A stretch of 64,000 nucleotides of DNA, from the NCBI RefSeq assembly GCF_006442545.2, contig NZ_CP083952.1, positions 2,039,501-2,103,500 on the forward strand. Reading direction: 5' to 3'. Positions 1 to 64,000 of this stretch are shown here, one piece after another. Both the position numbers and the translations under genes were made by a program. How positions within the stretch are numbered: the stretch's first letter is position 1; each line of letters opens with the position of its first letter. The stretch comes from Mesorhizobium sp. B2-1-8 (lineage in GTDB: Bacteria > Pseudomonadota > Alphaproteobacteria > Rhizobiales > Rhizobiaceae). The notes under the pieces are model-generated. The model was not told the origin of the DNA and made no database searches. It saw only the letters and a list, made by a program, of their open reading frames with translations.

Positions 1-1
1 C

Positions 2-1435
2 GTGCGCAGCCCGGTGACGGGTGAGCAGATCGCGGCGCTGAAGACGATCTCGCCGGCCGATGCGGCGAAGACCATCGATGCCGCCCACCAGGCGTTCCAG
101 TCATGGCGGCTGGTGCCGGGTCCCAAGCGTGGCGAACTGGTGCGGCTGCTGGGCGAGGAACTGCGGGCGCACAAGGCCGAGCTTGGCCGGCTGGTGTCGA
201 TCGAGGTCGGCAAGATCCCCTCAGAAGGGCTCGGCGAAGTGCAGGAGATGATCGACATCTGCGATTTCGCCGTCGGTCTGTCCCGGCAATTGTACGGTCT
301 GACCATCGCCACCGAGCGTCCGGGCCACCGCATGATGGAAACCTGGCATCCGCTCGGCGTCGTTGGTGTCATCTCAGCCTTCAACTTCCCGGTCGCCGTG
401 TGGTCATGGAATGCAGCGCTTGCGCTGGTCTGCGGCGATGCAGTGGTATGGAAACCTTCCGAGAAGACACCGCTGACGGCGCTTGCCTGCGAAGCGATCT
501 TCAAGCGTGCGGTCAAGCGCTTCGGCGCGGACGCGCCGCAAGGCCTGGCACCGGTGCTGATCGGCGACCGCGCCGTCGGCGAAATCCTGGTCGACCATCC
601 GAAGGTGCCGCTGGTTTCGGCCACCGGCTCGACCCGCATGGGCCGGGATGTCGGTCCACGCCTGGCCAAGCGTTTTGCGCGCGCGGTGCTGGAACTGGGT
701 GGCAACAATGCCGGCATCGTGTGCCCGACCGCCGATCTCGACATGGCGCTGCGCGCCATCGCCTTCGGGGCCATGGGCACCGCCGGCCAGCGCTGCACGA
801 CGCTGCGCCGCCTGTTCGTCCATGACAGCGTCTACGACGCCCTGGTTCCGCGCCTGAAGAAGGCCTATCAGAGCGTCTCCGTCGGCAATCCGCTGGAGAC
901 CTCGTCGCTGGTCGGGCCATTGATCGACAAGGCCGCGTTCGATGCCATGCAGAAGGCCTTGAGCGAAGCGACCGCCCATGGTGGCAAGGTAACCGGCGGG
1001 ACGCGGGTCGAGAATGGCCATCCGGATGCTTATTATGTCCATCCGGCGCTGGTCGAAATGCCGAAACAGGTTGCGCCCGTGACGGAAGAGACCTTCGCGC
1101 CGATCCTCTATGTGATGAAGTATTCCGATTTCGACGCCGTGCTCGATGAGCACAATGCGGTTGGCGCCGGCCTGTCGTCATCGATCTTCACTCGCGACCT
1201 TCAGGAATCCGAGCGGTTCCTCGGTGTCGACGGCTCGGATTGCGGCATCGCCAACGTCAATATCGGCACGTCGGGGGCCGAGATCGGCGGCGCTTTCGGC
1301 GGTGAAAAGGAAACCGGCGGCGGCCGCGAGAGCGGCTCCGATGCATGGAAGGCCTATATGCGCCGCGCCACCAACACGGTGAACTATTCCAAGGCGCTGC
1401 CGTTGGCCCAAGGCGTCTCCTTCGACATCGATTGA
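2..1435 (+). CDS. amaB: Aldehyde dehydrogenase, ALDH7 / piperidine-6-carboxylate dehydrogenase type (5' partial)
   Basis: NAD(P)-dependent oxidation of an aldehyde, most likely the semialdehyde formed in lysine/pipecolate breakdown (ALDH7, antiquitin/AmaB group). The sequence shows the Rossmann-type core, the catalytic glutamate in LELGGNNAG (about residue 231 of the visible part) and the catalytic cysteine in GTAGQRCTT (about residue 265). The doubled Asn after LELGG and the RSPVTGEQIA start are typical of the ALDH7 group rather than of betaine or succinate semialdehyde dehydrogenases. The 477 visible residues are roughly 30 short of the family length and the reading frame is open to the first base, so the true start lies outside the window. 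A strong terminator follows. The family is clear; the exact substrate is inferred. Confidence 0.88.
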   Translation: MRSPVTGEQIAALKTISPADAAKTIDAAHQAFQSWRLVPGPKRGELVRLLGEELRAHKAELGRLVSIEVGKIPSEGLGEVQEMIDICDFAVGLSRQLYGLTIATERPGHRMMETWHPLGVVGVISAFNFPVAVWSWNAALALVCGDAVVWKPSEKTPLTALACEAIFKRAVKRFGADAPQGLAPVLIGDRAVGEILVDHPKVPLVSATGSTRMGRDVGPRLAKRFARAVLELGGNNAGIVCPTADLDMALRAIAFGAMGTAGQRCTTLRRLFVHDSVYDALVPRLKKAYQSVSVGNPLETSSLVGPLIDKAAFDAMQKALSEATAHGGKVTGGTRVENGHPDAYYVHPALVEMPKQVAPVTEETFAPILYVMKYSDFDAVLDEHNAVGAGLSSSIFTRDLQESERFLGVDGSDCGIANVNIGTSGAEIGGAFGGEKETGGGRESGSDAWKAYMRRATNTVNYSKALPLAQGVSFDID

Positions 1436-1448
1436 GAACGCAGCAGTA

Positions 1449-1488
1449 ACGCTGGACAGCTTCTGACGCCTGTCCAGCGTCGGCTTTT
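1449..1488 (+). terminator. Rho-independent terminator after the aldehyde dehydrogenase
   Basis: A perfect 11-bp inverted repeat, ACGCTGGACAG at 1449-1459 and CTGTCCAGCGT at 1470-1480, has a 10-base loop and is followed by a short T tract (TTTT at 1485-1488). It starts 13 bases after the stop codon of the upstream gene. Confidence 0.8.
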
Positions 1489-1497
1489 CGTGACTGG

Positions 1498-1557
1498 GCG
1501 CTGGCCGAGCCAGCCGACGCTGCCGAGGTCCTCGGCGTCGCGCAGCCACGCAAACAC
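1498..1557 (-). pseudogene. Degraded fragment of the neighbouring regulator-like gene
   Basis: Read on the minus strand, about 20 codons encode LRDAEDLGSVGWLGQRP. This closely matches LRTAEELGSIGWLGQRG in the C-terminal helix-turn-helix region of the intact gene immediately upstream (1648-2475). Neither the sequence before nor after continues the similarity in frame. It is best explained as the remnant of a tandem duplication or of an older copy of that gene. Confidence 0.6.
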
Positions 1558-1647
1558 GGAACCGGTCAATCGACCTGTTCTGGCGCAACTCCGGACCGAA
1601 AATCGTTTCACACTTTTTCCTGAAATTGCGCTCGTGCGCGACGCGAC

Positions 1648-2475
1648 TCAGCCGTCGCTTTGCGATGGCGGAAAACAGGCCTTGAAGGCGGTGTCGACGA
1701 CGGCCAGCTTGGCGGCCTGGACGGTCATGTATTCCTCGTAGAATCCGTGCGATACCCACATCACCGAATGGCCGCGCTGACCAAGCCAGCCAATGCTGCC
1801 GAGTTCCTCCGCCGTGCGCAGTTTGCGGCCGAGATGGGTCCGCGACAGCTTGAGCCATTTGGCGAAGTCGCCGATCGAAACCACGCTGGTCGGAATCCGC
1901 TCCAGGCCAGCGTGATCAGGGTCGATGCCCGACATCAGCCAGTCCATGACAATGCCGCCATTGTTGAGCCAGATGAATAGGGAAAAGGTCTGGTTGGGTT
2001 CGCGCACCGGCTTGGACGCAAGCAGGCCGTCAGCCACCAGGGGCTGCAGCGTGGCAAGCATCTCGGGCCGCTCCAGGAATCTGGCCAGCCGGTCGCCGCC
2101 GTCGATGTGGTCGAGCGTGCGCAGATGGGCTGTCACCCAGCCGGTGAATCGCTCTATGGTGGCCGCCGTCGGCTGCAGGGGATGCGTGCGGCCGTCCCCG
2201 CCCGCCACATACTCGGCGATGTTGTAGTGCAGCATCTCCTTGATGAAGGCGTCGGCCGTGTTGCGGCTGGCCACCGCGTTCTTGTGCACGACCTCGATGA
2301 AACGCGATACGGTCAGCTCCTTGCGGCGGTCGTTCGGGTCGCGCCTGAAGTGCATGGCAAGGCCGATATGGCCCAAAAGCCAGCGCTGCTGCGTGGCAAA
2401 GATGGAAGCCAGCCGCGGGCTTTCCTCGTAGATACGGATCAGGGACTGCGACTGTTCCTGAACGTAGCGGTGCAA
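1648..2475 (-). CDS. Hypothetical protein with a C-terminal helix-turn-helix-like segment
   Basis: I do not recognise a named family. The product of about 275 residues is soluble, with no signal peptide. Its N-terminal two thirds are helical (FIKEMLHYNIAEYVAGG, TIERFTGWVTAHLRTLDHI). Near residues 205-245 a segment IGDFAKWLKLSRTHLGRKL followed by EELGSIGWLG looks like a helix-turn-helix plus wing, so a transcription regulator is a reasonable guess. The only standard start is the TTG at 2475. The frame stays open upstream to 2571 and still looks protein-like (LNLEDIADHPAL), so the real start may be further upstream at a non-standard codon, or a base may be wrong there. It is a single gene with its own promoter region. 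Confidence 0.6.
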   Translation of the reverse strand: MHRYVQEQSQSLIRIYEESPRLASIFATQQRWLLGHIGLAMHFRRDPNDRRKELTVSRFIEVVHKNAVASRNTADAFIKEMLHYNIAEYVAGGDGRTHPLQPTAATIERFTGWVTAHLRTLDHIDGGDRLARFLERPEMLATLQPLVADGLLASKPVREPNQTFSLFIWLNNGGIVMDWLMSGIDPDHAGLERIPTSVVSIGDFAKWLKLSRTHLGRKLRTAEELGSIGWLGQRGHSVMWVSHGFYEEYMTVQAAKLAVVDTAFKACFPPSQSDG

Positions 2476-2897
2476 GGCCGGATGGTCGGCTATGTCTTCC
2501 AGATTCAGCGTTGATCTCCCAATGCCTTGAATGAGCTCGGATGGCGAGGTTGCGTCCCCATTTTCCAGTCTTCAGCGCACATGTCCAGTCGTACCGACTG
2601 CGAAGAACAGGGCCAGCCGAGGCACAGATCGACGGCGATGGTTATATGGCGCATTCCGCTAACTGATTGCTATAGCTGGAGAACTCCTTCCCAATAATCG
2701 TTAGCCGAACAGCGGAATCCAGCCGCAGCGTTGTGCGACGGTCGTCTGCAGGGGCGCGTCCAATCGCTGGTCATGGCGGCATCTTTCACCCCCATCAACC
2801 GATACGGCCGAACCCCGCGAAGTTGGATTAACTGTTGGACAGGTTCGATCCCACATTCCGGCCGGAGTTGAAACCGGCCCAGCGGGTCATGTCGCCT
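2476..2897. other. Intergenic region between the regulator-like gene and the end of nasA
   Basis: No complete gene is visible. The first roughly 95 bases may encode the true N-terminus of the minus-strand gene, and its promoter should lie here. A small GC-rich inverted repeat at 2860-2879 (6-bp arms, 8-base loop) sits just past the nasA stop and could help end that transcript, but it has no T tract. Confidence 0.4.
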
Positions 2898-5633
2898 TCA
2901 CTCGGCGGCCTGAACCCGGTTGGCCAGGATGATCGCGCGAATCTCGGACCGGCAGGAGCCGCAATTGGTCCCTGCCTTCAGCGTGGCGCCGATGGCGTCC
3001 ACGGTGGTGCAGCCAGCCGACACGGCAGCCGTGATCTGGTTGACCCCGACGTTGAAACAGGAACAGACGGTCGCGCCGGCATCGGGTCGTTCGGCACCGG
3101 CGCGACCGGCAACGATCCTGAAGCGCTGGTGCTGGCTGGCGTGGATCTCGCCGAGCCGCTCGGCCGCCCAGCCGCGTGAGACCGCGACCGGACCGGGTGC
3201 GATGAACAAGGCACCCGCGAGATGCTCGCCTTCGAAGGCGGCAATGCGGTGCTGGCCGGCCTCGCGGTCGTGATAGGCGAGAACCTCGGCGTCCGCGGTA
3301 CCGAAGAGCGAACCGGCGAATGCCGTCCAGTCGACATCGTCATCGGCGAAGGCAAGCTCGACCCGCCAGCCGCCCCGGCATCTGGCTAGCGCCCAGTAGT
3401 CGGCGGCCATCGTCGCGGGTCTCTTGCGTGTCACGGCAAAGCCGAAGGCCCTGGCGGTGAATTTCTCGATGCGGGCCGCGACATGCTTCAACGCCGGCTG
3501 GCCCGACACCGGATCGGCAAGCGATGCCGTGAGCGTGTCGAGCCGGCCCCTGGCGGCGAATTGGTCGGTCCAGTGCATCGGCGCGAACAGGCTGCCCGGG
3601 CGTTGGCGCGTGGTCACCAGCGCGCGGACCAGCACCTCGCCGCGCGGAGTCGAGACGCGTGCGATATCGGCATCGCCGATGCCGTGGCGCTGCGCATCCA
3701 CCGGGTGGATCTCGACGAAAGGCTCGGCGATGTGCTGGGACAGGCGCGGGCTTTTGCCGGTGCGCGTCATGGTGTGCCAGTGGTCGCGGATGCGGCCGGT
3801 GTTGAGGACGAGCGGGAAGTCGGAGGTGATGCGGGTTTCGACGGTTGGGCGGAGGGCGACGAAGCGCGCCTTGCGGTCGGGCGTGTAGAAGTTGCCGTTG
3901 GCGAAGAAGCGTGTGGATCGATGCCCGGTCGGGGTGATTTCCTCTGGCCGAGGTTCGGTGTGAGCGCCTCGATCGACGTGAAGTCGAGCTTGAACGCCTG
4001 GGCTCGGCGCTGGCCATTGGAAGGGCGCTAGCGCGTCGTAGTCTTCTCCATCGACACCAGCATAAGCACCGATGTCGAAATCGCGCTCGCCATCGTTCTC
4101 GAGCCCTGACAGCGCCGCGTGCTCGGCGAAGACCTCCGCCGGCGTCTCATGCGCGAACGCCTCCTCAAAGCCCATGCGCCGCGCCACCTCGGCAATGATC
4201 CACCAGTCGGGCCGCGCCTCGCCGGGGGCCGGCAAGAACGCGCGCTGGCGCGAGATGCGGCGCTCGGAATTGGTGACGCTGCCGTCCTTCTCGCCCCAGG
4301 CCGTCGCCGGCAGCCGGACATGGGCGTGGCGGACCGTATCGGTCTCGGCCAGCACGTCCGAGACCACGACGAAGGGGCAGGCCTTGATAGCCGCTTCGAC
4401 GGCGCCTGCATCCGGCATCGAATCGACCGGGTTGGTGGCCATGATCCACAGCGCCTTGATGCGTCCGTCGGCAACCGCCTTGAACATCTCGACCGCCTTG
4501 AGGCCGGGCTTCCCTGCAATCGCCGGCGCCTTCCAGAAGCGCTGCACGCGCTCGCGATGCTCGGAGTTTTCGATCTCCATATGGGCGGCGAGCATGTTGG
4601 CCATGCCGCCGACCTCGCGGCCGCCCATGGCGTTGGGCTGGCCGGTGACAGAGAACGGCCCGGCGCCCGGTTTGCCGATACGGCCGGTGGCGAGATGGCA
4701 GTTGATGATGGCGTTGACCTTGTCGGTGCCTTGGGACGACTGATTGACGCCCTGGCTGTAGACGGTGACGGTCTTTTGCGTCCTGGCAAACAGGCTGTAG
4801 AAGCGGCCGAGCTCTTCTTCGCTGAGCCCCGTGGCGGCGGCGACGCCGGCAAGGTCGAGCGCCGAGGCGGCGAACAGCGCTTGCCCAAAGCCGGTCGTAT
4901 GGGCCGTGATATAGGCACGGTCGAGCGCATTGTGCTGGCCGAGCCAGGCGAGCAAGCCGGTGAACAGGGCGACGTCGCCATCCGGCGCGATCGCCAGATG
5001 CATGTCGGCGATATCAGATGTCATGGTGCGGCGCGGATCGACCAGCACCACCTTCATCTCGGGCCGCTTTTCGCGGGCGGCCGCGATGCGCTGATAAAGC
5101 ACCGGATGGCACCAGGCGAGGTTGGAGCCGACCAGCACGATCAGATCAGCCAGTTCCAGATCCTCGTAGCTTCCCGGCACGGTGTCCGAGCCGAAGGCGC
5201 GGCGGTGGCCGGCGACCGAGGACGCCATGCACAGACGCGAATTGGTGTCGATGTTGGCTGAGCCGACAAAACCCTTCATCAGCTTGTTGGCGAGGTAGTA
5301 ATCCTCGGTCAGCAACTGGCCGGAGACGTAGAACGCGACCGCGTCGGGACCATGCTCGGCAATGGTTTGCGAGAAGGTCGAGGCGACGAGGTCGAGCGCC
5401 TCGTCCCAAGAGGAACCGCGGCCGTGGATTTGCGGATCGAGCAATCGGCCGTCGAGGCCGATGGTCTCGGCGAGTGCGGAGCCCTTGGAGCAGAGCCTTC
5501 CGAAATTCGCCGGATGATCGGGGTCGCCACGGACGGACACCTGCCCGTCCGCGGCGACCTTCGCCAGCACGCCGCAGCCCACCCCGCAATAGGGGCAGGC
5601 GGTCTTTACCTGAAAGGGCGCCATGGCCTTCAT
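2898..5633 (-). CDS. nasA: Assimilatory nitrate reductase, catalytic subunit with C-terminal [2Fe-2S] domain
   Basis: Reduces nitrate to nitrite in the cytoplasm at a molybdenum bis-MGD centre. The N-terminal CPYCGVGCG motif plus a downstream cysteine (Cys13, 16, 20 and 48, C-X2-C-X3-C-X27-C) binds a [4Fe-4S] cluster. The middle is a molybdopterin oxidoreductase fold with a C-terminal dinucleotide-binding domain. The last 50 or so residues (CSCFNVGVNQI...TNCGSC) form a BFD-like [2Fe-2S] domain, found in the long NasA/NasC type that takes electrons from a flavoprotein or ferredoxin partner. At about 911 residues the length fits. I chose the ATG at 5633; an in-frame TTG lies at 5645 and another ATG at 5624. 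It is the last gene of the nrt-nir-nas operon, about 120 bases after the channel gene. Confidence 0.95.
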   Translation of the reverse strand: MKAMAPFQVKTACPYCGVGCGVLAKVAADGQVSVRGDPDHPANFGRLCSKGSALAETIGLDGRLLDPQIHGRGSSWDEALDLVASTFSQTIAEHGPDAVAFYVSGQLLTEDYYLANKLMKGFVGSANIDTNSRLCMASSVAGHRRAFGSDTVPGSYEDLELADLIVLVGSNLAWCHPVLYQRIAAAREKRPEMKVVLVDPRRTMTSDIADMHLAIAPDGDVALFTGLLAWLGQHNALDRAYITAHTTGFGQALFAASALDLAGVAAATGLSEEELGRFYSLFARTQKTVTVYSQGVNQSSQGTDKVNAIINCHLATGRIGKPGAGPFSVTGQPNAMGGREVGGMANMLAAHMEIENSEHRERVQRFWKAPAIAGKPGLKAVEMFKAVADGRIKALWIMATNPVDSMPDAGAVEAAIKACPFVVVSDVLAETDTVRHAHVRLPATAWGEKDGSVTNSERRISRQRAFLPAPGEARPDWWIIAEVARRMGFEEAFAHETPAEVFAEHAALSGLENDGERDFDIGAYAGVDGEDYDALAPFQWPAPSPGVQARLHVDRGAHTEPRPEEITPTGHRSTRFFANGNFYTPDRKARFVALRPTVETRITSDFPLVLNTGRIRDHWHTMTRTGKSPRLSQHIAEPFVEIHPVDAQRHGIGDADIARVSTPRGEVLVRALVTTRQRPGSLFAPMHWTDQFAARGRLDTLTASLADPVSGQPALKHVAARIEKFTARAFGFAVTRKRPATMAADYWALARCRGGWRVELAFADDDVDWTAFAGSLFGTADAEVLAYHDREAGQHRIAAFEGEHLAGALFIAPGPVAVSRGWAAERLGEIHASQHQRFRIVAGRAGAERPDAGATVCSCFNVGVNQITAAVSAGCTTVDAIGATLKAGTNCGSCRSEIRAIILANRVQAAE

Positions 5634-5755
5634 CGACGGACCCAATCAGGTGAGGAGACAACCATGCTCGGAACGCATGGGCAGCGGCGGCATGTCGCCA
5701 TGGCTCCCCGCCGTTCTGAACGGAGGGCGGCGGCCCAGATCAGCTTCGCCATGGA

Positions 5756-6607
5756 CTATTCCGCGGCAGCGCGCGCGCCGGCCGCGAGGCGAGCCGCGGG
5801 AGCGACACGCTTCGGGCCGGTGCGGGCATGGGTGGAATAAAGCGTCAGGCCGACAAAGGTTATCCCGCCCACGAGATTTCCGAGCACGGTCGGAATCTCG
5901 TTCCATACGAAATAGTCCATGATCGAGAATTTCGCGTGGAGCATGAGACCCGAGGGAAACAGGAACATGTTCACGACGGAATGCTCGAAACCCATGTAGA
6001 AGAAGACCATGATCGGCATCCACATGCCGATCACCTTGCCCGACACGGAGGTCGACATCATCGCCGCCACAACGCCGGTCGAAACCATCCAGTTGCACAG
6101 GATGCCGCGGATGAAGAGGGTGAGCATACCCGCGGCGCCATGGGCGGCATAGCCAAGGGTGCGACCTTCGCCGATTTCGCCGATCTTCTGGCCGACGACG
6201 TTCGGCTCCACGGTGAAGCAGAAGGTAAAGACGATCGCCATCATCAGGGCGACCGTCAGCGCGCCGGCGAAATTGCCGATGAAGACCAGGCCCCAGTTGC
6301 GCAGCACGCCGCCTGACGTCACGCCTGGACGTTTGTCGATCAACGCCAGGGGAACGAGCGTGAAGACGCCGGTCAGCAGGTCGAACCCCATCAGATACAG
6401 CAGGCAAAAGCCAACCGGGAACAGGATGGCGCCGGCGAGTGGCTGCCCGGTCTGGACGTTGATGGTGACGGCGAAGACGGCGGCGAGCGCGAGGATGGCG
6501 CCGGCCATATAGGCGCGGATCAGAGTGTCCCTCGTCGACATGAATATCTTCGCTTCGCCGGCGTCGATCATCTTGGTCACGAATTCCGCAGGTGCGACAT
6601 ATGCCAT
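5756..6607 (-). CDS. Formate/nitrite transporter family channel (NirC-like)
   Basis: Inner-membrane pentameric channel of the FNT family, 283 residues with six predicted membrane helices. Family hallmarks are the N-terminal FVTKMIDAGEAKI segment, GNFAGAL, and the NW motifs with a central GILCNWMVS stretch. Position between nirD and nasA in a nitrate/nitrite operon points to nitrite (or nitrate) passage, either importing nitrite or relieving its build-up. A strong ribosome site (AAGGAG) precedes the ATG. It is 63 bases after nirD. An Ala/Arg-rich tail after the last helix is unremarkable. Formate as substrate cannot be excluded from sequence alone, but context argues for nitrite. Confidence 0.88.
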   Translation of the reverse strand: MAYVAPAEFVTKMIDAGEAKIFMSTRDTLIRAYMAGAILALAAVFAVTINVQTGQPLAGAILFPVGFCLLYLMGFDLLTGVFTLVPLALIDKRPGVTSGGVLRNWGLVFIGNFAGALTVALMMAIVFTFCFTVEPNVVGQKIGEIGEGRTLGYAAHGAAGMLTLFIRGILCNWMVSTGVVAAMMSTSVSGKVIGMWMPIMVFFYMGFEHSVVNMFLFPSGLMLHAKFSIMDYFVWNEIPTVLGNLVGGITFVGLTLYSTHARTGPKRVAPAARLAAGARAAAE

Positions 6608-6670
6608 GGTCAGGTCTCCTTGCTTGAAAGGAACAGGGACGGCGTCCGTCCGGAACGTGAGGTTCTCATG

Positions 6671-7009
6671 CTACTCCGCCGCGACCGCCACCACCCACGA
6701 TTGGCCTATGGAAATCCGGTCATCCTCGATCCTGACCGGAATGGTGCGTACCGCGCCCTCGTCGGCGCCAAGCGCCTTGCCCGTCTCCAACGAGATCACC
6801 CAATTGTGCAAGGGACAGGTCACCGCTGCGCCATGGACGATGCCCTGGCTGAGCGGTCCGCCTCTGTGCGGGCAATGGTCGTCAATGGCGAAGACCTGAT
6901 CGTCCGCTGTGCGGAAAACGGCGATCTTGCCCTGCGGTGTCGCGACGCAACGCGCGCCGCGGCGGGGGATGTCGGAGATCTTGCCGATCGATACCCAGTT
7001 CATCATCAT
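6671..7009 (-). CDS. nirD: Nitrite reductase small subunit, Rieske type
   Basis: Small subunit of NAD(P)H-dependent assimilatory nitrite reductase, about 112 residues. It is a Rieske-fold protein that keeps both ligand pairs: CPHRGG (Cys-X-His) and CPLHNW (Cys-X2-His). It should therefore hold a true [2Fe-2S] centre, unlike NirD proteins that have lost it. Three ATG codons in a row (7009, 7006, 7003) can serve as start, and the first overlaps the nirB stop by one base, so the two subunits are translationally coupled. A GTG lies one codon further upstream. Confidence 0.93.
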   Translation of the reverse strand: MMMNWVSIGKISDIPRRGARCVATPQGKIAVFRTADDQVFAIDDHCPHRGGPLSQGIVHGAAVTCPLHNWVISLETGKALGADEGAVRTIPVRIEDDRISIGQSWVVAVAAE

Positions 7010-9492
7010 CACTCCGCCGCCTGCGCAAACCCGACCGACGCCATCGGCCTGAACTCGTGCTTATCCTTGCCGGAGACGCGCTCCGACCAGGGATCGACCT
7101 GCGCGAATTTCTGCGAAAAGATGAAGCGCTCGTAATAGGCTTGACGCTTCTCGCCATCGTCCATGATCTGGCGCTTGATCTCGGCGATGCCGATGCGCTT
7201 GGCCCATTTGTAGATGCGCTCGAGATAGCGGCCCTGCTCGCGGTACATCTGCGTCAGCGCTACGATATGCTCCAGCGCTTCGTCTTCGGTTTTGACCAGC
7301 CCCAGCACTTCCGTGCCTTTGATGTCGAGGCCGGCGGCACCGGCGAAGTGAATCTCGTAGCCACTGTCGACGCAGATGACGCCGACATCCTTGCATGTCG
7401 ACTCGGCGCAGTTGCGCGGACAACCCGACACTGCCATCTTGACCTTGGCGGGCGTCCACGAGCCCCACATGAATTTCTCGATGCGAATGCCGAGCCCGGT
7501 CGAATCCTGTGTGCCGAAGCGGCACCAGTCGGAGCCGACGCAGGTCTTCACCGTGCGCAGGCCCTTGGCATAGGCATGGCCCGAGACGAAGCCGGCCTGG
7601 CCAAGATCGGCCCACACCGCCGGCAGGTCCTCCTTGCGGATGCCCAGCATGTCGATGCGCTGGCCGCCGGTAACCTTGACCATCGGAATCTCGAACTTGT
7701 CGACGACGTCGGCGATGGCGCGCAGTTCGGCCGCATTGGTCACGCCGCCCCACATGCGCGGCACCACCGAATAGGTGCCATCCTTCTGGATGTTGGCGTG
7801 GACGCGCTCGTTGATGAAGCGCGACTGGTAGTCGTCGGCATACTCGTCCGGCCAGTCGCAGACGAGGTAGTAGTTGAGTGCCGGCCGGCATTTGGCGCAG
7901 CCGCAGGAGGTTTTCCACTCCAGCTCCTGCATGACCGCCGGAATGGTCTTTAGGTGCTTGGCCTTGATCAGCCGGCGTACTTCGTCGTGGCCGAAGGTGG
8001 TGCAGGAACACATGGGCTGCACCGCGGCGGGGTTGTAGGTGTCGCCGAGGGTCAGCACCATCAGCTTTTCGACCAGCCCGGTGCAGGAGCCGCAGGAGGC
8101 CGACGCCTTGGTGTGGGCGCGCACGTCGTCGAGCGAAGTCAGGCCCTTGCCCGTGATCGCGCCGGTGATCTTTCCCTTGCAAACGCCGTTGCAGCCGCAG
8201 ATTTCCGCATCATCCGGCAAGGCTGCAACGGCCGCCATAGGGTCCAGCGGGGCACCCCCCTGGTAGGACTGGCCGAAGATTAACGTATCGCGCATTTGCG
8301 ATATGTCGGTCTGTTTCTTCTTCAGGTCGTTGAACCAGGCGCCATCGGCCGTTTCGCCGTAGAGCACGGTGCCGATGATGCGATCGTCCTTCAGCACCAG
8401 CCGCTTGTAGACGCCGGCGGAAGCATCGCGCAGCACGATCTCCTGGCGATCGTCGCCGTCGGCGAAGTCGCCGAGCGAGAAGAGATCGATGCCGGTGACC
8501 TTGAGCTTGGTCGGCGTGTCCATGTGGACGAAGGCGGCGGTTTCGTCGCCGGCAAGCTGATGGGCGGCAACACGCGCCATCTCGTAGAGCGGCGCCACCA
8601 GCCCGTAGACCATGCCGCCCACCTCGGCGCACTCGCCGAGCGCGAAGATGTCGGGGTCGTTGCTGCGCATGCCGGCATCGACGACGATGCCTCTGTTGAC
8701 CGCGATGCCTGCATCCTTGGCAAGTGCCGCGTTCGGCCTGATGCCGACCGCCATCACCACCAGCGTCGCCGGAATGATGGTGCCGTCGGCCAGTTCGACC
8801 TGCTCGACCTTGCCATTGCCCGTGATGGCCTGGGTGTTGGCCTTGGTGATAACCTTGATGCCGCGCTCCTCCACGGCGCGCTGCAGGAGATAGCCGGCGG
8901 CCGGATCGAGCTGGCGTTCCATCAGCGTCGGCATGACATGCAGCACGGTGACGTCCATGCCTTGTGAATTCAGTCCGGCCGCGGCCTCGAGCCCGAGCAG
9001 GCCGCCGCCGATGACCACGGCCTTGGCGCGCGACTGCGCGGCAAGCATCATCGCGCGGACGTCATCCAGATCGCGATAGGTCAGCACGCCCGGCAAATTG
9101 TGGCCCGGCACCGGGATGATGAACGGCACCGAACCGGTGGCGATGACCAGCTTGTCGTAGGGTTCGGTCACGCCGTGGTCCGAGGTGACGGTCTTCGCCT
9201 GCCGGTCGATGGCTACGATCTTGTGGCCCTTGTAGAGGGTGATGCCGTGCTTGATGTACCAGCCATCGCCATGGATGATGATCTCTTCATAGGCCTTTTC
9301 GCCCGACAGAACCGGGGACAGCATGATGCGGTCGTAGTTCACGCGCGGCTCGGCGTTGAAGATGGTGACCGCGTAACGGTCCGGTGCCTGCTCCAGGAGG
9401 TGCTCCAGCATGCGCCCGGGCGCCATGCCGTTGCCGATGATGACGAGTTTTTCTTTTGCCATCGCGGGAAGTTCAATGTCCCTGGGGGTCAT
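7009..9492 (-). CDS. nirB: Nitrite reductase [NAD(P)H] large subunit
   Basis: Reduces nitrite to ammonium with six electrons from NAD(P)H in the cytoplasm. Domains in order: FAD/NAD-binding pyridine nucleotide-disulphide oxidoreductase (about 8-300), BFD-like [2Fe-2S] domain (CGCNGVCKGKI...CGSC, about 420-475), a second cysteine cluster (CSCTTFGHDEV...CGCAKC, about 495-540), then sulphite/nitrite reductase ferredoxin-like and siroheme/[4Fe-4S] domains. The siroheme cluster cysteines are visible as TCVGSDWC (about 650 and 656) and GCPRNC (about 690 and 694). At 827 residues it matches the family. The start at 9492 has GGAGG seven bases upstream, overlapping the end of the ATPase gene before it; the next in-frame ATG (MAKEKL) is ten codons in. 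Confidence 0.96.
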   Translation of the reverse strand: MTPRDIELPAMAKEKLVIIGNGMAPGRMLEHLLEQAPDRYAVTIFNAEPRVNYDRIMLSPVLSGEKAYEEIIIHGDGWYIKHGITLYKGHKIVAIDRQAKTVTSDHGVTEPYDKLVIATGSVPFIIPVPGHNLPGVLTYRDLDDVRAMMLAAQSRAKAVVIGGGLLGLEAAAGLNSQGMDVTVLHVMPTLMERQLDPAAGYLLQRAVEERGIKVITKANTQAITGNGKVEQVELADGTIIPATLVVMAVGIRPNAALAKDAGIAVNRGIVVDAGMRSNDPDIFALGECAEVGGMVYGLVAPLYEMARVAAHQLAGDETAAFVHMDTPTKLKVTGIDLFSLGDFADGDDRQEIVLRDASAGVYKRLVLKDDRIIGTVLYGETADGAWFNDLKKKQTDISQMRDTLIFGQSYQGGAPLDPMAAVAALPDDAEICGCNGVCKGKITGAITGKGLTSLDDVRAHTKASASCGSCTGLVEKLMVLTLGDTYNPAAVQPMCSCTTFGHDEVRRLIKAKHLKTIPAVMQELEWKTSCGCAKCRPALNYYLVCDWPDEYADDYQSRFINERVHANIQKDGTYSVVPRMWGGVTNAAELRAIADVVDKFEIPMVKVTGGQRIDMLGIRKEDLPAVWADLGQAGFVSGHAYAKGLRTVKTCVGSDWCRFGTQDSTGLGIRIEKFMWGSWTPAKVKMAVSGCPRNCAESTCKDVGVICVDSGYEIHFAGAAGLDIKGTEVLGLVKTEDEALEHIVALTQMYREQGRYLERIYKWAKRIGIAEIKRQIMDDGEKRQAYYERFIFSQKFAQVDPWSERVSGKDKHEFRPMASVGFAQAAE

Positions 9493-9503
9493 CCTTGGGC
9501 CTC

Positions 9504-11255
9504 CTATTCCGCCGCCGCGACTGAAAGCGCGCCGTCGCCACGGCGCGTGCGGTGCGCGCGTTTCTGTTTGATCTGTTGCAGCAGCGCCGGATCGGGATCG
9601 GCGCCGCCTTCATACGCTTCGAGGAAGTCGAGCAATTCTTCGCGGTAAGCGTAGTAATCCGGGTGGGCGAGCAGCGCCTTGCGCGAACGCGGCCGCGGCA
9701 GATCCACCTCCATGATGTTGCCGATGCGGGCGTTGGGACCGTTCGACATCATCACCACGCGGTCGGCCAAGAGGATCGCCTCGTCGACGTCGTGGGTGAC
9801 GCAGATGGCGGTGACCTGGGTGCGCTTCCAGACATCCATGAGGACGTCCTGGAGTTCCCAGCGCGTCAGCGAATCCAGCATGCCGAACGGCTCGTCGAGC
9901 AAAAGCAGCTTGGGCGACAGCGAGAAGGCACGGGCGATGCCGACACGTTGCTTCATGCCGTTGGAGAGTTCGGCGGCCAGCCGGTGCATGGAGTCGCCGA
10001 GCCCGACCCGGTGCAGGTAATATTCGATGACGTCCTTGCGCTCGGCCGGCGTCGCATCGGGATAGACGCGGTCGACACCCAGCGCGACATTCTCGCGCGC
10101 TGTCAGCCACGGCATCAGCGACGGCGCCTGGAAGACGACGGCGCGCTCGGGTCCGGCGCCGGTCACCTCCTTGCCGTCAAGGACGATGCCGCCGCTGGAA
10201 ATGCCGTTGAGGCCGGCCGCCATCGACAGCACCGTCGACTTGCCGCAGCCGGAATGGCCGATGAGCGTGATGAATTCGCCCTTCTTCATCTTGAGGTCGA
10301 AACCGTCGACGACGGTGACCGGACCCTTTGGTGTCGGATAGACCTTGCGCACCTCGAAGAACTCGACATAGCGCTCCTCGACCGGCGAGGCCGACGCCTC
10401 GCGATAGGCTTTCGGCGGCGTGCTCTTCTGAGTGATCGGCACGATTTTCGGCAGTTGGATGCCACTTTCGAGGTCGCCGCCTTCGGCGCCGGCATCGATC
10501 AGATACTGGGTCACCGCGGCGCGCAGGCGGATGAATTCCTCGTCATGGTTCATCGCGGCGCGGTTGCGCGGCCGCTCGATGTCGACGCGAAACGACGGCC
10601 CGAGCGTCGCCTTCGGCCCCGGTTTCAGGGGGATGATGCGGTCGGCGAGCAGGATCGCCTCGTCGACGTCGTTGGTGATCAGGATGATGGTCTTCTTCTC
10701 CTTGCCGCAGATATCGGCCAGTTCGTCCTGCAGCTTCGAACGGGTGAGCGCATCGAGCGCCGACAGCGGCTCGTCGAGGAGAAGAATGTCCGGCCGCGTC
10801 GCCAGCGCCCGGGCGACCGAGACGCGCTGGCGCATGCCGCCGGAAAGCTCGGCCGGCTTGCGGTCGATGGCGTGCGAAAGGCCGACCAGCTCGATATAGT
10901 CCCGCGTGATCGCCTGCCGTTCGGCCTTCGGCGTGCCCTTCAGGACGGCATCGACCGCCAACGCGACATTACCGTAGACCGAAAGCCACGGCATCAGCGA
11001 ATAGGACTGGAAGACCACGCCGCGATCGGCACCGGGACCATCGATCTGCTTGCCGCGCACCAGCACGCCGCCGCTATCGGGGCTGATCAGGCCGGCGATC
11101 GCCGAAATCAGCGTCGTCTTGCCGGAGCCGGAAAAGCCGACGATGGCGATGAACTCGCCCTCCTCGACCTTGAGGTTGATGTCGGACAGGACTTCGGTGC
11201 GCCTGGCTCCCTCGCCATAGGCCTTCGACAGGCCGGTCACTTCAAGAATAGCCAT
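9504..11255 (-). CDS. Nitrate ABC transporter, two ATPase domains fused (NrtC-NrtD type)
   Basis: A single 583-residue polypeptide holding two complete nucleotide-binding domains that energise nitrate import through the NrtB membrane partner. Domain 1 (about 1-250): Walker A GFSGSGKT at 40-47, signature LSGGMRQR, Walker B ILLLDEP. Domain 2 (about 305-555): Walker A GHSGCGKS, signature LSNGMKQR, Walker B LLLLDEP. They are joined by a roughly 50-residue linker. The switch histidine is replaced by Asn in domain 1 (LITNDVDEA) but kept in domain 2 (VTHDVDEA). In cyanobacteria NrtC and NrtD are separate genes and NrtC carries a binding-protein-like tail, which is absent here. It sits 10 bases after nrtB and 11 before nirB. 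Confidence 0.93.
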
Positions 11256-11265
11256 CGCGTCCGCC

Positions 11266-12351
11266 CTACCTGTTGGCCGAGAAGGTCAGCGCCGACTGCA
11301 GCGCGAACATGATGCGGTCGAGCACGAAACCGATGATGCCGATGGTCAGAACCGCGACCATGATGCGGGCGAGCGACGTCGACGAGCCGTTCTGGAATTC
11401 GTCCCAGACGAATTTGCCGAGCCCCGGATTCTGGGCCAGCATTTCGGCGGCGATGAGCACCATCCAGCCGACGCCGAGCGACAGCCGCAGCCCTGTGAAG
11501 ATCAGCGGCAGCGCCGAAGGCAGGACGAGCTTGCGGATCGTCGTGGCGGTCGAGAGCTGCAGCACCTTGCCGACGTTGACGAGATCCTTGTCGATCGAGG
11601 CGACGCCGAGCGCGGTGTTGATCAAGGTCGGCCAGAGCGAGCACAGCGTCACGGTGACGGCGGAAATGACCAGCGATTTCGGCAGCGCGTCGCTTGGATC
11701 GACATAGAGCGCCGAAACGACCATCGTCACGATCGGCAGCCATGCCAGTGGCGACACGGGCTTGAAGATCTGCACCAGCGGATTGACGGCGCCGTTGAAC
11801 GTCTTGGAGAGCCCGGAGGCGATGCCGAGCGGCACGGCGACGATCGTGGCGATCAGGAAGCCGAGGCCGACGGTCTCGAGCGAGGTGAGGATCTGGTCGA
11901 AATAGGTCGGCTTGCCGGTGTAGGCGCGCTGCTTGACCTGGTCGGCCTTGCCCTCGCTCACCAGCTGCGCGTTGCGCGCCTCGAGCCGCTGGTAGAAGGC
12001 GGCTTCCTTTTCGCGCTCGGCCCAGTGGTCGGCCCATAGCACGCCGGCCTGCTGCCAGACCTCGACCGGGCCCGGTATGGCGCCGAGCGAGGTCTGCACG
12101 CGCGGAGCGAGCACGCCCCAGGCAGCCAGGAAAACCGCAATGCCAAGCAGCGGGATGACAAGCAGGCGCTTCAATTCGCCAAGCTGCTCGGCGACATTGT
12201 CGCCGGCGGCGATCCTGAATATCGGCGCCAACCAGGCGAGGCCGAGCACTTCCAGCCATCGCGCCGCGCCGTTGATGCGCGTGAGCAGACGCTCCTTGCG
12301 TTTGGCGCGGGCCACGTCCAACGCGGCGCTTGTTCCGGTTGCAAACGTCAT
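11266..12351 (-). CDS. nrtB: Nitrate ABC transporter permease
   Basis: Inner-membrane permease of the NrtB/SsuC/TauC family, 361 residues. After a cytoplasmic N-terminal stretch and a first helix near residue 65 comes a periplasmic-looking charged segment, then the five-helix permease core. The EAA-type coupling loop is recognisable as [23 protein letters not shown]. The ATG overlaps the nrtA stop by one base (TGATG), giving tight coupling to the binding protein. The N-terminal extension of about 140 residues before the core is longer than in sulphonate permeases and matches alphaproteobacterial NrtB. Confidence 0.93.
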
Positions 12352-13778
12352 CAGCCGGCGATCTCCGTGCCCTGGATGACCTGCTTGGCCTTCAGCCCGA
12401 TCGAAAGGCTATCGATATAGGCGTTGGGCTTCTTGCCGTCGTAAGCGATGCCGTCGATGAACTCGGCCGTAGGCGCCTTGTAACCGTCGCTGTCCCAGGG
12501 GAAGTCGGCCTTGCCAGCCTTGCCCTCGTCGACCAGCATTTTCGCGGCCTTGAGATAGATGTCGGGCAGGTAGACGGATTTCGCGGTGTCGGCATACCAC
12601 TGGTCGTCCTTGCCGACCGGGATCTGCCCCCAGCGCCGCATCTGCGTCAGGTACCAGATGGCATCCGAATAGTAGGGATAGTTGGCGAAATGGCGGAAGA
12701 AGACGTTGAAGTCGGGAACGTCGCGCTTGTCGCCCTTTTCATATTCGAAGGTGCCAGTCATGGAATTGGCGATCACCGCCTCGTCGGCGCCGACATATTC
12801 GGGCTTGGCCAGCATCTTCACCGCCGCCAGCCGGTTGGCGTTGTTGTCCGCGTCCAGCCACATCGCGGCACGGATCAGCGCCTTGGTGATGGCAATCGTG
12901 GTGTTTGGGTATTTTTCGGTGAACTCCTTGGTCATGCCGAAGACTTTTTCCGGATTGTTCTTCCAGATCTCGTAGTCGGTGATGACCGGAACGCCGATGC
13001 CCTTGAACACGGCGGCCTGGTTCCACGGCTCGCCGACGCAGTAGCCGACGATGGTTCCGGCCTCGAGCGTGGCCGGCATCTGCGGCGGCGGCGTCACCGA
13101 GAGCAGCGCATCCGCCTTGATCTGGCCCGATATGTCGTCCGGCGAATAGAAGCCCGGGTTGATGCCGCCCGAAGCCAGCCAGTAGCGCAGCTCGTAATTG
13201 TGCGTCGAAACCGGGAAGACCATGCCCATGTTGAACGGCCTTCCCTCGGCCTTGAACTTGTCGATGACGGGCTTCAGGGCATCGGCTTTGATCGGATGGA
13301 CGGGCTTGCCGTCCGCGACCGGGATGTGGGCCTTCATCATTTCCCATACGGCGTTGGAAACGGTGATGCCGTTGCCGTTGAGATCCATGGAAAAGGGCGT
13401 GACGAGTTCGGCCTTGGTGCCGTAGCCGATGGTCGCGGCAAGTGGCTGGCCGGCCAGCATGTGGGCGCCGTCGAGCTGACCGGTGATGACGCCGTCGAGC
13501 AGGACCTTCCAGTTGGCCTGCGGCTCGAGCGTCACATAGAGGCCTTCATCCTCGAAGTAGCCGAGCTCCTTGGCGACGGCGAGCGGCGCCATGTCGGTCA
13601 GCTTGATGAAGCCGAACTTGAGCTCGTCCTTCTCGACGGCAAGCATTTCGGCACGGGCCGGAATTGGAAACAGCGTCTTTGCGGCGACGAACAGCCCCGC
13701 CGTCAGCGCACTGCTGGCAAGAAAATCGCGGCGCGTGAAATCCTTGAGGGACGTGCCAGTTCCGATCCGTTTCGTCAT
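12351..13778 (-). CDS. nrtA: Nitrate-binding periplasmic protein, Tat-exported
   Basis: Binds nitrate in the periplasm and delivers it to NrtB. The 475-residue product begins with a twin-arginine signal ([17 protein letters not shown], cleavage near ARA-E at about residue 43). The body is of the CmpA/NrtA family, with [15 protein letters not shown] and [14 protein letters not shown] as conserved segments. NasS, encoded just upstream, has the same fold without the signal. First gene of the seven-gene assimilation operon; its leader contains a sigma-54 promoter, an ANTAR hairpin pair and a terminator. Bicarbonate (CmpA) is the alternative ligand for this family, but the nir/nas neighbours settle it in favour of nitrate. 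Confidence 0.95.
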
Positions 13779-13836
13779 CGTCGTCTCCGGTTGGGGCGCC
13801 GCTTGGGATCAGCGCCGTCGATTGCGTGTTCGGGTC

Positions 13837-13908
13837 AAAAACAAAAAAGCCGCCGTCCAGGCCCTCGCGTCCGTACATCCGGGATCGCGTGTCGACCTGA
13901 GCGGCAGC
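13837..13908 (-). terminator. Leader terminator of the nitrate operon, target of antitermination
   Basis: In transcript sense, GCTGCCG (13908-13902) pairs with CGGCGGC (13855-13849), seven pairs with one G-U. After one mismatch seven more pairs follow (13900-13894 with 13857-13863). A T-rich run TTTTTTGTTTTT (13848-13837) comes directly after. It lies about 60 bases before the nrtA start. Its 5' arm reuses the 3' half of the second ANTAR-type hairpin, so the two structures exclude each other. Confidence 0.88.
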
Positions 13909-13938
13909 TTTGCCTGTGGGCGCCCATCGTTGGACGCC
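13903..13938 (-). ncRNA. ANTAR-target RNA: two hexaloop hairpins in the nrtA leader
   Basis: Hairpin P1: GGCGTCC (13938-13932), loop AACGAT (13931-13926), GGGCGCC (13925-13919), seven base pairs with one U-G. Hairpin P2: GGC (13914-13912), loop AAAGCT (13911-13906), GCC (13905-13903). Both loops are six bases with A at position 1 and G at position 4, the known recognition pattern of ANTAR-domain antiterminators such as NasT, NasR and EutV. Binding of NasT would hold P2 and stop the terminator 5' arm from pairing. The ANTAR protein gene nasT lies 1.4 kb upstream. Confidence 0.88.
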
Positions 13939-13973
13939 TGTTCCGTTGCCCGCGAAGGGCTCGTTTATTTCAA

Positions 13974-13989
13974 AGCAGGAACCGTGCCA
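13974..13989 (-). promoter_or_regulatory. Sigma-54 promoter of the nitrate operon
   Basis: On the minus strand TGGCACGGTTCCTGCT has the GG of the -24 element and the GC of the -12 element separated by ten bases, matching TGGCAC-N5-TTGCW with one substitution. It would start a transcript near 13962, just before the ANTAR hairpins, leaving a leader of about 185 bases. It implies activation by an enhancer-binding protein, most likely NtrC. Confidence 0.75.
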
Positions 13990-14106
13990 GTTTTTCCCTC
14001 AGCAGGAATTTCTAATGAAATCAGCTGGATCGCCGACTCATGGTTCGGCCGCGCCGGCAACGGATAAGGTCAAACATTGACCAATCCGGTCGATGGATCG
14101 CATAAA

Positions 14107-14123
14107 TTTTGTGCAATGCACAA
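14107..14123. promoter_or_regulatory. Palindromic motif upstream of the nrtA sigma-54 promoter
   Basis: TTGTGCA-A-TGCACAA (14109-14123) is a perfect 7-bp inverted repeat about 120 bases upstream of the -24 element, the usual distance for an enhancer-binding protein. Its 12-base core TTTGTGCAATGC recurs upstream of nasT at 15999-16010. The arrangement is not the textbook NtrC dyad, so the bound protein is uncertain. Confidence 0.5.
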
Positions 14124-14140
14124 GAATGGCGCGCAAATGC

Positions 14141-15367
14141 TCAGGGGTGCGACTGGCTCGCAATATAGGCGTCGATCTCATCGGGATCGAAGATCTGGCC
14201 GTCGAAGAAGCCGTCCGGGCCGAGCACCAGGCTTGCACCCGCCGAGCCCACCGGAGTCGCCACCTTCAGCGCGCCTTCGACCTTGGCGTTGGCGCCGGGC
14301 AGCGCGACGCCGAGCGGCTTCAGCGCCGAGCGGTAGAGGTCGGGCCGGTAGCAATCGCGGGCGATGGCAAGGTTTTCCGGAGTGTGTGCGACGTGGCCCC
14401 AGCGGACCATCTGCGTGTAGAACCACAGCGAATGGCTCTTCCAGGGAAAGTTGGCGGCCTTGCCGAAAGGCAGGAAGAAGTCCTCGACGGTCCGTTGTGC
14501 TCCGCCGCCGAGCTGCAGATGCCCGGTCAGGATCGGCATCTCAATGGCCGCCTTCTGGCCGAGGAAGCCGGGCTGTGCCATCAGCGCCGCCAGTTCGCCA
14601 CGATTTGCCGCGTCCTGGCACCAGCGGGCGGAGTGGTGCAGCGCCCTCAGCAGCGCCGCCAGCGCGTCCGGCTGCTCTTGCGCCCAGGCCTTGCGCGCGC
14701 CGATAACTTTCTCCGGGCTGTTGCGCCAGAGCAGCGCCTTGACTGTGACGATATGGCCGGTGCCGGCTGCCACCGCGGCGCTGTTCCAGGGTTCGCCGAC
14801 GCAATAGCCGTCGATGCGGCCGGCGGCCAGCGCATCGGTCATGAAGGGCGGCGGCACGATGACGATCTCGATCTCGAGGTCCGGGTCGACACCGCAGGCG
14901 GCGAGCCAATAGCGCAGTTCGTAATTGTGCCCGGAATGCGGATGCACGACGGCAAAGCGCAGCGGCTCGCGGCCGGCGGCCGCCCGCTCGCGGATGAACG
15001 CACCGAGGGCTGCGCCGGCACGTGCCGGATCGAGGTCCGATACGGCTCCATGCGCCGCCATGCTTTCCCAGACGGCGTTGGAGACGGTGACGCAGTTGCC
15101 GCCGAGCCCCAGCGAAAAGGGCACGATGGTCTCGGAGGCGAGGGGGGTGAGACCAAGATTGCAGGCAAGCGGCATCGGCCCGAGCATGTGCGCGAGGTCG
15201 AAATGGCCGATGGCGATGCGGTCGCGGATGTTGGCCCAGGAGGTCTCGCGGTGCAGGATGAGATCGATGCCTTCGCGCGCGGCAAAGCCCAGTTCGCCGG
15301 CCGCGACCAGGACGGCGCTGTCGAACAGCGGCATGAAGCCAGCGGTGATCTGGTGCTCGGCGCCCAT
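14141..15367 (-). CDS. nasS: Nitrate sensor protein NasS (cytoplasmic CmpA/NrtA-like)
   Basis: Cytoplasmic nitrate/nitrite sensor that holds the antiterminator NasT inactive when nitrate is absent. The 408 residues belong to the same fold as NrtA (shared [11 protein letters not shown] and [14 protein letters not shown] segments) but there is no signal peptide: the protein starts directly with MGAEHQITAGFMPLFDSA. This is the known distinction between NasS and the periplasmic NrtA. Its ATG lies two bases after the nasT stop, so the two are co-translated, here in the order nasT-nasS. The 3' end is 360 bases from nrtA, whose leader holds the target of the NasT/NasS pair. Confidence 0.92.
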   Translation of the reverse strand: MGAEHQITAGFMPLFDSAVLVAAGELGFAAREGIDLILHRETSWANIRDRIAIGHFDLAHMLGPMPLACNLGLTPLASETIVPFSLGLGGNCVTVSNAVWESMAAHGAVSDLDPARAGAALGAFIRERAAAGREPLRFAVVHPHSGHNYELRYWLAACGVDPDLEIEIVIVPPPFMTDALAAGRIDGYCVGEPWNSAAVAAGTGHIVTVKALLWRNSPEKVIGARKAWAQEQPDALAALLRALHHSARWCQDAANRGELAALMAQPGFLGQKAAIEMPILTGHLQLGGGAQRTVEDFFLPFGKAANFPWKSHSLWFYTQMVRWGHVAHTPENLAIARDCYRPDLYRSALKPLGVALPGANAKVEGALKVATPVGSAGASLVLGPDGFFDGQIFDPDEIDAYIASQSHP

Positions 15368-15369
15368 GT

Positions 15370-15972
15370 CTATTCGTCCTCCGCCGGTCCGAGAAGCCCG
15401 GCGGCAGTCACCAGGCTCTGGGCGATATCGCTGATCTTGCGGTTCTGGTTCATCGCCGTCTTGCGCAGCAGCGTGTAGGCGGCTTCTTCGGTCAGGCCGC
15501 GCGACTTCATCAGGATGCCCTTGGCGCGGTCGATCACCTTGCGGCTCTCGAGTTCGCTGCGCGCCTCTTCCAGTTCGCGCGCCATGCGCGAGAAAGCGTT
15601 GAAGCGGCTCACCGCCATGTCGAGGATCGGCTTGACGCGCTCCTGCCTCAACCCGTCGACGACATAGGCCGAAACGCCGGCATCGACAGCCGCCTCGATC
15701 GAGGCCTGGTCGGAGCGGTCGACGAACATGGCGATCGGCCGCTTCACCGCACGCGACAGCTGGAACATGTTTTCCAGCATGTCCCGGTTGGGGTTTTCCA
15801 GGTCGATGACGATGACGTCCGGCTCGATCTCGGCGATGCGGCGCGCTATGCCGCTGACGTCATGGACGACGGTGACCCGCTCATGGCCGGCCTCGCGCAA
15901 GCCGGCCTCGATTATCGAAGCGCGGATGCGGTTTTCGTCGATCACCAGGACGGCGAGTGAAGTTCGGATCAT
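15370..15972 (-). CDS. nasT: Nitrate-responsive antiterminator NasT (receiver plus ANTAR RNA-binding domain)
   Basis: Binds paired hexaloop hairpins in the nas leader RNA and prevents termination when released from NasS. In its 200 residues, a response-regulator-like receiver (about 5-120) has Asp57 in IVIDLENPN at the phospho-acceptor place. A coiled-coil link (ARELEEARSELESRK) and a C-terminal ANTAR domain (about 130-190, with IDRAKGILMKSRGLTEEAAYTLLRK) follow. Receivers of this family are generally not controlled by phosphorylation; control comes from NasS. The matching RNA target is present at 13903-13938. Confidence 0.95.
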   Translation of the reverse strand: MIRTSLAVLVIDENRIRASIIEAGLREAGHERVTVVHDVSGIARRIAEIEPDVIVIDLENPNRDMLENMFQLSRAVKRPIAMFVDRSDQASIEAAVDAGVSAYVVDGLRQERVKPILDMAVSRFNAFSRMARELEEARSELESRKVIDRAKGILMKSRGLTEEAAYTLLRKTAMNQNRKISDIAQSLVTAAGLLGPAEDE

Positions 15973-15996
15973 GGCCGCATTGTGGGCATGCTCGGG

Positions 15997-16010
15997 AATT
16001 TGTGCAATGC
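15997..16010. promoter_or_regulatory. Motif shared between the nasT and nrtA upstream regions
   Basis: AATTTGTGCAATGC lies 25 bases before the nasT start and shares the 12-base core TTTGTGCAATGC with the palindrome upstream of nrtA (14108-14119). Here only one arm of the palindrome is kept. At this position a bound protein would more likely repress or autoregulate nasT-nasS than activate it. Confidence 0.4.
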
Positions 16011-16094
16011 GGCATACCCACCGGCCTTGGAAGGTCGGTGGCTAAGCCCAGAATGCTTGGTGGCGAAAAGTATCTGCCTAGCAGGAGACGCCGA

Positions 16095-16415
16095 TCAGCC
16101 GCAGACGCGAACGTCTTCGATCACCCTGTGGTGGTGACGCCAATGCACGACCGTCTCGATGTGGCAGCGGTGGTGCCGGTGGTGCCAGCGGTAACCGTCA
16201 TTGCCGTAGTCATCGTACTGAGCGTTCTGGTCGCCATTATACTGGTTGTCATAACGGCGCACATGATGACGGCGAACGACCACTCCGGAATTGTCATCCG
16301 AGGAATATTGGTTGCCGTCGTCGGACTGGATTGTCACACTTGCAGCCTGCGTAGGCGCAATCGCTGCCGCTGTCGCGGCAAACGCCAGCATCGAGGCCAA
16401 AATCAATTTCTTCAT
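16095..16415 (-). CDS. Small secreted histidine-rich protein
   Basis: About 106 residues. A clear Sec signal peptide (MKKLILASMLAFAATAAAIA, cleavage near TQA-AS) is followed by a polar Asp/Asn/Tyr-rich stretch and a C-terminal part very rich in His and Arg (RWHHRHHRCHIETVVHWRHH). I recognise no named family; the His clusters suggest metal binding, which is a guess. The start was chosen because AGGAGG precedes this ATG; the frame extends 22 codons further upstream without a ribosome site. It is a single gene, not part of nasT-nasS. Confidence 0.75.
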   Translation of the reverse strand: MKKLILASMLAFAATAAAIAPTQAASVTIQSDDGNQYSSDDNSGVVVRRHHVRRYDNQYNGDQNAQYDDYGNDGYRWHHRHHRCHIETVVHWRHHHRVIEDVRVCG

Positions 16416-16527
16416 TCCATCCTCCTGAATGTTCAATGCAAATAAACTCGCGGAAGAACCGGGTGTTCCGCTCAAATCCACACACGCTTTGCTACGCCGG
16501 CGACATCAAGGCGTTATCGGCCACGTG

Positions 16528-17364
16528 CTACAGGTGGACGAAGGCGGTCAGCGGCAGATGGTCGGAGGCCACGCGCGACAGCGGCGTGTCATGCGCTTCG
16601 ACGGTCGCGATCATGCCGTGCCGGTTGGCCATGATCCGGTCGAGCGCCAGCAGCGGCAGGTTGGACGGGAAGGTGGGGACTGCCGGCGGCTGCGGGCCGA
16701 AGGTCGCGTGCAGCGTGTTCAGCGCGGAGCGGTTTCCGAGCCGCCATTCGTTCAGATCGCCGAGCAGGAGCGTCGGCTTCTCGTCGGGGCTGTTCATGAG
16801 ATCGAGCACGACCTGGGCCTGCTGCGAGCGGGAGCGGCGCAGCAATCCCAGATGGGCCGCGATGATGCGCAAGGACTGATTTCCATCGAGATCGATCTCC
16901 GCCACCACGGCGCCGCGCGGTTCGAGACCCGGAAGCCTGATCTGATGCACGTCGCGAACGACGCCTCTTTTGAACAGCAGGACATTACCGTGCCAGCCAT
17001 GGCCTTTGCCCGTTGCGGAAATGGGCACCGGCACGAGGCCGGTTTCCAGTTCGAGACGGTGCAGGTCGAGAAGCCCGACACGGTCGCCGAAACGACTGTC
17101 GGCCTCCTGCAGGGCGATGAGGTCGGGGGCGATCTCGCGGATGACGCGGCTGGTGCGGTCGGGATCGAACTTGCGGTCGACGCCGATGCATTTGTGGACG
17201 TTGTAGGAGGCGACCAGCGTCCCGGTGACGCCACCCTTCTTCGGCGACAAGGCGTTGGCCTTGCGCATCCGCCTGTCGCGAATGGACAGGAGCACGCTGG
17301 CCGGCAGGCTGCGCCCGTTCATTCGCATAGCGCGCCGATCATCCTTGCTGTTCTCACCATGCAC
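16528..17364 (-). CDS. Endonuclease/exonuclease/phosphatase (EEP) family protein
   Basis: Member of the DNase I-like metal-dependent phosphoesterase superfamily, up to 278 residues. Motifs in order: SYNVHKCIGVD near residue 55, ALQEADSR with the metal-binding Glu, AAHLGL, LLLGDLNEW (catalytic Asp and Asn) and ASDHLPLTA (catalytic Asp-His) at the C-terminus. No signal peptide or lipase part is visible. An in-frame ATG at 17328 (MRMNGRSL) may be the true start. It lies just downstream of cardiolipin synthase on the same strand, a pairing often seen, which suggests a role in membrane phospholipid or phosphodiester metabolism, though the substrate cannot be read from sequence. Confidence 0.85.
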   Translation of the reverse strand: MHGENSKDDRRAMRMNGRSLPASVLLSIRDRRMRKANALSPKKGGVTGTLVASYNVHKCIGVDRKFDPDRTSRVIREIAPDLIALQEADSRFGDRVGLLDLHRLELETGLVPVPISATGKGHGWHGNVLLFKRGVVRDVHQIRLPGLEPRGAVVAEIDLDGNQSLRIIAAHLGLLRRSRSQQAQVVLDLMNSPDEKPTLLLGDLNEWRLGNRSALNTLHATFGPQPPAVPTFPSNLPLLALDRIMANRHGMIATVEAHDTPLSRVASDHLPLTAFVHL

Positions 17365-17469
17365 CTAGAAATAGAGTCTTTCAGCCTATGTTCCATGGTC
17401 GGCGACACGCTATCGGGCAAACATGTCGTTTTGTTAAAGGCAGGTTTTTTCTCGGAGGTAGTGGTTTTT

Positions 17470-18933
17470 CTAGAGATAGGGCGATCCTAGCCAAAGGATG
17501 CGGTCGAACAGGCGGATGATGAACGGCCGGGCGCGCAAGGAGGCCAGCGTGACAGGGACGGCCGTTTCGATCGCCGATCCGATCCGGGTCTCGATCTCGG
17601 TGGCAAAACCTGCGTCGAGGACCTCCAGATCGATCTCGAAGTTGAGCCGCAGCGAGCGGGCGTCGAGGTTGGAGGACCCGACATAGGCCCACACGCCGTC
17701 GATCGAAAGCAGCTTGGAATGGTCGAAGGAGCCTTTCGTGCGCCATATGCGGCAATAATTCTTCAGGATCTGGTCGAATTGGGCGGTCATGGCGCGGTCG
17801 ACAAGGAAGAGATTGTTCACCGCCGGCACCACGACATCGATCTCGACACCGCGCCTCGCCGCGGTGATCAAGGCACTGATCAGTTCCCGGTCCGGCAGGA
17901 AATAGGGCGACATCAGCCGGATCGACTTGCGCGCGACCGAGAAGGCGCCGATCAGCAGTTTGTGGTTGGTTTCGTTGCTGGCATCCGGCCCCGATGCGAC
18001 CGCACGCACCAGCATCGGCTGGCCGGCGGGCGGTGAAACCGGCGTGATCCGCCAGGCATCGCCCTTCAGCGCCTCCTTGGTGGCGAAGCGCCAGTCTTCC
18101 GCGGCGACCGAGAAGAGATCGGCGACAACAGGTCCGGTGACCTGGAAATGCGTGTCCCTGGCGCTGTTCGACCCGGCGAACTCCGCCGAAAAACCCTTGC
18201 GGATGTTCATGCCGCCGGTAAAGGCAACCGTGCCGTCCACCACCAGGATCTTGCGGTGGGTCCGCAGGTTGGCATAGGGCAGGCGCAGGCCCATGACGAT
18301 GTTGCCGTTGAAGACATCCGCCGTGATGTTGGCGCTGCGCAGATGCCCCAGGATGCTCGGGACGGAGTAGCGGGCGCCGACGGCATCGATCAGCACACGG
18401 ACGGTGACGCCGCGCCGGACAGCGCCGGCCAGCGCTTCGACGAAAAGCAGGCCGACGGCGTCATTGTCGAAAATATAGGTCTCGAGCAGGACGCTGCGCT
18501 CGGCCCCGTCGATGGCCGCGCACATGGCGGGGTAGGCCTCGTCGCCGCTCTCCAGCACGTCGATTGCATTTCCCGGATTGAGCGCGCGCCGCGCCACCCT
18601 GTCGCCCAGCGTCCGGAGGCCGGTGAAGCGCTGTCCGTAGCGCTCGATGATCAACGCCTCTTCGGCGGCGACGTCGCGCTCATGCTTGGCCGACACCAGG
18701 CCATCGGCAAGCGGGCGCTGTGCGCTGATCGTGGCGCGGCGGATGCGGTTGATGCCGGCCACCAAATAGATCAGCACGCCGAGGATCGGCGACAGCACCA
18801 TGACGCCGACCCAGCCGGTGGCGGCGCGGACGTCCTCCTTGGTCATGACGGCATGGGCAATGCCGATGGTCGCCATCACCACCGAGATGATCGCCAGTAT
18901 TCGGGGCCAGTGAATCGCCAGGGTTTCGAACAT
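17470..18933 (-). CDS. cls: Cardiolipin synthase (phospholipase D family)
   Basis: Membrane enzyme that joins two phosphatidylglycerol molecules into cardiolipin. About 487 residues: two N-terminal membrane helices (about 8-30 and 40-62), then two phospholipase D domains, each with an HKD motif: HRKILVVDGTVAFTGGMN (about 225) and HSKLLSIDGVWAYVGSSN (about 404). The length and the two N-terminal helices match ClsA-type enzymes. The ATG at 18933 puts the first helix directly at the N-terminus; the frame extends 19 codons further to 18990. It runs toward the EEP-family gene about 100 bases downstream and may be co-transcribed with it. Confidence 0.9.
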   Translation of the reverse strand: MFETLAIHWPRILAIISVVMATIGIAHAVMTKEDVRAATGWVGVMVLSPILGVLIYLVAGINRIRRATISAQRPLADGLVSAKHERDVAAEEALIIERYGQRFTGLRTLGDRVARRALNPGNAIDVLESGDEAYPAMCAAIDGAERSVLLETYIFDNDAVGLLFVEALAGAVRRGVTVRVLIDAVGARYSVPSILGHLRSANITADVFNGNIVMGLRLPYANLRTHRKILVVDGTVAFTGGMNIRKGFSAEFAGSNSARDTHFQVTGPVVADLFSVAAEDWRFATKEALKGDAWRITPVSPPAGQPMLVRAVASGPDASNETNHKLLIGAFSVARKSIRLMSPYFLPDRELISALITAARRGVEIDVVVPAVNNLFLVDRAMTAQFDQILKNYCRIWRTKGSFDHSKLLSIDGVWAYVGSSNLDARSLRLNFEIDLEVLDAGFATEIETRIGSAIETAVPVTLASLRARPFIIRLFDRILWLGSPYL

Positions 18934-19253
18934 TGCCGGGACTATCCAGCGAGCGCCCGCAGAAGGCAATGCAGCCGGCGATGTCTGCACCGCCCATTGG
19001 CCGCGCGGCGCTGCCGGTTGCGTCTACGGATGCGAGAACGGCTGGCGCACGGTTATTTGAGCAAGCAAACCAGGACGCTGAAGCGGCGTCCACCCCTGAC
19101 CCCAGGAAAGCATAGAGCCGGTGTGATCCGGCGTCGTCCCGTGCTGCTTTGGTCCTCCAGGGCTTCCTGTACTTTGGAACCGCATCCGTTGTATATCAAA
19201 GGGAATGAAATTGCCGATGTAACACTTCGGCTGAAGGCGAAGGGGGGCGCCGG

Positions 19254-19442
19254 ATGATGACGTTCAACTTCGAAGGGCCGGGCGACGGCGATATGTCGGC
19301 CGACTGCCAGGACCAGTTGCTGCCTCTCATCAATGAAATCGTCCAGGCGGCGGTGGCTGCCGGCTGGAACCGGGACGACGTTCTTCTGGCTTTCGTGGAA
19401 CTCGCCTGGGATCTGTACGAGAACCGGCGCGGTGATCTGTAG
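19254..19442 (+). CDS. Small conserved-looking hypothetical protein
   Basis: A 62-residue acidic, soluble protein (MMTFNFEG...LLPLINEIVQAAVAAGW...LAFVELAWDLYENRRGDL), predicted mostly helical. A purine-rich ribosome site (GAAGGGGGGC) precedes two adjacent ATG codons. I do not recognise a family name, but the compact helical make-up and good ribosome site suggest a real gene. It stands alone, divergent from cls. Confidence 0.6.
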   Translation: MMTFNFEGPGDGDMSADCQDQLLPLINEIVQAAVAAGWNRDDVLLAFVELAWDLYENRRGDL

Positions 19443-20091
19443 CCGCGGGCCGTCAATCACCGGCTCTGTGCGTGGCCTTCAGCCTCCATCAGTGGTTGAC
19501 GAGAATACAGAATCGCATGACCGGTCGTGTCGGGCCGGTCGGCAAAATTCCGGGATGGCGAAGACCTCGCACGAAGCGAAATGAAACGCTCGTCATCGCC
19601 GACCAATCTTTCTTTTCCCGAATAAAGATTTTTCTTTGCGCGTGGGGGTTCTTCCCAAGCCAAGGTGCGTGCGTTACCTTGGCTTCGGGTCGGGAAAGGG
19701 GATTTGAGACGGCGTCGAGACGACTGAGGCAGCGCGAATGAAACATGCGGACGAGGCTCGGGAAAGCGGCGTTTCCCGGGGCATCGATCGAGAGCGGACA
19801 GCTCGATTGGACAACATTCCTGAAAGTGCCGGTCCGCGAAGGGCCGCGCAAGGAAGCGTGATCTATTCCGTTGGCGGGCCAGGCTCGCAGACATTTCCTG
19901 CCAGGGAACATTCCGTAGCGATCGTGCTTGCGTCCATGCGGTCTGCGCATTGTTCGCTGTCGGACGGATCGATCCCATGAGCGGGCCTGACGGTGCGGGT
20001 CCGCTGCCATCAATCACGAATTGTTTTTGGGGGGAACGGGGAAGAAGGCCTCGGGTTGAACTTCATCCGGGACATATCAGGAGGCCGAAGA
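19443..20091. other. Long non-coding stretch upstream of the AraC-type gene
   Basis: I see no convincing gene in about 650 bases. A perfect 10-bp inverted repeat (AAGCCAAGGT at 19657-19666, ACCTTGGCTT at 19676-19685, 9-base loop) lies in the middle with no T tract after it. The stretch may hold a long leader or the control region of the AraC-type gene. Confidence 0.4.
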
Positions 20092-20511
20092 ATGCCGGGC
20101 GATGATCATTTCCCCGGGTCGGTTTCCCGAATCAGTTCGGCCCGGCAGCCGGAGTTCAACGCAAAAGGCGGGCTTTCTCCTCGCGGCGCACGCAAGGTGC
20201 AGGACTTCCTGCGCGAGAACTTCACCCGCAAGCTGACGCTTGCCGAGATGGCTGCGGTGTGCGCACTTTCGCCCTCTCACTTCGTGCGGGCGTTTGCCAG
20301 GACGTTCGGGGTGCCGCCGCATCAATATGTTCTCGACCTGCGGCTGGACCTTGCCGAAAGGCTGCTTGCCGATAGCCGCATGACGATCGCGGATATCGCT
20401 CATTCCAGCGGATTTTCAAGCCAGAGCCATTTTACCACCGTGATGAAGAAATACCGGCAGGTGACGCCGCTGCAGGCGCGGGTGGGCAAGCTTAACGCCA
20501 AGGTTAGATGA
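20092..20511 (+). CDS. AraC-family transcription regulator, DNA-binding domain only
   Basis: About 139 residues. After a short N-terminal tail the whole protein is a two-helix-turn-helix AraC/XylS domain: LTLAEMAAVCALSPSHFVRAFARTFG for the first and MTIADIAHSSGFSSQSHFT for the second, ending in the usual YRQVTPLQAR. There is no ligand-binding domain, unlike typical 280-320-residue AraC regulators, so it may respond to its own level or to a partner. The start follows a strong AGGAGG. It is 197 bases upstream of the adhesin gene in the same direction, so a role in adhesin control is plausible but inferred. Confidence 0.88.
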   Translation: MPGDDHFPGSVSRISSARQPEFNAKGGLSPRGARKVQDFLRENFTRKLTLAEMAAVCALSPSHFVRAFARTFGVPPHQYVLDLRLDLAERLLADSRMTIADIAHSSGFSSQSHFTTVMKKYRQVTPLQARVGKLNAKVR

Positions 20512-20708
20512 GGCGCCGCTCGCGACAATGTTTGATTACTTGGTTTTAAAGCAGTAGCTAAGGTAACTAGCTATTAACCTCTGTCCGGTTGCTCGGATCT
20601 TTTCTCACAAGACAGCAATATCATGAAATACCGCAATCAGGAATCATGTCTTCCTGTCATGGATTGGAATTGTCAGACGATTCCATGCCGGCCAGCGGAG
20701 AGGGCACC

Positions 20709-23700
20709 ATGACCGACAATCGGATTTCGAGCGGCTCGCTTGTTGTGCAGCGCCGCGCGGCGCATTTCGCCGGGCATTGGATCGCGGGGGCCGATCTGGG
20801 CTCGCGCTCCGTTCGCCGGCGCCTGATGGCCGTGCTGCGCATGGCCCATTGCGTGCTCGGGATGGGGCGCAAGGAACATGGGCTCGGCATGCTCGGCGCC
20901 GGCCGGATTGCGGCGGCGCTGGCTGTCGCAGGTCTCGGAAGCATCGCCACGCCGGCGCTGGCGCAGTATGCGGCCGGCGGCGGAACAGCGACTGGCGCTG
21001 GCTCGGTCGCGGTTGGTCCTTCCGCCAACGCGTCTGGGCTGCGTGGCATCGCTCTTGGCTCTGGAGCAACGCAGGCAGGGATCGATTCCATCGCCCAAGG
21101 CACCAACGCCAACGCTGGTAGCCAGAATGCCGTCGCGATCGGCTTTGGAACGATCTCCTCCGCGATAAACTCCATCTATCTTGGCTCGCGCACCGCCCCC
21201 GGGACAGGCGTCACCGCTCAGAGCGCCATCGGCATTGGCACGGATGTGACGGCATCCCAGGTCGACGCCATCGCGATAGGACGTCAATCCCTTGCGTCTG
21301 CACAATATTCGGTTGCTCTAGGCCTGAACGCGAAAGCCACGGGCACCGGCGGTGCGATGGCTCTGGGGCAGGGCACGATCTCAAACAACATCAATACGGT
21401 CGCGCTTGGCGTTCAAGCCCAGGCCACCGGAGCCGGCGCCAACGCCTTGGGCACCCAATCCGTTGCTTCGGGAGGGAACTCTACTGCCGTCGGCACCAGC
21501 TCCGCGGCTAGCAGCAATTATGCGACAGCGGTAGGCTGGGGCACCGTCGCCAGCGGCGCCAGTTCCACCGCCGTCGGCCGTGAGGCCGTTGCATCGGCCC
21601 TCGACGCAGCCGCGTTTGGATACCTAGCCAAGGCATCAGGCCAATACGGTACCGCCATCGGACCCAATGCCAACGCCACAGCCACGTCCAGCACCGCGAT
21701 CGGCCAGAACGCGTTTGCAACCGACGTTCAAGCGACCGCTCTCGGCGTGGGAGCGGCTGCCTCCGCTTCCAATTCCACTGCCGTAGGCAGCCTGGCCGCT
21801 GCCGGCGGCGTAAACTCGGCGGCACTCGGCAGTACCTCCAATGCTTCGGGCAATTTTGCCCTGGCCCTGGGCAATCAGGCTGTGTCGAGCGGGATCGGTT
21901 CGGTCTCGGCAGGCTCCGGAGCCCAGGCCACGGACGTCTCAGCTACCGCGCTCGGCAACAACGCCAAGGCGACTGCCGCGAGCGCAAGCGCGCTGGGTCT
22001 GGGCGCCACTGCGAGCGGTATAAACAGCACGGCGGTCGGCAAGCAGGCTAATGCAAGCGCGCAGGATGCCATCGCCATGGGCACCAGCGCCACAGCCAAC
22101 TCGGCCCAGTCGGTCGCCATCGGCACGAACGCGACGGCGACCGGCGGCAAGGCCGTTTCCATCGGTTCCGGCAACACCGCCTATGGCGATGGCGCGGTCT
22201 CCATCGGCGATCCGAGCTATGCCAGCGGTACCGGCGCCTTCACCGGCGGTGCCAACAACATCGCCAACAGCGACGGCACGGCAACCGCCACGGCCGGGAA
22301 CATGGCCGCAGGCGCCGTCGCGATTGGCAACAACAACAAGGCGATCGGGCAAGGCTCCGTGGCGCTCGGCAACGGCTCCACGGCGGGTGCTGCCGGCCTC
22401 GCAGGCAACATCGCGCTGGGCGACGGCGCGACGGCGGCGGCGAGTTCCGGCGACGTGGCGCTTGGCTCCGGTTCGACGACCGTCGCGGCGGTCGCTACGC
22501 CTAGTGCCGTGATCAACGGCACCACTTATGCCTTCCAGGGCATCAACCCGACCTCGACGGTCAGCATCGGCGCGCCCGGCGCCGAACGCACGCTCACCAA
22601 TCTGGCGGCGGGGCGGATCAGCGCGCTCTCGACCGACGCGATCAACGGCTCTCAGCTCTTCGCCACCAACCAGGCGGTGGACGCCATCGGCGCCGCCATT
22701 AACAGCATCAATGTCGGCGGCGGCATCAAATATTTCCATGCCAACTCCACGCTGGCGGATTCGCAGGCGCTGGGCACCGATTCCGTCGCGGTCGGCCCGA
22801 ATGCCGTGGCCAACAATGCCGGCGACGTCGCGATCGGCCTCAATTCGGCATCGGGGCCAACCACGGTTGTCGGCGGCGCGACGATCGGCGGCGTCAACTA
22901 CAGCTTCGCCGGCGGCACGCCGGCCGGCGCCTTCTCCGTCGGCTCGGCCGGCGCCGAGCGCCAGATCCAGAATGTCGCGGCCGGGCAGTTGAACGGCGGT
23001 TCCACCGACGCCGTCAATGGTTCGCAGCTCTTCGCCACCAACCAGCAGGTGACGCAGAACACCACCGACATCGCCGCCATCGGCGGCAACATCGCCAATC
23101 TCGGCAACACGATCAACAACATCGCCGGCGACACCTCGACCGCCTATACCGACGCCAATGGCGTGGGCATCCGCTATGCCCGCACCAACGAGGCCGGACT
23201 GGCGCAGACCGATTCCTTCGCGCAGGGCGTCGGTTCGACGGCCGTCGGCTACCAGGCGACCGCGACCGGCGACAGCGCGCTGGCGCTCGGACGCGGCAGC
23301 GCGGCCAGCATCGACGGCAGCGTGGCGCTCGGCTCGGGTTCGGTCTCCGATCGCGCGATCGCTCCCGCTTCCGGGCAGATCGCCGCCGGTCCGTCGAACT
23401 TCATCCAGTACAACACCACCGACAAGACGCTGCTCGGCGCCGTTTCGGTCGGCACCGCCACCGCCTACCGGCAGATCACCAACGTCGCCGACGGCACGCA
23501 GGACCAGGACGCCGTGACGGTGCGCCAGCTGGCGGGGGCGATCGCGGCGGTCTCAGCCACCTCGACGAAGTATTTCCATGCCAATTCGACCGCCGGCGAC
23601 TCGCTGGCGGTCGGTGCGGAATCGGTCGCGGTCGGCCCGACCACGGTCGTCAATGGCGACAATGGCGTCGGCATCGGCAATGGCGCCATCGTCGACCAGA

Positions 23701-25163
23701 CGGCGCCCGGCGGCACGGCCATCGGCCAGAACGCCCATGTCATGCTGGCCGACGGTATCGCGCTCGGCACCGACTCGACAGCTTCAGGCGTCCAGTCGGT
23801 GGCGCTCGGCGCCGGCGCCCAGAGCACCTTCGCCAACAGCGTCGCACTGGGTGCCTCGTCGATCACCTCGGTCGGCGCGCAGGCCGGCTACACCGCCTTT
23901 GGCCTGACCGCCGCGCAGACTTCCGCCGGCGAAGTGTCGTTCGGCGCCGCAGGCGCCGAACGCAAGCTCACCAATGTCGCGGCGGGCTCGGCCGACACGG
24001 ACGGCGTCAACGTTTCGCAATTGCGCGGCGTCTCGCAAAACGTGTCCAACCTGTTTGGCGGCGGCACCACGGTCAATCCCGACGGCTCGATCACCGGCCC
24101 GACCTACACCATCCAGGGCAACAACTATTCGACCGTCTATGATGGCTTCACCGCTGTCGACAATGCGCTGACCAACATCAACAATGGCGGCGGCATCAAG
24201 TATTTCCACGCGAATTCGACGCTGGCCGACTCGGTCGCAGGCGGTGCCAATGCCGTGGCGATCGGGCCGGAGAGCGTGGCGAGCGGCACCGACAGCCTGG
24301 CCGCGGGCCATGGCTCGACAGCCACCGGGCAAGGCGCCGTCGCGCTTGGCCAGGGCGCACAGGCCAACAACGCCAGCGATGTCGCGCTCGGTTCGGGCTC
24401 GGTGTCGCAGGCCGCGGTCGGCACGTCCGACACGGTCATCAACGGCAAGACCTACGCCTTTGCCGGGACGACCCCGACCGGAACCGTCAGCGTCGGCGAC
24501 GCCGGCTCCGAGCGGACGATCACCAATGTCGCCGCCGGACGCGTTTCTTCCGACAGCACCGATGCGATCAACGGGTCGCAGCTCTACGCCACCAACACGG
24601 CGATCGAGGATCTGACCAAAACGATCGGCGGCATCGGCGGTACCGTCCAAAACACCGTGCAATACGACACCGTCAACAATCCGGACGGATCGACGACCAA
24701 GACCAACAAGATAACGCTGCAGGGCGGCGACCCGAATGCGCCTGTCGTCATCTCCAATGTCGGCCCCGGCGTTGCCGGCACCGACGCGGTCAACGTCAAC
24801 CAGCTGAACCTGAACCTGGCTCAGAGCAAGACCTATACCGACCAGGTGGCGGTCACGACGTTGCAGCAGGCCAACAATTATACCGACCAGAAACTGGGCC
24901 AGCTCAATTCCGACATCAGTGGCATCAGGGACGAAGCACGGCAGGCGGCGGCAATCGGACTGGCGGCGGCCTCGCTGCGCTATGACGACCGTCCCGGCAA
25001 GCTGAGCGTGGCGGCGGGCGGTGGCTTCTGGCGGGATTCGAGCGCCTTTGCCTTCGGCGCTGGCTACACCAGCGAGGACGGCCGCATCCGTGGCAATGTG
25101 TCCGGCACGGCGGCAGGCGGAAATGTCGGTGTCGGCGCCGGCCTGAGCTTCACCTTGAACTGA
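20709..25163 (+). CDS. Trimeric autotransporter adhesin (YadA/Hia-like)
   Basis: Outer-membrane trimeric adhesin of about 1484 residues. A long N-terminal extension (about 60 residues) precedes a hydrophobic signal core ending near residue 86 (IATPALAQ), as in extended autotransporter signals. The passenger is made of YadA-head repeats of about 14 residues (pattern AxAxGxxAxAxGxxS) broken by neck modules (DAINGSQLFATN, DAVNGSQLFATN, DAINGSQLYATN). KYFHANST modules recur near 22727, 23566 and 24199. A coiled-coil stalk near residues 1370-1420 leads to the C-terminal membrane anchor of about 70 residues, ending GVGAGLSFTLN. The start has GGAGAGG upstream; the frame extends 40 codons further without a ribosome site. 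IalB-type genes follow. Confidence 0.93.
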   Translation: MTDNRISSGSLVVQRRAAHFAGHWIAGADLGSRSVRRRLMAVLRMAHCVLGMGRKEHGLGMLGAGRIAAALAVAGLGSIATPALAQYAAGGGTATGAGSVAVGPSANASGLRGIALGSGATQAGIDSIAQGTNANAGSQNAVAIGFGTISSAINSIYLGSRTAPGTGVTAQSAIGIGTDVTASQVDAIAIGRQSLASAQYSVALGLNAKATGTGGAMALGQGTISNNINTVALGVQAQATGAGANALGTQSVASGGNSTAVGTSSAASSNYATAVGWGTVASGASSTAVGREAVASALDAAAFGYLAKASGQYGTAIGPNANATATSSTAIGQNAFATDVQATALGVGAAASASNSTAVGSLAAAGGVNSAALGSTSNASGNFALALGNQAVSSGIGSVSAGSGAQATDVSATALGNNAKATAASASALGLGATASGINSTAVGKQANASAQDAIAMGTSATANSAQSVAIGTNATATGGKAVSIGSGNTAYGDGAVSIGDPSYASGTGAFTGGANNIANSDGTATATAGNMAAGAVAIGNNNKAIGQGSVALGNGSTAGAAGLAGNIALGDGATAAASSGDVALGSGSTTVAAVATPSAVINGTTYAFQGINPTSTVSIGAPGAERTLTNLAAGRISALSTDAINGSQLFATNQAVDAIGAAINSINVGGGIKYFHANSTLADSQALGTDSVAVGPNAVANNAGDVAIGLNSASGPTTVVGGATIGGVNYSFAGGTPAGAFSVGSAGAERQIQNVAAGQLNGGSTDAVNGSQLFATNQQVTQNTTDIAAIGGNIANLGNTINNIAGDTSTAYTDANGVGIRYARTNEAGLAQTDSFAQGVGSTAVGYQATATGDSALALGRGSAASIDGSVALGSGSVSDRAIAPASGQIAAGPSNFIQYNTTDKTLLGAVSVGTATAYRQITNVADGTQDQDAVTVRQLAGAIAAVSATSTKYFHANSTAGDSLAVGAESVAVGPTTVVNGDNGVGIGNGAIVDQTAPGGTAIGQNAHVMLADGIALGTDSTASGVQSVALGAGAQSTFANSVALGASSITSVGAQAGYTAFGLTAAQTSAGEVSFGAAGAERKLTNVAAGSADTDGVNVSQLRGVSQNVSNLFGGGTTVNPDGSITGPTYTIQGNNYSTVYDGFTAVDNALTNINNGGGIKYFHANSTLADSVAGGANAVAIGPESVASGTDSLAAGHGSTATGQGAVALGQGAQANNASDVALGSGSVSQAAVGTSDTVINGKTYAFAGTTPTGTVSVGDAGSERTITNVAAGRVSSDSTDAINGSQLYATNTAIEDLTKTIGGIGGTVQNTVQYDTVNNPDGSTTKTNKITLQGGDPNAPVVISNVGPGVAGTDAVNVNQLNLNLAQSKTYTDQVAVTTLQQANNYTDQKLGQLNSDISGIRDEARQAAAIGLAAASLRYDDRPGKLSVAAGGGFWRDSSAFAFGAGYTSEDGRIRGNVSGTAAGGNVGVGAGLSFTLN
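20985..24480 (+). repeat. Coding repeats of the adhesin head
   Basis: Degenerate 42-base units encode YadA-head repeats. Larger units of about 600-850 bases each end in a neck and restart with GGxKYFHANST (near 22727, 23566 and 24199). The larger copies are closely similar at the DNA level, so recombination could change the length of the protein. Confidence 0.75.
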
Positions 25164-25182
25164 GGCGGGCAACAGGGCGGCA

Positions 25183-25803
25183 ATGAACAGGCGAACCGGC
25201 CATGACAGGCTAGACGCGAATCCGGGGAAACCATCTGGTTTTCCCGGATTTGCCATGGCATGCCTGACCTGCCTGGCGCTTGCCGGCGGGCTGGCGCCGG
25301 CTGCCGGGCAGGTGGCTTCGCCCTACAGGGTCAAGCCCTCCGACGTGGTCGTGCCTCCCGATGCGAAGCTCGGACAATACCAGCGCACCATCCGTCCCTT
25401 CGAGAACTGGACGCTGATCTGCGACGAGAACCTCAAGGCGCGCAAGAAGGTCTGCAACGTCTCGCAGGTGATCGAGGACGGCGCCGGCAAGATGGCGTTC
25501 AGCTGGTCGCTCGCAGCCACCCAGGATGGCAAGCCCTACATGATCCTGCGCACCGCGCCGAACGCCAGGAGCGACGGGCTGGTATCGCTGAAGTTCGATG
25601 GGCGCGCCGAGCCGATCGACGTGCATCTGAATGGCTGCAACGAAATGGTCTGCGTCGGCATGCTGCCGGTCGGACCCCTGATGCGCCAGGAGATCGCGCA
25701 GAAGGCAACGCCGGCGATTTCCTACCCGACCGTCGATGGCCAGACCATTACCGTCACCGCAACGCTCAAGGGGCTGTCCGAGGCCCTTGCGCCAGTCAAA
25801 TAA
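25183..25803 (+). CDS. Invasion-associated locus B (IalB) family protein
   Basis: Secreted or periplasmic protein of the IalB family (named from Bartonella, common in rhizobia; molecular function not settled). Up to 206 residues. A hydrophobic segment MACLTCLALAGGLAPAAG near residues 25-42 looks like a signal peptide, so the real start may be the ATG at 25255. The body shows the family pattern: FENWTLICD, an internal Cys pair (KKVCNVSQ), a repeated Cys pair (LNGCNEMVCVGMLPVG) and the C-terminal LKGLSEAL. The gene follows the adhesin by 20 bases and precedes three more small secreted or anchored proteins, suggesting one cell-surface operon. Confidence 0.85.
   Translation: MNRRTGHDRLDANPGKPSGFPGFAMACLTCLALAGGLAPAAGQVASPYRVKPSDVVVPPDAKLGQYQRTIRPFENWTLICDENLKARKKVCNVSQVIEDGAGKMAFSWSLAATQDGKPYMILRTAPNARSDGLVSLKFDGRAEPIDVHLNGCNEMVCVGMLPVGPLMRQEIAQKATPAISYPTVDGQTITVTATLKGLSEALAPVK
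25219..25250 (+). repeat. Long hairpin after the adhesin gene
   Basis: AATCCGGGGAAACC (25219-25232) and GGTTTTCCCGGATT (25237-25250) form a 14-pair stem with one G-T and a 4-base loop. It lies 55 bases past the adhesin stop. No T tract follows. It overlaps the first codons of the IalB gene if the upstream ATG is used, but lies just before the ATG at 25255. Confidence 0.6.
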
Positions 25804-25816
25804 CAGAGGCAGCACC

Positions 25817-26509
25817 GTGAGCCAGCAAGACCCATTCATCTCCGCGACGCGCAGCAATCCGACCGTTGAGCCGGACCGCAGAAGGATCGTCGAGCCGGAC
25901 CGCAAGAGCAGTGTCGAGCCGCCGCGGCGGTGGCCGCGCATCGTCGGATTGTCGCTGCTGGGGCTGGTCATGATGGGCATTGGCTTTGCCGGCGCGAACT
26001 ATGCCGCGATCGCCGGTCTGGTCGGCAGCCCGACGGCCGCACAGGCCGAGGCGGCCGCCGCTCCCGCACTGCCGGACTCGCCCTTCCTCCAGCACGTCAA
26101 GCAGGCCGGCGTACAGGCCTGCTCGACCGTCTTTCCGGTGCTCGGACAGCTTTTGACGACCGGCACGAAATACAGTGTCAAATCCCTGTGGAACGACCAG
26201 GCCGCCGACAAGCACGCCGTCCAGGCCTTCGTCGGCATGGACTATGCCACGGACCGTTACAGCGGGCCGGCGGCCGGCGTGGTCTTCGCGTCGCCCACCG
26301 CTTCGGGCTGCGAGGGCGCGATGGTGCGGGTGGCGCCGTTCGCCAGTCCGTGCGCGGACATTCCGTCCGTTCTTCCGCAAGGCAGCAAGATCACCGACCA
26401 TCTCGGACAGGTCGAGGTGTACGAGCTTGGCGGCAACACGGGCGAAGCGCTTCTGCTGCCGACGGGCAATACATGCGTGGTGATTTCCATCGCATCGGCG
26501 GCCAAGTGA
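25817..26509 (+). CDS. Hypothetical membrane-anchored protein with a secreted Cys-containing domain
   Basis: About 230 residues with GTG start; the frame extends further but overlaps the previous gene. A basic N-terminal tail with a repeated element (VEPDRR / VEPDRK / VEPPRR) is followed by one membrane helix (about 42-65, IVGLSLLGLVMMGIGFAGAN). An Ala-rich linker and a periplasmic domain with four cysteines (QACSTVF, ASGCEGA, ASPCADI, GNTCVVI) follow. No named family recognised. Fourteen bases after the IalB gene, so probably co-transcribed with the adhesin cluster. Confidence 0.7.
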   Translation: MSQQDPFISATRSNPTVEPDRRRIVEPDRKSSVEPPRRWPRIVGLSLLGLVMMGIGFAGANYAAIAGLVGSPTAAQAEAAAAPALPDSPFLQHVKQAGVQACSTVFPVLGQLLTTGTKYSVKSLWNDQAADKHAVQAFVGMDYATDRYSGPAAGVVFASPTASGCEGAMVRVAPFASPCADIPSVLPQGSKITDHLGQVEVYELGGNTGEALLLPTGNTCVVISIASAAK

Positions 26510-26555
26510 GGATGTCAGGCGAACGGGCGAGACGCCCTGGAAAGGATTGCGGACC

Positions 26556-27017
26556 ATGAAATCGCGACGTTTGACAGTCTTGTGCATGGCCTTGCTGTGG
26601 AGCGGGCAGGTGGTCTCGGCCGACTTGGTGGAGCCGTCCGAGCCGCCACAGGAGGAGAAAGGCATCTGGGCGGCAATCGCCTACTCCCAGACCGATACCA
26701 GGTACGGCTTCTTCTGGGGCGCCGACAAGCGGCAGGAAGCGAAGGACATAGCGCAGAAATATTGCGAGAATGCCGGTGGAAAAGCCTGCAACGTCGTTGC
26801 CGTGTTCCGCAATCACCGCCATTGGACGGACGACGACGAGACTGGATTTCCCTACAAGCATTGCGGCGCGCTCGCCGTCGCCGACAAGGTGGAGCACCGG
26901 TTCACCCCATGGGGCGTGAACTCGGCCGAGACCCGCCGGGAGGCGGAGGATCTCGCCCTGCAGGCCTGCGAGGCAGGGGGGATCCAATGCAAGATCCGCG
27001 AATGGGTCTGTACGTGA
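26556..27017 (+). CDS. Secreted DUF4189-type small protein
   Basis: About 153 residues with a Sec signal (MKSRRLTVLCMALLWSGQVVSA). The mature part matches the DUF4189 pattern: GIWAAIAYSQTDTRYGFFWG, AKDIAQKYCENAGGKACNVVAVFRN, CGALAVAD, then AEDLALQACEAGGIQCKIREWVC. It thus contains paired Ala-rich helices and cysteines likely to form disulphides outside the cytoplasm. Function unknown for the family. In line with the adhesin/IalB genes. Confidence 0.8.
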   Translation: MKSRRLTVLCMALLWSGQVVSADLVEPSEPPQEEKGIWAAIAYSQTDTRYGFFWGADKRQEAKDIAQKYCENAGGKACNVVAVFRNHRHWTDDDETGFPYKHCGALAVADKVEHRFTPWGVNSAETRREAEDLALQACEAGGIQCKIREWVCT

Positions 27018-27086
27018 CGGTAATCACGGGCTCTCGAAGCCGATACTTTGGGCATTTGCCCGGCACCGAAAAGAAGGCCGCATTCA

Positions 27087-27635
27087 TTGGTTCGTAGACA
27101 TTTTTGCCTGAAGGCAATCGCCATCTGCGCGGCTGCCTTCGCTGCTTCGCTGCCGGCTGCTTTCGCGCAACAGCAGCAGGCGGCGTCGCTTCCGAACGGC
27201 GCATCGTCCCTCCAGGAAACCTATCAGGACTGGCAACTGGCCTGCGGCATGCAGGACAATGCCCGGGTCTGCACGGTCACGCAGGACCAGACGCAGAAAA
27301 ACGGCCAGAGGCTTCTGGCCGTGGAACTGCGCGTGGGGCAGAAGGGCGGATTGACCGGAACCTTGCTGCTGCCCTTCGGCATCCTGTTCGAGCCCGGCGT
27401 GGCGGCGCAGATCGACGACCAGCAGCCCGTCGGACCTCTGAAGTTCAGGTCCTGCCTGCCGAATGGCTGCGTGGCGCTGTTTCCGATCGACCGGGCGCTG
27501 GCGCAGAGGCTCAAGGCAGGCACCGAGCTCAAGCTCAACGTCACCACCGCGGCCGAGACCCCGCTGAGTTTTCCGGTGTCGCTGAAAGGCCTCGGCGCCG
27601 CCCTTGATCGCATGGCCGCGCTCAGCGCACGTTGA
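27087..27635 (+). CDS. Second IalB family protein
   Basis: About 182 residues from a TTG start preceded by AAGAAGG. The signal peptide is FCLKAIAICAAAFAASLPAAFA. The mature part carries family marks: YQDWQLACGMQDNARVCTVTQ, LLPFGILFEPGV, FRSCLPNGCVALFPID and the terminal SLKGLGAALDRM. It is shorter and only moderately similar to the IalB protein at 25183, so this is an old duplication within the cluster rather than a recent one. An earlier in-frame TTG at 27048 is possible but would disrupt the signal peptide. Probably the last gene of the adhesin-linked group. Confidence 0.82.
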   Translation: MVRRHFCLKAIAICAAAFAASLPAAFAQQQQAASLPNGASSLQETYQDWQLACGMQDNARVCTVTQDQTQKNGQRLLAVELRVGQKGGLTGTLLLPFGILFEPGVAAQIDDQQPVGPLKFRSCLPNGCVALFPIDRALAQRLKAGTELKLNVTTAAETPLSFPVSLKGLGAALDRMAALSAR

Positions 27636-27905
27636 CGAGCGGCCCGGGCGGACCGGCCCTGGCTCGAAATCGCAGACGGTGCGGTCGGGCGAAAGCCGTC
27701 TGCCAGCTCTGACATCCACATGCGGAACCGGCGGTGCAAGCTTCAAGGTATTTCCCTCGTTGGCTTGCCGGGTTGCTAGACTAGTATGGTGCCGGCAGGT
27801 GCCTGCCAGGGCGGCTCGATGAATCTTCTCGTGGCTGGGTTCCTTCGCCCGCTTTCCAGCCTGGCCATGACCGTTGCAGCAAGCACCTCCCACCCGATCG
27901 GCCAT

Positions 27906-29216
27906 TCAAAAGGCCCATTGCAGCGCGAGGCCGACCACGGACAGTCCCATTGCGATCGTCGCGAGCCATCCGAGGAGGCGCAGCCAACCCTCAACGGGGA
28001 ATTCGCCCATGATGTCGCAACGTCCGGTCATCAGCATCATGACGACCATGACTGGGACGGCGCATATGCCGTTGATGACGGCGCTCCAGTAAAGCGCCTT
28101 GATCGGATCGATCGGCGTGAGCATGATACCCATTCCCAGCACCACCGCGGCGGCCAAGGTCGCATAAAATGCTATCGCGTGCTTCGGCTTGCGCTCCAGT
28201 CCCACTGGCCAACGGCGCGCCTCGCCCACGGCGAATGCGGCCGAACCCGCGAGAACCGGCACCGCCAGAAGGCCCGTGCCGACAATCCCCATTGCAAAGA
28301 TCACAAATGCGAATTTGCCCGCGACCGGCTCCAAGGCCTTGGCCGCATCGGTGGAGGAATTGATGTCGGTCACTCCGGCCTCGTGCAGGGTGGCGGCCGT
28401 TGTAACGATGATTGCAATGGCTATCAGGTTCGAAAAAGCCATGCCCGCCAAGGTGTCGGCGCGAATGCGCTGGAAGGCACGGGTCGCTTGCCATGGTGCC
28501 CGCTTTAGCGGCTTGGCCTTCGGGTCGATCGTCTCCTCTTCGACCTCTTGCGAGGCTTGCCAGAAGAACAGGTAGGGAGAAATCGTGGTGCCGAGTATGG
28601 CCAGAAATGTCGTGAAGAACGCTCGGTTCCATTCCACGTGGGGAAGAACTACCCCCTTGAGGGCCTCGCCCCATGGGATATCAGCCAGAAACGCGGCCAC
28701 CACGTAGGCAAAAAGGCTCAGCGTCGTCCATTTCAGGATCGTGACGTATCGGCTGTAGTCGAGAAAGACGATCGCCAAAACGCATGCCACGCCGAACGCG
28801 ACGACGTAAAGCGAGCTCGGGCCGCCCACCAGCAATCGCAGCGCGTCAGCCATCGCGCTCAGGTCCGCCCCGATGTTGATCACGTTGGCGACGAACAAAA
28901 GCAAGGCTACAAAATACATCAGGGGAGACGGGTAGTGTCGGGCCAGATTGCCGGAAATACCTCGGCCTGTCGTCCGGCCTATCCGCGCCGCTATCTCCTG
29001 GATCGCGACCATGAGCGGAAAAGTGAATACCATGGTCCAGCCGACGCTGAACCCCAGCTGGGCGCCCGCTTGGCTGTACGTGCCGATGCCCGAAGGGTCG
29101 TCGTCCGAAGCGCCTGTGATGAAACCAGGTCCGATTGTGCGCAGGAATCGCTGGAATGGCCCTCTTGCCCGAATGTTGCTCTGCTTCCCGGAGACTTCGG
29201 CGCTCATGTTGCCCAT
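27906..29216 (-). CDS. Nramp-related divalent cation transporter with altered metal-site motifs
   Basis: Inner-membrane transporter of the Nramp superfamily, 436 residues with about eleven helices. In standard MntH proteins helix 1 carries DPGN and helix 6 carries MPH. Here helix 1 reads DDDPSGIGTYSQAG (Asp40-Pro-Ser-Gly) and the helix 6 counterpart reads TTISPYLFFWQAS (about 212), so the metal-coordinating Asn and Met are both replaced. This places it among Nramp-related proteins whose ion choice differs from manganese/iron. A glutamate-rich loop (SQEVEEETIDP) follows helix 6. I leave the symbol blank for that reason. Single gene with GGAG before the start. Confidence 0.85.
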   Translation of the reverse strand: MGNMSAEVSGKQSNIRARGPFQRFLRTIGPGFITGASDDDPSGIGTYSQAGAQLGFSVGWTMVFTFPLMVAIQEIAARIGRTTGRGISGNLARHYPSPLMYFVALLLFVANVINIGADLSAMADALRLLVGGPSSLYVVAFGVACVLAIVFLDYSRYVTILKWTTLSLFAYVVAAFLADIPWGEALKGVVLPHVEWNRAFFTTFLAILGTTISPYLFFWQASQEVEEETIDPKAKPLKRAPWQATRAFQRIRADTLAGMAFSNLIAIAIIVTTAATLHEAGVTDINSSTDAAKALEPVAGKFAFVIFAMGIVGTGLLAVPVLAGSAAFAVGEARRWPVGLERKPKHAIAFYATLAAAVVLGMGIMLTPIDPIKALYWSAVINGICAVPVMVVMMLMTGRCDIMGEFPVEGWLRLLGWLATIAMGLSVVGLALQWAF

Positions 29217-29617
29217 GCAGGTGCTCCAGAAACGCGGTCCCTTCGATATCCGCTCGAAGCAAAATTCAGCGATCGCCGTTCGGTTCCTTTAGCTATTGCT
29301 GAAACATCGTTGGTATCTTGCTTTCGGTGGCGCCTTGCCCATCGGAATGCCGCGCATTGGGCGGCACCGTTCGCACTGACGGCCGGGCGAGCAATCGAGC
29401 CAGCCGGCTCAGGCCAAATCGCTTCTGGTCGACGGCTTTGTGGACCGATAGCGGGAGTGCGCTACCGCCTTTCCCCACATTCAGAAAACCCCGCGATATT
29501 CTTGCGGTGCTGGGCATGAGAACACCGTTTTCAGGGATGCCTCAACCTCATTCGAATGAGCTGCTACAATGCCATGAGCGCGCAGTGCGGGTGGAACCAT
29601 TTCCTCTCGAGTGACCT
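29217..29617. other. Intergenic region with a dispersed repeat
   Basis: No convincing gene in 400 bases. It holds the control region of the Nramp-related gene at the left and the dispersed palindromic repeat at 29447-29519 at the right. Confidence 0.4.
29447..29519. repeat. Dispersed palindromic repeat, copy 1
   Basis: About 73 bases: an imperfect hairpin (GATAGCG/CGCTACC) followed by CGCTACCGCCTTTCCCC and GCGATATTCTTG, ending GGGCATGAG. A second copy is at 42942-43014, with the core CGCTACCGCCTTTCCCC identical and the rest clearly similar. Both lie in non-coding DNA. Confidence 0.65.
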
Positions 29618-30307
29618 CTAGGAGTGTAGCGGCGCGCCTCGTGCATGGCCGTCAACGACAAACACCGCGCTCGCTTCGCTGACGATGGACACGTGTTCCC
29701 TGGCGGCTTTGCCAGCAGCAGCGCCATCGCCGCGCAGGATCGCGGTGACGATGGCGTCATGCTCCTGCCAGGACTTCGCCAGGCGTCCGGCCAGCCTGAA
29801 CTGGGCGCGGCGAAAGGGGGCCAGCCGGCTGCGCGTCGTCGCGGTCAATTCGTGGATGTGCGTGCTGTGGGCACCGCGATAGAGCCGGCTGTGGAACTCG
29901 GTGTTGAAGTACTCATAGTCCTCCTCGGCACCCAGCCGTACCAGCCGCGCCGAGGCCTGATGCTCGACCTCGAGCGCGCGGCGCTCGCTGCCGGTCATTC
30001 GCTCGGCGCAGAAGCGCGCGCATATGCCTTCCAGCTCGGCCATGCTTTCGAACATCGAGGCGAGGTGCTCCTGCGTGACGACGGCGACGATGGCGCCCCT
30101 GTTGGGCCGCCGCTCGACCAGGCCCATGGCGCTGAGTTGGCCAAGCGCCTCGCGCACCGGCGTGCGTGACACCTCGAAGCGGGCGGCAAGCGAGACCTCG
30201 TCGAGTTTTTCGCCGGGACGCAGCACGCCGGTAACGATGCGGTCGCCGATCGCCCTCACCATCTGATCGACGGTCGTGCCCGCCCGGATCAAGCTGCGCT
30301 TTCCCGA
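29618..30307 (-). CDS. GntR-family regulator with FCD effector domain
   Basis: Transcription regulator of the FadR subgroup, about 229 residues. The N-terminal winged helix (about 10-75) has LDEVSLAARFEVSRTPVREALGQLSAMGLVERRPNRGAIV. The C-terminal all-helical FCD ligand domain has the metal-binding histidine pattern (EFHSRLYRGAH, QEHDAIVTAI, AREHV). The TTG at 30307 was chosen because GGGAGG lies ten bases upstream; a GTG at 30391 would add 28 residues. It is divergent from the biuret/ABC operon, and the shared promoter region holds two matching 14-base repeats, so it probably represses that operon in response to a pathway compound. Confidence 0.87.
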   Translation of the reverse strand, partial: SGKRSLIRAGTTVDQMVRAIGDRIVTGVLRPGEKLDEVSLAARFEVSRTPVREALGQLSAMGLVERRPNRGAIVAVVTQEHLASMFESMAELEGICARFCAERMTGSERRALEVEHQASARLVRLGAEEDYEYFNTEFHSRLYRGAHSTHIHELTATTRSRLAPFRRAQFRLAGRLAKSWQEHDAIVTAILRGDGAAAGKAAREHVSIVSEASAVFVVDGHARGAPLHS

Positions 30308-30443
30308 CAAAACTGCTTCGCCTCCCGTGCTTCGGTGTTCCAGGTCCCTGAAACCCTGCGGCCGAACGGCACGATCCCGACTCGGCCGCACCCTCTATGC
30401 CTATGTTTTAATCTTCTTGTCAAATTGTCTGTTTTCAAGGCAA

Positions 30444-30457
30444 AAAGTGCATGCAAT
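30444..30457. promoter_or_regulatory. Candidate GntR operator, distal copy
   Basis: AAAGTGCATGCAAT is the exact reverse complement of the sequence at 30537-30550. Its centre TGCATGCA is itself palindromic, as expected of a dimer-binding site. The two centres are 93 bases apart. Confidence 0.65.
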
Positions 30458-30525
30458 TGCCTTTCGCTTGTGCATGGTTCCTCACAAGGATGATTGATTT
30501 TATTGATGAAATTTTGAAACTCGAA

Positions 30526-30542
30526 TTGGCACAACGATTGCA
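30526..30542 (+). promoter_or_regulatory. Sigma-54 promoter of the biuret-utilisation operon
   Basis: TTGGCAC-AACGA-TTGCA matches the sigma-54 consensus TGGCAC-N5-TTGCA exactly in both elements, with GG and GC ten bases apart. The expected start of transcription is near 30553, about 55 bases before the first gene. It implies activation under nitrogen limitation, probably by NtrC. Confidence 0.8.
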
Positions 30543-30550
30543 TGCACTTT
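30537..30550. promoter_or_regulatory. Candidate GntR operator overlapping the -12 element
   Basis: ATTGCATGCACTTT is the exact reverse complement of the distal copy at 30444-30457 and covers the -12 part of the sigma-54 promoter. A repressor bound here would block the polymerase, and looping to the distal copy is possible. Confidence 0.68.
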
Positions 30551-30608
30551 CTTGAGAAGGCGTTAACCGACCCGGAAAGGGTCCTATCCTATTAGGGGAG
30601 CATAAGAG

Positions 30609-31736
30609 ATGACCGACCGATTCATGCTTAGCCGTCGCCAGTTGCTCAAGACCTCAGCCGCCGGAGCCGCATTAGGGCTTGCCTCCGCAGCCTTTCCCGG
30701 CAGCAAGGCATTCGCCGCCGCTGCCGTGGTCGGCTTCATCTATGTCGGGCCGAAGGACGACTACGGCTACAACCAGGCGCATGCCGAGGGTGCCGCAGCG
30801 CTGAAGGGCATGGAGGGTATCACCGTCGTCGAGGAGGAGAACGTGCCGGAGACGGTCGATGTCCAGAAGACGATGGAATCGATGATCAACCTCGACGGCG
30901 CCTCGCTGATCTTCCCGACCTCCTTCGGCTATTTCGACCCCCACATGCTGGCCATGTGCGCGAAATTCCCCGACGTGCAGTTCCGCCATTGCGGCGGCAT
31001 GTGGGACAAGGCCAAGCATCCGATGAATGCCGGTTCGTATTTCGGCTATATCGGCATGGGCCAGTATCTCAACGGCGTGGTCGCAGGCCACACCTCGAAG
31101 ACCAAGAAGCTCGGCTTCGTCGCGGCCAAGCCGATCCCGCAGGTGCTGCTCAACATCAACTCCTTCCTGCTCGGCGCACGCTCGGTCGATCCGTCCATCA
31201 CCTGCCAGGTCATCTTCACCGGCGAATGGTCGCTGGCGGTCAAGGAAGCGGAAGCCACCAACGCGCTGGTCGACCAGGGCGCCGACGTCATCACCTGCCA
31301 TGTCGACAGCCCGAAAGTGGTGGTCGAGACGGCCGCCGGGCGCGGCGCCTTCGTCTGCGGCTATCATGCCAACCAGAGCCCGCTGGCGCCCGAGAAATAC
31401 CTGACCGGCGCCGAGTGGAACTGGGCCAAGGTCTACAAGATGTTCGTCGACGATCTGGTGGCCAGCACGCCGCTGCCCAACTTCACGCGCGGCGGACTGG
31501 CCGACGGTTTCGTCAAGATGAGCCCGCTCGGCCCCGCCGTCGGCGAGCCGGCGCGCAAGCAGTTCGACGCCACGCTGGCCGAAATGATGAAGGGCGGCTT
31601 CGCCGTCATCAAGGGACCGCTGAAGAGCAACAAGGGCGCTGTCGTCGCCACCGCGGGCCAGGCGTTCCCGGAGACCGCCATCGAACTCGAAAGCATGGAC
31701 TATCTGGTCGAGGGCGTCGTCGGCTCGACCGCCTGA
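30609..31736 (+). CDS. BMP-family ABC transporter substrate-binding protein
   Basis: Periplasmic binding protein of the BMP/PnrA family (usually nucleoside-type ligands), 375 residues. It has a twin-arginine-like signal (SRRQLLKTSAAGAALGLASA, cleavage near AFA-A at about 37). The body carries the family pattern GFIYVGPKDDYGYNQAH near the N-terminus, HCGGMWDKAK, NAGSYFGYIGMGQYLNGVVAG and WNWAKVYKMF. First gene of the biuret cluster, so the ligand is probably biuret, triuret or a related ureide rather than a nucleoside; this is inference from neighbours. AGGGGAG precedes the ATG. Confidence 0.9.
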   Translation: MTDRFMLSRRQLLKTSAAGAALGLASAAFPGSKAFAAAAVVGFIYVGPKDDYGYNQAHAEGAAALKGMEGITVVEEENVPETVDVQKTMESMINLDGASLIFPTSFGYFDPHMLAMCAKFPDVQFRHCGGMWDKAKHPMNAGSYFGYIGMGQYLNGVVAGHTSKTKKLGFVAAKPIPQVLLNINSFLLGARSVDPSITCQVIFTGEWSLAVKEAEATNALVDQGADVITCHVDSPKVVVETAAGRGAFVCGYHANQSPLAPEKYLTGAEWNWAKVYKMFVDDLVASTPLPNFTRGGLADGFVKMSPLGPAVGEPARKQFDATLAEMMKGGFAVIKGPLKSNKGAVVATAGQAFPETAIELESMDYLVEGVVGSTA

Positions 31737-31754
31737 TCTGAGGGGAACGGGGCG

Positions 31755-32897
31755 ATGACGGATACGGTGACAGGAGCCGGCATGCCGGCACTATTCGGCG
31801 CCAGGGGCTATCCGGCGGCGCTGGAATGGATGGCGCGGCGGGCGGAGGCATTCGTCATTCCGTTCGCGGCGCTGATCGTCGGCATGGCGCTATTCAGCCT
31901 GTTCATCGCCTTGGTCGGCAAGTCGCCGGTCCTGCTCTACGAGACCATGTGGCGGGGCGGCTTCGGCTCGTGGTTCTCGGTGCAGAACTCGCTGTCGCGG
32001 GCCGCACCCTTGTTGCTGGCGGCGCTATGCGTGGCGTTGCCGGCGCGGCTCGGCCTTGTCGTCATCGGCGGCGAGGGCGCCATCGTGCTCGGCGGCGTCG
32101 CCGCCGCTGCCATCGGCGTGGCGCTAAGCGGCGCGCCTCCCTCAATCGTCATTCTTGCCATGGGCGTAGCGGGCATGGCCGCCGGCGGCATCTGGATCGG
32201 TGCCGTCGGCGCGCTACGCCACTACCGGGCTGTCAACGAAACCATCTCCAGCCTGCTGATGGCCTATATCGCCATCGCGCTGATGAACCAACTGGTGGAG
32301 GGGCCGCTGCGCGATCCGGCCTCGCTCAACAAGCCGTCGACCCAGCCGCTGGCGAATATCTACCGCATCGGCAACATTCCGGGCATGGACGTGCATTGGG
32401 GACTGGTTGTCGGCGTCGTCGCCTGCATCCTCTCCTGGGTGCTCATCGAAAAGACGCGCTGGGGCTTCGCCGCTCGCATCGCCGGCGGCAATGTGCGGGC
32501 AGCACAGGTGCAGGGGTTGGCCGTCGGGCCGCTCATCGTCGGCTTCACGGCGCTGGCCGGCGGCTTTGCCGGGCTCGCCGGCATGCTGGAGGTCGCCGCA
32601 GTGCAAGGCAGCGCCAACGCCTCGCTCGCGGCCGGCTATGGCTACACCGGCATCCTCGTCGCCTTCCTTGCCCGCCACAATCCGCTGGCCATCATCCCGG
32701 TCGCCATCCTGCTTGGCGGCATCGATGCCTCGGGCGGGCTGATCCAGCGCCGCATGGACCTGCCCGACGCCACCGTGCTGGTGCTGCAAGGCATGATCTT
32801 CATCGTCATCCTGTTCAGCGAAACCTTCTACGGCCGCTTCAAGGCCTTTAATCCCGATCTCTGGGCGAGGCCCGATCTCCCGAGGGGGACTGCCTGA
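31755..32897 (+). CDS. ABC transporter permease 1 (BMP/nucleoside type)
   Basis: Inner-membrane permease of the branched-chain/ribose permease superfamily, 380 residues and about nine to ten helices. Typical stretches are [36 protein letters not shown] and [18 protein letters not shown] (the coupling region). Together with the next gene it forms a heterodimeric channel, as in uridine and purine importers of the BMP type. It starts 18 bases after the binding protein, and its stop overlaps the start of the second permease (TGATG). Confidence 0.9.
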
Positions 32898-33823
32898 TGG
32901 ACGCGACCGGCATCGGGCTCTGGGGCGTGCCGCTCGCCATCCTCGGCGGCGCCATCCGCGTGTCGACGCCCTTCATTTTCGTCTCGCTGGGCGAGGCGAT
33001 CACCGAGCGTTCCGGCCGCATCAATCTCGGTCTCGAAGGCACGCTCGTCTTCGGCGCCATGACGGCCTATGCGGTCGCGGTGATGACCAACTCGCCCTGG
33101 CTCGGCCTGATCGCCGCCGCCGGCGCAGGCCTCTGCTTCGGCCTGTTCCATGGCTGGATCTGCAAATTTCCGAAGGTCAACGACATCGCCATCGGCATTG
33201 CACTGATGCTGTTCGGCTCGGGTCTCGCCTTCTTCTTCGGCAAACCGTTCATCAAGCCGAAGGCGCCCAACCTGCCTGCCATTCCCTTCGGCGGCTGGTC
33301 CGACATCCCGCAGGTGCAGGCAGCGCTCGACGTCAACGTGCTGTTTCTCATCGGGGCCGTGCTGTCGGTCGTCCTGTGGTGGGCGTTCCGCAACACGCGC
33401 GCCGGGCTGATCGTGCGCGTCGTCGGCGACAGTTCGGATGCTGCGCGCGCCATGGGCCTCCACCCCGACACGGTGCGCCTGCTCGCCACCGGGGTCGGCG
33501 GCGCCCTGGCCGGCATCGGCGGCGCCTATCTGTCGCTCTACTATCCCGGCAGCTGGACCGAGCGCATTTCCTCGGGCCAGGGACTGATGGCGGTGGCGCT
33601 GGTCATCTTCGCGCGCTGGAACCCGCTCGGCTGTTTTGCCGCCGCCCTTCTGTTCGGCGGGGCAGGCGCGCTCGGCCCGGCGCTGCAATCGGTCGGCGTG
33701 ACGCAGGGCTACTATCTGTTCTATGCCGCCCCCTACATCCTCACCCTCATTATCATGATCGCCACCTCGTCGCCGACACGCTCGCTCGCCGGCGCGCCGG
33801 GCGAATTGTCGATCACCAAATGA
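32897..33823 (+). CDS. ABC transporter permease 2 (BMP/nucleoside type)
   Basis: Shorter partner permease, 308 residues. It shows the superfamily pattern [20 protein letters not shown] near residues 33-52 and [15 protein letters not shown] in the coupling region. It overlaps the previous gene by one base, so the two permeases should be made in equal amount. The following hydrolase starts 14 bases after its stop. Confidence 0.9.
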
Positions 33824-33837
33824 CTGGAGTTTTGCCC

Positions 33838-34539
33838 GTGAACGCCAGAGCCGAAATCACCCAGCACACGATCGACGCAGAGCCTTATCCGTGGCCCTAC
33901 AATGGCGATCTGCGACCCGACAACACGGCGCTGATCATCATCGACATGCAGACCGATTTCTGCGGGCCGGGCGGCTATGTCGACCATATGGGCTACGACC
34001 TGTCGCTGGTGCGGGCGCCGATCGAGCCGATCAAGTCGGTGCTCTCGGTGATGCGGGCCAAGGGCTACACCATCATCCACACGCGCGAGGGGCATCGGCC
34101 CGATCTCGCCGACCTGCCGGCCAACAAGCGCTGGCGCTCGCGCCGCATCAATGCCGGCATCGGCGACCCAGGTCCATGCGGGCGCATCTTGGTGCGCGGC
34201 GAGCCGGGCTGGGACATCATCCCCGACCTCTATCCGATCGAAGGCGAGCCGATCATCGACAAGCCGGGCAAGGGCTCGTTCTGCGCCACCGATCTGGAAC
34301 TGATCCTCAACCAGCGCGGTATCGAGAACATCGTGCTCACCGGCATCACCACGGATGTCTGCGTGCACACCACCATGCGTGAGGCCAACGACCGCGGCTA
34401 TGAATGCATGATGCTGGCGGATTGCTGCGGGGCGACCGACCACGGCAACCATCTTGCGGCGATCAAGATGATCAAGATGCAGGGCGGCGTCTTCGGCACG
34501 GTGTCGAATTCGAAGGCGCTCGTCGCGCAACTGCCGTGA
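33838..34539 (+). CDS. biuH: Biuret amidohydrolase
   Basis: Cysteine hydrolase of the isochorismatase-like family that cleaves biuret to allophanate and ammonia. 233 residues from a GTG preceded by TGGAG. The catalytic triad is visible: Asp36 in IIIDMQTDF, a lysine in IDKPGKGSF (142 or 145) and Cys175 in [19 protein letters not shown]. The N-terminal PYPWPYNG and the segments [12 protein letters not shown] and [16 protein letters not shown] are what I recall of the characterised rhizobial BiuH. The gene lies between the permease and ATPase genes of an ABC importer, and allophanate hydrolase is in the same operon, which supports the assignment. Ureidoacrylate hydrolase (RutB) is the nearest alternative. 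Confidence 0.87.
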
Positions 34540-34549
34540 GGAGGGCGCT

Positions 34550-36079
34550 ATGAGTGGCAGCGTCAGAAAGGCCGTCGGCGTCGAAACCATCGGCATGACC
34601 ATGCGCTTCGGCGGCTTCATGGCGCTGGATGCCGTGTCGGTGAACGTGCCGGCAGGTTCCTTCCACGCGCTGCTCGGCGAGAACGGCGCCGGCAAGTCGA
34701 CGCTGGTCAAATGCATGATGGGTTTTTATCACCCGGCCTCCGGCGACATGCTGGTCGATGGCCGGGAGGTCAAGATTGCCAGCCCCAGGGATGCCTCGGC
34801 GCTCGGGCTCGGCATGGTCTACCAGCACTTCACGCTGGTGCCGTCGCTGACCGGAGCGGAGAACCTCGTCATCTCGCGCGAAAAGGTGCCCGGCATTGTC
34901 GACTGGCGCAAGGAGCGGGGCGATCTTGCCATGTTCATGGAGCGCATGCCGTTCAAGCTGCCGCTCGACGTCAAAGTGGCGGAGCTTGCGGCCGGCGAGA
35001 AGCAGAAGCTCGAAATCATCAAACAGCTCTATCTCGGCCGCTCCTTCCTGGTGCTGGACGAACCGACTTCGGTGCTGACGCCCGGCGAGGCGCAGGAGGT
35101 GCTGGGGCTGGTGCGCGACATGACCAAGGCCGGCGACCTCACCGTGCTGATGATCTCGCACAAATTCCATGAGGTCACTGCCTTCGCCGACGATGTCAGC
35201 GTGCTGCGCAAGGGCAAGCTTACCGGGGCCGGCCGCGTCGCCGACCTCGGCCGCAAGGCGATGGCGGCGATGATGATCGGCGACCAGCCGATCGCCACGC
35301 TTGACAGCCGCGCGACGCCGAAACGCGATGCCGAGATCGTGCTCAAGGTCAAATCGCTGAAGGCGCCGGATCGAACCGGGCTGAAGTCGATCAGCATCGA
35401 GGACCTCGGCGTGCGCTCGGGCGAGATCGTCGGCATCGCCGGCATTTCCGGCAACGGCCAGAAGGAATTCCTGGAAGTGCTGGCCGGCCAGCGTCCGCGT
35501 GACGCCGGCGAAGTGTTGGTGCGCGGTGCCGCCTATGCGGCGACGCGCGCCGAGGCGCGGGCGCTCAATGTGCGTCTCATTCCCGAGGAGCCGCTCAAGA
35601 ATGCCTGCGCGCCGAAAATGACGGTGGCCGAAAACATCTCCTTCCGCACCTTCGACATGGACGGCAATGGCAGGCCGGTGAACTGGATCAGCACCAGCGC
35701 CATCCGCGCCTTCAGCGCCCGCCTAGTCGAGCAGTTCAAGATCAAGACCGCTTCGCTGTCCTCGCCCATCGCCGCGTTGTCGGGCGGCAATGTGCAGCGC
35801 GCGGTGCTGGCGCGCGAACTGACCGGCGAGGTCGACCTGCTGATCGTCTCCAACCCCTGCTTCGGCCTCGACTTCTCGGCGGTGGCCGAAATCCGCGCCC
35901 GCATCATGAAGGCGCGCAATGCGGGTGCGGCCGTGCTGTTGATGTCGGAAGACCTCGACGAGCTGCTGGAATTGTCCGACCGCATTTTCGTCATGTCGGA
36001 TGGCGCGCTGGTCTATGAGACGCCGACCGCCGGCGCGAGCGTACAGACCATCGGCGAGCATATGGCGGGACATCACTGA
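34550..36079 (+). CDS. ABC transporter ATPase with two nucleotide-binding domains (BMP/nucleoside type)
   Basis: 509 residues. Domain 1 (about 10-245) is complete: Walker A GENGAGKS, Q-loop VYQHFTL, signature LAAGEKQ, Walker B LVLDEPT, switch ISHKFHEV. Domain 2 (about 265-500) is degenerate in Walker A (GISGNGQKE) and Walker B (LLIVSNPCFGLD) but keeps the signature LSGGNVQR; such asymmetry is usual in this subfamily. It starts 10 bases after biuH and overlaps the next gene by one base. It completes the BMP-type importer. Confidence 0.92.
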   Translation: MSGSVRKAVGVETIGMTMRFGGFMALDAVSVNVPAGSFHALLGENGAGKSTLVKCMMGFYHPASGDMLVDGREVKIASPRDASALGLGMVYQHFTLVPSLTGAENLVISREKVPGIVDWRKERGDLAMFMERMPFKLPLDVKVAELAAGEKQKLEIIKQLYLGRSFLVLDEPTSVLTPGEAQEVLGLVRDMTKAGDLTVLMISHKFHEVTAFADDVSVLRKGKLTGAGRVADLGRKAMAAMMIGDQPIATLDSRATPKRDAEIVLKVKSLKAPDRTGLKSISIEDLGVRSGEIVGIAGISGNGQKEFLEVLAGQRPRDAGEVLVRGAAYAATRAEARALNVRLIPEEPLKNACAPKMTVAENISFRTFDMDGNGRPVNWISTSAIRAFSARLVEQFKIKTASLSSPIAALSGGNVQRAVLARELTGEVDLLIVSNPCFGLDFSAVAEIRARIMKARNAGAAVLLMSEDLDELLELSDRIFVMSDGALVYETPTAGASVQTIGEHMAGHH

Positions 36080-36747
36080 TGGCGCAAATCGACGCGCAGC
36101 CGTTCGCCTTTGCGTTCAAGCCCGACACGATGGCGCTGGTCGTCATCGACATGCAGCGCGATTTCGCCGAGCCCGGCGGCTTCGGCGCCAGCCTCGGCAA
36201 CGATGTCGGCCGCATCCAGGCGATCGTGCCGACAGTGAAGAAGCTGATCGAGGGGTTCCGCGCCGCCGGCCTGCCTGTGATCCATACGATGGAGTGCCAC
36301 CGCGCCGATCTCTCCGACCTGCCGCCCGCCAAGCGCAACCGCGGCAATCCGTCGATCCGCATCGGCGATGTCGGGCCGATGGGCCGCGTGCTGATATCGG
36401 GCGAGCCGGGCACCGCGATCATCGCCGAACTTACGCCGCTGCCCGGCGAGATCGTCATCGAGAAGCCGGGCAAGGGCGCCTTCTATGCGACCGGCTTCGG
36501 TGACGAGCTGAAGCGGCTTGGCGCTCGGCAACTGGTTTTCGCCGGCGTCACCACCGAGGTTTGCGTGCAGACGACGATGCGCGAGGCCAATGATCGCGGC
36601 TATGAGTGCCTGCTCGCCGAAGATGCGACGGAAAGCTATTTTCCGGAGTTCAAGGCGGCGGCCATCGCCATGATCCGCGCCCAGGGCGCGATCGTCGGCT
36701 GGACGGCGATGACCGACCAGGTGCTGCAGGGAATCGCGAATGGCTAA
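36079..36747 (+). CDS. trtA: Isochorismatase-like cysteine hydrolase, likely triuret hydrolase
   Basis: 222 residues, related to the biuret hydrolase two genes upstream but clearly a distinct enzyme. The triad is in place: Asp24 in VVIDMQRDF, a lysine in IEKPGKGAFYATG and the cysteine in [19 protein letters not shown]. Triuret hydrolases described next to biuret hydrolases belong to this same group, so conversion of triuret toward biuret is the best guess. Alternatives are a second biuret hydrolase or a hydrolase for another ureide. It overlaps the ATPase stop by one base. Confidence 0.65.
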   Translation: MAQIDAQPFAFAFKPDTMALVVIDMQRDFAEPGGFGASLGNDVGRIQAIVPTVKKLIEGFRAAGLPVIHTMECHRADLSDLPPAKRNRGNPSIRIGDVGPMGRVLISGEPGTAIIAELTPLPGEIVIEKPGKGAFYATGFGDELKRLGARQLVFAGVTTEVCVQTTMREANDRGYECLLAEDATESYFPEFKAAAIAMIRAQGAIVGWTAMTDQVLQGIANG

Positions 36748-37090
36748 TCTGAGTTTTGCCGGCCTCGTCGGTGGCGGCTGGCGCGAGCTGGCGTTCGAGC
36801 CTTTTCGCGACGGCATCACCGTGCATTGGCTGCTCAAGGGCGGACCGGTCGAGCCGTCGGTGGCAATCCTCGACTATCGGGCCGGAGCCGGCGTGCCGCG
36901 CCACCGCCATGTCGGCCTGGAAACCATTGTCGTGCTCGAGGGCACACAGAGCGACGAGAACGGCGATTATCCCCGGGGCAGCGTCATCCTGAACCCGGTC
37001 GGGACCGAGCATTCGGTGTGGACGAAGGACGGCTGCGTCGTGCTGATCCAGTGGGACCTGCCGGTAATTATTCTGGGGGAGGCCACATGA
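36740..37090 (+). CDS. Small cupin-domain protein
   Basis: 116 residues forming a single cupin barrel of the ChrR-like type. Motif 1 is visible as GVPRHRHVGLETIVVLEGTQSDE (two His and a Glu as metal ligands). Motif 2 is RGSVILNPVGTEHSVW with the last His. It overlaps the preceding gene by eight bases and the following one by four, so it belongs to the pathway. Catalytic, sensing or stabilising roles are all possible; none is shown for this position. Confidence 0.82.
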   Translation: MANLSFAGLVGGGWRELAFEPFRDGITVHWLLKGGPVEPSVAILDYRAGAGVPRHRHVGLETIVVLEGTQSDENGDYPRGSVILNPVGTEHSVWTKDGCVVLIQWDLPVIILGEAT

Positions 37091-38937
37091 GCGAGATCCG
37101 CTTCGATATCATCAGTCTGCACGCGGCCTATGCCAGCGGCGTGACTGTCGCGGATATGATCGATGCCGTGCATGCCCGCATCGTGGCGGCTGACGATCCC
37201 GGCATCTTCATCCATCTCGCCAGCAAGGCGGACATGCTGGCGCAGGCGCAAACGCTCGGACCGTTCGATCCGGTGGCCAAGCCGCTGTGGGGCGTGCCGT
37301 TCGCGGTCAAGGACAATATCGATGTCGCCGGCATGCCGACCACAGCAGCCTGCGCCGAATATGCCTATGTGCCGGAGACGGACGCTACTGTCGTGGCGCG
37401 GCTGAAGGCGGCTGGCGCGCTGGTCGTCGGCAAGACCAATCTCGATCAGTTCGCCACCGGACTGGTCGGCGTTCGCACGCCTTACCCGATCCCAAGGAAC
37501 GCCGTCGATGCCAGCCTGGTGCCTGGCGGCTCGTCCTCAGGGTCAGCGGTGGCGACGGCGCGTGGCATCGTCTCCTTCGCGCTCGGCACCGACACGGCCG
37601 GGTCCGGCCGCATCCCCGCCGGCCTCAACAACATCGTCGGGCTTAAGCCGACAGTCGGCGCGCTCTCCGCCGCCGGCGTGGTGCCAGCCTGCCGCACACT
37701 TGACTGCATCTCCGTGTTCGCACTCACCGTCGACGACGCCTATGCGGTGTTCGCCGTCGCGGCGGCCGAGGACCCGGCCGACGACTATTCGCGCGCGATC
37801 AAGGTGCCGGCGCTTGCCGCCCGGCCGCCCGTGCTGAGCGTCGGGGTGCCGGCGAAGAGCGACCTGAAGTTCTTCGGCGACGCTTCGATGCAGGCCGGCT
37901 TCGAGACAGCACTTGGCCTTCTGGAAACGCTTGGCTGCCGGCTGGTCGAAATTCCGTTCGGGGATTTCTATGCCACCGCCAATCTTCTCTACGAAGGCGC
38001 CTGGGTCGCCGAGCGCTACGCGGCGATCCGCGACTTCATGGATGCCAACGAGGCCGCCATGCATCCGGTGACGCGCAAGATCATCGGCGGCGCCAGAAGT
38101 CTTTCGGCGGCGGACGCCTTTCGCGGCCTCTATGCCTTGCAGGCCTACAGGGCGAAGCTCGCCCCGGTCGTCGCCTCGGTCGACCTCTTCTGCGTGCCGA
38201 CCGCGCCTACGCATTACACTACAGCCGCGGTGCTTGCCGATCCGGTCGCGACCAACAGCCGGCTTGGCACCTACACCAACTTCGTCAACCTGCTCGATAT
38301 GTGCGGCATCGCCGTCCCGACCGGCAGGCGCGGCGACGGCCTGCCGATGAGCGTCACCTTGCTGGCGCCGGCCGGCCGCGATGCGCTGACGGCGATGCTC
38401 GCCCGCGACCTGCATGCGCAGAGCGGCCTGCCGCTCGGCGCAACGGGTTGGCCGCAGCCCGGCCCGCGGCCGGCCGCCGTGCCGCCCTGCGACGGCATGA
38501 TCGACCTGGTGGTCGTCGGCGCGCATCTCTCGGGCATGCCGCTCAACGGCCAGCTCAACCAGCTCGGCGCACAATTCCTGCGAGCGACCAGGACCGCCGC
38601 CGCCTACAAGCTCTATGCGTTGGCCGGCCAGTCCGTGCCCAAGCCCGGCCTGATCCGCGTTGCCGATGGCGGCATGCGGATCGACGTCGAGGTCTGGCGG
38701 CTTGGGCCGGAGGCCTTCGGCCGTTTCGTCGCCGCTATTCCGGCTCCGCTCGGCATCGGCACGGTCGAACTCGACGACGGCACCCCCGCCAAGGGTTTTC
38801 TGGTCGAAAGCGCGGGCTTGGACGGTGCCTCCGACATCTCCTCATTCGGCGGCTGGCGCCGCTTTGTCGCACGCAGCAAAGACATGGCCGACCAAAGTGA
38901 AAAGCGGCAGAACTGGCCCGCTGGCGTCCCGATCTGA
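37087..38937 (+). CDS. atzF: Allophanate hydrolase
   Basis: Splits allophanate into two CO2 and two NH3, the last step of biuret/cyanuric acid use. About 616 residues. The N-terminal amidase-signature domain has the Ser-cisSer-Lys triad: Lys75 in FAVKDNID, Ser about 150 in GGSSSGSA and Ser173 in TDTAGSGR. A separate C-terminal domain (about 465-600) matches the AtzF type, where it helps to decarboxylate the intermediate. The start overlaps the cupin stop (ATGA) and follows GGAGG. No biotin-dependent urea carboxylase is nearby, which separates this system from urea amidolyase. Confidence 0.92.
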   Translation: MSEIRFDIISLHAAYASGVTVADMIDAVHARIVAADDPGIFIHLASKADMLAQAQTLGPFDPVAKPLWGVPFAVKDNIDVAGMPTTAACAEYAYVPETDATVVARLKAAGALVVGKTNLDQFATGLVGVRTPYPIPRNAVDASLVPGGSSSGSAVATARGIVSFALGTDTAGSGRIPAGLNNIVGLKPTVGALSAAGVVPACRTLDCISVFALTVDDAYAVFAVAAAEDPADDYSRAIKVPALAARPPVLSVGVPAKSDLKFFGDASMQAGFETALGLLETLGCRLVEIPFGDFYATANLLYEGAWVAERYAAIRDFMDANEAAMHPVTRKIIGGARSLSAADAFRGLYALQAYRAKLAPVVASVDLFCVPTAPTHYTTAAVLADPVATNSRLGTYTNFVNLLDMCGIAVPTGRRGDGLPMSVTLLAPAGRDALTAMLARDLHAQSGLPLGATGWPQPGPRPAAVPPCDGMIDLVVVGAHLSGMPLNGQLNQLGAQFLRATRTAAAYKLYALAGQSVPKPGLIRVADGGMRIDVEVWRLGPEAFGRFVAAIPAPLGIGTVELDDGTPAKGFLVESAGLDGASDISSFGGWRRFVARSKDMADQSEKRQNWPAGVPI

Positions 38938-39612
38938 TTGTCGCGCAAGGCTGGCCTTGTCGGACTGGCCTATCGCACGCCGGTGGAGGCGTCCTTCTCG
39001 ACAAACAGTTGCACAACGCTTCCTATCTCATGAACCCGCGATGATCAGATGCGCGGGCGTTCAGGAAGAAACGTGTTGCTCGTCATCGCCTCTGAAGTTA
39101 CTTACGCGCGGTGTGCTGCATTGAAATTGTCGGCCAATTTCAACCGCAAGTGCTACCATCGAGAAAAAATTCTTTCTATATTTCAATATCTTAATGGATT
39201 TTGGTAGCGGCAGACCGCTACATCGCAAGACCGACTATTGAGCGGGCGCTCTTTTGCTATCGTCGGCAAGCATGACAGCAAGTCGGGATTGAGCGTCACG
39301 AGGTCGAAAATCACGACTCGTCGCGAATGACGGATGGGAAGGATACACAAATAATATCAGTAAGTTATCAGTATTCGTGCGCAAAAATTGTGCACGAAAG
39401 TTCTGCTTCTCTTCTTTTTTCGTTCCCGCGAGAGAGCCGCCGACCGCCCTTTTTGGGCGCTCTTCTGCCGAAGGCGGCAAGCGTGCACAGAGTTCCCGGA
39501 TCCGCCGCCTTTCGACTATGGAATCTTATATCTTTGGCCTGCCGCACGAATGGAATCTTTATGCGTATCGGCCTAGCTTTGGGCATGCGGCAACGCCGGC
39601 GGGAGTGAACCG
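38938..39612. other. Long AT-richer intergenic region
   Basis: No convincing gene in 675 bases. Base composition falls, with A/T-rich stretches near 39160-39200 and 39350-39420, unlike the flanking genes. A small inverted repeat CAAGG-CTGG-CCTTG lies just past the atzF stop and could be a weak terminator. The right part presumably holds the promoter of the potassium-related genes. Confidence 0.4.
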
Positions 39613-40461
39613 ATGGCCGATGTCAATCCGAGGCTGCAACAGGACATTACTGCGTCGCCGGGTGCCGATTCGCTTTTCGGCTTGGCCGATGCTCCCGCCG
39701 CGGTACGCTATCTTGCTTCGTTTGCAATGACCGCCTTCGCGACGGTGGTGGCTGCCGGTGTCGACAGCCAGGTGGCGATCCCGAACATCTCGCTCATATT
39801 TGTGGTGCCGGTGATCATAGGGGCCGTCGGCCTAGGTTTGGCCCCCTCGCTCTTTTCGGCGATACTTGGTGCACTCGCCTACAATTTCTTCTTCACCGAG
39901 CCTCGCTACACGCTGATCGTCGATGACCCGGCAAACGTCTGGGCCATTGGACTGCTTTTCGTCGTCGGACTTATCGGCAGTGGCGTGGCCTTTACCTCCC
40001 GGCGCCGCGCAATTGAAGCGGCGCTCCTGAGGAGGCAGGCAACGATGCTGCAAAATTATAGTCGCGACGTCGCGGGGATCGACAACGCTAAGGCGATCGT
40101 CTCGATCACTTGCCACATGCTTGCAGCGCTCTTCCAAGTTCCTGTCGTCATTCTCGTTTTGGACGGCAAAAGGGTTTCCGTCGAGAAAGTCGGCAATGTA
40201 GAGCCCCAGGAAGCCGAGATAGAGGCGGCGCAATCGTCATTGGCAACAGGACTTGTCGTGAGCGCCGGAGTCTATCCGGCGTTGACCTCGCGGTTTGACT
40301 TCTGGCCCGTAAAAACAACGGCAGGGGGCCCGCGCGCGGCCATTGGGCTCGCATTCGACCCCGATGAACGTCCTGCGACGCCTTCGACGTCGGTCGATAT
40401 CGTGAGTCGCTTCCTGGCCCTGGCCCTTGATCGTCAATATTTCCGGCATGCTCGAACGTAA
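39613..40461 (+). CDS. KdpD-type membrane sensor module without kinase (DUF4118)
   Basis: 282 residues. Four closely spaced membrane helices (about 32-130: [68 protein letters not shown]) form the DUF4118 module known from the sensor kinase KdpD, with its FFFTEP motif. They are followed by a GAF-like cytoplasmic region (about 145-275). The Usp-like N-terminal and histidine kinase parts of KdpD are absent, and the length suggests a complete stand-alone protein rather than a fragment. It lies 79 bases upstream of the potassium transporter gene kup, so a role in sensing or tuning potassium uptake is likely but inferred. Confidence 0.75.
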
Positions 40462-40540
40462 ACAGCCGGGAAGGCGAAAGTCAGCAAACGGCGCGAGGAC
40501 AACGACAACGAAACGTTGCTCTAGCCGGAGGAGCAGGTTC

Positions 40541-42463
40541 ATGAGCAATGCCGATGCAGGCGACGGCGGGGCTGCAGCAGCACAGTCGGCTGCGCATGAT
40601 GTCCACCCCCAGCAGAGCGCGCGAATACTGGTTCTGGGCGCTCTCGGCGTCGTTTATGGCGATATCGGAACAAGTCCTCTCTACGCGTTTCGCGAAGCCC
40701 TGTTTGTTGCGGCATCGGACGGATCGGCGACACGTGAGGATGTGCTTGGCATTCTTTCGTTGATCATTTGGGCGCTGACCCTCATCGTAACGGTTAAATA
40801 CGTCACATTTGTTCTCCGAGCGGACAACAAGGGCGAAGGCGGCACACTCTCCCTGATGTCCCTGGCCGGCAGTAGTCTTCCGGCTCGCTCGGCTGCCATT
40901 TTGGTATTGGGCGTGCTTGGCGCGGCGTTGTTTACGGGCGACTCTATGATCACGCCAGCGATCTCGGTGCTCGCTGCAGTGGAAGGTCTTGAGACCGTCA
41001 CGCCAGCCCTTGAGCCATACGTCTTGCCAGTCACGCTTGTCATTCTTGCAGGGCTCTTCGCGGTCCAACGATTCGGGACCGGCGCCATTGGAGGCGTTTT
41101 CGGGCCGATTACATTCGCATGGTTTCTCGCGCTGGGGGTTTCCGGAGTAAGCCACATCGTCACCAATCCCGGAGTGTTGTGGGCCGTCAATCCCTACTAC
41201 GCCGTCCACTATCTCGTGGCCAATTCAGCACTTGCGCTCGGTACAATCGGCGCTGTTTTTCTAGCTGTGACCGGCGCTGAGGCGCTTTACGTCGATCTTG
41301 GCCACTTTGGCCGCAGACCGATTGTGATGGCTTGGCTGTGGATCGTGTTCCCGTGCCTTCTGCTCAACTACATTGGGCAGGGCGCCTTTGTTTTGAACCG
41401 CACCGAATTGCCGGAGAATGTTTTCTTCGACATGCAGCCTCGCTGGGCACTGGTGCCGATGGTCGTCTTGGCCACCGCCGCGACGATCATCGCCAGTCAG
41501 GCTGTGATTTCCGGGGCGTTTTCGCTGGTGCGTCAAGCCGTTCAGCTGAATCTTCTGCCGCGATTCAGCATCCTGCACACATCCGAGACGCAAGTTGGCC
41601 AAATCTATCTTCCGAGGGTCAATTTGCTGCTCGGCATCGGCGTCATGATGCTGGTGCTCGGGTTCCAGAAGTCGGGCAACCTCGCATCGGCCTACGGCAT
41701 CTCCGTCACCGGTCAGATGGTGGTCACGGACCTGCTTCTCTTCATCGTCATGCGCCGAATCTGGAACTGGTCAGTTACCGGCGCCCTTGCAGCGTCGGCA
41801 CTGTTTCTGATCGTGGACTTGGTATTCCTCGGCTCGAACATCATTAAGGTGATCGAAGGAGGCTGGGTTACGCTGACCATTGCGTTGGTGATGTGCCTCA
41901 TTATCTGGACTTGGGTGCGCGGCGGCCGCTACCTGTTCGACAAGACGCGCCGCAATGAGATCCCGCTCGATTTCCTTGCCGGCAATCTGTTGAAGAAGAA
42001 GCCCCATCTGGTTTCGGGCACGGCGGTGTTCCTGACCAGCGATCCGCTGAGTGCGCCGACCGCGCTGATGCACAGTCTCAAGCACTACAAGGTGTTGCAC
42101 GAGCAGAACGTCATCCTTTCGGTGGTGACGGCGCCACAGCCGGTAGTGCCCGACAGCGAGCGGGTGAAGATGGAGACGGTCAACGAGCTGTTCATGCGAG
42201 TGACGCTGACCTTCGGCTACATGGAGCAGCCGAATATCCCCCGTGCGCTCGCGATCTGCCGCAAGCAGGGCTGGAAGTTTGACATCATGTCGACATCCTT
42301 CTTCCTGTCGCGGCGCTCGCTCAAGGCCTCGCCCAATTCTGGCATGCCGGTGTGGCAGGACAAGCTGTTCATCGGGCTGGCCCGGACGGCGGCCGATGCG
42401 ACGGAGTATTTCCAGATACCGACCGGGCGAGTCGTTGAGATAGGTACCCAGGTGGTGATCTGA
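40541..42463 (+). CDS. kup: Low-affinity potassium transporter Kup
   Basis: Proton-coupled potassium uptake protein of the inner membrane, 640 residues with about twelve helices. Family motifs: [19 protein letters not shown] near the N-terminus, [12 protein letters not shown] and [21 protein letters not shown] cytoplasmic C-terminal domain follows from about 455. GGAGGAG lies just before the chosen ATG; the frame extends 38 codons further upstream without support. Rhizobial genomes often carry two or more Kup copies. Confidence 0.95.
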
Positions 42464-42637
42464 TCCGACTGGGTTGCCCCCCGTCGAATGTGTTTCTGGG
42501 CTCTTGAAGGCGCGTACTCCCCTTGCACGCGCCGGATTGCGGTCACGCTGAGCAAAAAACAAAGCTTCGGTTTCCGCCGGCTGCCAACACCGCGCCCATT
42601 GGCACAAGTCGACGACCTCGATGAGCCGCCCTCGACC

Positions 42638-42860
42638 GTGGCTCTCCACCCAGCGACCCTGCAGCGTTACACAGAAACCGTCGATGCTCTTTCAAAGATG
42701 TTGGCTGACCACGCAACTGCAGCCGATGACCGTGGCACGCTCACCCAAAATTTTCGGGCTTGTTCACAGTGTCACGATGCATCCCAAGCCTGCCCAAGAG
42801 GGCTTCGAGATCGAGATCAAGGGCAAGCTTGCCGCCCTTATTGGAGGGGCAGCATTTCCG
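42638..42860 (+). pseudogene. Frameshifted remnant of a serine recombinase C-terminus
   Basis: Two adjacent frames together give a recognisable recombinase tail. The first has ALHPATLQRYTETVDALSK; then, after a frame change near 42735-42760, the second has FGLVHSVTMHPKPAQEGFE and IEIKGKLAALI. The order (coiled segment, then VxxVxxHP...GFEIEIxGxLA) is that of large serine resolvases of rhizobial elements. No N-terminal catalytic domain is present nearby. It is a decayed mobile-element trace. Confidence 0.6.
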
Positions 42861-42941
42861 AATGCGCGCTACGCCGCAGAGCGGGCCGCATCAGGCGCCC
42901 GCCGCAACCCAAACATTGCGTACGATGTGGGTTTGAAGTGG

Positions 42942-43014
42942 TAGCGGAGAGCGCTACCGCCTTTCCCCCCACTCAGAGACCATGCGATATTTTCTACAGT
43001 GTCGGGCGTGATGG
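42942..43014. repeat. Dispersed palindromic repeat, copy 2
   Basis: Begins with a perfect hairpin GGTAGCG-GAGAG-CGCTACC, continues CGCTACCGCCTTTCCCC and GCGATATTTTC, and ends GGGCGTGATG. Clearly related to the copy at 29447-29519. It sits between the recombinase remnant and the IS91-type element. Confidence 0.65.
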
Positions 43015-43221
43015 GCCTGGCTCGGTGCTGCAAAGACCCGTAGGGAAGGGGAGAGTCCGACCCCAAAGCTATCCATGACGCGAACGGCAGCTTGCGCCTC
43101 ATGCACGAACCCGCTGCGCGGGAGGGCCGCCTCCTTCTGAGATGGCGTGCATGTCATAGGCCTTGAGCGGGTAGAGGCGTCGATCTGACGATGGAGTTCC
43201 CTTCAACGAGAGGAACTCGCC

Positions 43222-44127
43222 ATGGCTACCCCATCGACCGATGCACCTATTAGCCCGCTTCGCCAGCGCATGCAGCACGACATGCTGATGCGGGGCCTGG
43301 GCTCGCATACCCAGCAGGATTACGTTCGTCACGTCCGGCGCTTCGCCGCGTTCCTCGGCCGCTCGCCCGATGCGGCGTCGTCTGAGGACATCCGCCGCTT
43401 CCAGCTTCATCAGCATGAGAGTGGCGCCGGACCTGCGACGATCAACGGCGCGGTCTCGGCGTTGCGGTTCCTGTTCCTGGTGACGCTGAAGCGGCGGGAT
43501 CTGGCGCGTGCGCTGGTGGTCATGCGGTATCAGCGCAAGCTTCCCGACGTGCTGAGCGTGGAGGAAGCGGCGCGGCTGCTCGAAGCCGCACCTGGCATCA
43601 AGTACAAGGCCGCGCTCGGCGTCGCCTATGGCGCGGGCCTGCGCGTGTCCGAGGTCGCGCATCTCAAGGTCGACGATGTCGATAGCACGCGCATGCTGCT
43701 CCGCGTCGAGCAGGGCAAGGGCCGCAGGGACCGCAACGCGATGCTCTCGCCGCAGCTTCTGGAACTCCTGCGGCTGTGGTGGCGCGAAGGCAGGCGGCGC
43801 GGGGTGATGCTTCCGCATGGCTGGCTGTTCCCGGGCCGCAGTTGCACGGCGCCGATCTCGTCGCGGCAACTGCACCGCGCCGTCCAGGAGGCGGCCGAAG
43901 TCGCCGGCATCCGCAAGCGCGTCAGTCCGCACACTCTGCGTCACAGCTTCGCCACCCACTTACTCGAACAGGATGTCGACATCCGCGTCATCCAGGTGCT
44001 GCTCGGGCACAGCAAGCTCGATACGACCGCGCTCTACACCAAGGTCTCGACCCGGACGATCCATGCGGTCGCCGGGCCGCTCGATCGGTTGATGGCGCTG
44101 ATGGAAGGCAAGACGCCGCCCGGTTGA
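43222..44127 (+). CDS. Tyrosine recombinase of the IS91-type element
   Basis: XerC/XerD-like integrase, 301 residues. N-terminal SAM-like DNA-binding domain (about 10-100, TQQDYVRHVRRFAAFLGRSP). Catalytic domain with the conserved residues: Arg in YGAGLRVSEVAHL, HxxR in SPHTLRHSFATHLL, and His plus the Tyr nucleophile in LLGHSKLDTTALYTKV. All catalytic residues look intact. GAGAGG precedes the start. It is three bases from the transposase frame that follows and belongs to the same element, not to chromosome-dimer resolution. Confidence 0.92.
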   Translation: MATPSTDAPISPLRQRMQHDMLMRGLGSHTQQDYVRHVRRFAAFLGRSPDAASSEDIRRFQLHQHESGAGPATINGAVSALRFLFLVTLKRRDLARALVVMRYQRKLPDVLSVEEAARLLEAAPGIKYKAALGVAYGAGLRVSEVAHLKVDDVDSTRMLLRVEQGKGRRDRNAMLSPQLLELLRLWWREGRRRGVMLPHGWLFPGRSCTAPISSRQLHRAVQEAAEVAGIRKRVSPHTLRHSFATHLLEQDVDIRVIQVLLGHSKLDTTALYTKVSTRTIHAVAGPLDRLMALMEGKTPPG

Positions 44128-44164
44128 GCCGTGCGCACCTCGATCGAGGTCGCCGACATCTTCC

Positions 44165-45325
44165 GTGCTGCTGGGCCACCCCTACCGGGCCGCCCATGCA
44201 GGTCATCTGAGCCTTGGCCAGATCAAGGTCATGTCGGCGATCGAGCACTGCCGCACCGCGGCCCTTGGCGGTCACGTCGAGGCCTGCGAGGACTGCGGCC
44301 AATGGCGGATCGCCTACAACTCCTGCCGCAACCGGCACTGTCCGAAGTGCCAAGGCGCAGCGGCGCGGACATGGTTGGCCGAGCGCCAGGCCGACCTGCT
44401 GCCGGTCGGCTACTTCCATGTCGTGTTCACGCTGCCCGCCGAGGTCGCCGACATCGCCTTCCACAACAAGGCGCTCGCCTACGACCTGCTGTTCAAGGCA
44501 GCGTCGGAGACGATGCTGACCATCGCGGCCGATGCGAAGCACCTTGGAGCCAGGATCGGCATCACCGCCGTGCTCCACACCTGGGGCTCTGCGATGACTC
44601 ACCATCCGCACGTGCACATGATCGTACCGGGGGGCGGCATCGCGCCCGGCGGGAAGCGCTGGGTCTCGTCGCGGCCGGCCTTCCTGCTTCCGGTGCGCGT
44701 GCTCGGCAAGCTGTTCCGCCGGCTCTTCCTCACCCGGTTGATGGCGCTGCACGACGCCGGACGGCTCAGCTTCTTCGGATCAATGGCGTACCTCACCGGG
44801 CGGCGAGCCTTCCTGCGGCACCTGTCGCCAGTCCGGAAGAAGCGCTGGGTGGTCTATGCCAAGGCACCGTTCGCGGGACCGGAGGCGGTGCTCGCATACC
44901 TGTCGCGCTATACTCACCGGGTCGCGATATCGAACAGCCGCCTGATCGCCTTCGACGAGAGCGGCGTCACCTTCCGCTACAAGAACTACCGCCGCGACGG
45001 CGCCGACCGCCAGCAGGTCATGACGCTCGCCACAGACGAGTTCATCCGCCGCTTCCTGCTCCACGTGTTGCCGCGAGGCTTTCACCGCATCCGCCACTAC
45101 GGCCTGCTCGCCGGCTCCGCCCGCAAGGCCAGCCTCGCGCTCGCCCGCGAACTGCTGAGCGTCGCTGCGCCACCCGATGACGACACACCAGGCGAACCGG
45201 AGGACTTCCGCCCGTCATGCCCGTGCTGCGGCGGACGCATGATCGTCGTCGAGGTACTCGAACGCTGGAGGCAGCCACGCGGACCGCCGGACGCTACCGC
45301 GACGAACCGGGAGACCGCTCTATGA
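44165..45325 (+). CDS. IS91-family transposase (N-terminus frameshifted)
   Basis: Rolling-circle transposase of the Y2 type, about 386 residues in this frame. It has the N-terminal zinc-binding part (CEDCGQWRIAYNSCRNRHCPKCQ) and the HUH motif region (THHPHVHMIVPGGG). The C-terminal half has YLSRYTHRVAISNSRL (catalytic Tyr region) and FRYKNYRRDG. The expected start is the GTG at 44131, reading VRTSIEVADIFRAAGPP, but the frame then shifts at a run of four C (44179-44182), and the rest continues in the next frame as YRAAHAGHLSLGQ. One extra C accounts for this. Either the gene is broken, it uses frameshifting, or the base is a sequencing error. Confidence 0.88.
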   Translation: MLLGHPYRAAHAGHLSLGQIKVMSAIEHCRTAALGGHVEACEDCGQWRIAYNSCRNRHCPKCQGAAARTWLAERQADLLPVGYFHVVFTLPAEVADIAFHNKALAYDLLFKAASETMLTIAADAKHLGARIGITAVLHTWGSAMTHHPHVHMIVPGGGIAPGGKRWVSSRPAFLLPVRVLGKLFRRLFLTRLMALHDAGRLSFFGSMAYLTGRRAFLRHLSPVRKKRWVVYAKAPFAGPEAVLAYLSRYTHRVAISNSRLIAFDESGVTFRYKNYRRDGADRQQVMTLATDEFIRRFLLHVLPRGFHRIRHYGLLAGSARKASLALARELLSVAAPPDDDTPGEPEDFRPSCPCCGGRMIVVEVLERWRQPRGPPDATATNRETAL

Positions 45326-45796
45326 CCCGGCATGGAATAGTCGAGACTTCAACCGCAGGCCCTCAGCCTCCGGTAACGGACCCAAACGCGTCCATGGTGA
45401 TCGTCGACGCCGACGGGGCCGCCTTCAGCCGCTTACCGTGCCGACAACATCGCGCGGAGGCGCAACGAAGCCGCCTGTCCGCATCCATCCCGGCGCTTCC
45501 CGGCGACGGTCGCGCTATCGCCGACATCAGCCGCAAATCGAAATCCCCATAGACATCGACTGTAGCCCGCGGGTTCCTGCATGAGAGGCTTTCGTACGCC
45601 TGACGGCACCCGAAACCCTTCCCAATGTCGGCCGTTTTCCGGCGTGTTGGACTTTGTCCAAGAGCGGACGTCCGTGGAAAGCTATGCTTCGATGCCAGAA
45701 ATGTCGTGCCCCATCTCACCCCTGATGAGGATAGGCTCAGCGTTTTTTGTCGGAACCTCCATATGAATCTCCTAACGCTGTGCTGTAATCTTTGCT
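45326..45796. other. Element end and intergenic DNA
   Basis: No gene recognised. The first 250-300 bases are probably the non-coding right end of the IS91-type element; the rest separates it from the lacI-type gene, whose stop is at the right border. Confidence 0.35.
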
Positions 45797-46834
45797 CTAA
45801 ATATTCTCCCGCGTGTAGATCTCGAACGGCAAGATGGCGGTCAAATTGCCACCATCGTTCGGGGCGGCAACGGCGCGGACCATACCGGTCAGCGCTTCGA
45901 GCGCGATTCGGGCGAGCGGGTGCGAGATGATGAAGGTCAGCGTGCCGTCAAGCAGCGCCGGGCGGGTCGACTCCATCAACTCATAGCCGACGACGACGAT
46001 GCTGCCGGCGCGGCCGGTGGAGCGCAGGGCCGCGATAGTGCCGGTGATGCCACCACCGGCGACATAGAGGCCGGACAGATCCGGATTTTCGTTCAGTAGC
46101 TTCTCGGTCATCTCCTGTGCGATGGCGCTCGATTCGAAGGTCAGCAGCGGCTCCAGCAGCGTGAAATCAGGGGCGTGCTCGCGGAAATAGGAGCGGAAGC
46201 CGCTCTCGTTCATTTCCTGGCAGCGATAGCGGTGATTGCCGACAAGGATGCCGAGCTTGCCGGGCGCCCTGCAGACATGCTCGAACACCCAGGCTGCGGT
46301 GCGGCCGACCTTCCAGCCGTCCAGCCCGACGTAATGAACCTGACCCGTCGCCGATATCTGCGAGATCAGCGCAAACACCGGAACGTTGCGGGCCTGCAGC
46401 GCATCGACCGCCTGGGTGACAAGCGGATGGACGGCGGCGACGACGCCGACGGCGTCGCATTCGGCGCCGAGCGCCAGCAGGCGCGCTCCGACATTCTGCG
46501 GCGACAGGTCGTCGAGAAACTCTATTCGCAGCTCTATCTCGCAGTCGGGCATGGTCGGCGCCACCGCTCGCAGCGCCTCGGCGATGTTGCGGTAGAAGGC
46601 GCGGCCGGGCTGGTGCAGCAGGAAGCCAAAGCGGTAGTGCGGCCGGGCGGCCGCTATGCGGCTGCGCAGCGCGCCCATGCCGTAGAAGCCGATCTGCTCC
46701 GCCGCCAGCCTGACGCGCTCGCGCGTGCCTTGGCGGACGGCGCCGATGCCGCTCAGCACCCGGTTGACGGTGGCCACCGAAACATTCGCCTCGGCGGCCA
46801 CATCCCTGATCGTCGGCCGCTTGTTCTGATCCAT
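45797..46834 (-). CDS. LacI-family transcription regulator
   Basis: 345 residues. N-terminal LacI helix-turn-helix (TIRDVAAEANVSVATVNRVLSG) with the hinge region after it, then a periplasmic-binding-protein-like ligand domain (about 65-335, with FGFLLHQPGRAFYRNIAEAL and LYVAGGGITGTIAALR). Most like regulators that sense sugars or polyols. It is divergent from the hydroxylase/ABC-transporter cluster and the shared region holds repeats suited to its binding, so it is the likely local regulator. Confidence 0.9.
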   Translation of the reverse strand: MDQNKRPTIRDVAAEANVSVATVNRVLSGIGAVRQGTRERVRLAAEQIGFYGMGALRSRIAAARPHYRFGFLLHQPGRAFYRNIAEALRAVAPTMPDCEIELRIEFLDDLSPQNVGARLLALGAECDAVGVVAAVHPLVTQAVDALQARNVPVFALISQISATGQVHYVGLDGWKVGRTAAWVFEHVCRAPGKLGILVGNHRYRCQEMNESGFRSYFREHAPDFTLLEPLLTFESSAIAQEMTEKLLNENPDLSGLYVAGGGITGTIAALRSTGRAGSIVVVGYELMESTRPALLDGTLTFIISHPLARIALEALTGMVRAVAAPNDGGNLTAILPFEIYTRENI

Positions 46835-46856
46835 TTCGTCTCATCCGCCTGTAGTA

Positions 46857-46951
46857 ATTGATATGAAGATATCATCTATCGTGCCAGATTGATATGAATG
46901 ACACAATCAGTTTGGAACAAAAATTCTATTCTTGATTCATTTTGGATCAAG
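46857..46951. promoter_or_regulatory. Candidate LacI-type operators in the divergent promoter region
   Basis: An 11-base direct repeat ATTGATATGAA occurs at 46857-46867 and 46888-46898, 31 bases apart (three helical turns). A separate palindrome CTTGAT (46931-46936) / ATCAAG (46946-46951) with a 9-base centre lies nearer the rightward genes. These lie between the two divergent starts. Confidence 0.5.
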
Positions 46952-47118
46952 ATGTTTATCTCGTCAAAAGCAAGCAAGGCGGACGCACCGCCAGCCTAGG
47001 GATAGCAGCAGCACAGCGCATACGGGTTTTGCCCATCGCTCTCAGGCGGTGTGAGGCAGCGCGCGCGTGCGGCCCATCCCAAGGCCTTGCAGGTGCGGCA
47101 TTGCGGGTGGAGGATTGC

Positions 47119-48138
47119 ATGGACGATCTCGAATACGGCGTGCGCGACAAGCGCGGCGACTGGAAGCCGAACGGACGCATCGAGGGAGCGCCGTTGTGGA
47201 ACTGGCCGCCCGGGCTGCCGAAGATCCTGGCGTGGCTGCCCGGCTATATCTGGCCGTGGAATGCTTTCCACATGGCCACGGCGCTGCTCTACTGGTTCTA
47301 TATCGTCCCGAGCGTCGAGACGATGAAGACGATCAGCTGGGGCTGGGCGCTGTGGCTCTACGCCGTCAACGCGGCAGCGATCCTCGTCTTCTACGGCATC
47401 TTCGAGCTGCGCTACTACATCAAGCGAACCCAGGCGACGCGGTTCAAGTACAACCACAAATTCCCTGCCGACGCGCCCTCCGACGTGTTCTGGTTCCAGA
47501 GCCAGAACCTCGACAACTTCCTGCGCTCGTTCTTCATCACCATTCCGCTATGGACGGTGGTCGAAGTCGTCTTCCTGTGGTGCTTTGCCAATGGCTACGT
47601 GCCGTGGGTTGGCTGGCAAGATCACCCGGTCTACCTCGCCGCACTTGTGCTGGTCGCACCGGCCATCCACGAGGTGCATTTCTTCTTCATCCACCGCCTG
47701 ATCCACTGGGCCCCGCTCTATCGCTGGATCCATTCGGTCCACCACAACTCGATCAACCCGTCGCCGTGGTCATCGCTGTCGATGCATCCGGTGGAGGGGT
47801 TCCTCTATCACGCGGTCGCCTTCTGGCATCTGGTCATCCCGTCCAATCCCATTGTCGCGCTGTTCCAGCTGCATATCGCCGGCTTCGGTGCGGTCAACGG
47901 CCATCTCGGCTTCGATAAGCTGGAGGTAACCGAGGACACAGCGGTCGAGAGCCACGCTTACGCACACTACCTGCATCACAAATATTTCGAGGTGAACTAC
48001 GGCGGTGACGGGCTGATCCCGCTCGATCGATGGTTCGGCACTTGGCACGACGGCACCAAGCAAGGCGACGCCATGATGGACGCCCGCTTCCAGAAAAAGA
48101 AGGAACGTATGAACGCCAAGGTCGCGGCGAACCATTGA
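47119..48138 (+). CDS. Membrane di-iron hydroxylase (sterol desaturase / fatty acid hydroxylase family)
   Basis: Integral membrane oxygenase, 339 residues with about four to five helices. The eight-histidine di-iron ligand set is visible in three groups: HEVHFFFIHRLIH, WIHSVHHNS and SHAYAHYLHHK. These enzymes use O2 and electrons from a ferredoxin or cytochrome to hydroxylate or desaturate a substrate at the membrane surface. The start at 47119 follows GGTGGAGG; the frame extends upstream without a ribosome site. It begins a cluster with a sugar-type importer and a Rieske ferredoxin that could be its electron donor. The substrate is not deducible; a lipid role is the family default but context points elsewhere. 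Confidence 0.85.
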   Translation: MDDLEYGVRDKRGDWKPNGRIEGAPLWNWPPGLPKILAWLPGYIWPWNAFHMATALLYWFYIVPSVETMKTISWGWALWLYAVNAAAILVFYGIFELRYYIKRTQATRFKYNHKFPADAPSDVFWFQSQNLDNFLRSFFITIPLWTVVEVVFLWCFANGYVPWVGWQDHPVYLAALVLVAPAIHEVHFFFIHRLIHWAPLYRWIHSVHHNSINPSPWSSLSMHPVEGFLYHAVAFWHLVIPSNPIVALFQLHIAGFGAVNGHLGFDKLEVTEDTAVESHAYAHYLHHKYFEVNYGGDGLIPLDRWFGTWHDGTKQGDAMMDARFQKKKERMNAKVAANH

Positions 48139-48233
48139 TCAAGCGACGCAACGCGCAACGGGAGAGGTGCGCGCCTGCGGATGAATTCGATTTTTTCTAA
48201 ACCGTCTGACGACGGCAACCGGGAGGAAATGAA

Positions 48234-49214
48234 ATGAAAACGATCACGAAACTGTTGACGGCGATCATGCTTGCGGGCGTGGCGGCGATATCGTCCACGG
48301 CTGCCATGGCCGATGGCGCGAAGATATTCGTCATCGGCGGTAAGGCGGACGACCCGTTCTGGTCGAAGGTCAAGAAAGGCGCCGACGACGCCGGCAAGGT
48401 CGCCGAACTGACCGGCGGCTCGGTGACCTGGCTCGGTCCGCAGAACTACGACAATCTCGGTCCGGACGCGGCCAAGCTGATCCGCACCGCGCTCAGCCAG
48501 AAGCCGAGCGCCATTGTCGGCCCTGACTGGGTGCCGGAGGCCATGGACGATGCTTTCAAGGAAGTCGTTGCGGCAGGCGTGCCGCTCATCATCTACAATT
48601 CCGGCGGCATGGACGCGGCCAAGCGGCTCGGTGCCATGAACTATGTCGGCAATGAAGAATACGCCGCTGGCCTGGGCGGCGGCACCTATTACGGCAGCCA
48701 TGGTTCCAAGAACGTGCTGTGCGTAAACACTTTGCCGGGCGCCACCAACACCGAAGACCGCTGCAAGGGCATTGCCGACGCCATCGCCAAGAGCGGCGGC
48801 AAATCGAGCCAGTTGCCGCTGCCGTCGTCGAGCTTCGGCAACCCGACAGCAGTCGCAGAGGCGATCAAGGCCGCCGTGCTGAAGGACAACACCATCGACG
48901 GTGTCATCACCATCAGCGCCGGCGACGCCAACAGTGCCGCCAACGCCATCAGCCAGGCCAATGCCGGCGAAAAGGTCAAGCTGGCTTCGTTCGACATGGA
49001 TGAGACCGGCCTGCAGCGCATCAAGGCTGGCACGCAGATGTTCGCTGTCGACCAGCAGCCTTATCTGCAGGGCTTTCTCGCGGTGTCGCTGCTGAACGGC
49101 TTCGTCAACTATGGGCTCGACCTGCCGACCAAGCCGGTGCTGACCGGGCCGGGGATCGTGGACGCCGCCAATGTCGATGCGACGATGGCTGGTGCCGCGG
49201 CCGGCGCTCGCTAG
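48234..49214 (+). CDS. Sugar-type ABC transporter substrate-binding protein
   Basis: Periplasmic binding protein of the ribose/galactose class, 326 residues. Sec signal peptide MKTITKLLTAIMLAGVAAISSTAAMA. The mature part has the class pattern IFVIGGKADDPFWSKVKKGADDAGK and, later, ASFDMDETGLQRIKAGTQMFAVDQQPYLQGFLAV. First of three importer genes; GGGAGGAAA precedes the start. A stem-loop follows the stop, as is common behind abundant binding proteins. The ligand is probably a sugar, polyol or cyclitol. Confidence 0.9.
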   Translation: MKTITKLLTAIMLAGVAAISSTAAMADGAKIFVIGGKADDPFWSKVKKGADDAGKVAELTGGSVTWLGPQNYDNLGPDAAKLIRTALSQKPSAIVGPDWVPEAMDDAFKEVVAAGVPLIIYNSGGMDAAKRLGAMNYVGNEEYAAGLGGGTYYGSHGSKNVLCVNTLPGATNTEDRCKGIADAIAKSGGKSSQLPLPSSSFGNPTAVAEAIKAAVLKDNTIDGVITISAGDANSAANAISQANAGEKVKLASFDMDETGLQRIKAGTQMFAVDQQPYLQGFLAVSLLNGFVNYGLDLPTKPVLTGPGIVDAANVDATMAGAAAGAR

Positions 49215-49228
49215 CGTCTGCAGACAGA

Positions 49229-49256
49229 ATGTCCGGCCCATCCGCGGGCCGGACAT
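49229..49256 (+). repeat. Intergenic stem-loop behind the binding-protein gene
   Basis: A perfect 11-bp stem ATGTCCGGCCC (49229-49239) / GGGCCGGACAT (49246-49256) with a 6-base loop and no T tract. It probably protects the upstream mRNA or reduces read-through into the permease gene, giving more binding protein than permease. Confidence 0.65.
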
Positions 49257-49322
49257 CATCTGCCACGCGCCGCCGACTACTGGCAGCGCCAGGCTCCCAT
49301 TGTTCAAGCCAGGGACATTTCG

Positions 49323-50384
49323 ATGACATCCCAAGCCCATGACCAACTCGCCGTGGTAGCGACTGCGCCCCCGCAATCTTCGATGCCCTCGATCGGCAGT
49401 CTCATGCGCCGCCCCGAGGTCGGTTCGCTGATCGGCATGGTCGCCGTTCTGGTCTTCTTCTCGATCTTCGGCGGCGCCAATTTCATGTCGGCCGGAGGCG
49501 CCGCGAGCTGGCTCAACGTCGCCTCGGAACTCGGCATCATCGCGCTTCCCATCGGGTTGCTGATGATCGCCGGGCACCTCGATCTCTCCGTCGGCTCGAT
49601 GGTCCCCGCCAGTTCGATGACCATTGCCATCCTGTCGGGCCACTACGACCTGCCGATCATCGTCGGCATCCTCGCCGCGCTTGGCCTTGGGCTCGCCGTC
49701 GGCTTCATCAACGGCGTGCTGGTGATCCGCACCAAAGTGCCGTCCTTCGTCGTTACGCTCGCCACGCTGTTCGCATTGGCTGGCCTGACGCTCGGCCTCT
49801 CGGTCATCCTGTCCGGCAGCACCAGCGTCGCGCTTAAGAGTGGCACCACCGCCAAGCTGCTGTTCGGCGACTATCTCGGCGGCAAGTTCGAGGTGACGCT
49901 GTTCTGGTGGATCGCCGCCGTTTTGATCGTCGGCTTCATCCTGAACTTCTCGCGCTTCGGCAACTGGATCCTGGCCATGGGCGGCGACGCCGTCAGCGCC
50001 CGCAATGCCGGCATCCCGACCGACCGGGTGACCATCGCGCTGTTCATGAGCAGCGGCCTGTGCGCCTCCTTTGTCGGCATGTCACAGGCGATCCTCTACA
50101 ACAGTGCCCAGGTGGCCGCCGGCCAGTCCTTCATCTTCAACTCGATCATCGCGGTGGTCATCGGCGGCGTGCTGCTGACAGGCGGCTACGGATCGGTGGT
50201 CGGCATCGTTTTGGGCACACTGACCTTCGCCATCGTTAATCAGGGCATCTTCTACACCGGCTTCGACGCCAACTGGGCAAGCCTGATCATCGGCGTCCTG
50301 CTGCTGGCGGCCGTGCTGATGAACAACACTTTCCGTACCATGGCGTTGACCTACGCGCCGCGCACCAAACCGAGGGCACGCTGA
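49323..50384 (+). CDS. Sugar-type ABC transporter permease
   Basis: Inner-membrane permease of the RbsC/FrcC class, 353 residues and about nine to ten helices. Typical stretches: GLLMIAGHLDLSVGSMVPASSM, GFINGVLVIRTKVPSFVVTLATL and GGDAVSARNAGIPTDRV (coupling region). The stop overlaps the start of the ATPase gene (TGATG). Confidence 0.92.
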   Translation: MTSQAHDQLAVVATAPPQSSMPSIGSLMRRPEVGSLIGMVAVLVFFSIFGGANFMSAGGAASWLNVASELGIIALPIGLLMIAGHLDLSVGSMVPASSMTIAILSGHYDLPIIVGILAALGLGLAVGFINGVLVIRTKVPSFVVTLATLFALAGLTLGLSVILSGSTSVALKSGTTAKLLFGDYLGGKFEVTLFWWIAAVLIVGFILNFSRFGNWILAMGGDAVSARNAGIPTDRVTIALFMSSGLCASFVGMSQAILYNSAQVAAGQSFIFNSIIAVVIGGVLLTGGYGSVVGIVLGTLTFAIVNQGIFYTGFDANWASLIIGVLLLAAVLMNNTFRTMALTYAPRTKPRAR

Positions 50385-51208
50385 TGACCACGCCCCTGCT
50401 CAGGCTGACTGGGATCAACAAGTCGTTCGGCCCGATCGACGTGCTCCATGACATTTCGCTCGAGGTCAACAGAGGCGAGGTGCTGTGCCTGCTTGGCGAC
50501 AATGGCGCCGGCAAGTCGACGCTGATCAAGATCCTCTCCGGTGTGCACAAGCCCACGTCGGGCACGATGGAGATGGACGGCAAATCCGTGGCCTTCGACA
50601 GCCCCCGCGACGCCAGTGACCATGGTATCGCCACCGTTCACCAGTTCGGCGGGACATTCCCGCTGATGAGCATCGGCCGCTCCTTCTTCGTCGGCGCCGA
50701 GCCGACGCGGCGCTGGGGGCCGCTGACCATCTACGACCGCAAACGGGCCAACGAGATCGCCGTCACCGAGATGCGCCAGCTCGGCATCACCCGCATCGAC
50801 GACGGCGACCGCCTCGTCGGCGGACTGTCCGGTGGCGAACGCCAGGCGCTGGCGATCGCGCGCGCCGTCCATTTCGGCGCCAGCGTGCTGATCCTCGACG
50901 AACCGACCGCCGCGCTTGGCGTGAAGGAGGCGGCGCACGTGCTGCGCATTGTGCTCCAGGCGCGCCGCAAGGGCATCGCGGTGATCTTCATCACCCACAA
51001 TGTCGTCCATGCCCTGACCGTCGGCGACCACTTCGCCGTCCTCATCAGAGGCGCCAAGGCCGCCGACTTCCGCAAGGGCGAGAAAAGCCGCGAGGCGATC
51101 ACCGACCTGATGGCGGGCGGCGAGCAGATGGCCGAGCTCGAAGCCGAGATCGAGAGTTTCTCGGCGGCTGACAACGGGCATGCGCCGCAGGGCGCGAGCC
51201 ATGCGTGA
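50384..51208 (+). CDS. Sugar-type ABC transporter ATPase (single domain)
   Basis: 274 residues with one complete nucleotide-binding domain: Walker A GDNGAGKS, signature LSGGERQ, Walker B LILDEPT, switch ITHNVVHA. Most importers of the ribose class use a double-domain ATPase; the single-domain version is like FrcA of rhizobia and would act as a homodimer. A strong terminator lies 44 bases downstream, before the ferredoxin gene. Confidence 0.92.
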   Translation: MTTPLLRLTGINKSFGPIDVLHDISLEVNRGEVLCLLGDNGAGKSTLIKILSGVHKPTSGTMEMDGKSVAFDSPRDASDHGIATVHQFGGTFPLMSIGRSFFVGAEPTRRWGPLTIYDRKRANEIAVTEMRQLGITRIDDGDRLVGGLSGGERQALAIARAVHFGASVLILDEPTAALGVKEAAHVLRIVLQARRKGIAVIFITHNVVHALTVGDHFAVLIRGAKAADFRKGEKSREAITDLMAGGEQMAELEAEIESFSAADNGHAPQGASHA

Positions 51209-51251
51209 GCAGTGAAGACGCCCATCTCCTCCTCCCGGGCATCTCCCTGTA

Positions 51252-51288
51252 CGGCCGGCGGAATGCGTGGTCCGCCGGCCGCCTTTTT
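51252..51288 (+). terminator. Rho-independent terminator or attenuator inside the cluster
   Basis: A perfect 11-bp GC-rich stem, CGGCCGGCGGA (51252-51262) and TCCGCCGGCCG (51271-51281), with an 8-base loop, is followed by CCTTTTT. It separates the importer genes from the three enzyme genes by position, so either the latter have their own promoter or depend on read-through. Confidence 0.85.
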
Positions 51289-51320
51289 CAACCGACCAAA
51301 GAACAGACGGCAGAGTGACA

Positions 51321-51632
51321 ATGGCAAAATGGATTGATGCATGCGCGACCGATGACATCGATGAAGAGGACGTCATCCGCTTCGATCACGAGGCCCGGAC
51401 ATTCGCCATCTACCGCAGCCCCGACGATGCATTCTTCTGCACCGACGGGCTGTGCACGCATGAGAAGGTGCATCTCAGCGACGGGCTGGTTATGGAGCAC
51501 AGGATCGAATGCCCGAAGCACAGCGGCGTGTTCGATTACCGGACCGGCGAAGCGCTACGCGCACCGGTCTGCGTGAACCTGAAAACCTACGCCACGAAGG
51601 TCGAGGACGGCCGCGTGTACATCGAGGTCTGA
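51321..51632 (+). CDS. Rieske-type ferredoxin, MocE-like
   Basis: A 103-residue soluble Rieske [2Fe-2S] protein. Both ligand pairs are visible: CTHEKVHLSDG (Cys-X-His) and CPKHSGVFD (Cys-X2-His). It resembles the MocE-type ferredoxins of rhizopine catabolism, which feed electrons to an oxygenase. The ATG at 51321 was chosen; the open frame upstream runs through the terminator. It lies one base before the next gene. Its likely partner is the membrane hydroxylase at 47119; no ferredoxin reductase gene is in the cluster. Confidence 0.88.
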   Translation: MAKWIDACATDDIDEEDVIRFDHEARTFAIYRSPDDAFFCTDGLCTHEKVHLSDGLVMEHRIECPKHSGVFDYRTGEALRAPVCVNLKTYATKVEDGRVYIEV

Positions 51633-51633
51633 C

Positions 51634-52416
51634 ATGTCCGATACTTTTACACTGGCGGCTTGTGTCGAAATGCTGTGGCGCGACAAGCCGATGGAATGGC
51701 GCGTGCGGCGCCTCACCGAAATGGGTTTTCAGGTCGGCCTCTGGAACTGGCCCGAGCACGATCTCGCAATGCTGGAAAGATCCGGCGCGACTTTCTCGAT
51801 CATGAACGGTTATTTGCGCGGCCGGCTGGCCGATGACGAAGGTGCTGCCGAACTGTTGAAGACGGCGAAGGAGACCGCGGCGGTCGGCAAACGCCTCGGC
51901 GTCGCGCGGCTCAATCTGCACGGCACCGGGCTGGGTGATGGCGGTCTGCCAGTCACGCCGTGCGAGATCGTCACCGGCGCCATGTGGCTCAAGGCGCGCG
52001 ACACGCTGAACCGCATTGCCGACCTTGCCGAGACGGAAGGCGTGACCTTCACGCTGGAGAATCTGAACCTGCCGGTCGACCATCCCGGCGTGCCGTGCGG
52101 GCGCGCTGAGGACACACTGGCGCTGGTCTCGAGCGTCAACCGTTCGGGGCTCCGCCTCAATCTCGACCTCTATCACGCGCAGATCGGCGAAGGGAACCTG
52201 ATCGAGCTGTGCCGCGCCTGCCTACCTTGGATCGGCGAGGTCCAGGTGGCCGATGTGCCCGGACGCATGGAGCCTGGCACCGGCGAGATCAATTACCGGG
52301 GTATCGCCCGTGCGCTGAAGGACATGGGCTATCGCGGACCGGTGGGCATGGAGGCATTCGCCTCCGGCAATCCCGAGGCGGCGCTGCAAGCCTTCCGCGA
52401 AGCTTTCACGATCTGA
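51634..52416 (+). CDS. Hydroxypyruvate isomerase-like TIM-barrel protein
   Basis: Sugar phosphate isomerase/epimerase family (xylose isomerase-like TIM barrel), 260 residues. The metal-site residues sit where the Hyi group has them: Glu in FTLENLN (about 150), Asp and His in LNLDLYHAQ, Glu/Asp-containing QVADVPGRMEPGTGEINY, and the last Glu in GMEAF near 245. It probably isomerises an aldose/ketose or hydroxy-keto acid intermediate. The exact reaction is unknown. It is tightly coupled to the ferredoxin gene and 9 bases before the PanB-like gene. Confidence 0.85.
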   Translation: MSDTFTLAACVEMLWRDKPMEWRVRRLTEMGFQVGLWNWPEHDLAMLERSGATFSIMNGYLRGRLADDEGAAELLKTAKETAAVGKRLGVARLNLHGTGLGDGGLPVTPCEIVTGAMWLKARDTLNRIADLAETEGVTFTLENLNLPVDHPGVPCGRAEDTLALVSSVNRSGLRLNLDLYHAQIGEGNLIELCRACLPWIGEVQVADVPGRMEPGTGEINYRGIARALKDMGYRGPVGMEAFASGNPEAALQAFREAFTI

Positions 52417-52425
52417 GGGAACAAA

Positions 52426-53238
52426 ATGGTCACCAAGAGCACCCGGCCCACCGTCGCCGACATCCGCGCCATGAAGGGCCGCGGACAAAAGATTTCCATG
52501 CTGTATGTCACCTCGCTCGACGAGGCGGCAGCGGCGGATGCGGCCGGCGTCGACATGCTTTCGATCGAGGGCCGATTCTTCTCGCCCGAGATGCGCGAGG
52601 CGGCGGGCCGCTGCTTCGTACAGGTCGGGCTGCCTTACGGGCCATCCGGCAATCTGGTCACGGCGGAGGACTATCTGAAAACCGCCTACCACTTCATGCG
52701 CATCGGCGGCGACTGCTTCTACTGTGCCGCCTCGCTCGATATCCAGAAGACGCTCTGCGACAACGCCGTGCCTGTCGTTGCCCATGTTGGCCTGATCCCC
52801 TCGCAATGCACTTGGACCGGCGGTTTCAAGGCTGTCGGCAGGACGGCCGACAGCGCGCGTGCGGTGTGGGACCACGTCAAGCGGCTGGAAGCCATCGGCT
52901 GCTTCGGCGCCGAACTGGAAGTGGTGCCAGACCGCGTTGCCGAACTGATTACCAGGAGCACACCGATGATCATGCTGGGCATGGGCGCCGGGCCGCATGC
53001 CGACGCGCAGTATCTGTTCAGCGAGGACGTACTCGGCCACACATCAGGCCACAAGCCGCGCCATGCAAAGACCTACCGCAACTTCGCCGCCGAGTATGAG
53101 CGGCTGCAGCACGAGCGCATCGCCGCCTATCGCGAATTCATCGCCGACGTCCAGACCGGCGCCTATCCCGAGCCACAGCACGTGGTTCAGATCACTGATG
53201 ACGAGTTCTCCACCTTCAGGACCGCTCTCAGGCTTTAG
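52426..53238 (+). CDS. PanB-like (ketopantoate hydroxymethyltransferase family) protein with atypical active site
   Basis: 270 residues with overall PanB architecture: KISMLYVTSLDEAAAADAAGVD, VVAHVGLIPS, GGFKAVGRT, FGAELEVVPDRVAE (catalytic Glu kept) and MLGMGAGPHADAQYLFSEDVLG. However, the positions that bind magnesium in PanB look different: the GDS motif reads EGR, the DxPF motif reads GLPYG, and the LEGG motif reads CAAS. It is therefore probably not the pantothenate enzyme but a PEP mutase/PanB superfamily member acting as a lyase or transferase in this pathway. Last gene of the cluster. Confidence 0.8.
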   Translation: MVTKSTRPTVADIRAMKGRGQKISMLYVTSLDEAAAADAAGVDMLSIEGRFFSPEMREAAGRCFVQVGLPYGPSGNLVTAEDYLKTAYHFMRIGGDCFYCAASLDIQKTLCDNAVPVVAHVGLIPSQCTWTGGFKAVGRTADSARAVWDHVKRLEAIGCFGAELEVVPDRVAELITRSTPMIMLGMGAGPHADAQYLFSEDVLGHTSGHKPRHAKTYRNFAAEYERLQHERIAAYREFIADVQTGAYPEPQHVVQITDDEFSTFRTALRL

Positions 53239-53770
53239 GAAGCCAAGATACTCAACAGGCCGCGAGATACTCTTGAAGGTCAGCTATCTCCGCTACGGAC
53301 ACAAAGGCGGACAATCTGGTGTACGGATCAAAGCTCGTTTCAAACGGTCTGTCGTATATCGAAGTTCTAGCATGCCGTCCTTCAGGCTCTGCGTCCTCGT
53401 TCAAAATTGTAGGACTGCCCTAAAAGCAAGGGCAAGCCCGACTTGGATGGCTGGGCTCTCCAAATCGGTCTGAACAGCGAGTCCGCAATGCTCGGTTTGC
53501 ACTCGATCCCTTCCGTTCCCGGCGATGGTGGTCGTCCGATAGGATTAATTGCGCTCTCGCTAACATAAGATATACCAATCCTTGCGGGAGGCCCCCCGAC
53601 CGCGATGGCCGGTGCGGTCCACGTCCCCAAAACCCCAAAACCGCCCCGGCCATTCCAGCGTTGTGTCCCATCCGGGGGTTAAGCGTTTCGCCCCAGCCGT
53701 GCACTGGGACGGCAATGCCCTCCTCGCTCAGGACCGCATTTCGATGCCAAGTCGCTCCTACACCCAGATG
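53239..53770. other. Intergenic region without recognised genes
   Basis: About 530 bases. Short open frames on both strands show no protein-like pattern I can support. A GC-rich stretch near 53583-53660 may be remnant accessory DNA. No T-rich terminator behind the PanB-like gene is evident. Confidence 0.35.
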
Positions 53771-54487
53771 TCAACTGTCGATATAGCTGCATTCGAAACC
53801 CGCATATTCCGTCATGCCTCGTAGGTCGAGCACGCGAACACGGCCTTGCCGGAATTCGAGAAATTTACGCTCACGCAGTTCGCGCAGCATCCTGTTGACA
53901 TGAATCGGAGTGAGGCCAAGGGCGTCCGCGAGATCGTACTGGGTCAACGGGCATTCATAGCTATCGCGGGTAACGGAGCCTATGAGTTCCAGGCGCGTTC
54001 TCAATTCGAGGAACAGATGTGCGGTCCGCGCCAAGGCACTGCGTCGACCAACATTGGTGAGATGTTCAGCGATGACGGCACCGTTGTGCCCAAGAGCCTC
54101 GACGATCAGGGAGAAAAGATGGGGGGATTTCATGGCTGTGAGCGTAAATGTCTTGGTTGAGGCTACCAAGACGTTCAGGTCGGTTTGAGCAACAAACGTT
54201 TCAAGCGCGCCACCCCCGTTCGACCGGGACATGACGAGATCGCCTCTCAGGGCAAAATCCAGGATCTGTCGCTGCCCCCCTGCAAGTTCGTGCGACAGGC
54301 AACCCCACCCCGACTCGACGATGAATACGCGGTCATTGTCCTCACCCTGGCTGAAAATGACCGTCCCAGGTGGATAACGCTTCGGTGTGAACCCCAGCGT
54401 CTTCATGAGCGCCGAATCTTCGTCGGCAAGCCTGATATACGATGACCGCTTTTCGTTCCCGCCCAAAGACTGTGAAGCGTACAACAT
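53771..54487 (-). CDS. Crp/Fnr-family transcription regulator
   Basis: 238 residues. An N-terminal cyclic-nucleotide-binding-type barrel (about 25-140, with YPPGTVIFSQGEDNDRVFIVESGWG) and a dimer helix lead to a C-terminal Crp winged helix (LTQYDLADALGLTPIHVNRMLRELRERKFLEF). No cysteine cluster for iron-sulphur binding is visible at the N-terminus, so it is not an oxygen-sensing Fnr. This subgroup is common in rhizobia, often in many copies. Single gene; target unknown. Confidence 0.88.
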   Translation of the reverse strand: MLYASQSLGGNEKRSSYIRLADEDSALMKTLGFTPKRYPPGTVIFSQGEDNDRVFIVESGWGCLSHELAGGQRQILDFALRGDLVMSRSNGGGALETFVAQTDLNVLVASTKTFTLTAMKSPHLFSLIVEALGHNGAVIAEHLTNVGRRSALARTAHLFLELRTRLELIGSVTRDSYECPLTQYDLADALGLTPIHVNRMLRELRERKFLEFRQGRVRVLDLRGMTEYAGFECSYIDS

Positions 54488-54629
54488 TTATAACCCCGCC
54501 CGATGTCTTCACTTTCTATCCCCTCGGATCGAATGTACATCAAAATTTGGCGTGATGGGTACTTGTGCGACGTCGCCACAGCTACGCAGCATGGGAAAGC
54601 AAAGAGTCGTACGGTCGCAACCGCAGCAG

Positions 54630-54911
54630 CTAGCTTTTATTTCTTGTGAAATTTTCTTGCATGGACTCGACTATTTCCGCGGCGATGAAGCTGCTGCGAT
54701 TGTCCACTTGGCCGGCGGCATTTCGCAAGGTCCTTGATGCGTCCTTGAGCAACCCTCTTATCTGTCTTGCCGACAACAATTCCGATGCCTCAAGTTCAAG
54801 CAGCACCGATTCACTCACGTGCAACGCGGCAAGGGCAACAGCTCGAGGCCTGGTGGCAAGCAGTTTCAAGAGATCACTGGTGGGCCTAGTACGCGATTTC
54901 TTTTTTGCCAT
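54630..54911 (-). CDS. Small hypothetical helical protein
   Basis: About 93 residues from MAKKKSRTRP: a basic N-terminus, then helical segments (DLLKLLATRPRAVALAALHVS, SELLSARQIRGLLKDASRTLRNAAG, IAAEIVESMQENF). No signal or membrane segment. No family recognised. The frame continues 17 codons further upstream. It stands alone and codes with lower GC than the flanking genes. Confidence 0.5.
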   Translation of the reverse strand: MAKKKSRTRPTSDLLKLLATRPRAVALAALHVSESVLLELEASELLSARQIRGLLKDASRTLRNAAGQVDNRSSFIAAEIVESMQENFTRNKS

Positions 54912-55340
54912 AATATGCTTCTCAACTGTCCGGACAAGACGGGTGTTTAGACGCACAATCACCTTGCTTTCAGCGATTTAGTCGCTATCCGCAGCGGCAA
55001 CTAAATTGGAAAAGCTCAATCTCGGCGTCCCTTTAGACCTATTTTTAAGCATGCTATCCCGGTTCCGAGCGACGACACAGAGGCAAGCATACCGAATTAG
55101 CCGTAGCTTGCCCTTCCACCTTGGGACACCACGATGCCGCCATCACCGCAGACGTCGCATTGGAGAACGGTCGACAAGTCTTCTCTCGTAGAAACCCATG
55201 GTCACTTACCCAGCTGACGGGTCGCCGCTTGCCGACCGCGACGGATCTCGTCACCTTTGATCGGGCGGGCACGTCCATCGCTCGCCTGCCACGGTGTCGA
55301 ATGCTTCCGGACCCCAGCCGGATGAATAGTGTGGTGAAGT
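54912..55340. other. Intergenic region without recognised genes
   Basis: About 430 bases of lower-GC DNA between the small hypothetical gene and the end of the guanylyltransferase fusion gene. Nothing convincing seen. Confidence 0.35.
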
Positions 55341-57641
55341 TTAGCCTAAAGCCCGCGCGGGGACAGTCTTGCCCAGGTCCAAAGCTGGTATCGGGAAAGG
55401 TTCGACCTGACCTTCGGTCTTGTCCAAATACTGCATCAACGCGGTCACCAAGTGGTAGAAGATACTGGCGGGAACCTCCGTGGCCTGTGACCTTCCGCGC
55501 TCGTCAATCCTGTCGATCCACAAGCCAAGGGGAGCGGGATCGATATGCCATCGAAAGAGACGGGCGACACGGGCTTCTATCTCTGGTTTCAAATCAGGCC
55601 CGCCTATGCCGTCCAGGGCGATGGCTGCCTTGATGGCCTCGCATTGCGGCCAGCTGCGGGAGAGCCGGTCGATGGGCATTCCCTGCCGCGACACAGCCGC
55701 GTAAGCCAGACCCGTCGCCCGATTCAATCCGCTGGCGATCGCCGACGAATAGAGCTTCCGTGCATAACTGGCCAAGTCCTTTTGTCCGCTTTTTTTAGCG
55801 AAATCGATGAGGAGCGAGGCCCATTCGAAATGGTGGCCGGGTTCGGTCGACAGGCCTTTTTCGCCAGGCAGAGGTAGCCAGTCGACGTCGAAATTTTCTC
55901 CTACCGTCCAGCTTTCCTGATCGAAGAAATGGCATCTGAAGAGATCAACCACGCGAGCCGCCCGGCGCAGATAGGTGCGGTCGCCAGTGACGGCATGCCA
56001 TGCAAGGAAAGCCTCCAGCATGTGCATGTGCGGGTTCGAAAACCGCATCCCGTTGGAGCCGGAGGTTTCCAGAAAGCCGTTCAGACGGTCGTCTTCGAGA
56101 TGGGCGTCGAGGAAATGAAATGTCTCTTGTGCCAGTCGCAAGGCGTCCCGATGGCCGCATCGATGAGCATGGCAAAGTGCCAGGAGTACGCAGGAATGAT
56201 CGTACGCGTCCTCCGCAGGGTCAGCCACGCTGCCATTGACATTAAGGGTCCGCACCCAGCCGCCACGGGTTGTGCGGCCATGTTTGGCAATGAAGTCTAT
56301 GCCATGGGCGATCAGCTTGTCGGCCGGTCCGGCCCAGCCGCGTTCCTTGGCTACGGCGAAGGCGTAGATCTGGCGAGCCATGGTGCGCATGCGCTTGGAC
56401 TTGCCCAGCGGCCTTGTGTCGAAACCGAGAGCCTCGTGAAAGCCGCCGTATACATCATCGACCCCTGCGGTGGACCAAAGCGGCAGGGTTTCATTGAAGA
56501 GCCAATGTTCGACGCGCTTGCGCCACGAACCGCTGATGATGACTCGGTCTTCCGATGGCGTGTACTTCGTCTCAAGCCGCCCACTTTTTTCCAACTGCTC
56601 GACGACCTTCTTCACGTTCTGGCTGTGGCTGACAGGGGCGACGAACACCGCGTCCGGTGTCGCCACTACCGCCACCCCCTTCATTCCGATGACGGTCAGC
56701 AGCCTGCCTTGGCTTCTAAGGTAGGAGCTGTCGCAGTCCATGGCGACGATGTCGCCCATGACGACATTGCCGTTGCCGTCCGTCGGGCTGGCTTCGAGCA
56801 GCGATTGCCACGATCCAAGGTCGTCCCAGCGGAAGGAAGCCGTAACCATGGCAATATCGCGTGCATGCTCCATGACGGCATAGTCGATCGAGGTGGAGGG
56901 GACGGCCGAGTACAAGCCCTGGGGGAGACAGATACCTGAGAGGTCCGTGCGTGCAGTCTTGTGGGCCCGGTCTGCAGTTTCCCAGATGTCCGGTTGGAAA
57001 TCGAGAAATGCCCGCCGCATGGTGTCGGCACGAAACAGGAAAATGCCGGCGTTCCAGTAGAATCGTCCTGACGCCAGGTATTCGAGCGCTGTCTCGGCAT
57101 TCGGCTTTTCGACGAAGCACGAAACCGCAGCCACGCGATCGTCATTTGCGGCAACCTCGATGTAGCCGTATCCAGTTTCCGGATGCGTCGGCTTGATGCC
57201 GAAGACGACGATGCTCCCTGCAACGGCGGCAGGAACGCCCGACTCGACGGTCTCCCAGAATTGCGCGTCAGTCGAGATCTGATGGTCGGAGGGAACCACG
57301 AGCACAAGCGCATCGCTGCCATGTTCCGAGATCGTCTGCAGGGTGGCTATGGCGACGGCCGCAGCGGTATTGCGACCGACAGGCTCGAAGATCGGTTTAC
57401 CGCCGTTCAGGCCGAGCGAAGCAATGTCTGAGATAACGCGATCGGCATGTCGTTCGGAAGCGATCAGGTAGATCGGTGTCTGACTGTCGGGCCGCGCCTT
57501 GAGCCGTCGGACGGTCTTTGCGAGCATTGAGCCGTCGCCCGAAAGGTCGTGGAATTGCTTGGGATTGTCTTCGCGCGAAAGCGGCCACAGGCGCGAGCCC
57601 ACGCCCCCGCTCATGACAAAACAAACCAGCTGGGATGCCAT
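55341..57641 (-). CDS. Mannose-1-phosphate guanylyltransferase fused to an AGE-family isomerase/epimerase domain
   Basis: About 766 residues. The N-terminal half (1-350) is a GDP-mannose pyrophosphorylase: MSGGVGSRLWPLSRE with PKQF, EPVGRNTAAAVA, VPSDHQI, FVEKPN and FYWNAGIFLFRA. The C-terminal half (about 390-750) is an (alpha/alpha)6 barrel of the N-acylglucosamine 2-epimerase / mannose isomerase type (YGGFHEALGFD, KRMRTMARQIYAFA, DHSCVLLALCHAH, EPGHHFEWASLL). Usual bifunctional ManC/AlgA enzymes carry a cupin-type phosphomannose isomerase instead. The fusion could make both mannose-6-P or mannose and GDP-mannose for polysaccharide. AGAAGGGG precedes the chosen ATG; the frame extends 26 codons upstream. 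Confidence 0.88.
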   Translation of the reverse strand: MASQLVCFVMSGGVGSRLWPLSREDNPKQFHDLSGDGSMLAKTVRRLKARPDSQTPIYLIASERHADRVISDIASLGLNGGKPIFEPVGRNTAAAVAIATLQTISEHGSDALVLVVPSDHQISTDAQFWETVESGVPAAVAGSIVVFGIKPTHPETGYGYIEVAANDDRVAAVSCFVEKPNAETALEYLASGRFYWNAGIFLFRADTMRRAFLDFQPDIWETADRAHKTARTDLSGICLPQGLYSAVPSTSIDYAVMEHARDIAMVTASFRWDDLGSWQSLLEASPTDGNGNVVMGDIVAMDCDSSYLRSQGRLLTVIGMKGVAVVATPDAVFVAPVSHSQNVKKVVEQLEKSGRLETKYTPSEDRVIISGSWRKRVEHWLFNETLPLWSTAGVDDVYGGFHEALGFDTRPLGKSKRMRTMARQIYAFAVAKERGWAGPADKLIAHGIDFIAKHGRTTRGGWVRTLNVNGSVADPAEDAYDHSCVLLALCHAHRCGHRDALRLAQETFHFLDAHLEDDRLNGFLETSGSNGMRFSNPHMHMLEAFLAWHAVTGDRTYLRRAARVVDLFRCHFFDQESWTVGENFDVDWLPLPGEKGLSTEPGHHFEWASLLIDFAKKSGQKDLASYARKLYSSAIASGLNRATGLAYAAVSRQGMPIDRLSRSWPQCEAIKAAIALDGIGGPDLKPEIEARVARLFRWHIDPAPLGLWIDRIDERGRSQATEVPASIFYHLVTALMQYLDKTEGQVEPFPIPALDLGKTVPARALG

Positions 57642-58235
57642 ACTCGAGCCCCTTCTCAAGAAATCTCTGGCTGCAGGCTCCGACCTACGGATCTTGGCGC
57701 AGCGGCAGGTCGAGAGCACTGAACATCCGCCGGCGCCTTTTGGACGGAGCAGCGCACCAGAGCCGGACGTTCGGCTTGTCCGATGACGCCGTCACCGTGG
57801 CCACCGGCAAGGAGATGGCAGCGGCGGCGGGAAGCAGGCAGACAGCGAAGATGCCTTGCCGACGTCCTGGACGCAAGCCGCCCAGGATCAGCCCGGCGAT
57901 TGGGCGCCATCTTGGCGGCGATGAGATGGTTGCCGAAGTCGCGTCTACTGCCGTCCATCGCGGCGGCCAGCCCGACACCGCCGCGTGACGCAATTGACTT
58001 TGTTAAGGACACGTTCCGCTCCGAAATCGCACTCCGACATGAAGGAGGGTCTTAGCATGCCGTAGGGCGCCGGCCTCGTCAGGAATTCGGGCAGCCCTGA
58101 CGCCCAGACACGCACCCCTCATCCAATAGGAGATGCCAGTCGACCGCCGAAAGGATGCCTCGTCCAGGCGAGAGTGTTTTGTATTCTGGAACATGCGTTC
58201 CATTCGGGCGCTCACGTCAAGGATTGAGCCGCATA
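57642..58235. other. Intergenic region without recognised genes
   Basis: About 590 bases between divergent genes. A minus-strand frame at 57685-57993 contains a hydrophobic, signal-like segment (GIFAVCLLPAAAAISLPVATVT) but has no ribosome site and no recognisable continuation, so I do not call it. The region should hold promoters for both polysaccharide gene groups. Confidence 0.35.
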
Positions 58236-58559
58236 ATGCCGTTTCCCGCATTGAGGTCCCCACCGCGCGAAGATGTCGATGAAAGGCGCCTTGGCCGGCT
58301 GGTCCGCCTTCTTCAGGCCATGCAAGTCGAAATCGAGAGGGAAACGCAACTCCATCTATCAGAAGCGGACTGCGCCGCGTTTTCGGTGCAGGCGCTCGAC
58401 AACGGCGAAGACCTCGAAATCATTTCCGCGAGGATCGACACGCTCACAAATAAGGTGATGTTGAATCACACACGGCAGGCCTCGCTGCAGCGGCAGCTGT
58501 CATTTTTGCGCAGGACTCAAGCGGAATTGCAGCGCCTTCTTCCCTCCCATAGGACGTAG
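58236..58559 (+). CDS. Small hypothetical protein with helical coiled region
   Basis: About 107 residues from MPFPALRSPP. Mostly charged helices (RRLGRLVRLLQAMQVEIERET, NGEDLEIISARIDTLTNKVML, LQRQLSFLRRTQAELQRLL) suggest a coiled coil. No signal or membrane segment and no named family. It lies 174 bases upstream of the ExoP-like gene in the same direction; an AAGGA lies upstream of the start. A longer frame begins at 58155. Confidence 0.5.
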   Translation: MPFPALRSPPREDVDERRLGRLVRLLQAMQVEIERETQLHLSEADCAAFSVQALDNGEDLEIISARIDTLTNKVMLNHTRQASLQRQLSFLRRTQAELQRLLPSHRT

Positions 58560-58733
58560 TCGCATACGCCAATTGGCGGCGTTTACCTTCCGCACCGCCG
58601 GGTTAGTCTTTCGCGGCAACCTGGGATCGCGGGGCCGCAGCTTTCCATGCAGACATCGGCCGGACACCATGCTTCGCCTGCGTCAGGATGGCGCGTGTGC
58701 CGGAGTTTCCCGCACGCCTGCAGGAGAAGTTGA

Positions 58734-60590
58734 ATGGACCGCATGTTGCCTCATCAATGGCCTGCGACAACGAACAAGCAGGGTGGCATCAGCCAGGAGT
58801 TTATTGGCTTCGCTGATATAACCGGATTTTCTCGGCGTTACCTCGGAACGATCATTGCCTGCCTTGGAGCTGCGCTCTTGGTAGCGTGGTTCTACAACTC
58901 GACCACCGACCCGGTCTTTACCGCCAGTGCGCAGATCCTGATCGAGCCGAAAGTGCCCCAACATCTACAGGAGGGCGGAGAAGTAAACCTGTCATTGGAC
59001 ACTGCGCAGGTGGAGAGCCAGATCGCGGTGATGCAGTCGGAAAAGATCGCTGCGATGGTCATCGAGCAGCTGAAACTCGTCGAAGATCCTAAGTTCAATC
59101 GTCCACACGCGCCGATTTTGCCGGAGGCATTCAGAAAGATAAAAATGGTCCTGGCTGATGCTTTGGGCGCCCAGAAAAGCGCCAGGCTGACGTCGCTGTG
59201 GGAGTATTTCGGCTTGGGCATGCCAGAACCCCCCACATCACTGACCGACTATCAAAAATTCCGGCACACAATGTCGAGTTTCCGCGACGGCCTCGATATA
59301 CGCAGGGTCGGTGTTTCCTACGCGATTGACATTTCCTTCACGTCCGTCGATCCCGAGGGCGCATCCAATATTGCCAACGCCACGGCCGACGCCTTCGTGC
59401 ATGAACAGATCGAAACCAAAGCCGACGCGGCAAGGGAAGGCGGCGCGTGGCTCGAGAAGCGTCTTCAGCAGCTTCGCGCGCAAATGAACGCGGCCATGGC
59501 GAAGGCTCAGGAATTCCGTTCTCGGCACGACTACAGCGTCGGCAACGAGTCGCAAAATGAAGACGCCAATACCGCGGATGGCGTCAACGCCGTGCCGACG
59601 CTCGAAGAGCTCGAGGTGACTGCCGAAACCTATCAGAAGATGTACGAAAGCTTCCTCCAGGCCTACACCAACTCGGTGAGCCAGCAATCGTATCCGGTGG
59701 CCGACGCGAGAGTGATCACGGCCGCGACAGCGCCGCTTTATCCTAGCGCTCCAAGGCCGAAACTGATCCTTGCCTTCGCCGCGATTGCGGGGCTCATTGT
59801 CGGCATCGGGATTTCGTTTGTGAGGCACACGCTCGACTGGACTGTCAGGTCGCCGCGGCACATCAGGGAGAACCTGGGTATCGAGTGCGTCGGAGAGTTG
59901 CCTTTGACGAGCAAGCGAATGGAATCCGGCCACGTTGACGAGGTCAAGAGACATCCTTACTCGCGATACAGCCAGTGCCTCAGGAAGGCACGGGCCGAGA
60001 TCAGCCTTGCGGAAACCAACCATCAGGTCAAATTCCTCGGGTTGACCGCCGTGTCCAACGGCAGTCCCAAGAGTTCCGTGGCCAGCAATCTCGCCACGCT
60101 GTACTCGATGTCCGGTCTGAAGACGCTGGTGATCGACGCCGATGTCCGGCGATCGGTGACCACCATCCGGCTGCTCGGCCGTTCGGTTGCCTACGACAGA
60201 CTGTGCCAGGACCCGATCCGGCTCAGCATCGTGCGCGCACCAGGCCGGTCGTTCGACCTGCTTCGCAGTTCCGTGGTGGAGGGCACCGACCTGTTGATGC
60301 CCCGCAATATGGAGGCGTTCCTCTCGGAGGTTACCGCTTTTGCTCTCGCCGATCACGAACTTGGCGCCTACGACGTTGTCATCGTAGACCTGCCCACACT
60401 GGCCTCGGGAGCCGACGAACTGATTGTCGGGTCCGTTCTGGACGGTGTCGTCATCGTTGCAGAATGGGGCAAGACGCATTCCGAAACGCTGCGGGACCTT
60501 GTCCGAGCGTTGCAGGCCAGCAGGGCGCATGTGCTTGGAGTCCTTCTGGCGAACGCTCGGGCGATGACATCCAAACATCGCACGACATGA
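58734..60590 (+). CDS. Polysaccharide chain-length/biosynthesis protein, Wzz-ATPase type (ExoP-like)
   Basis: 618 residues. An N-terminal Wzz domain with membrane helices near 38-55 and 345-365 flanks a long periplasmic coiled-coil region (WLEKRLQQLRAQMNAAMAKAQ). A cytoplasmic ATPase-like domain follows (about 440-600). In bacterial tyrosine kinases Walker A reads GEGKST; here it is NGSPKSS, keeping Lys but losing the glycines. Walker A' is present as LVIDADVRRS. The protein ends ARAMTSKHRTT without a tyrosine cluster. It probably controls polymerisation/export of an exopolysaccharide, but kinase activity is doubtful. AGGAGAAG precedes the start. Confidence 0.87.
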   Translation: MDRMLPHQWPATTNKQGGISQEFIGFADITGFSRRYLGTIIACLGAALLVAWFYNSTTDPVFTASAQILIEPKVPQHLQEGGEVNLSLDTAQVESQIAVMQSEKIAAMVIEQLKLVEDPKFNRPHAPILPEAFRKIKMVLADALGAQKSARLTSLWEYFGLGMPEPPTSLTDYQKFRHTMSSFRDGLDIRRVGVSYAIDISFTSVDPEGASNIANATADAFVHEQIETKADAAREGGAWLEKRLQQLRAQMNAAMAKAQEFRSRHDYSVGNESQNEDANTADGVNAVPTLEELEVTAETYQKMYESFLQAYTNSVSQQSYPVADARVITAATAPLYPSAPRPKLILAFAAIAGLIVGIGISFVRHTLDWTVRSPRHIRENLGIECVGELPLTSKRMESGHVDEVKRHPYSRYSQCLRKARAEISLAETNHQVKFLGLTAVSNGSPKSSVASNLATLYSMSGLKTLVIDADVRRSVTTIRLLGRSVAYDRLCQDPIRLSIVRAPGRSFDLLRSSVVEGTDLLMPRNMEAFLSEVTAFALADHELGAYDVVIVDLPTLASGADELIVGSVLDGVVIVAEWGKTHSETLRDLVRALQASRAHVLGVLLANARAMTSKHRTT

Positions 60591-60746
60591 AAAGGGTAGA
60601 TGCGAAGTCGTCGAAAGCCTGGAAGACGTTCAGGATCATCCCTTGGCATTAGGGGTTGGTGTGGGGCGTGTACCGCTACCTCCTTTGCCTTTCTTGCCGA
60701 CCCTCCCCGAGATTGGGAAAGTGTCAAAGTCAAACAACTCGAAACA

Positions 60747-61550
60747 ATGATCGTCATGACAAACGCCTTCGAGAAGCAGTCACATCTCGCACCCCCGATT
60801 TGGGACCAGCCATCCGTTCCGGTGGCAGTCGACAACCGACCGGTCCTGCATGTTGTTTCCGCTCCCGACCACGACAGTGGCGGGGTGTTGTTGATCGACT
60901 CGTCGCCCACCATCAGGGCAGGTTCGATGAATCCTCCCGTGGGAGGTCTTCTGAAACGAATTCTGGATTTGATCATAGCAGTCACGGCGCTTGTCATGGC
61001 AGCGCCGGTAATGATTGCTGTTGCCCTGCTCATCAGGACCACGACAGGGGGCTCGGCGGTGTTCCCGCACAGCCGGATCGGCTTCGGCGGAAGACCGTTC
61101 AACTGCTATAAGTTCCGTTCGATGGTCGGCAATTCGGAAGCCGTTTTGAAAGCCTGCCTCGAATCCAATCCCGACATCAAAATGGAGTGGGAAAAGACCC
61201 ACAAGATCAGGAACGACCCGCGCGTGACGTTCCTCGGGCGAATGCTCCGAAGGTCAAGCCTCGATGAACTCCCCCAACTCTACAACATTATCCGCGGCGA
61301 CATGAGTTGCGTGGGGCCGAGGCCCGTCGTGAAGGAAGAACTCGAGCTTTACGGCGACCACGTGGCGGACTATCTCCGCGCCAGGCCGGGACTGACCGGT
61401 CTTTGGCAGGTGAGCGGAAGAAGCAGCGTGGACTATGCCACGCGCGTGGCGCTGGACAGCCAGTATGTTCGGAACTGGTCTGTCTGGTCCGACATCGTGA
61501 TCCTGTTCAGGACCGTCTTCGCGGTGATGCGCTTCGACAGGACCTCCTAA
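60747..61550 (+). CDS. Undecaprenyl-phosphate sugar phosphotransferase (ExoY-like)
   Basis: Starts exopolysaccharide repeat units by moving sugar-1-phosphate to the lipid carrier in the inner membrane. About 267 residues: one membrane hairpin/helix (about 72-95, LLKRILDLIIAVTALVMAAPVM), then the bacterial sugar transferase domain with RIGFGGRPFNCYKFRSM, LRRSSLDELPQLYNIIRGDMSCVGPRPV and RPGLTGLWQVSGRS. It is of the short ExoY type without the extra N-terminal helices of WbaP. The ATG at 60747 was chosen; the frame is open back to 60600. It follows the ExoP-like gene by about 155 bases. Confidence 0.92.
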   Translation: MIVMTNAFEKQSHLAPPIWDQPSVPVAVDNRPVLHVVSAPDHDSGGVLLIDSSPTIRAGSMNPPVGGLLKRILDLIIAVTALVMAAPVMIAVALLIRTTTGGSAVFPHSRIGFGGRPFNCYKFRSMVGNSEAVLKACLESNPDIKMEWEKTHKIRNDPRVTFLGRMLRRSSLDELPQLYNIIRGDMSCVGPRPVVKEELELYGDHVADYLRARPGLTGLWQVSGRSSVDYATRVALDSQYVRNWSVWSDIVILFRTVFAVMRFDRTS

Positions 61551-61562
61551 CGTCCTCACGCG

Positions 61563-61805
61563 TCACTCTGTGGTTCGCCTCCAGCGGACGGACAGAAACA
61601 CGCCGATGATGTACGCGCCTGCCAACACGAATGCCAGGATAAGGAATTTGAGGACGCTCACATGGCCGGGAAATCCAAAGCCGTTCCAGGCCAAGCTTCC
61701 AATGGCAAGCAGGGCGGTCGCCGCGAGCAGGGCGGGAACCTTGAACCGCAGGCCTATCAGAGCGCCCGCAGCCGCCAGGGCGATTAGTGTCATGAGCACC
61801 GACAT
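61563..61805 (-). CDS. Small membrane protein
   Basis: 80 residues with three hydrophobic stretches (MTLIALAAAGALIGLRF, ALLAATALLAIGSLAW, FLILAFVLAGAYIIGVFL) and a short basic C-terminus. No named family. Convergent with the priming transferase gene, 12 bases away, and 300 bases downstream of exoF on the same strand, so possibly part of that transcript. Confidence 0.6.
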   Translation of the reverse strand: MSVLMTLIALAAAGALIGLRFKVPALLAATALLAIGSLAWNGFGFPGHVSVLKFLILAFVLAGAYIIGVFLSVRWRRTTE

Positions 61806-62112
61806 CTCCAGTGGCAGGACGGATCAACTCACTGCGGCACAAGGTTCCGTCCGGGGCCTGAGGGCCCATGTTGCTCACTGATATGCGGCCTCAAAGAGCA
61901 AGGCAAGTGCTCCGAGCATTGCGTAGACGGTCGGGTTGAGCGTCGAACCCTGCTTCATCTTCCTGATCTTTCCTGAATGGTTCGGCTAGCCGCGGTTTTC
62001 CGCGCCCGAGCCAAGTCGATCATGCGTAGGCGATCGAGAGCGTCACAGGATCTGACGCGGTGGGGATCGATCAGCCAACTACCTCAGTTGCCCTGGCGGA
62101 TCGCGGGCTTGT
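61806..62112. other. Intergenic region without recognised genes
   Basis: About 307 bases between the exoF-like gene and the small membrane protein. No gene, strong hairpin or T tract was noticed. Confidence 0.35.
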
Positions 62113-63423
62113 TCAATTGATGCCCTGAACCGGGACCGTCTCGGCCTGAAGGCTCCCGCCTGCAGGTATGCTAGCCAAACCTGAGTCCGGCGCCGGGATC
62201 TCGACCTTCACTGTGTCGCCGGGGTTGACTGCTGTGGTTTCCTCGGCGGGAAGTTCGGCTGTGCTGCTATCCGTCGTCCTGACGATCTTGAAGATTGGCT
62301 TGGCACTTTCGGCGCGTTGCCTCAGAGCGAGCAGGGCAGGGACTGCAATCTCGGTTTCGTGCAGCAACTGCACCGCGGTATCGGCCTTGCTGGTGACTTC
62401 GTTAAGCTGCAGCTGGGTTTCGCGCAAGCTTTCAGCGACTTCGCTGGCGTGCCGGTTGCTGATGTCGAGAATCTCGATGTCCGTCTTGCTGATCTCCTGC
62501 CTCACGCGCAAGAGTGAGGTCTCGGCCGCGAGCCTGTCCCCTTGCATCTGCGCGACCGTCCCCTCAAGCGATAGCTCGCGTGGTGCAACGGCCAGTCCCT
62601 TCTCGACAAGCGTCGAAACACTCGCGAGTTCCTTCTGGACAAGCTCAATCTGTTTGTCGTGGAACGTCAGTTGCTGTCCCAGCGAGTCCAGTTCCTTTTC
62701 CAGGAATTCCCTGAGTTCATGGAGCGAACGCAGTTGTGTCGTCAGCGCGTCCTTGCGGATCGCAAAGATCTTGCGCTCCTGGTCCATTGTCGATGCAACG
62801 GTTTGGTTGGAGACCCTGTCGTTCAATTCGGCAGGAAAAGAGATCTCCTCGCTGCCGGCCAGTTCGGCTTCAAGGCGCGCCTTGCGGGCAAGAAGGCTGA
62901 CATTGTTCAGCGCTAGTAATCCCACGTCGCCCTGGCCTGAGATGACTTCCCGCCCGAGCCGCGATATGTCGTCCTGGCGTATCGGCAAGCCGCCCGCGAT
63001 CCCCACCGCCTGCAGCACGGTCAGTCCGGGCCGATAAGGAAACTCACCGGGCTGCTTGACGTTGCCGACGATGTAGAAAGGTCTGTACTGCACGATTTCT
63101 ACAGCGACATCGGGCTGGCGGCCGAGCCCCATGTTCCGCATCAAACGATCGCCGATGGCCCTGGCGAGGTCGCCGGGAGCGGTGCCCTGCGCGCGTATCT
63201 GGCCGACAAACGGAAGGAAGAGCGTGCCGTCGGCACCGACGACGAAAGCGTCGTTGAGAGCCGTCCATTCAAAAATCACATCACGTGACGCGCGCCATTC
63301 ATAAACCTTGAGCCTGACCTTATCTTGGGGCCCGAGGAGATACTCGGCAGCCACCGAGGGCAAGGCGCCGGCGACCACCGCGGCGAGTGAGGCAGACGCG
63401 ATCGTCAAGACCCATTTGCGCAT
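62113..63423 (-). CDS. Polysaccharide export protein, ExoF type
   Basis: Periplasmic/outer-membrane export component, 436 residues. Signal peptide MRKWVLTIASASLAAVVAGA to about 26. A Wza-like polysaccharide export domain follows (EYLLGPQDKVRLKVYEW to about 115) and an SLBB-type segment (FYIVGNVKQPGEFPYRPGLTVLQAVGIAGG). A long coiled-coil region (about 210-380, LREFLEKELDSLGQQLTFHDKQ) and a Pro/Glu-rich tail complete it. No lipobox cysteine is seen, and the coiled coil marks the ExoF rather than the Wza type. GGGAAG precedes the ATG. It lies 14 bases after the glycosyltransferase gene on the same strand. Confidence 0.88.
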   Translation of the reverse strand: MRKWVLTIASASLAAVVAGALPSVAAEYLLGPQDKVRLKVYEWRASRDVIFEWTALNDAFVVGADGTLFLPFVGQIRAQGTAPGDLARAIGDRLMRNMGLGRQPDVAVEIVQYRPFYIVGNVKQPGEFPYRPGLTVLQAVGIAGGLPIRQDDISRLGREVISGQGDVGLLALNNVSLLARKARLEAELAGSEEISFPAELNDRVSNQTVASTMDQERKIFAIRKDALTTQLRSLHELREFLEKELDSLGQQLTFHDKQIELVQKELASVSTLVEKGLAVAPRELSLEGTVAQMQGDRLAAETSLLRVRQEISKTDIEILDISNRHASEVAESLRETQLQLNEVTSKADTAVQLLHETEIAVPALLALRQRAESAKPIFKIVRTTDSSTAELPAEETTAVNPGDTVKVEIPAPDSGLASIPAGGSLQAETVPVQGIN

Positions 63424-63437
63424 TGTCTTCCCCTTCG

Positions 63438-64000
63438 TCAGATTTTCAAGATGTACTCGGGTTCGATTCGTCCAATCGCGACGTGCAGGATGGCGAGCAG
63501 GTTGCCCCTGAGCCTGCCCCTACGGTCGACATAGGGCTCGGGCCAAAGGCTCTTTGCCAGATTGGCCGCAATATTCCTGAGCATCAGGGGAAGCGCGAAA
63601 GAAGCCGGCACGGACCCCTTCCTGATCAGATAGATCGCATTCGCAACCTGGGAGTAGCCGAATCGCTCTCCGCTGACGCGACCTGTCTTGATGCCCAGAT
63701 GGACCCCCCTGATCGAGGTTACGCAGACCACGCGACCTTTCGATCTCAGTTGGCTGGTGAAGTCGATGTCCTCCTGCCAGCCATAGAGGACGAGGCGCTC
63801 GTCGAAACGCAAATCGCCTACAAGCGAGGAACGGACGGACATGTTACATCCGTATGCGCCCACATGGTCGATTGCCGAAGGTCCGGCACTGCTGGTGCCC
63901 TCTGCTGCCTGCAGCGCGGCTTCGGCATCTTCCCAGGTCAGGCCAGCATTGGCAGCCCCGTCCTTGATGACTCTGCCCATCACCACCGCCCATTCGTGAT
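63438..64000 (-). CDS. Glycosyltransferase family 2-like protein (5' part outside window)
   Basis: The visible 187 codons are the C-terminal part of a glycosyltransferase: AYGCNMSVRSSL, FDERLVLYGWQEDIDFTSQL (the ED motif near the catalytic base of GT2 enzymes) and VHLGIKTGRVSGERFGYSQV. The frame is open to the last base of the window (HEWAVVMGRVIKDG at the edge), so the gene continues beyond it; the GTG/ATG codons near 63980-63986 are internal. It precedes exoF by 14 bases and belongs to the exopolysaccharide operon. Donor and acceptor are unknown. Confidence 0.82.
   Translation of the reverse strand, partial: HEWAVVMGRVIKDGAANAGLTWEDAEAALQAAEGTSSAGPSAIDHVGAYGCNMSVRSSLVGDLRFDERLVLYGWQEDIDFTSQLRSKGRVVCVTSIRGVHLGIKTGRVSGERFGYSQVANAIYLIRKGSVPASFALPLMLRNIAANLAKSLWPEPYVDRRGRLRGNLLAILHVAIGRIEPEYILKI

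Follow-up and report, generated by a model that had tools for sequence, protein, structure and literature searches.

A conserved eight-gene operon of Mesorhizobium with a predicted role in uptake and oxidative demethylation of methyl-inositols

Described demethylation systems and the Mesorhizobium locus

Mesorhizobium is a bacterium of soil and nodules. For demethylation, MocD, an oxygenase of the FA_desaturase type, works together with MocE, and we know of no demethylation step in the inositol (iol) pathway. The mocDEF genes, carried with mocABRC by Sinorhizobium meliloti L5-30, take part in rhizopine catabolism (PMC10107442, available excerpt). In nicotine catabolism encoded by plasmid pAO1, with the purU-mabO-folD operon, the C1 unit from demethylation is transferred to methylene-tetrahydrofolate and then processed through FolD and PurU; here the oxidase acts on a methylaminobutyrate, and the available part of the source names neither a membrane oxygenase nor a PanB-like protein (PMC3891541). 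O-demethylation of 2'-O-methyl nucleosides with release of formaldehyde is catalysed by PhyH-type 2OG dioxygenases (PMC12709175, available excerpt). Pinitol and ononitol accumulate in nodules of Lotus japonicus, and pinitol in legume nodules is reported to maintain osmotic balance (PMC8730688, available excerpt). Bacterial use of methylated inositols would tie rhizobial nutrition to host osmoprotection.

We analysed a 64,000-nucleotide stretch of the genome of Mesorhizobium sp. B2-1-8, hereafter the window. Its open reading frames at 45797..53238 include, in the order given below, all eight genes claimed by the preliminary description, each matched to its family by Pfam profiles. The gene content is a direct observation.

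45797..46834, minus strand, divergent: LacI-family regulator (PF00356 and PF13407)
46858..46875, no strand assigned: candidate operator TTGATATGAAGATATCAT, which begins 24 bases upstream of lacI
47119..48138, plus strand: membrane di-iron FA_hydroxylase (PF04116) with invariant histidine motifs, proposed O-demethylase oxygenase
48234..49214, plus strand: periplasmic substrate-binding protein (PF13407, Peripla_BP_4)
49323..50384, plus strand: ABC permease of the sugar type (PF02653, BPD_transp_2)
50384..51208, plus strand: ABC ATPase (PF00005, ABC_tran)
51321..51632, plus strand: MocE-family Rieske ferredoxin (TIGR02377; Rieske Pfam match)
51634..52416, plus strand: Hyi-like TIM-barrel protein (PF01261, AP_endonuc_2), proposed inosose isomerase
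52426..53238, plus strand: PanB-like protein (PF02548, Pantoate_transf), proposed C1 (formaldehyde) capture enzyme

The eight-gene set is a conserved operon, and it probably encodes a so far undescribed variation on demethylation of the rhizopine type. Like the moc system, the locus combines predicted uptake of a cyclitol derivative through an ABC importer with a MocE-family ferredoxin, a membrane di-iron oxygenase and a link to inositol metabolism. In contrast to that system, the oxygenase belongs to FA_hydroxylase (PF04116) and not to FA_desaturase, the regulator is of the LacI and not the MocR type, Hyi-like and PanB-like genes are added, and the binding protein stays below the cut-off of the rhizopine model (see below).

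The operon probably directs the import and oxidative O-demethylation of methyl-inositols, with release of formaldehyde and inositol and capture of the C1 unit by the PanB-like protein. In the proposed pathway, the importer would take up pinitol, ononitol or a related O-methylated inositol, and the membrane di-iron hydroxylase would receive electrons through an unlinked ferredoxin reductase and the MocE-type ferredoxin. The hydroxylase would hydroxylate the methyl ether, and the resulting hemiacetal would break down to free inositol and formaldehyde. The inositol would be oxidised by inositol dehydrogenase, of which the gene adjoins the operon in relatives and lies elsewhere in the window's genome, and the Hyi-like protein would convert the product to the right inosose for the iol pathway. 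The formaldehyde-level carbon would be taken up by the PanB-like protein, most likely on tetrahydrofolate, and then oxidised to formate by FolD with PurU or an equivalent. We infer from the sequence the substrate, the direction and every reaction step, above all the reaction of the PanB-like protein.

Conservation of the gene set and linkage to inositol and C1 genes

Among 118 relatives of the hydroxylase, the best 80 were used, and 60 of these 80 carried enough flanking sequence. Co-occurrence in other genomes, which the preliminary description had proposed as a check, was confirmed for this sample: of the 60 well-flanked loci, 58 had a binding protein near the FA_hydroxylase gene, 54 had a MocE-like ferredoxin there and 52 had a PanB-like gene, while 18 were short of one or more of the seven partners. 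The gene order was identical in loci of Mesorhizobium, Rhizobium, Shinella, Ensifer, Labrys and Rhodobacteraceae, and the set was present in rearranged form in a Comamonadaceae bin (L075). Because the order recurs across genera and a rearranged set is found in L075, the arrangement is more than a chance neighbourhood. Within the family of the window's organism, 13 genomes carried both the hydroxylase and the PanB-like gene, at a distance of 10 kb or less in four and on separate contigs in several of the others. The gene set is widely conserved and apparently new to the literature, with no description among the listed titles and opening abstract lines of open-licence papers.

The same counts bear on the alternative of a lipid- or hydrocarbon-modifying hydroxylase with sugar genes as chance neighbours. 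PF04116 enzymes with known function act mostly on lipid substrates, and none of the partners was seen at the loci of some more distant hydroxylases (L230, L231). The linkage counts nevertheless strongly disfavour a lipid-modifying enzyme; the constant neighbours of the hydroxylase gene are sugar-type and C1 genes, and we regard this reading as very improbable.

Linkage to iol and C1 genes was also observed directly. A relative of IolG (inositol 2-dehydrogenase) followed the PanB-like gene immediately and on the same strand in 33 of 59 cases, and all three IolG relatives tested (L035, L076, L135) passed the IolG cut-off. On a single contig of genome G117 (L238 with L135), LacI and two relatives of the hydroxylase (67 and 54 percent) are joined by importer, ferredoxin, Hyi-like, PanB-like, IolG, PurU-like, IolC, IolD and IolB, the four Iol proteins, common to this cluster and the iol pathway, each exceeding its own cut-off. 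L075 carried relatives of both IolD and IolB, L079 a relative of IolD, and L091 a fragment of IolC. For the C1 genes, PurU relatives were found in 11 and FolD relatives in 6 of the best 80 of 118 hydroxylase loci, both over the cut-off at L035; PurU recurred in the differently built clusters L135, L191 and L235, and formaldehyde dehydrogenase and S-formylglutathione hydrolase were present in the L076 cluster. The presence of IolG, IolC, IolD, IolB, PurU, FolD and formaldehyde dehydrogenase near the relatives points to methyl-inositol as substrate and formaldehyde as product. Passage of a demethylation C1 unit through FolD and PurU, as proposed here, would also be the likeness to the pAO1 operon.

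The model of the preliminary description is supported in most but not all of its parts. Import of a methylated polyol is supported by the iol and C1 neighbours in relatives, and gene context likewise favours its proposal of a rhizopine-like oxidative demethylation, in which a sterol-desaturase-type oxygenase replaces MocD and is paired with a MocE-like ferredoxin.

Properties of the oxygenase, uptake and regulatory genes

The hydroxylase matched PF04116 with 66 bits (Pfam cut-off 31), and all 16 sequences of the alignment kept its histidine motifs, HxxxH, HxxHH and a second HxxHH, without change. Its start was placed from homologues at ATG 47119, giving 339 amino acids; a PDB search with this protein gave no match up to E = 1. 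The ferredoxin scored over the MocE-family model TIGR02377 (181 bits, cut-off 136), and most likely starts at ATG 51321. Three MocE-family ferredoxins over the cut-off are encoded in the window's genome, each beside a membrane di-iron oxygenase, and for one of them, IolG is 7 kb and IolD 17 kb away. Two further clusters of the same genome (L009, L011) have FA_desaturase proteins next to MocE-like ferredoxins. The Hyi-like protein gave 109 bits with the hydroxypyruvate isomerase model TIGR03234, below the cut-off of 353. By Pfam, none of IolG, PurU, FolD and a reductase is present among the eight genes of the window's own cluster; IolG was detected over the cut-off at two other places in the genome, and PurU over the cut-off at none.

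For the binding protein, the best NCBIfam model was that of rhizopine binding protein NF052284, with 175 bits against a cut-off of 420, followed by a second-best model with only 23 bits. The top PDB match was 4RU1, a structure that presumably contains myo-inositol. The proximity to the rhizopine model accords with uptake of a methyl-inositol. It is also consistent with the same demethylation acting on a substrate other than an inositol ether, such as an N-methyl or O-methyl sugar, a rhizopine-like inosamine or another methylated solute; so is the pairing of PanB-like genes with oxygenases where no iol gene is recognised, as at L137, next to genes that resemble those for carnitine dehydrogenase and butyrobetaine dioxygenase but score below the respective cut-offs. 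For the hydroxylase clade of the window, however, the linked dehydrogenase and IolC, IolD and IolB are inositol enzymes, and Pfam detected neither an aminotransferase nor a MocR-type regulator among the eight window genes. A non-inositol substrate is therefore unlikely, and a methyl-inositol is preferred.

Of the 80 loci (the best 80 of 118 relatives, short contigs included), 73 had a LacI relative close to the hydroxylase. The operator pattern TTGATACnnnnGTATCAA, derived from the same gaps in which its matches were counted, matched with up to three mismatches in 19 of the 72 gaps between lacI and the hydroxylase gene; the corresponding counts were 12 among 1440 shuffled gaps and 13 among 1440 with permuted palindromes. 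The 19 gaps belong to 16 Mesorhizobium (window included), two Rhizobium and one Tabrizicola. The sequence TTGATATGAAGATATCAT is thus a possible operator.

The PanB-like protein

The PanB-like protein matched PF02548 with 135 bits (cut-off 28.7), the match beginning at profile position 75, and gave 93 bits with the panB equivalog TIGR00222, below the cut-off of 207.55. PanB-like proteins formed a clade of their own, apart from true PanB. Besides PF02548, they share with PanB residues His136 and Glu181 (E. coli numbering), kept in 103 of 103 PanB-like rows, but differ in replacement of Asp84 (kept in 1/103), Lys112 (0/103) and Glu114 (0/103). Asp45 was present in two of the 103 rows, but rows had been assigned to the PanB-like group for lacking the VGDS motif, which contains this residue. 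All four residues, which we take to be the metal and keto-acid residues of PanB, were kept in the 15 true-PanB rows (one place entered twice). These losses were observed directly.

From the 60 best-scoring loci, 40 were PanB-like, four of them repeating a place, leaving 36 PanB-like places. An oxygenase or its electron carriers stood beside the PanB-like gene at 25 of the 36, against 0 of 12 for true PanB (Fisher p = 1.9e-5); at the other 11, neither was found within 1.5 kb. Since oxygenases or their carriers lie beside most PanB-like places and none of the 12 true PanB places, and the metal and keto-acid positions are lost, the sequence data suggest a C1-capturing enzyme. PhyH genes adjoin some PanB-like genes; PhyH-type dioxygenases resemble the present system in its proposed oxidative O-demethylation, and differ as 2OG enzymes with nucleoside substrates.

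As to the PanB-like step, the preliminary description had allowed either cleavage or one-carbon transfer. The C1-gene neighbours in relatives speak for the one-carbon role, whereas cleavage of the carbon skeleton is not favoured, because PanB-like genes adjoin oxygenases also where no inositol gene is recognised nearby (L108, L109, L112) and the keto-acid and metal positions are lost. The PanB-like protein might instead be an aldolase that needs no metal and joins formaldehyde to a metabolite, or a lyase that splits carbon-carbon bonds of the sugar skeleton; in either case it would not be a folate enzyme. It belongs to the PanB family, its reaction is left open by the lost positions, and most loci are without PurU and FolD; against this stand the same three loci, the recurrence of PurU in separate arrangements, and L076, where formaldehyde dehydrogenase and its hydrolase occur together, as at no other locus, and no PanB-like gene was seen in the 16 kb examined. 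We consider an aldolase or lyase unlikely, and C1 capture on folate remains the preferred role.

More tentatively, and with rather less than even confidence, we propose that the whole clade may capture C1 units for oxidative demethylation in general. Descended from PanB but without its keto-acid half, the enzyme would load formaldehyde, perhaps directly from the oxygenase, onto tetrahydrofolate, and would work with oxygenases of four unrelated families (FA_hydroxylase, FA_desaturase, PhyH and Rieske) across Alphaproteobacteria, small AT-rich genomes included. Capture of formaldehyde would give a function to a large set of proteins named 3-methyl-2-oxobutanoate hydroxymethyltransferase in databases, and would supply an enzyme that connects demethylation with folate metabolism. 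The window's genome also encodes two formaldehyde dehydrogenases of the glutathione-dependent type that exceed their cut-offs, indicating that the PanB-like protein is not the sole formaldehyde route there. A duplicate PanB for vitamin synthesis was rejected, as the genome carries a separate true PanB with a PanC-like gene after it, and the window copy is devoid of the metal positions.

Organization and conservation of the gene cluster

The preliminary description had placed eight genes at window positions 45797..53238, and gene calls together with family models confirmed all of them at these coordinates. On the plus strand, the FA_hydroxylase gene (PF04116; hereafter the hydroxylase) comes first, followed by the three importer genes (substrate-binding protein, permease and ATPase) and those for the MocE-family ferredoxin, a Hyi-like TIM-barrel protein and the PanB-like protein (PF02548); the LacI regulator gene is divergent from these seven. 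The intergenic distance is 1 base between the ferredoxin and Hyi-like genes and nine bases between the Hyi-like and PanB-like genes. The hydroxylase start was shifted to the ATG at 47119 on the basis of homologues, and its three histidine clusters were invariant in all 16 aligned sequences. A palindrome close to the lacI start matched TTGATACnnnnGTATCAA with three or fewer mismatches in 19 of 72 lacI-hydroxylase gaps, against 12/1440 shuffled gaps and 13/1440 with permuted palindromes; this pattern was derived from the same gaps on which it was scored, and 16 of the 19 matches belong to a single genus. By eye, two ORFs adjoining the cluster (43222-45325), one phage-type integrase-like and the other transposase-like, are similar to an IS91-type element, and a Crp/Fnr-like regulator ORF lies downstream on the minus strand (53771-54487).

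Conservation of the set was analysed around the best 80 of 118 hydroxylase relatives in species-representative genomes, including Mesorhizobium, Rhizobium, Shinella, Ensifer, Labrys, Rhodobacteraceae and one Comamonadaceae bin. Within about 9.5 kb of the hydroxylase (blastp E ≤1e-20; many contigs stop early), the binding protein, LacI, permease, ATPase, ferredoxin, PanB-like and Hyi-like genes were detected at 75, 73, 72, 70, 65, 58 and 55 of these 80 loci, respectively. For the 60 of them flanked by at least 2 kb upstream and at least 7.5 kb downstream, the corresponding numbers were 58, 55, 57, 58, 54, 52 and 48, at least one of the seven partners being missing in 18.

The 151 genomes analysed from the window's family include that of the window; the hydroxylase (E ≤1e-80) was found in 14 of them and the PanB-like gene (E ≤1e-40) in 34. 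PanB-like was present in 13 of the 14 genomes with the hydroxylase versus 21 of the 137 without it (Fisher p = 5.6e-9, kinship ignored). The two genes are 10 kb or less apart in 4 of these 13 genomes (the window's own, G000, and G425, G796 and G839), and sit on separate contigs in several others. Some of the remaining family hydroxylases are adjoined by LacI, MocE-like ferredoxin, reductase or binding protein; LacI was the sole partner seen at locus L229, and none of these four was detected around the hydroxylase at L230 and L231.

Inositol genes, proposed pathway and one-carbon genes

An IolG relative directly follows the PanB-like gene on the same strand in 33 of 59 cases at the loci of the best 80 of 118 relatives. 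The IolG model was passed by the neighbour in L035 (434 bits, cut-off 355), as well as by those in L076 and L135. On a single contig of genome G117 (L238 and L135), hydroxylase, importer, ferredoxin, PanB-like and iol genes were found all together. A LacI gene there is flanked by two hydroxylase relatives, at 67 and 54 percent. Further genes on the contig are those for binding proteins, permeases and ATPase, for IolG-like, isomerase-like, ferredoxin, Hyi-like, PanB-like and Gfo/Idh proteins, and then for IolG (422 bits), PurU-like, IolC, IolD and IolB; like IolG, the IolC, IolD and IolB proteins score over their cut-offs. IolD relatives were detected in L075 and L079, an IolB relative in L075 and an IolC fragment in L091. 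In the window's genome, a cluster with FA_desaturase and MocE genes at 667 to 670 kb has IolG close by, at 660 kb, and IolD at 650 kb. We infer that the product of the operon enters inositol catabolism. Elsewhere in this genome (L010 8808-9830; G000:C1 near 2505825), an IolG relative adjoins a Hyi-like paralogue and an ABC importer, and looks broken because the model match contains one internal TAG.

In the proposed pathway, the ABC system would import the substrate, and its methyl ether would be hydroxylated at the membrane, with electrons passing via the ferredoxin and an unlinked reductase. Formaldehyde would then be lost spontaneously, the inositol would be oxidised and isomerised, and the PanB-like protein would capture the one-carbon unit. 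The rhizopine system includes a demethylation, and the operon is seen as working likewise, but three defining features of that system are absent from the window's operon, namely a MocD-type FA_desaturase oxygenase, a binding protein over the cut-off of NF052284 and a MocR regulator. No description of the gene set was found among the titles and opening lines of abstracts listed in searches of open-licence papers, and the operon is rated as a new variant form of rhizopine-type demethylation. The pairing of inositol dehydrogenase with isomerase, which we take to resemble the D-chiro-inositol route, would by this analogy fit pinitol as the substrate; IolG alone would fit ononitol. Both compounds accumulate in Lotus nodules, according to an excerpt of PMC8730688. 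In the excerpt of a rhizopine biosensor study (PMC6668481), myo-inositol, ononitol and pinitol were tried, and rhizopines activated the sensor.

Consecutive genes in L035 encode a ferredoxin reductase, a PurU protein scoring 332 bits against a cut-off of 286, and a FolD protein scoring 480 against 396. Near the hydroxylase, a PurU relative was detected at 11 of the best 80 of 118 loci and a FolD relative at 6 of these 80, and PurU was seen again in clusters of other build (L135, L191 and L235). An excerpt of PMC3891541 describes nicotine catabolism, in which the step of a demethylating oxidase is followed by those of FolD and PurU. The L076 cluster, with no PanB-like gene across the 16 kb examined, includes a glutathione-dependent formaldehyde dehydrogenase that scores 627 against a cut-off of 544, and an S-formylglutathione hydrolase that scores 435 against 282. 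Two observations on the window's genome count against the one-carbon reading: no PurU was detected over the cut-off, and two formaldehyde dehydrogenases were detected over theirs.

Residues and neighbours of the PanB-like clade

PanB relatives were split by the presence of the VGDS motif, a feature of true PanB (ketopantoate hydroxymethyltransferase), into 103 distinct PanB-like and 15 true-PanB rows; absence of VGDS from the PanB-like rows is thus by definition, because it was the sorting criterion. E. coli residue numbers were taken from the pairwise match to 1m3u, except for position 45, placed by motif; Asp45, Asp84, Lys112 and Glu114 are the metal and keto-acid residues of PanB. At positions independent of the sorting, Asp84 was found in one of the 103 PanB-like rows and Lys112 and Glu114 in none, and His136 and Glu181 were found in all 103. 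All five residues were present in 15/15 true-PanB rows. The 103 sequences formed one clade with support of 0.94 (FastTree, midpoint-rooted), and the window's genome encodes a separate true PanB, with a PanC-like gene after it. This clade possibly represents a new enzyme function. A further PanB-related group of about 286-314 residues (L125-L128 and L130-L133) keeps VGDS and Lys112, whereas Asp84 is replaced by Cys or Ser and Glu114 by Gln; by eye, some members adjoin TRAP-type binding-protein-like genes.

Neighbours within 1.5 kb were scored for FA_desaturase, FA_hydroxylase, PhyH or Rieske oxygenase, and MocE-like ferredoxin or its reductase. Among best-scoring matches, such a partner was found at 25 of 36 PanB-like places away from this hydroxylase versus 0 of 12 true-PanB places (Fisher p = 1.9e-5, kinship ignored); PanC was near 9 of these 12. 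In a third group of PanB relatives, which carry VGDS and QGG motifs, one of 8 places gave a weak partner match. Of the 11 partnerless PanB-like places, five fall in a single subgroup (L113, L114, L115, L117 and L120); among the others, L105 is located where a contig ends, L166 is a fragment and L150 has IolG in place of a partner. Ten neighbours tested by Pfam were PhyH (five), FA_desaturase (four) and Rieske ring-hydroxylating oxygenase (one). O-demethylation with formaldehyde release is possible for PhyH-type enzymes, according to an excerpt of PMC12709175. We infer that the common factor of the PanB-like places is oxidative demethylation, not inositol.

The window's genome has a second cluster (L011; G000:C1:2958000-2975000) with importer, FA_desaturase, MocE-type ferredoxin and a PanB-like protein 52 percent identical to that of the window. 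The PanB-like clusters of L136, L137 and L204 may serve N-demethylation. These loci come from small AT-rich genomes (about 1.4 Mb), in which an FA_desaturase relative adjoins PanB-like. Neighbouring genes are carnitine-dehydrogenase-like and butyrobetaine-dioxygenase-like in L137, and a distant glycine betaine monooxygenase relative in L136, all below cut-offs. One 1.6 Mb genome, G161 (L139-L141), carries five PanB-like matches, including a tandem pair next to two PhyH genes.
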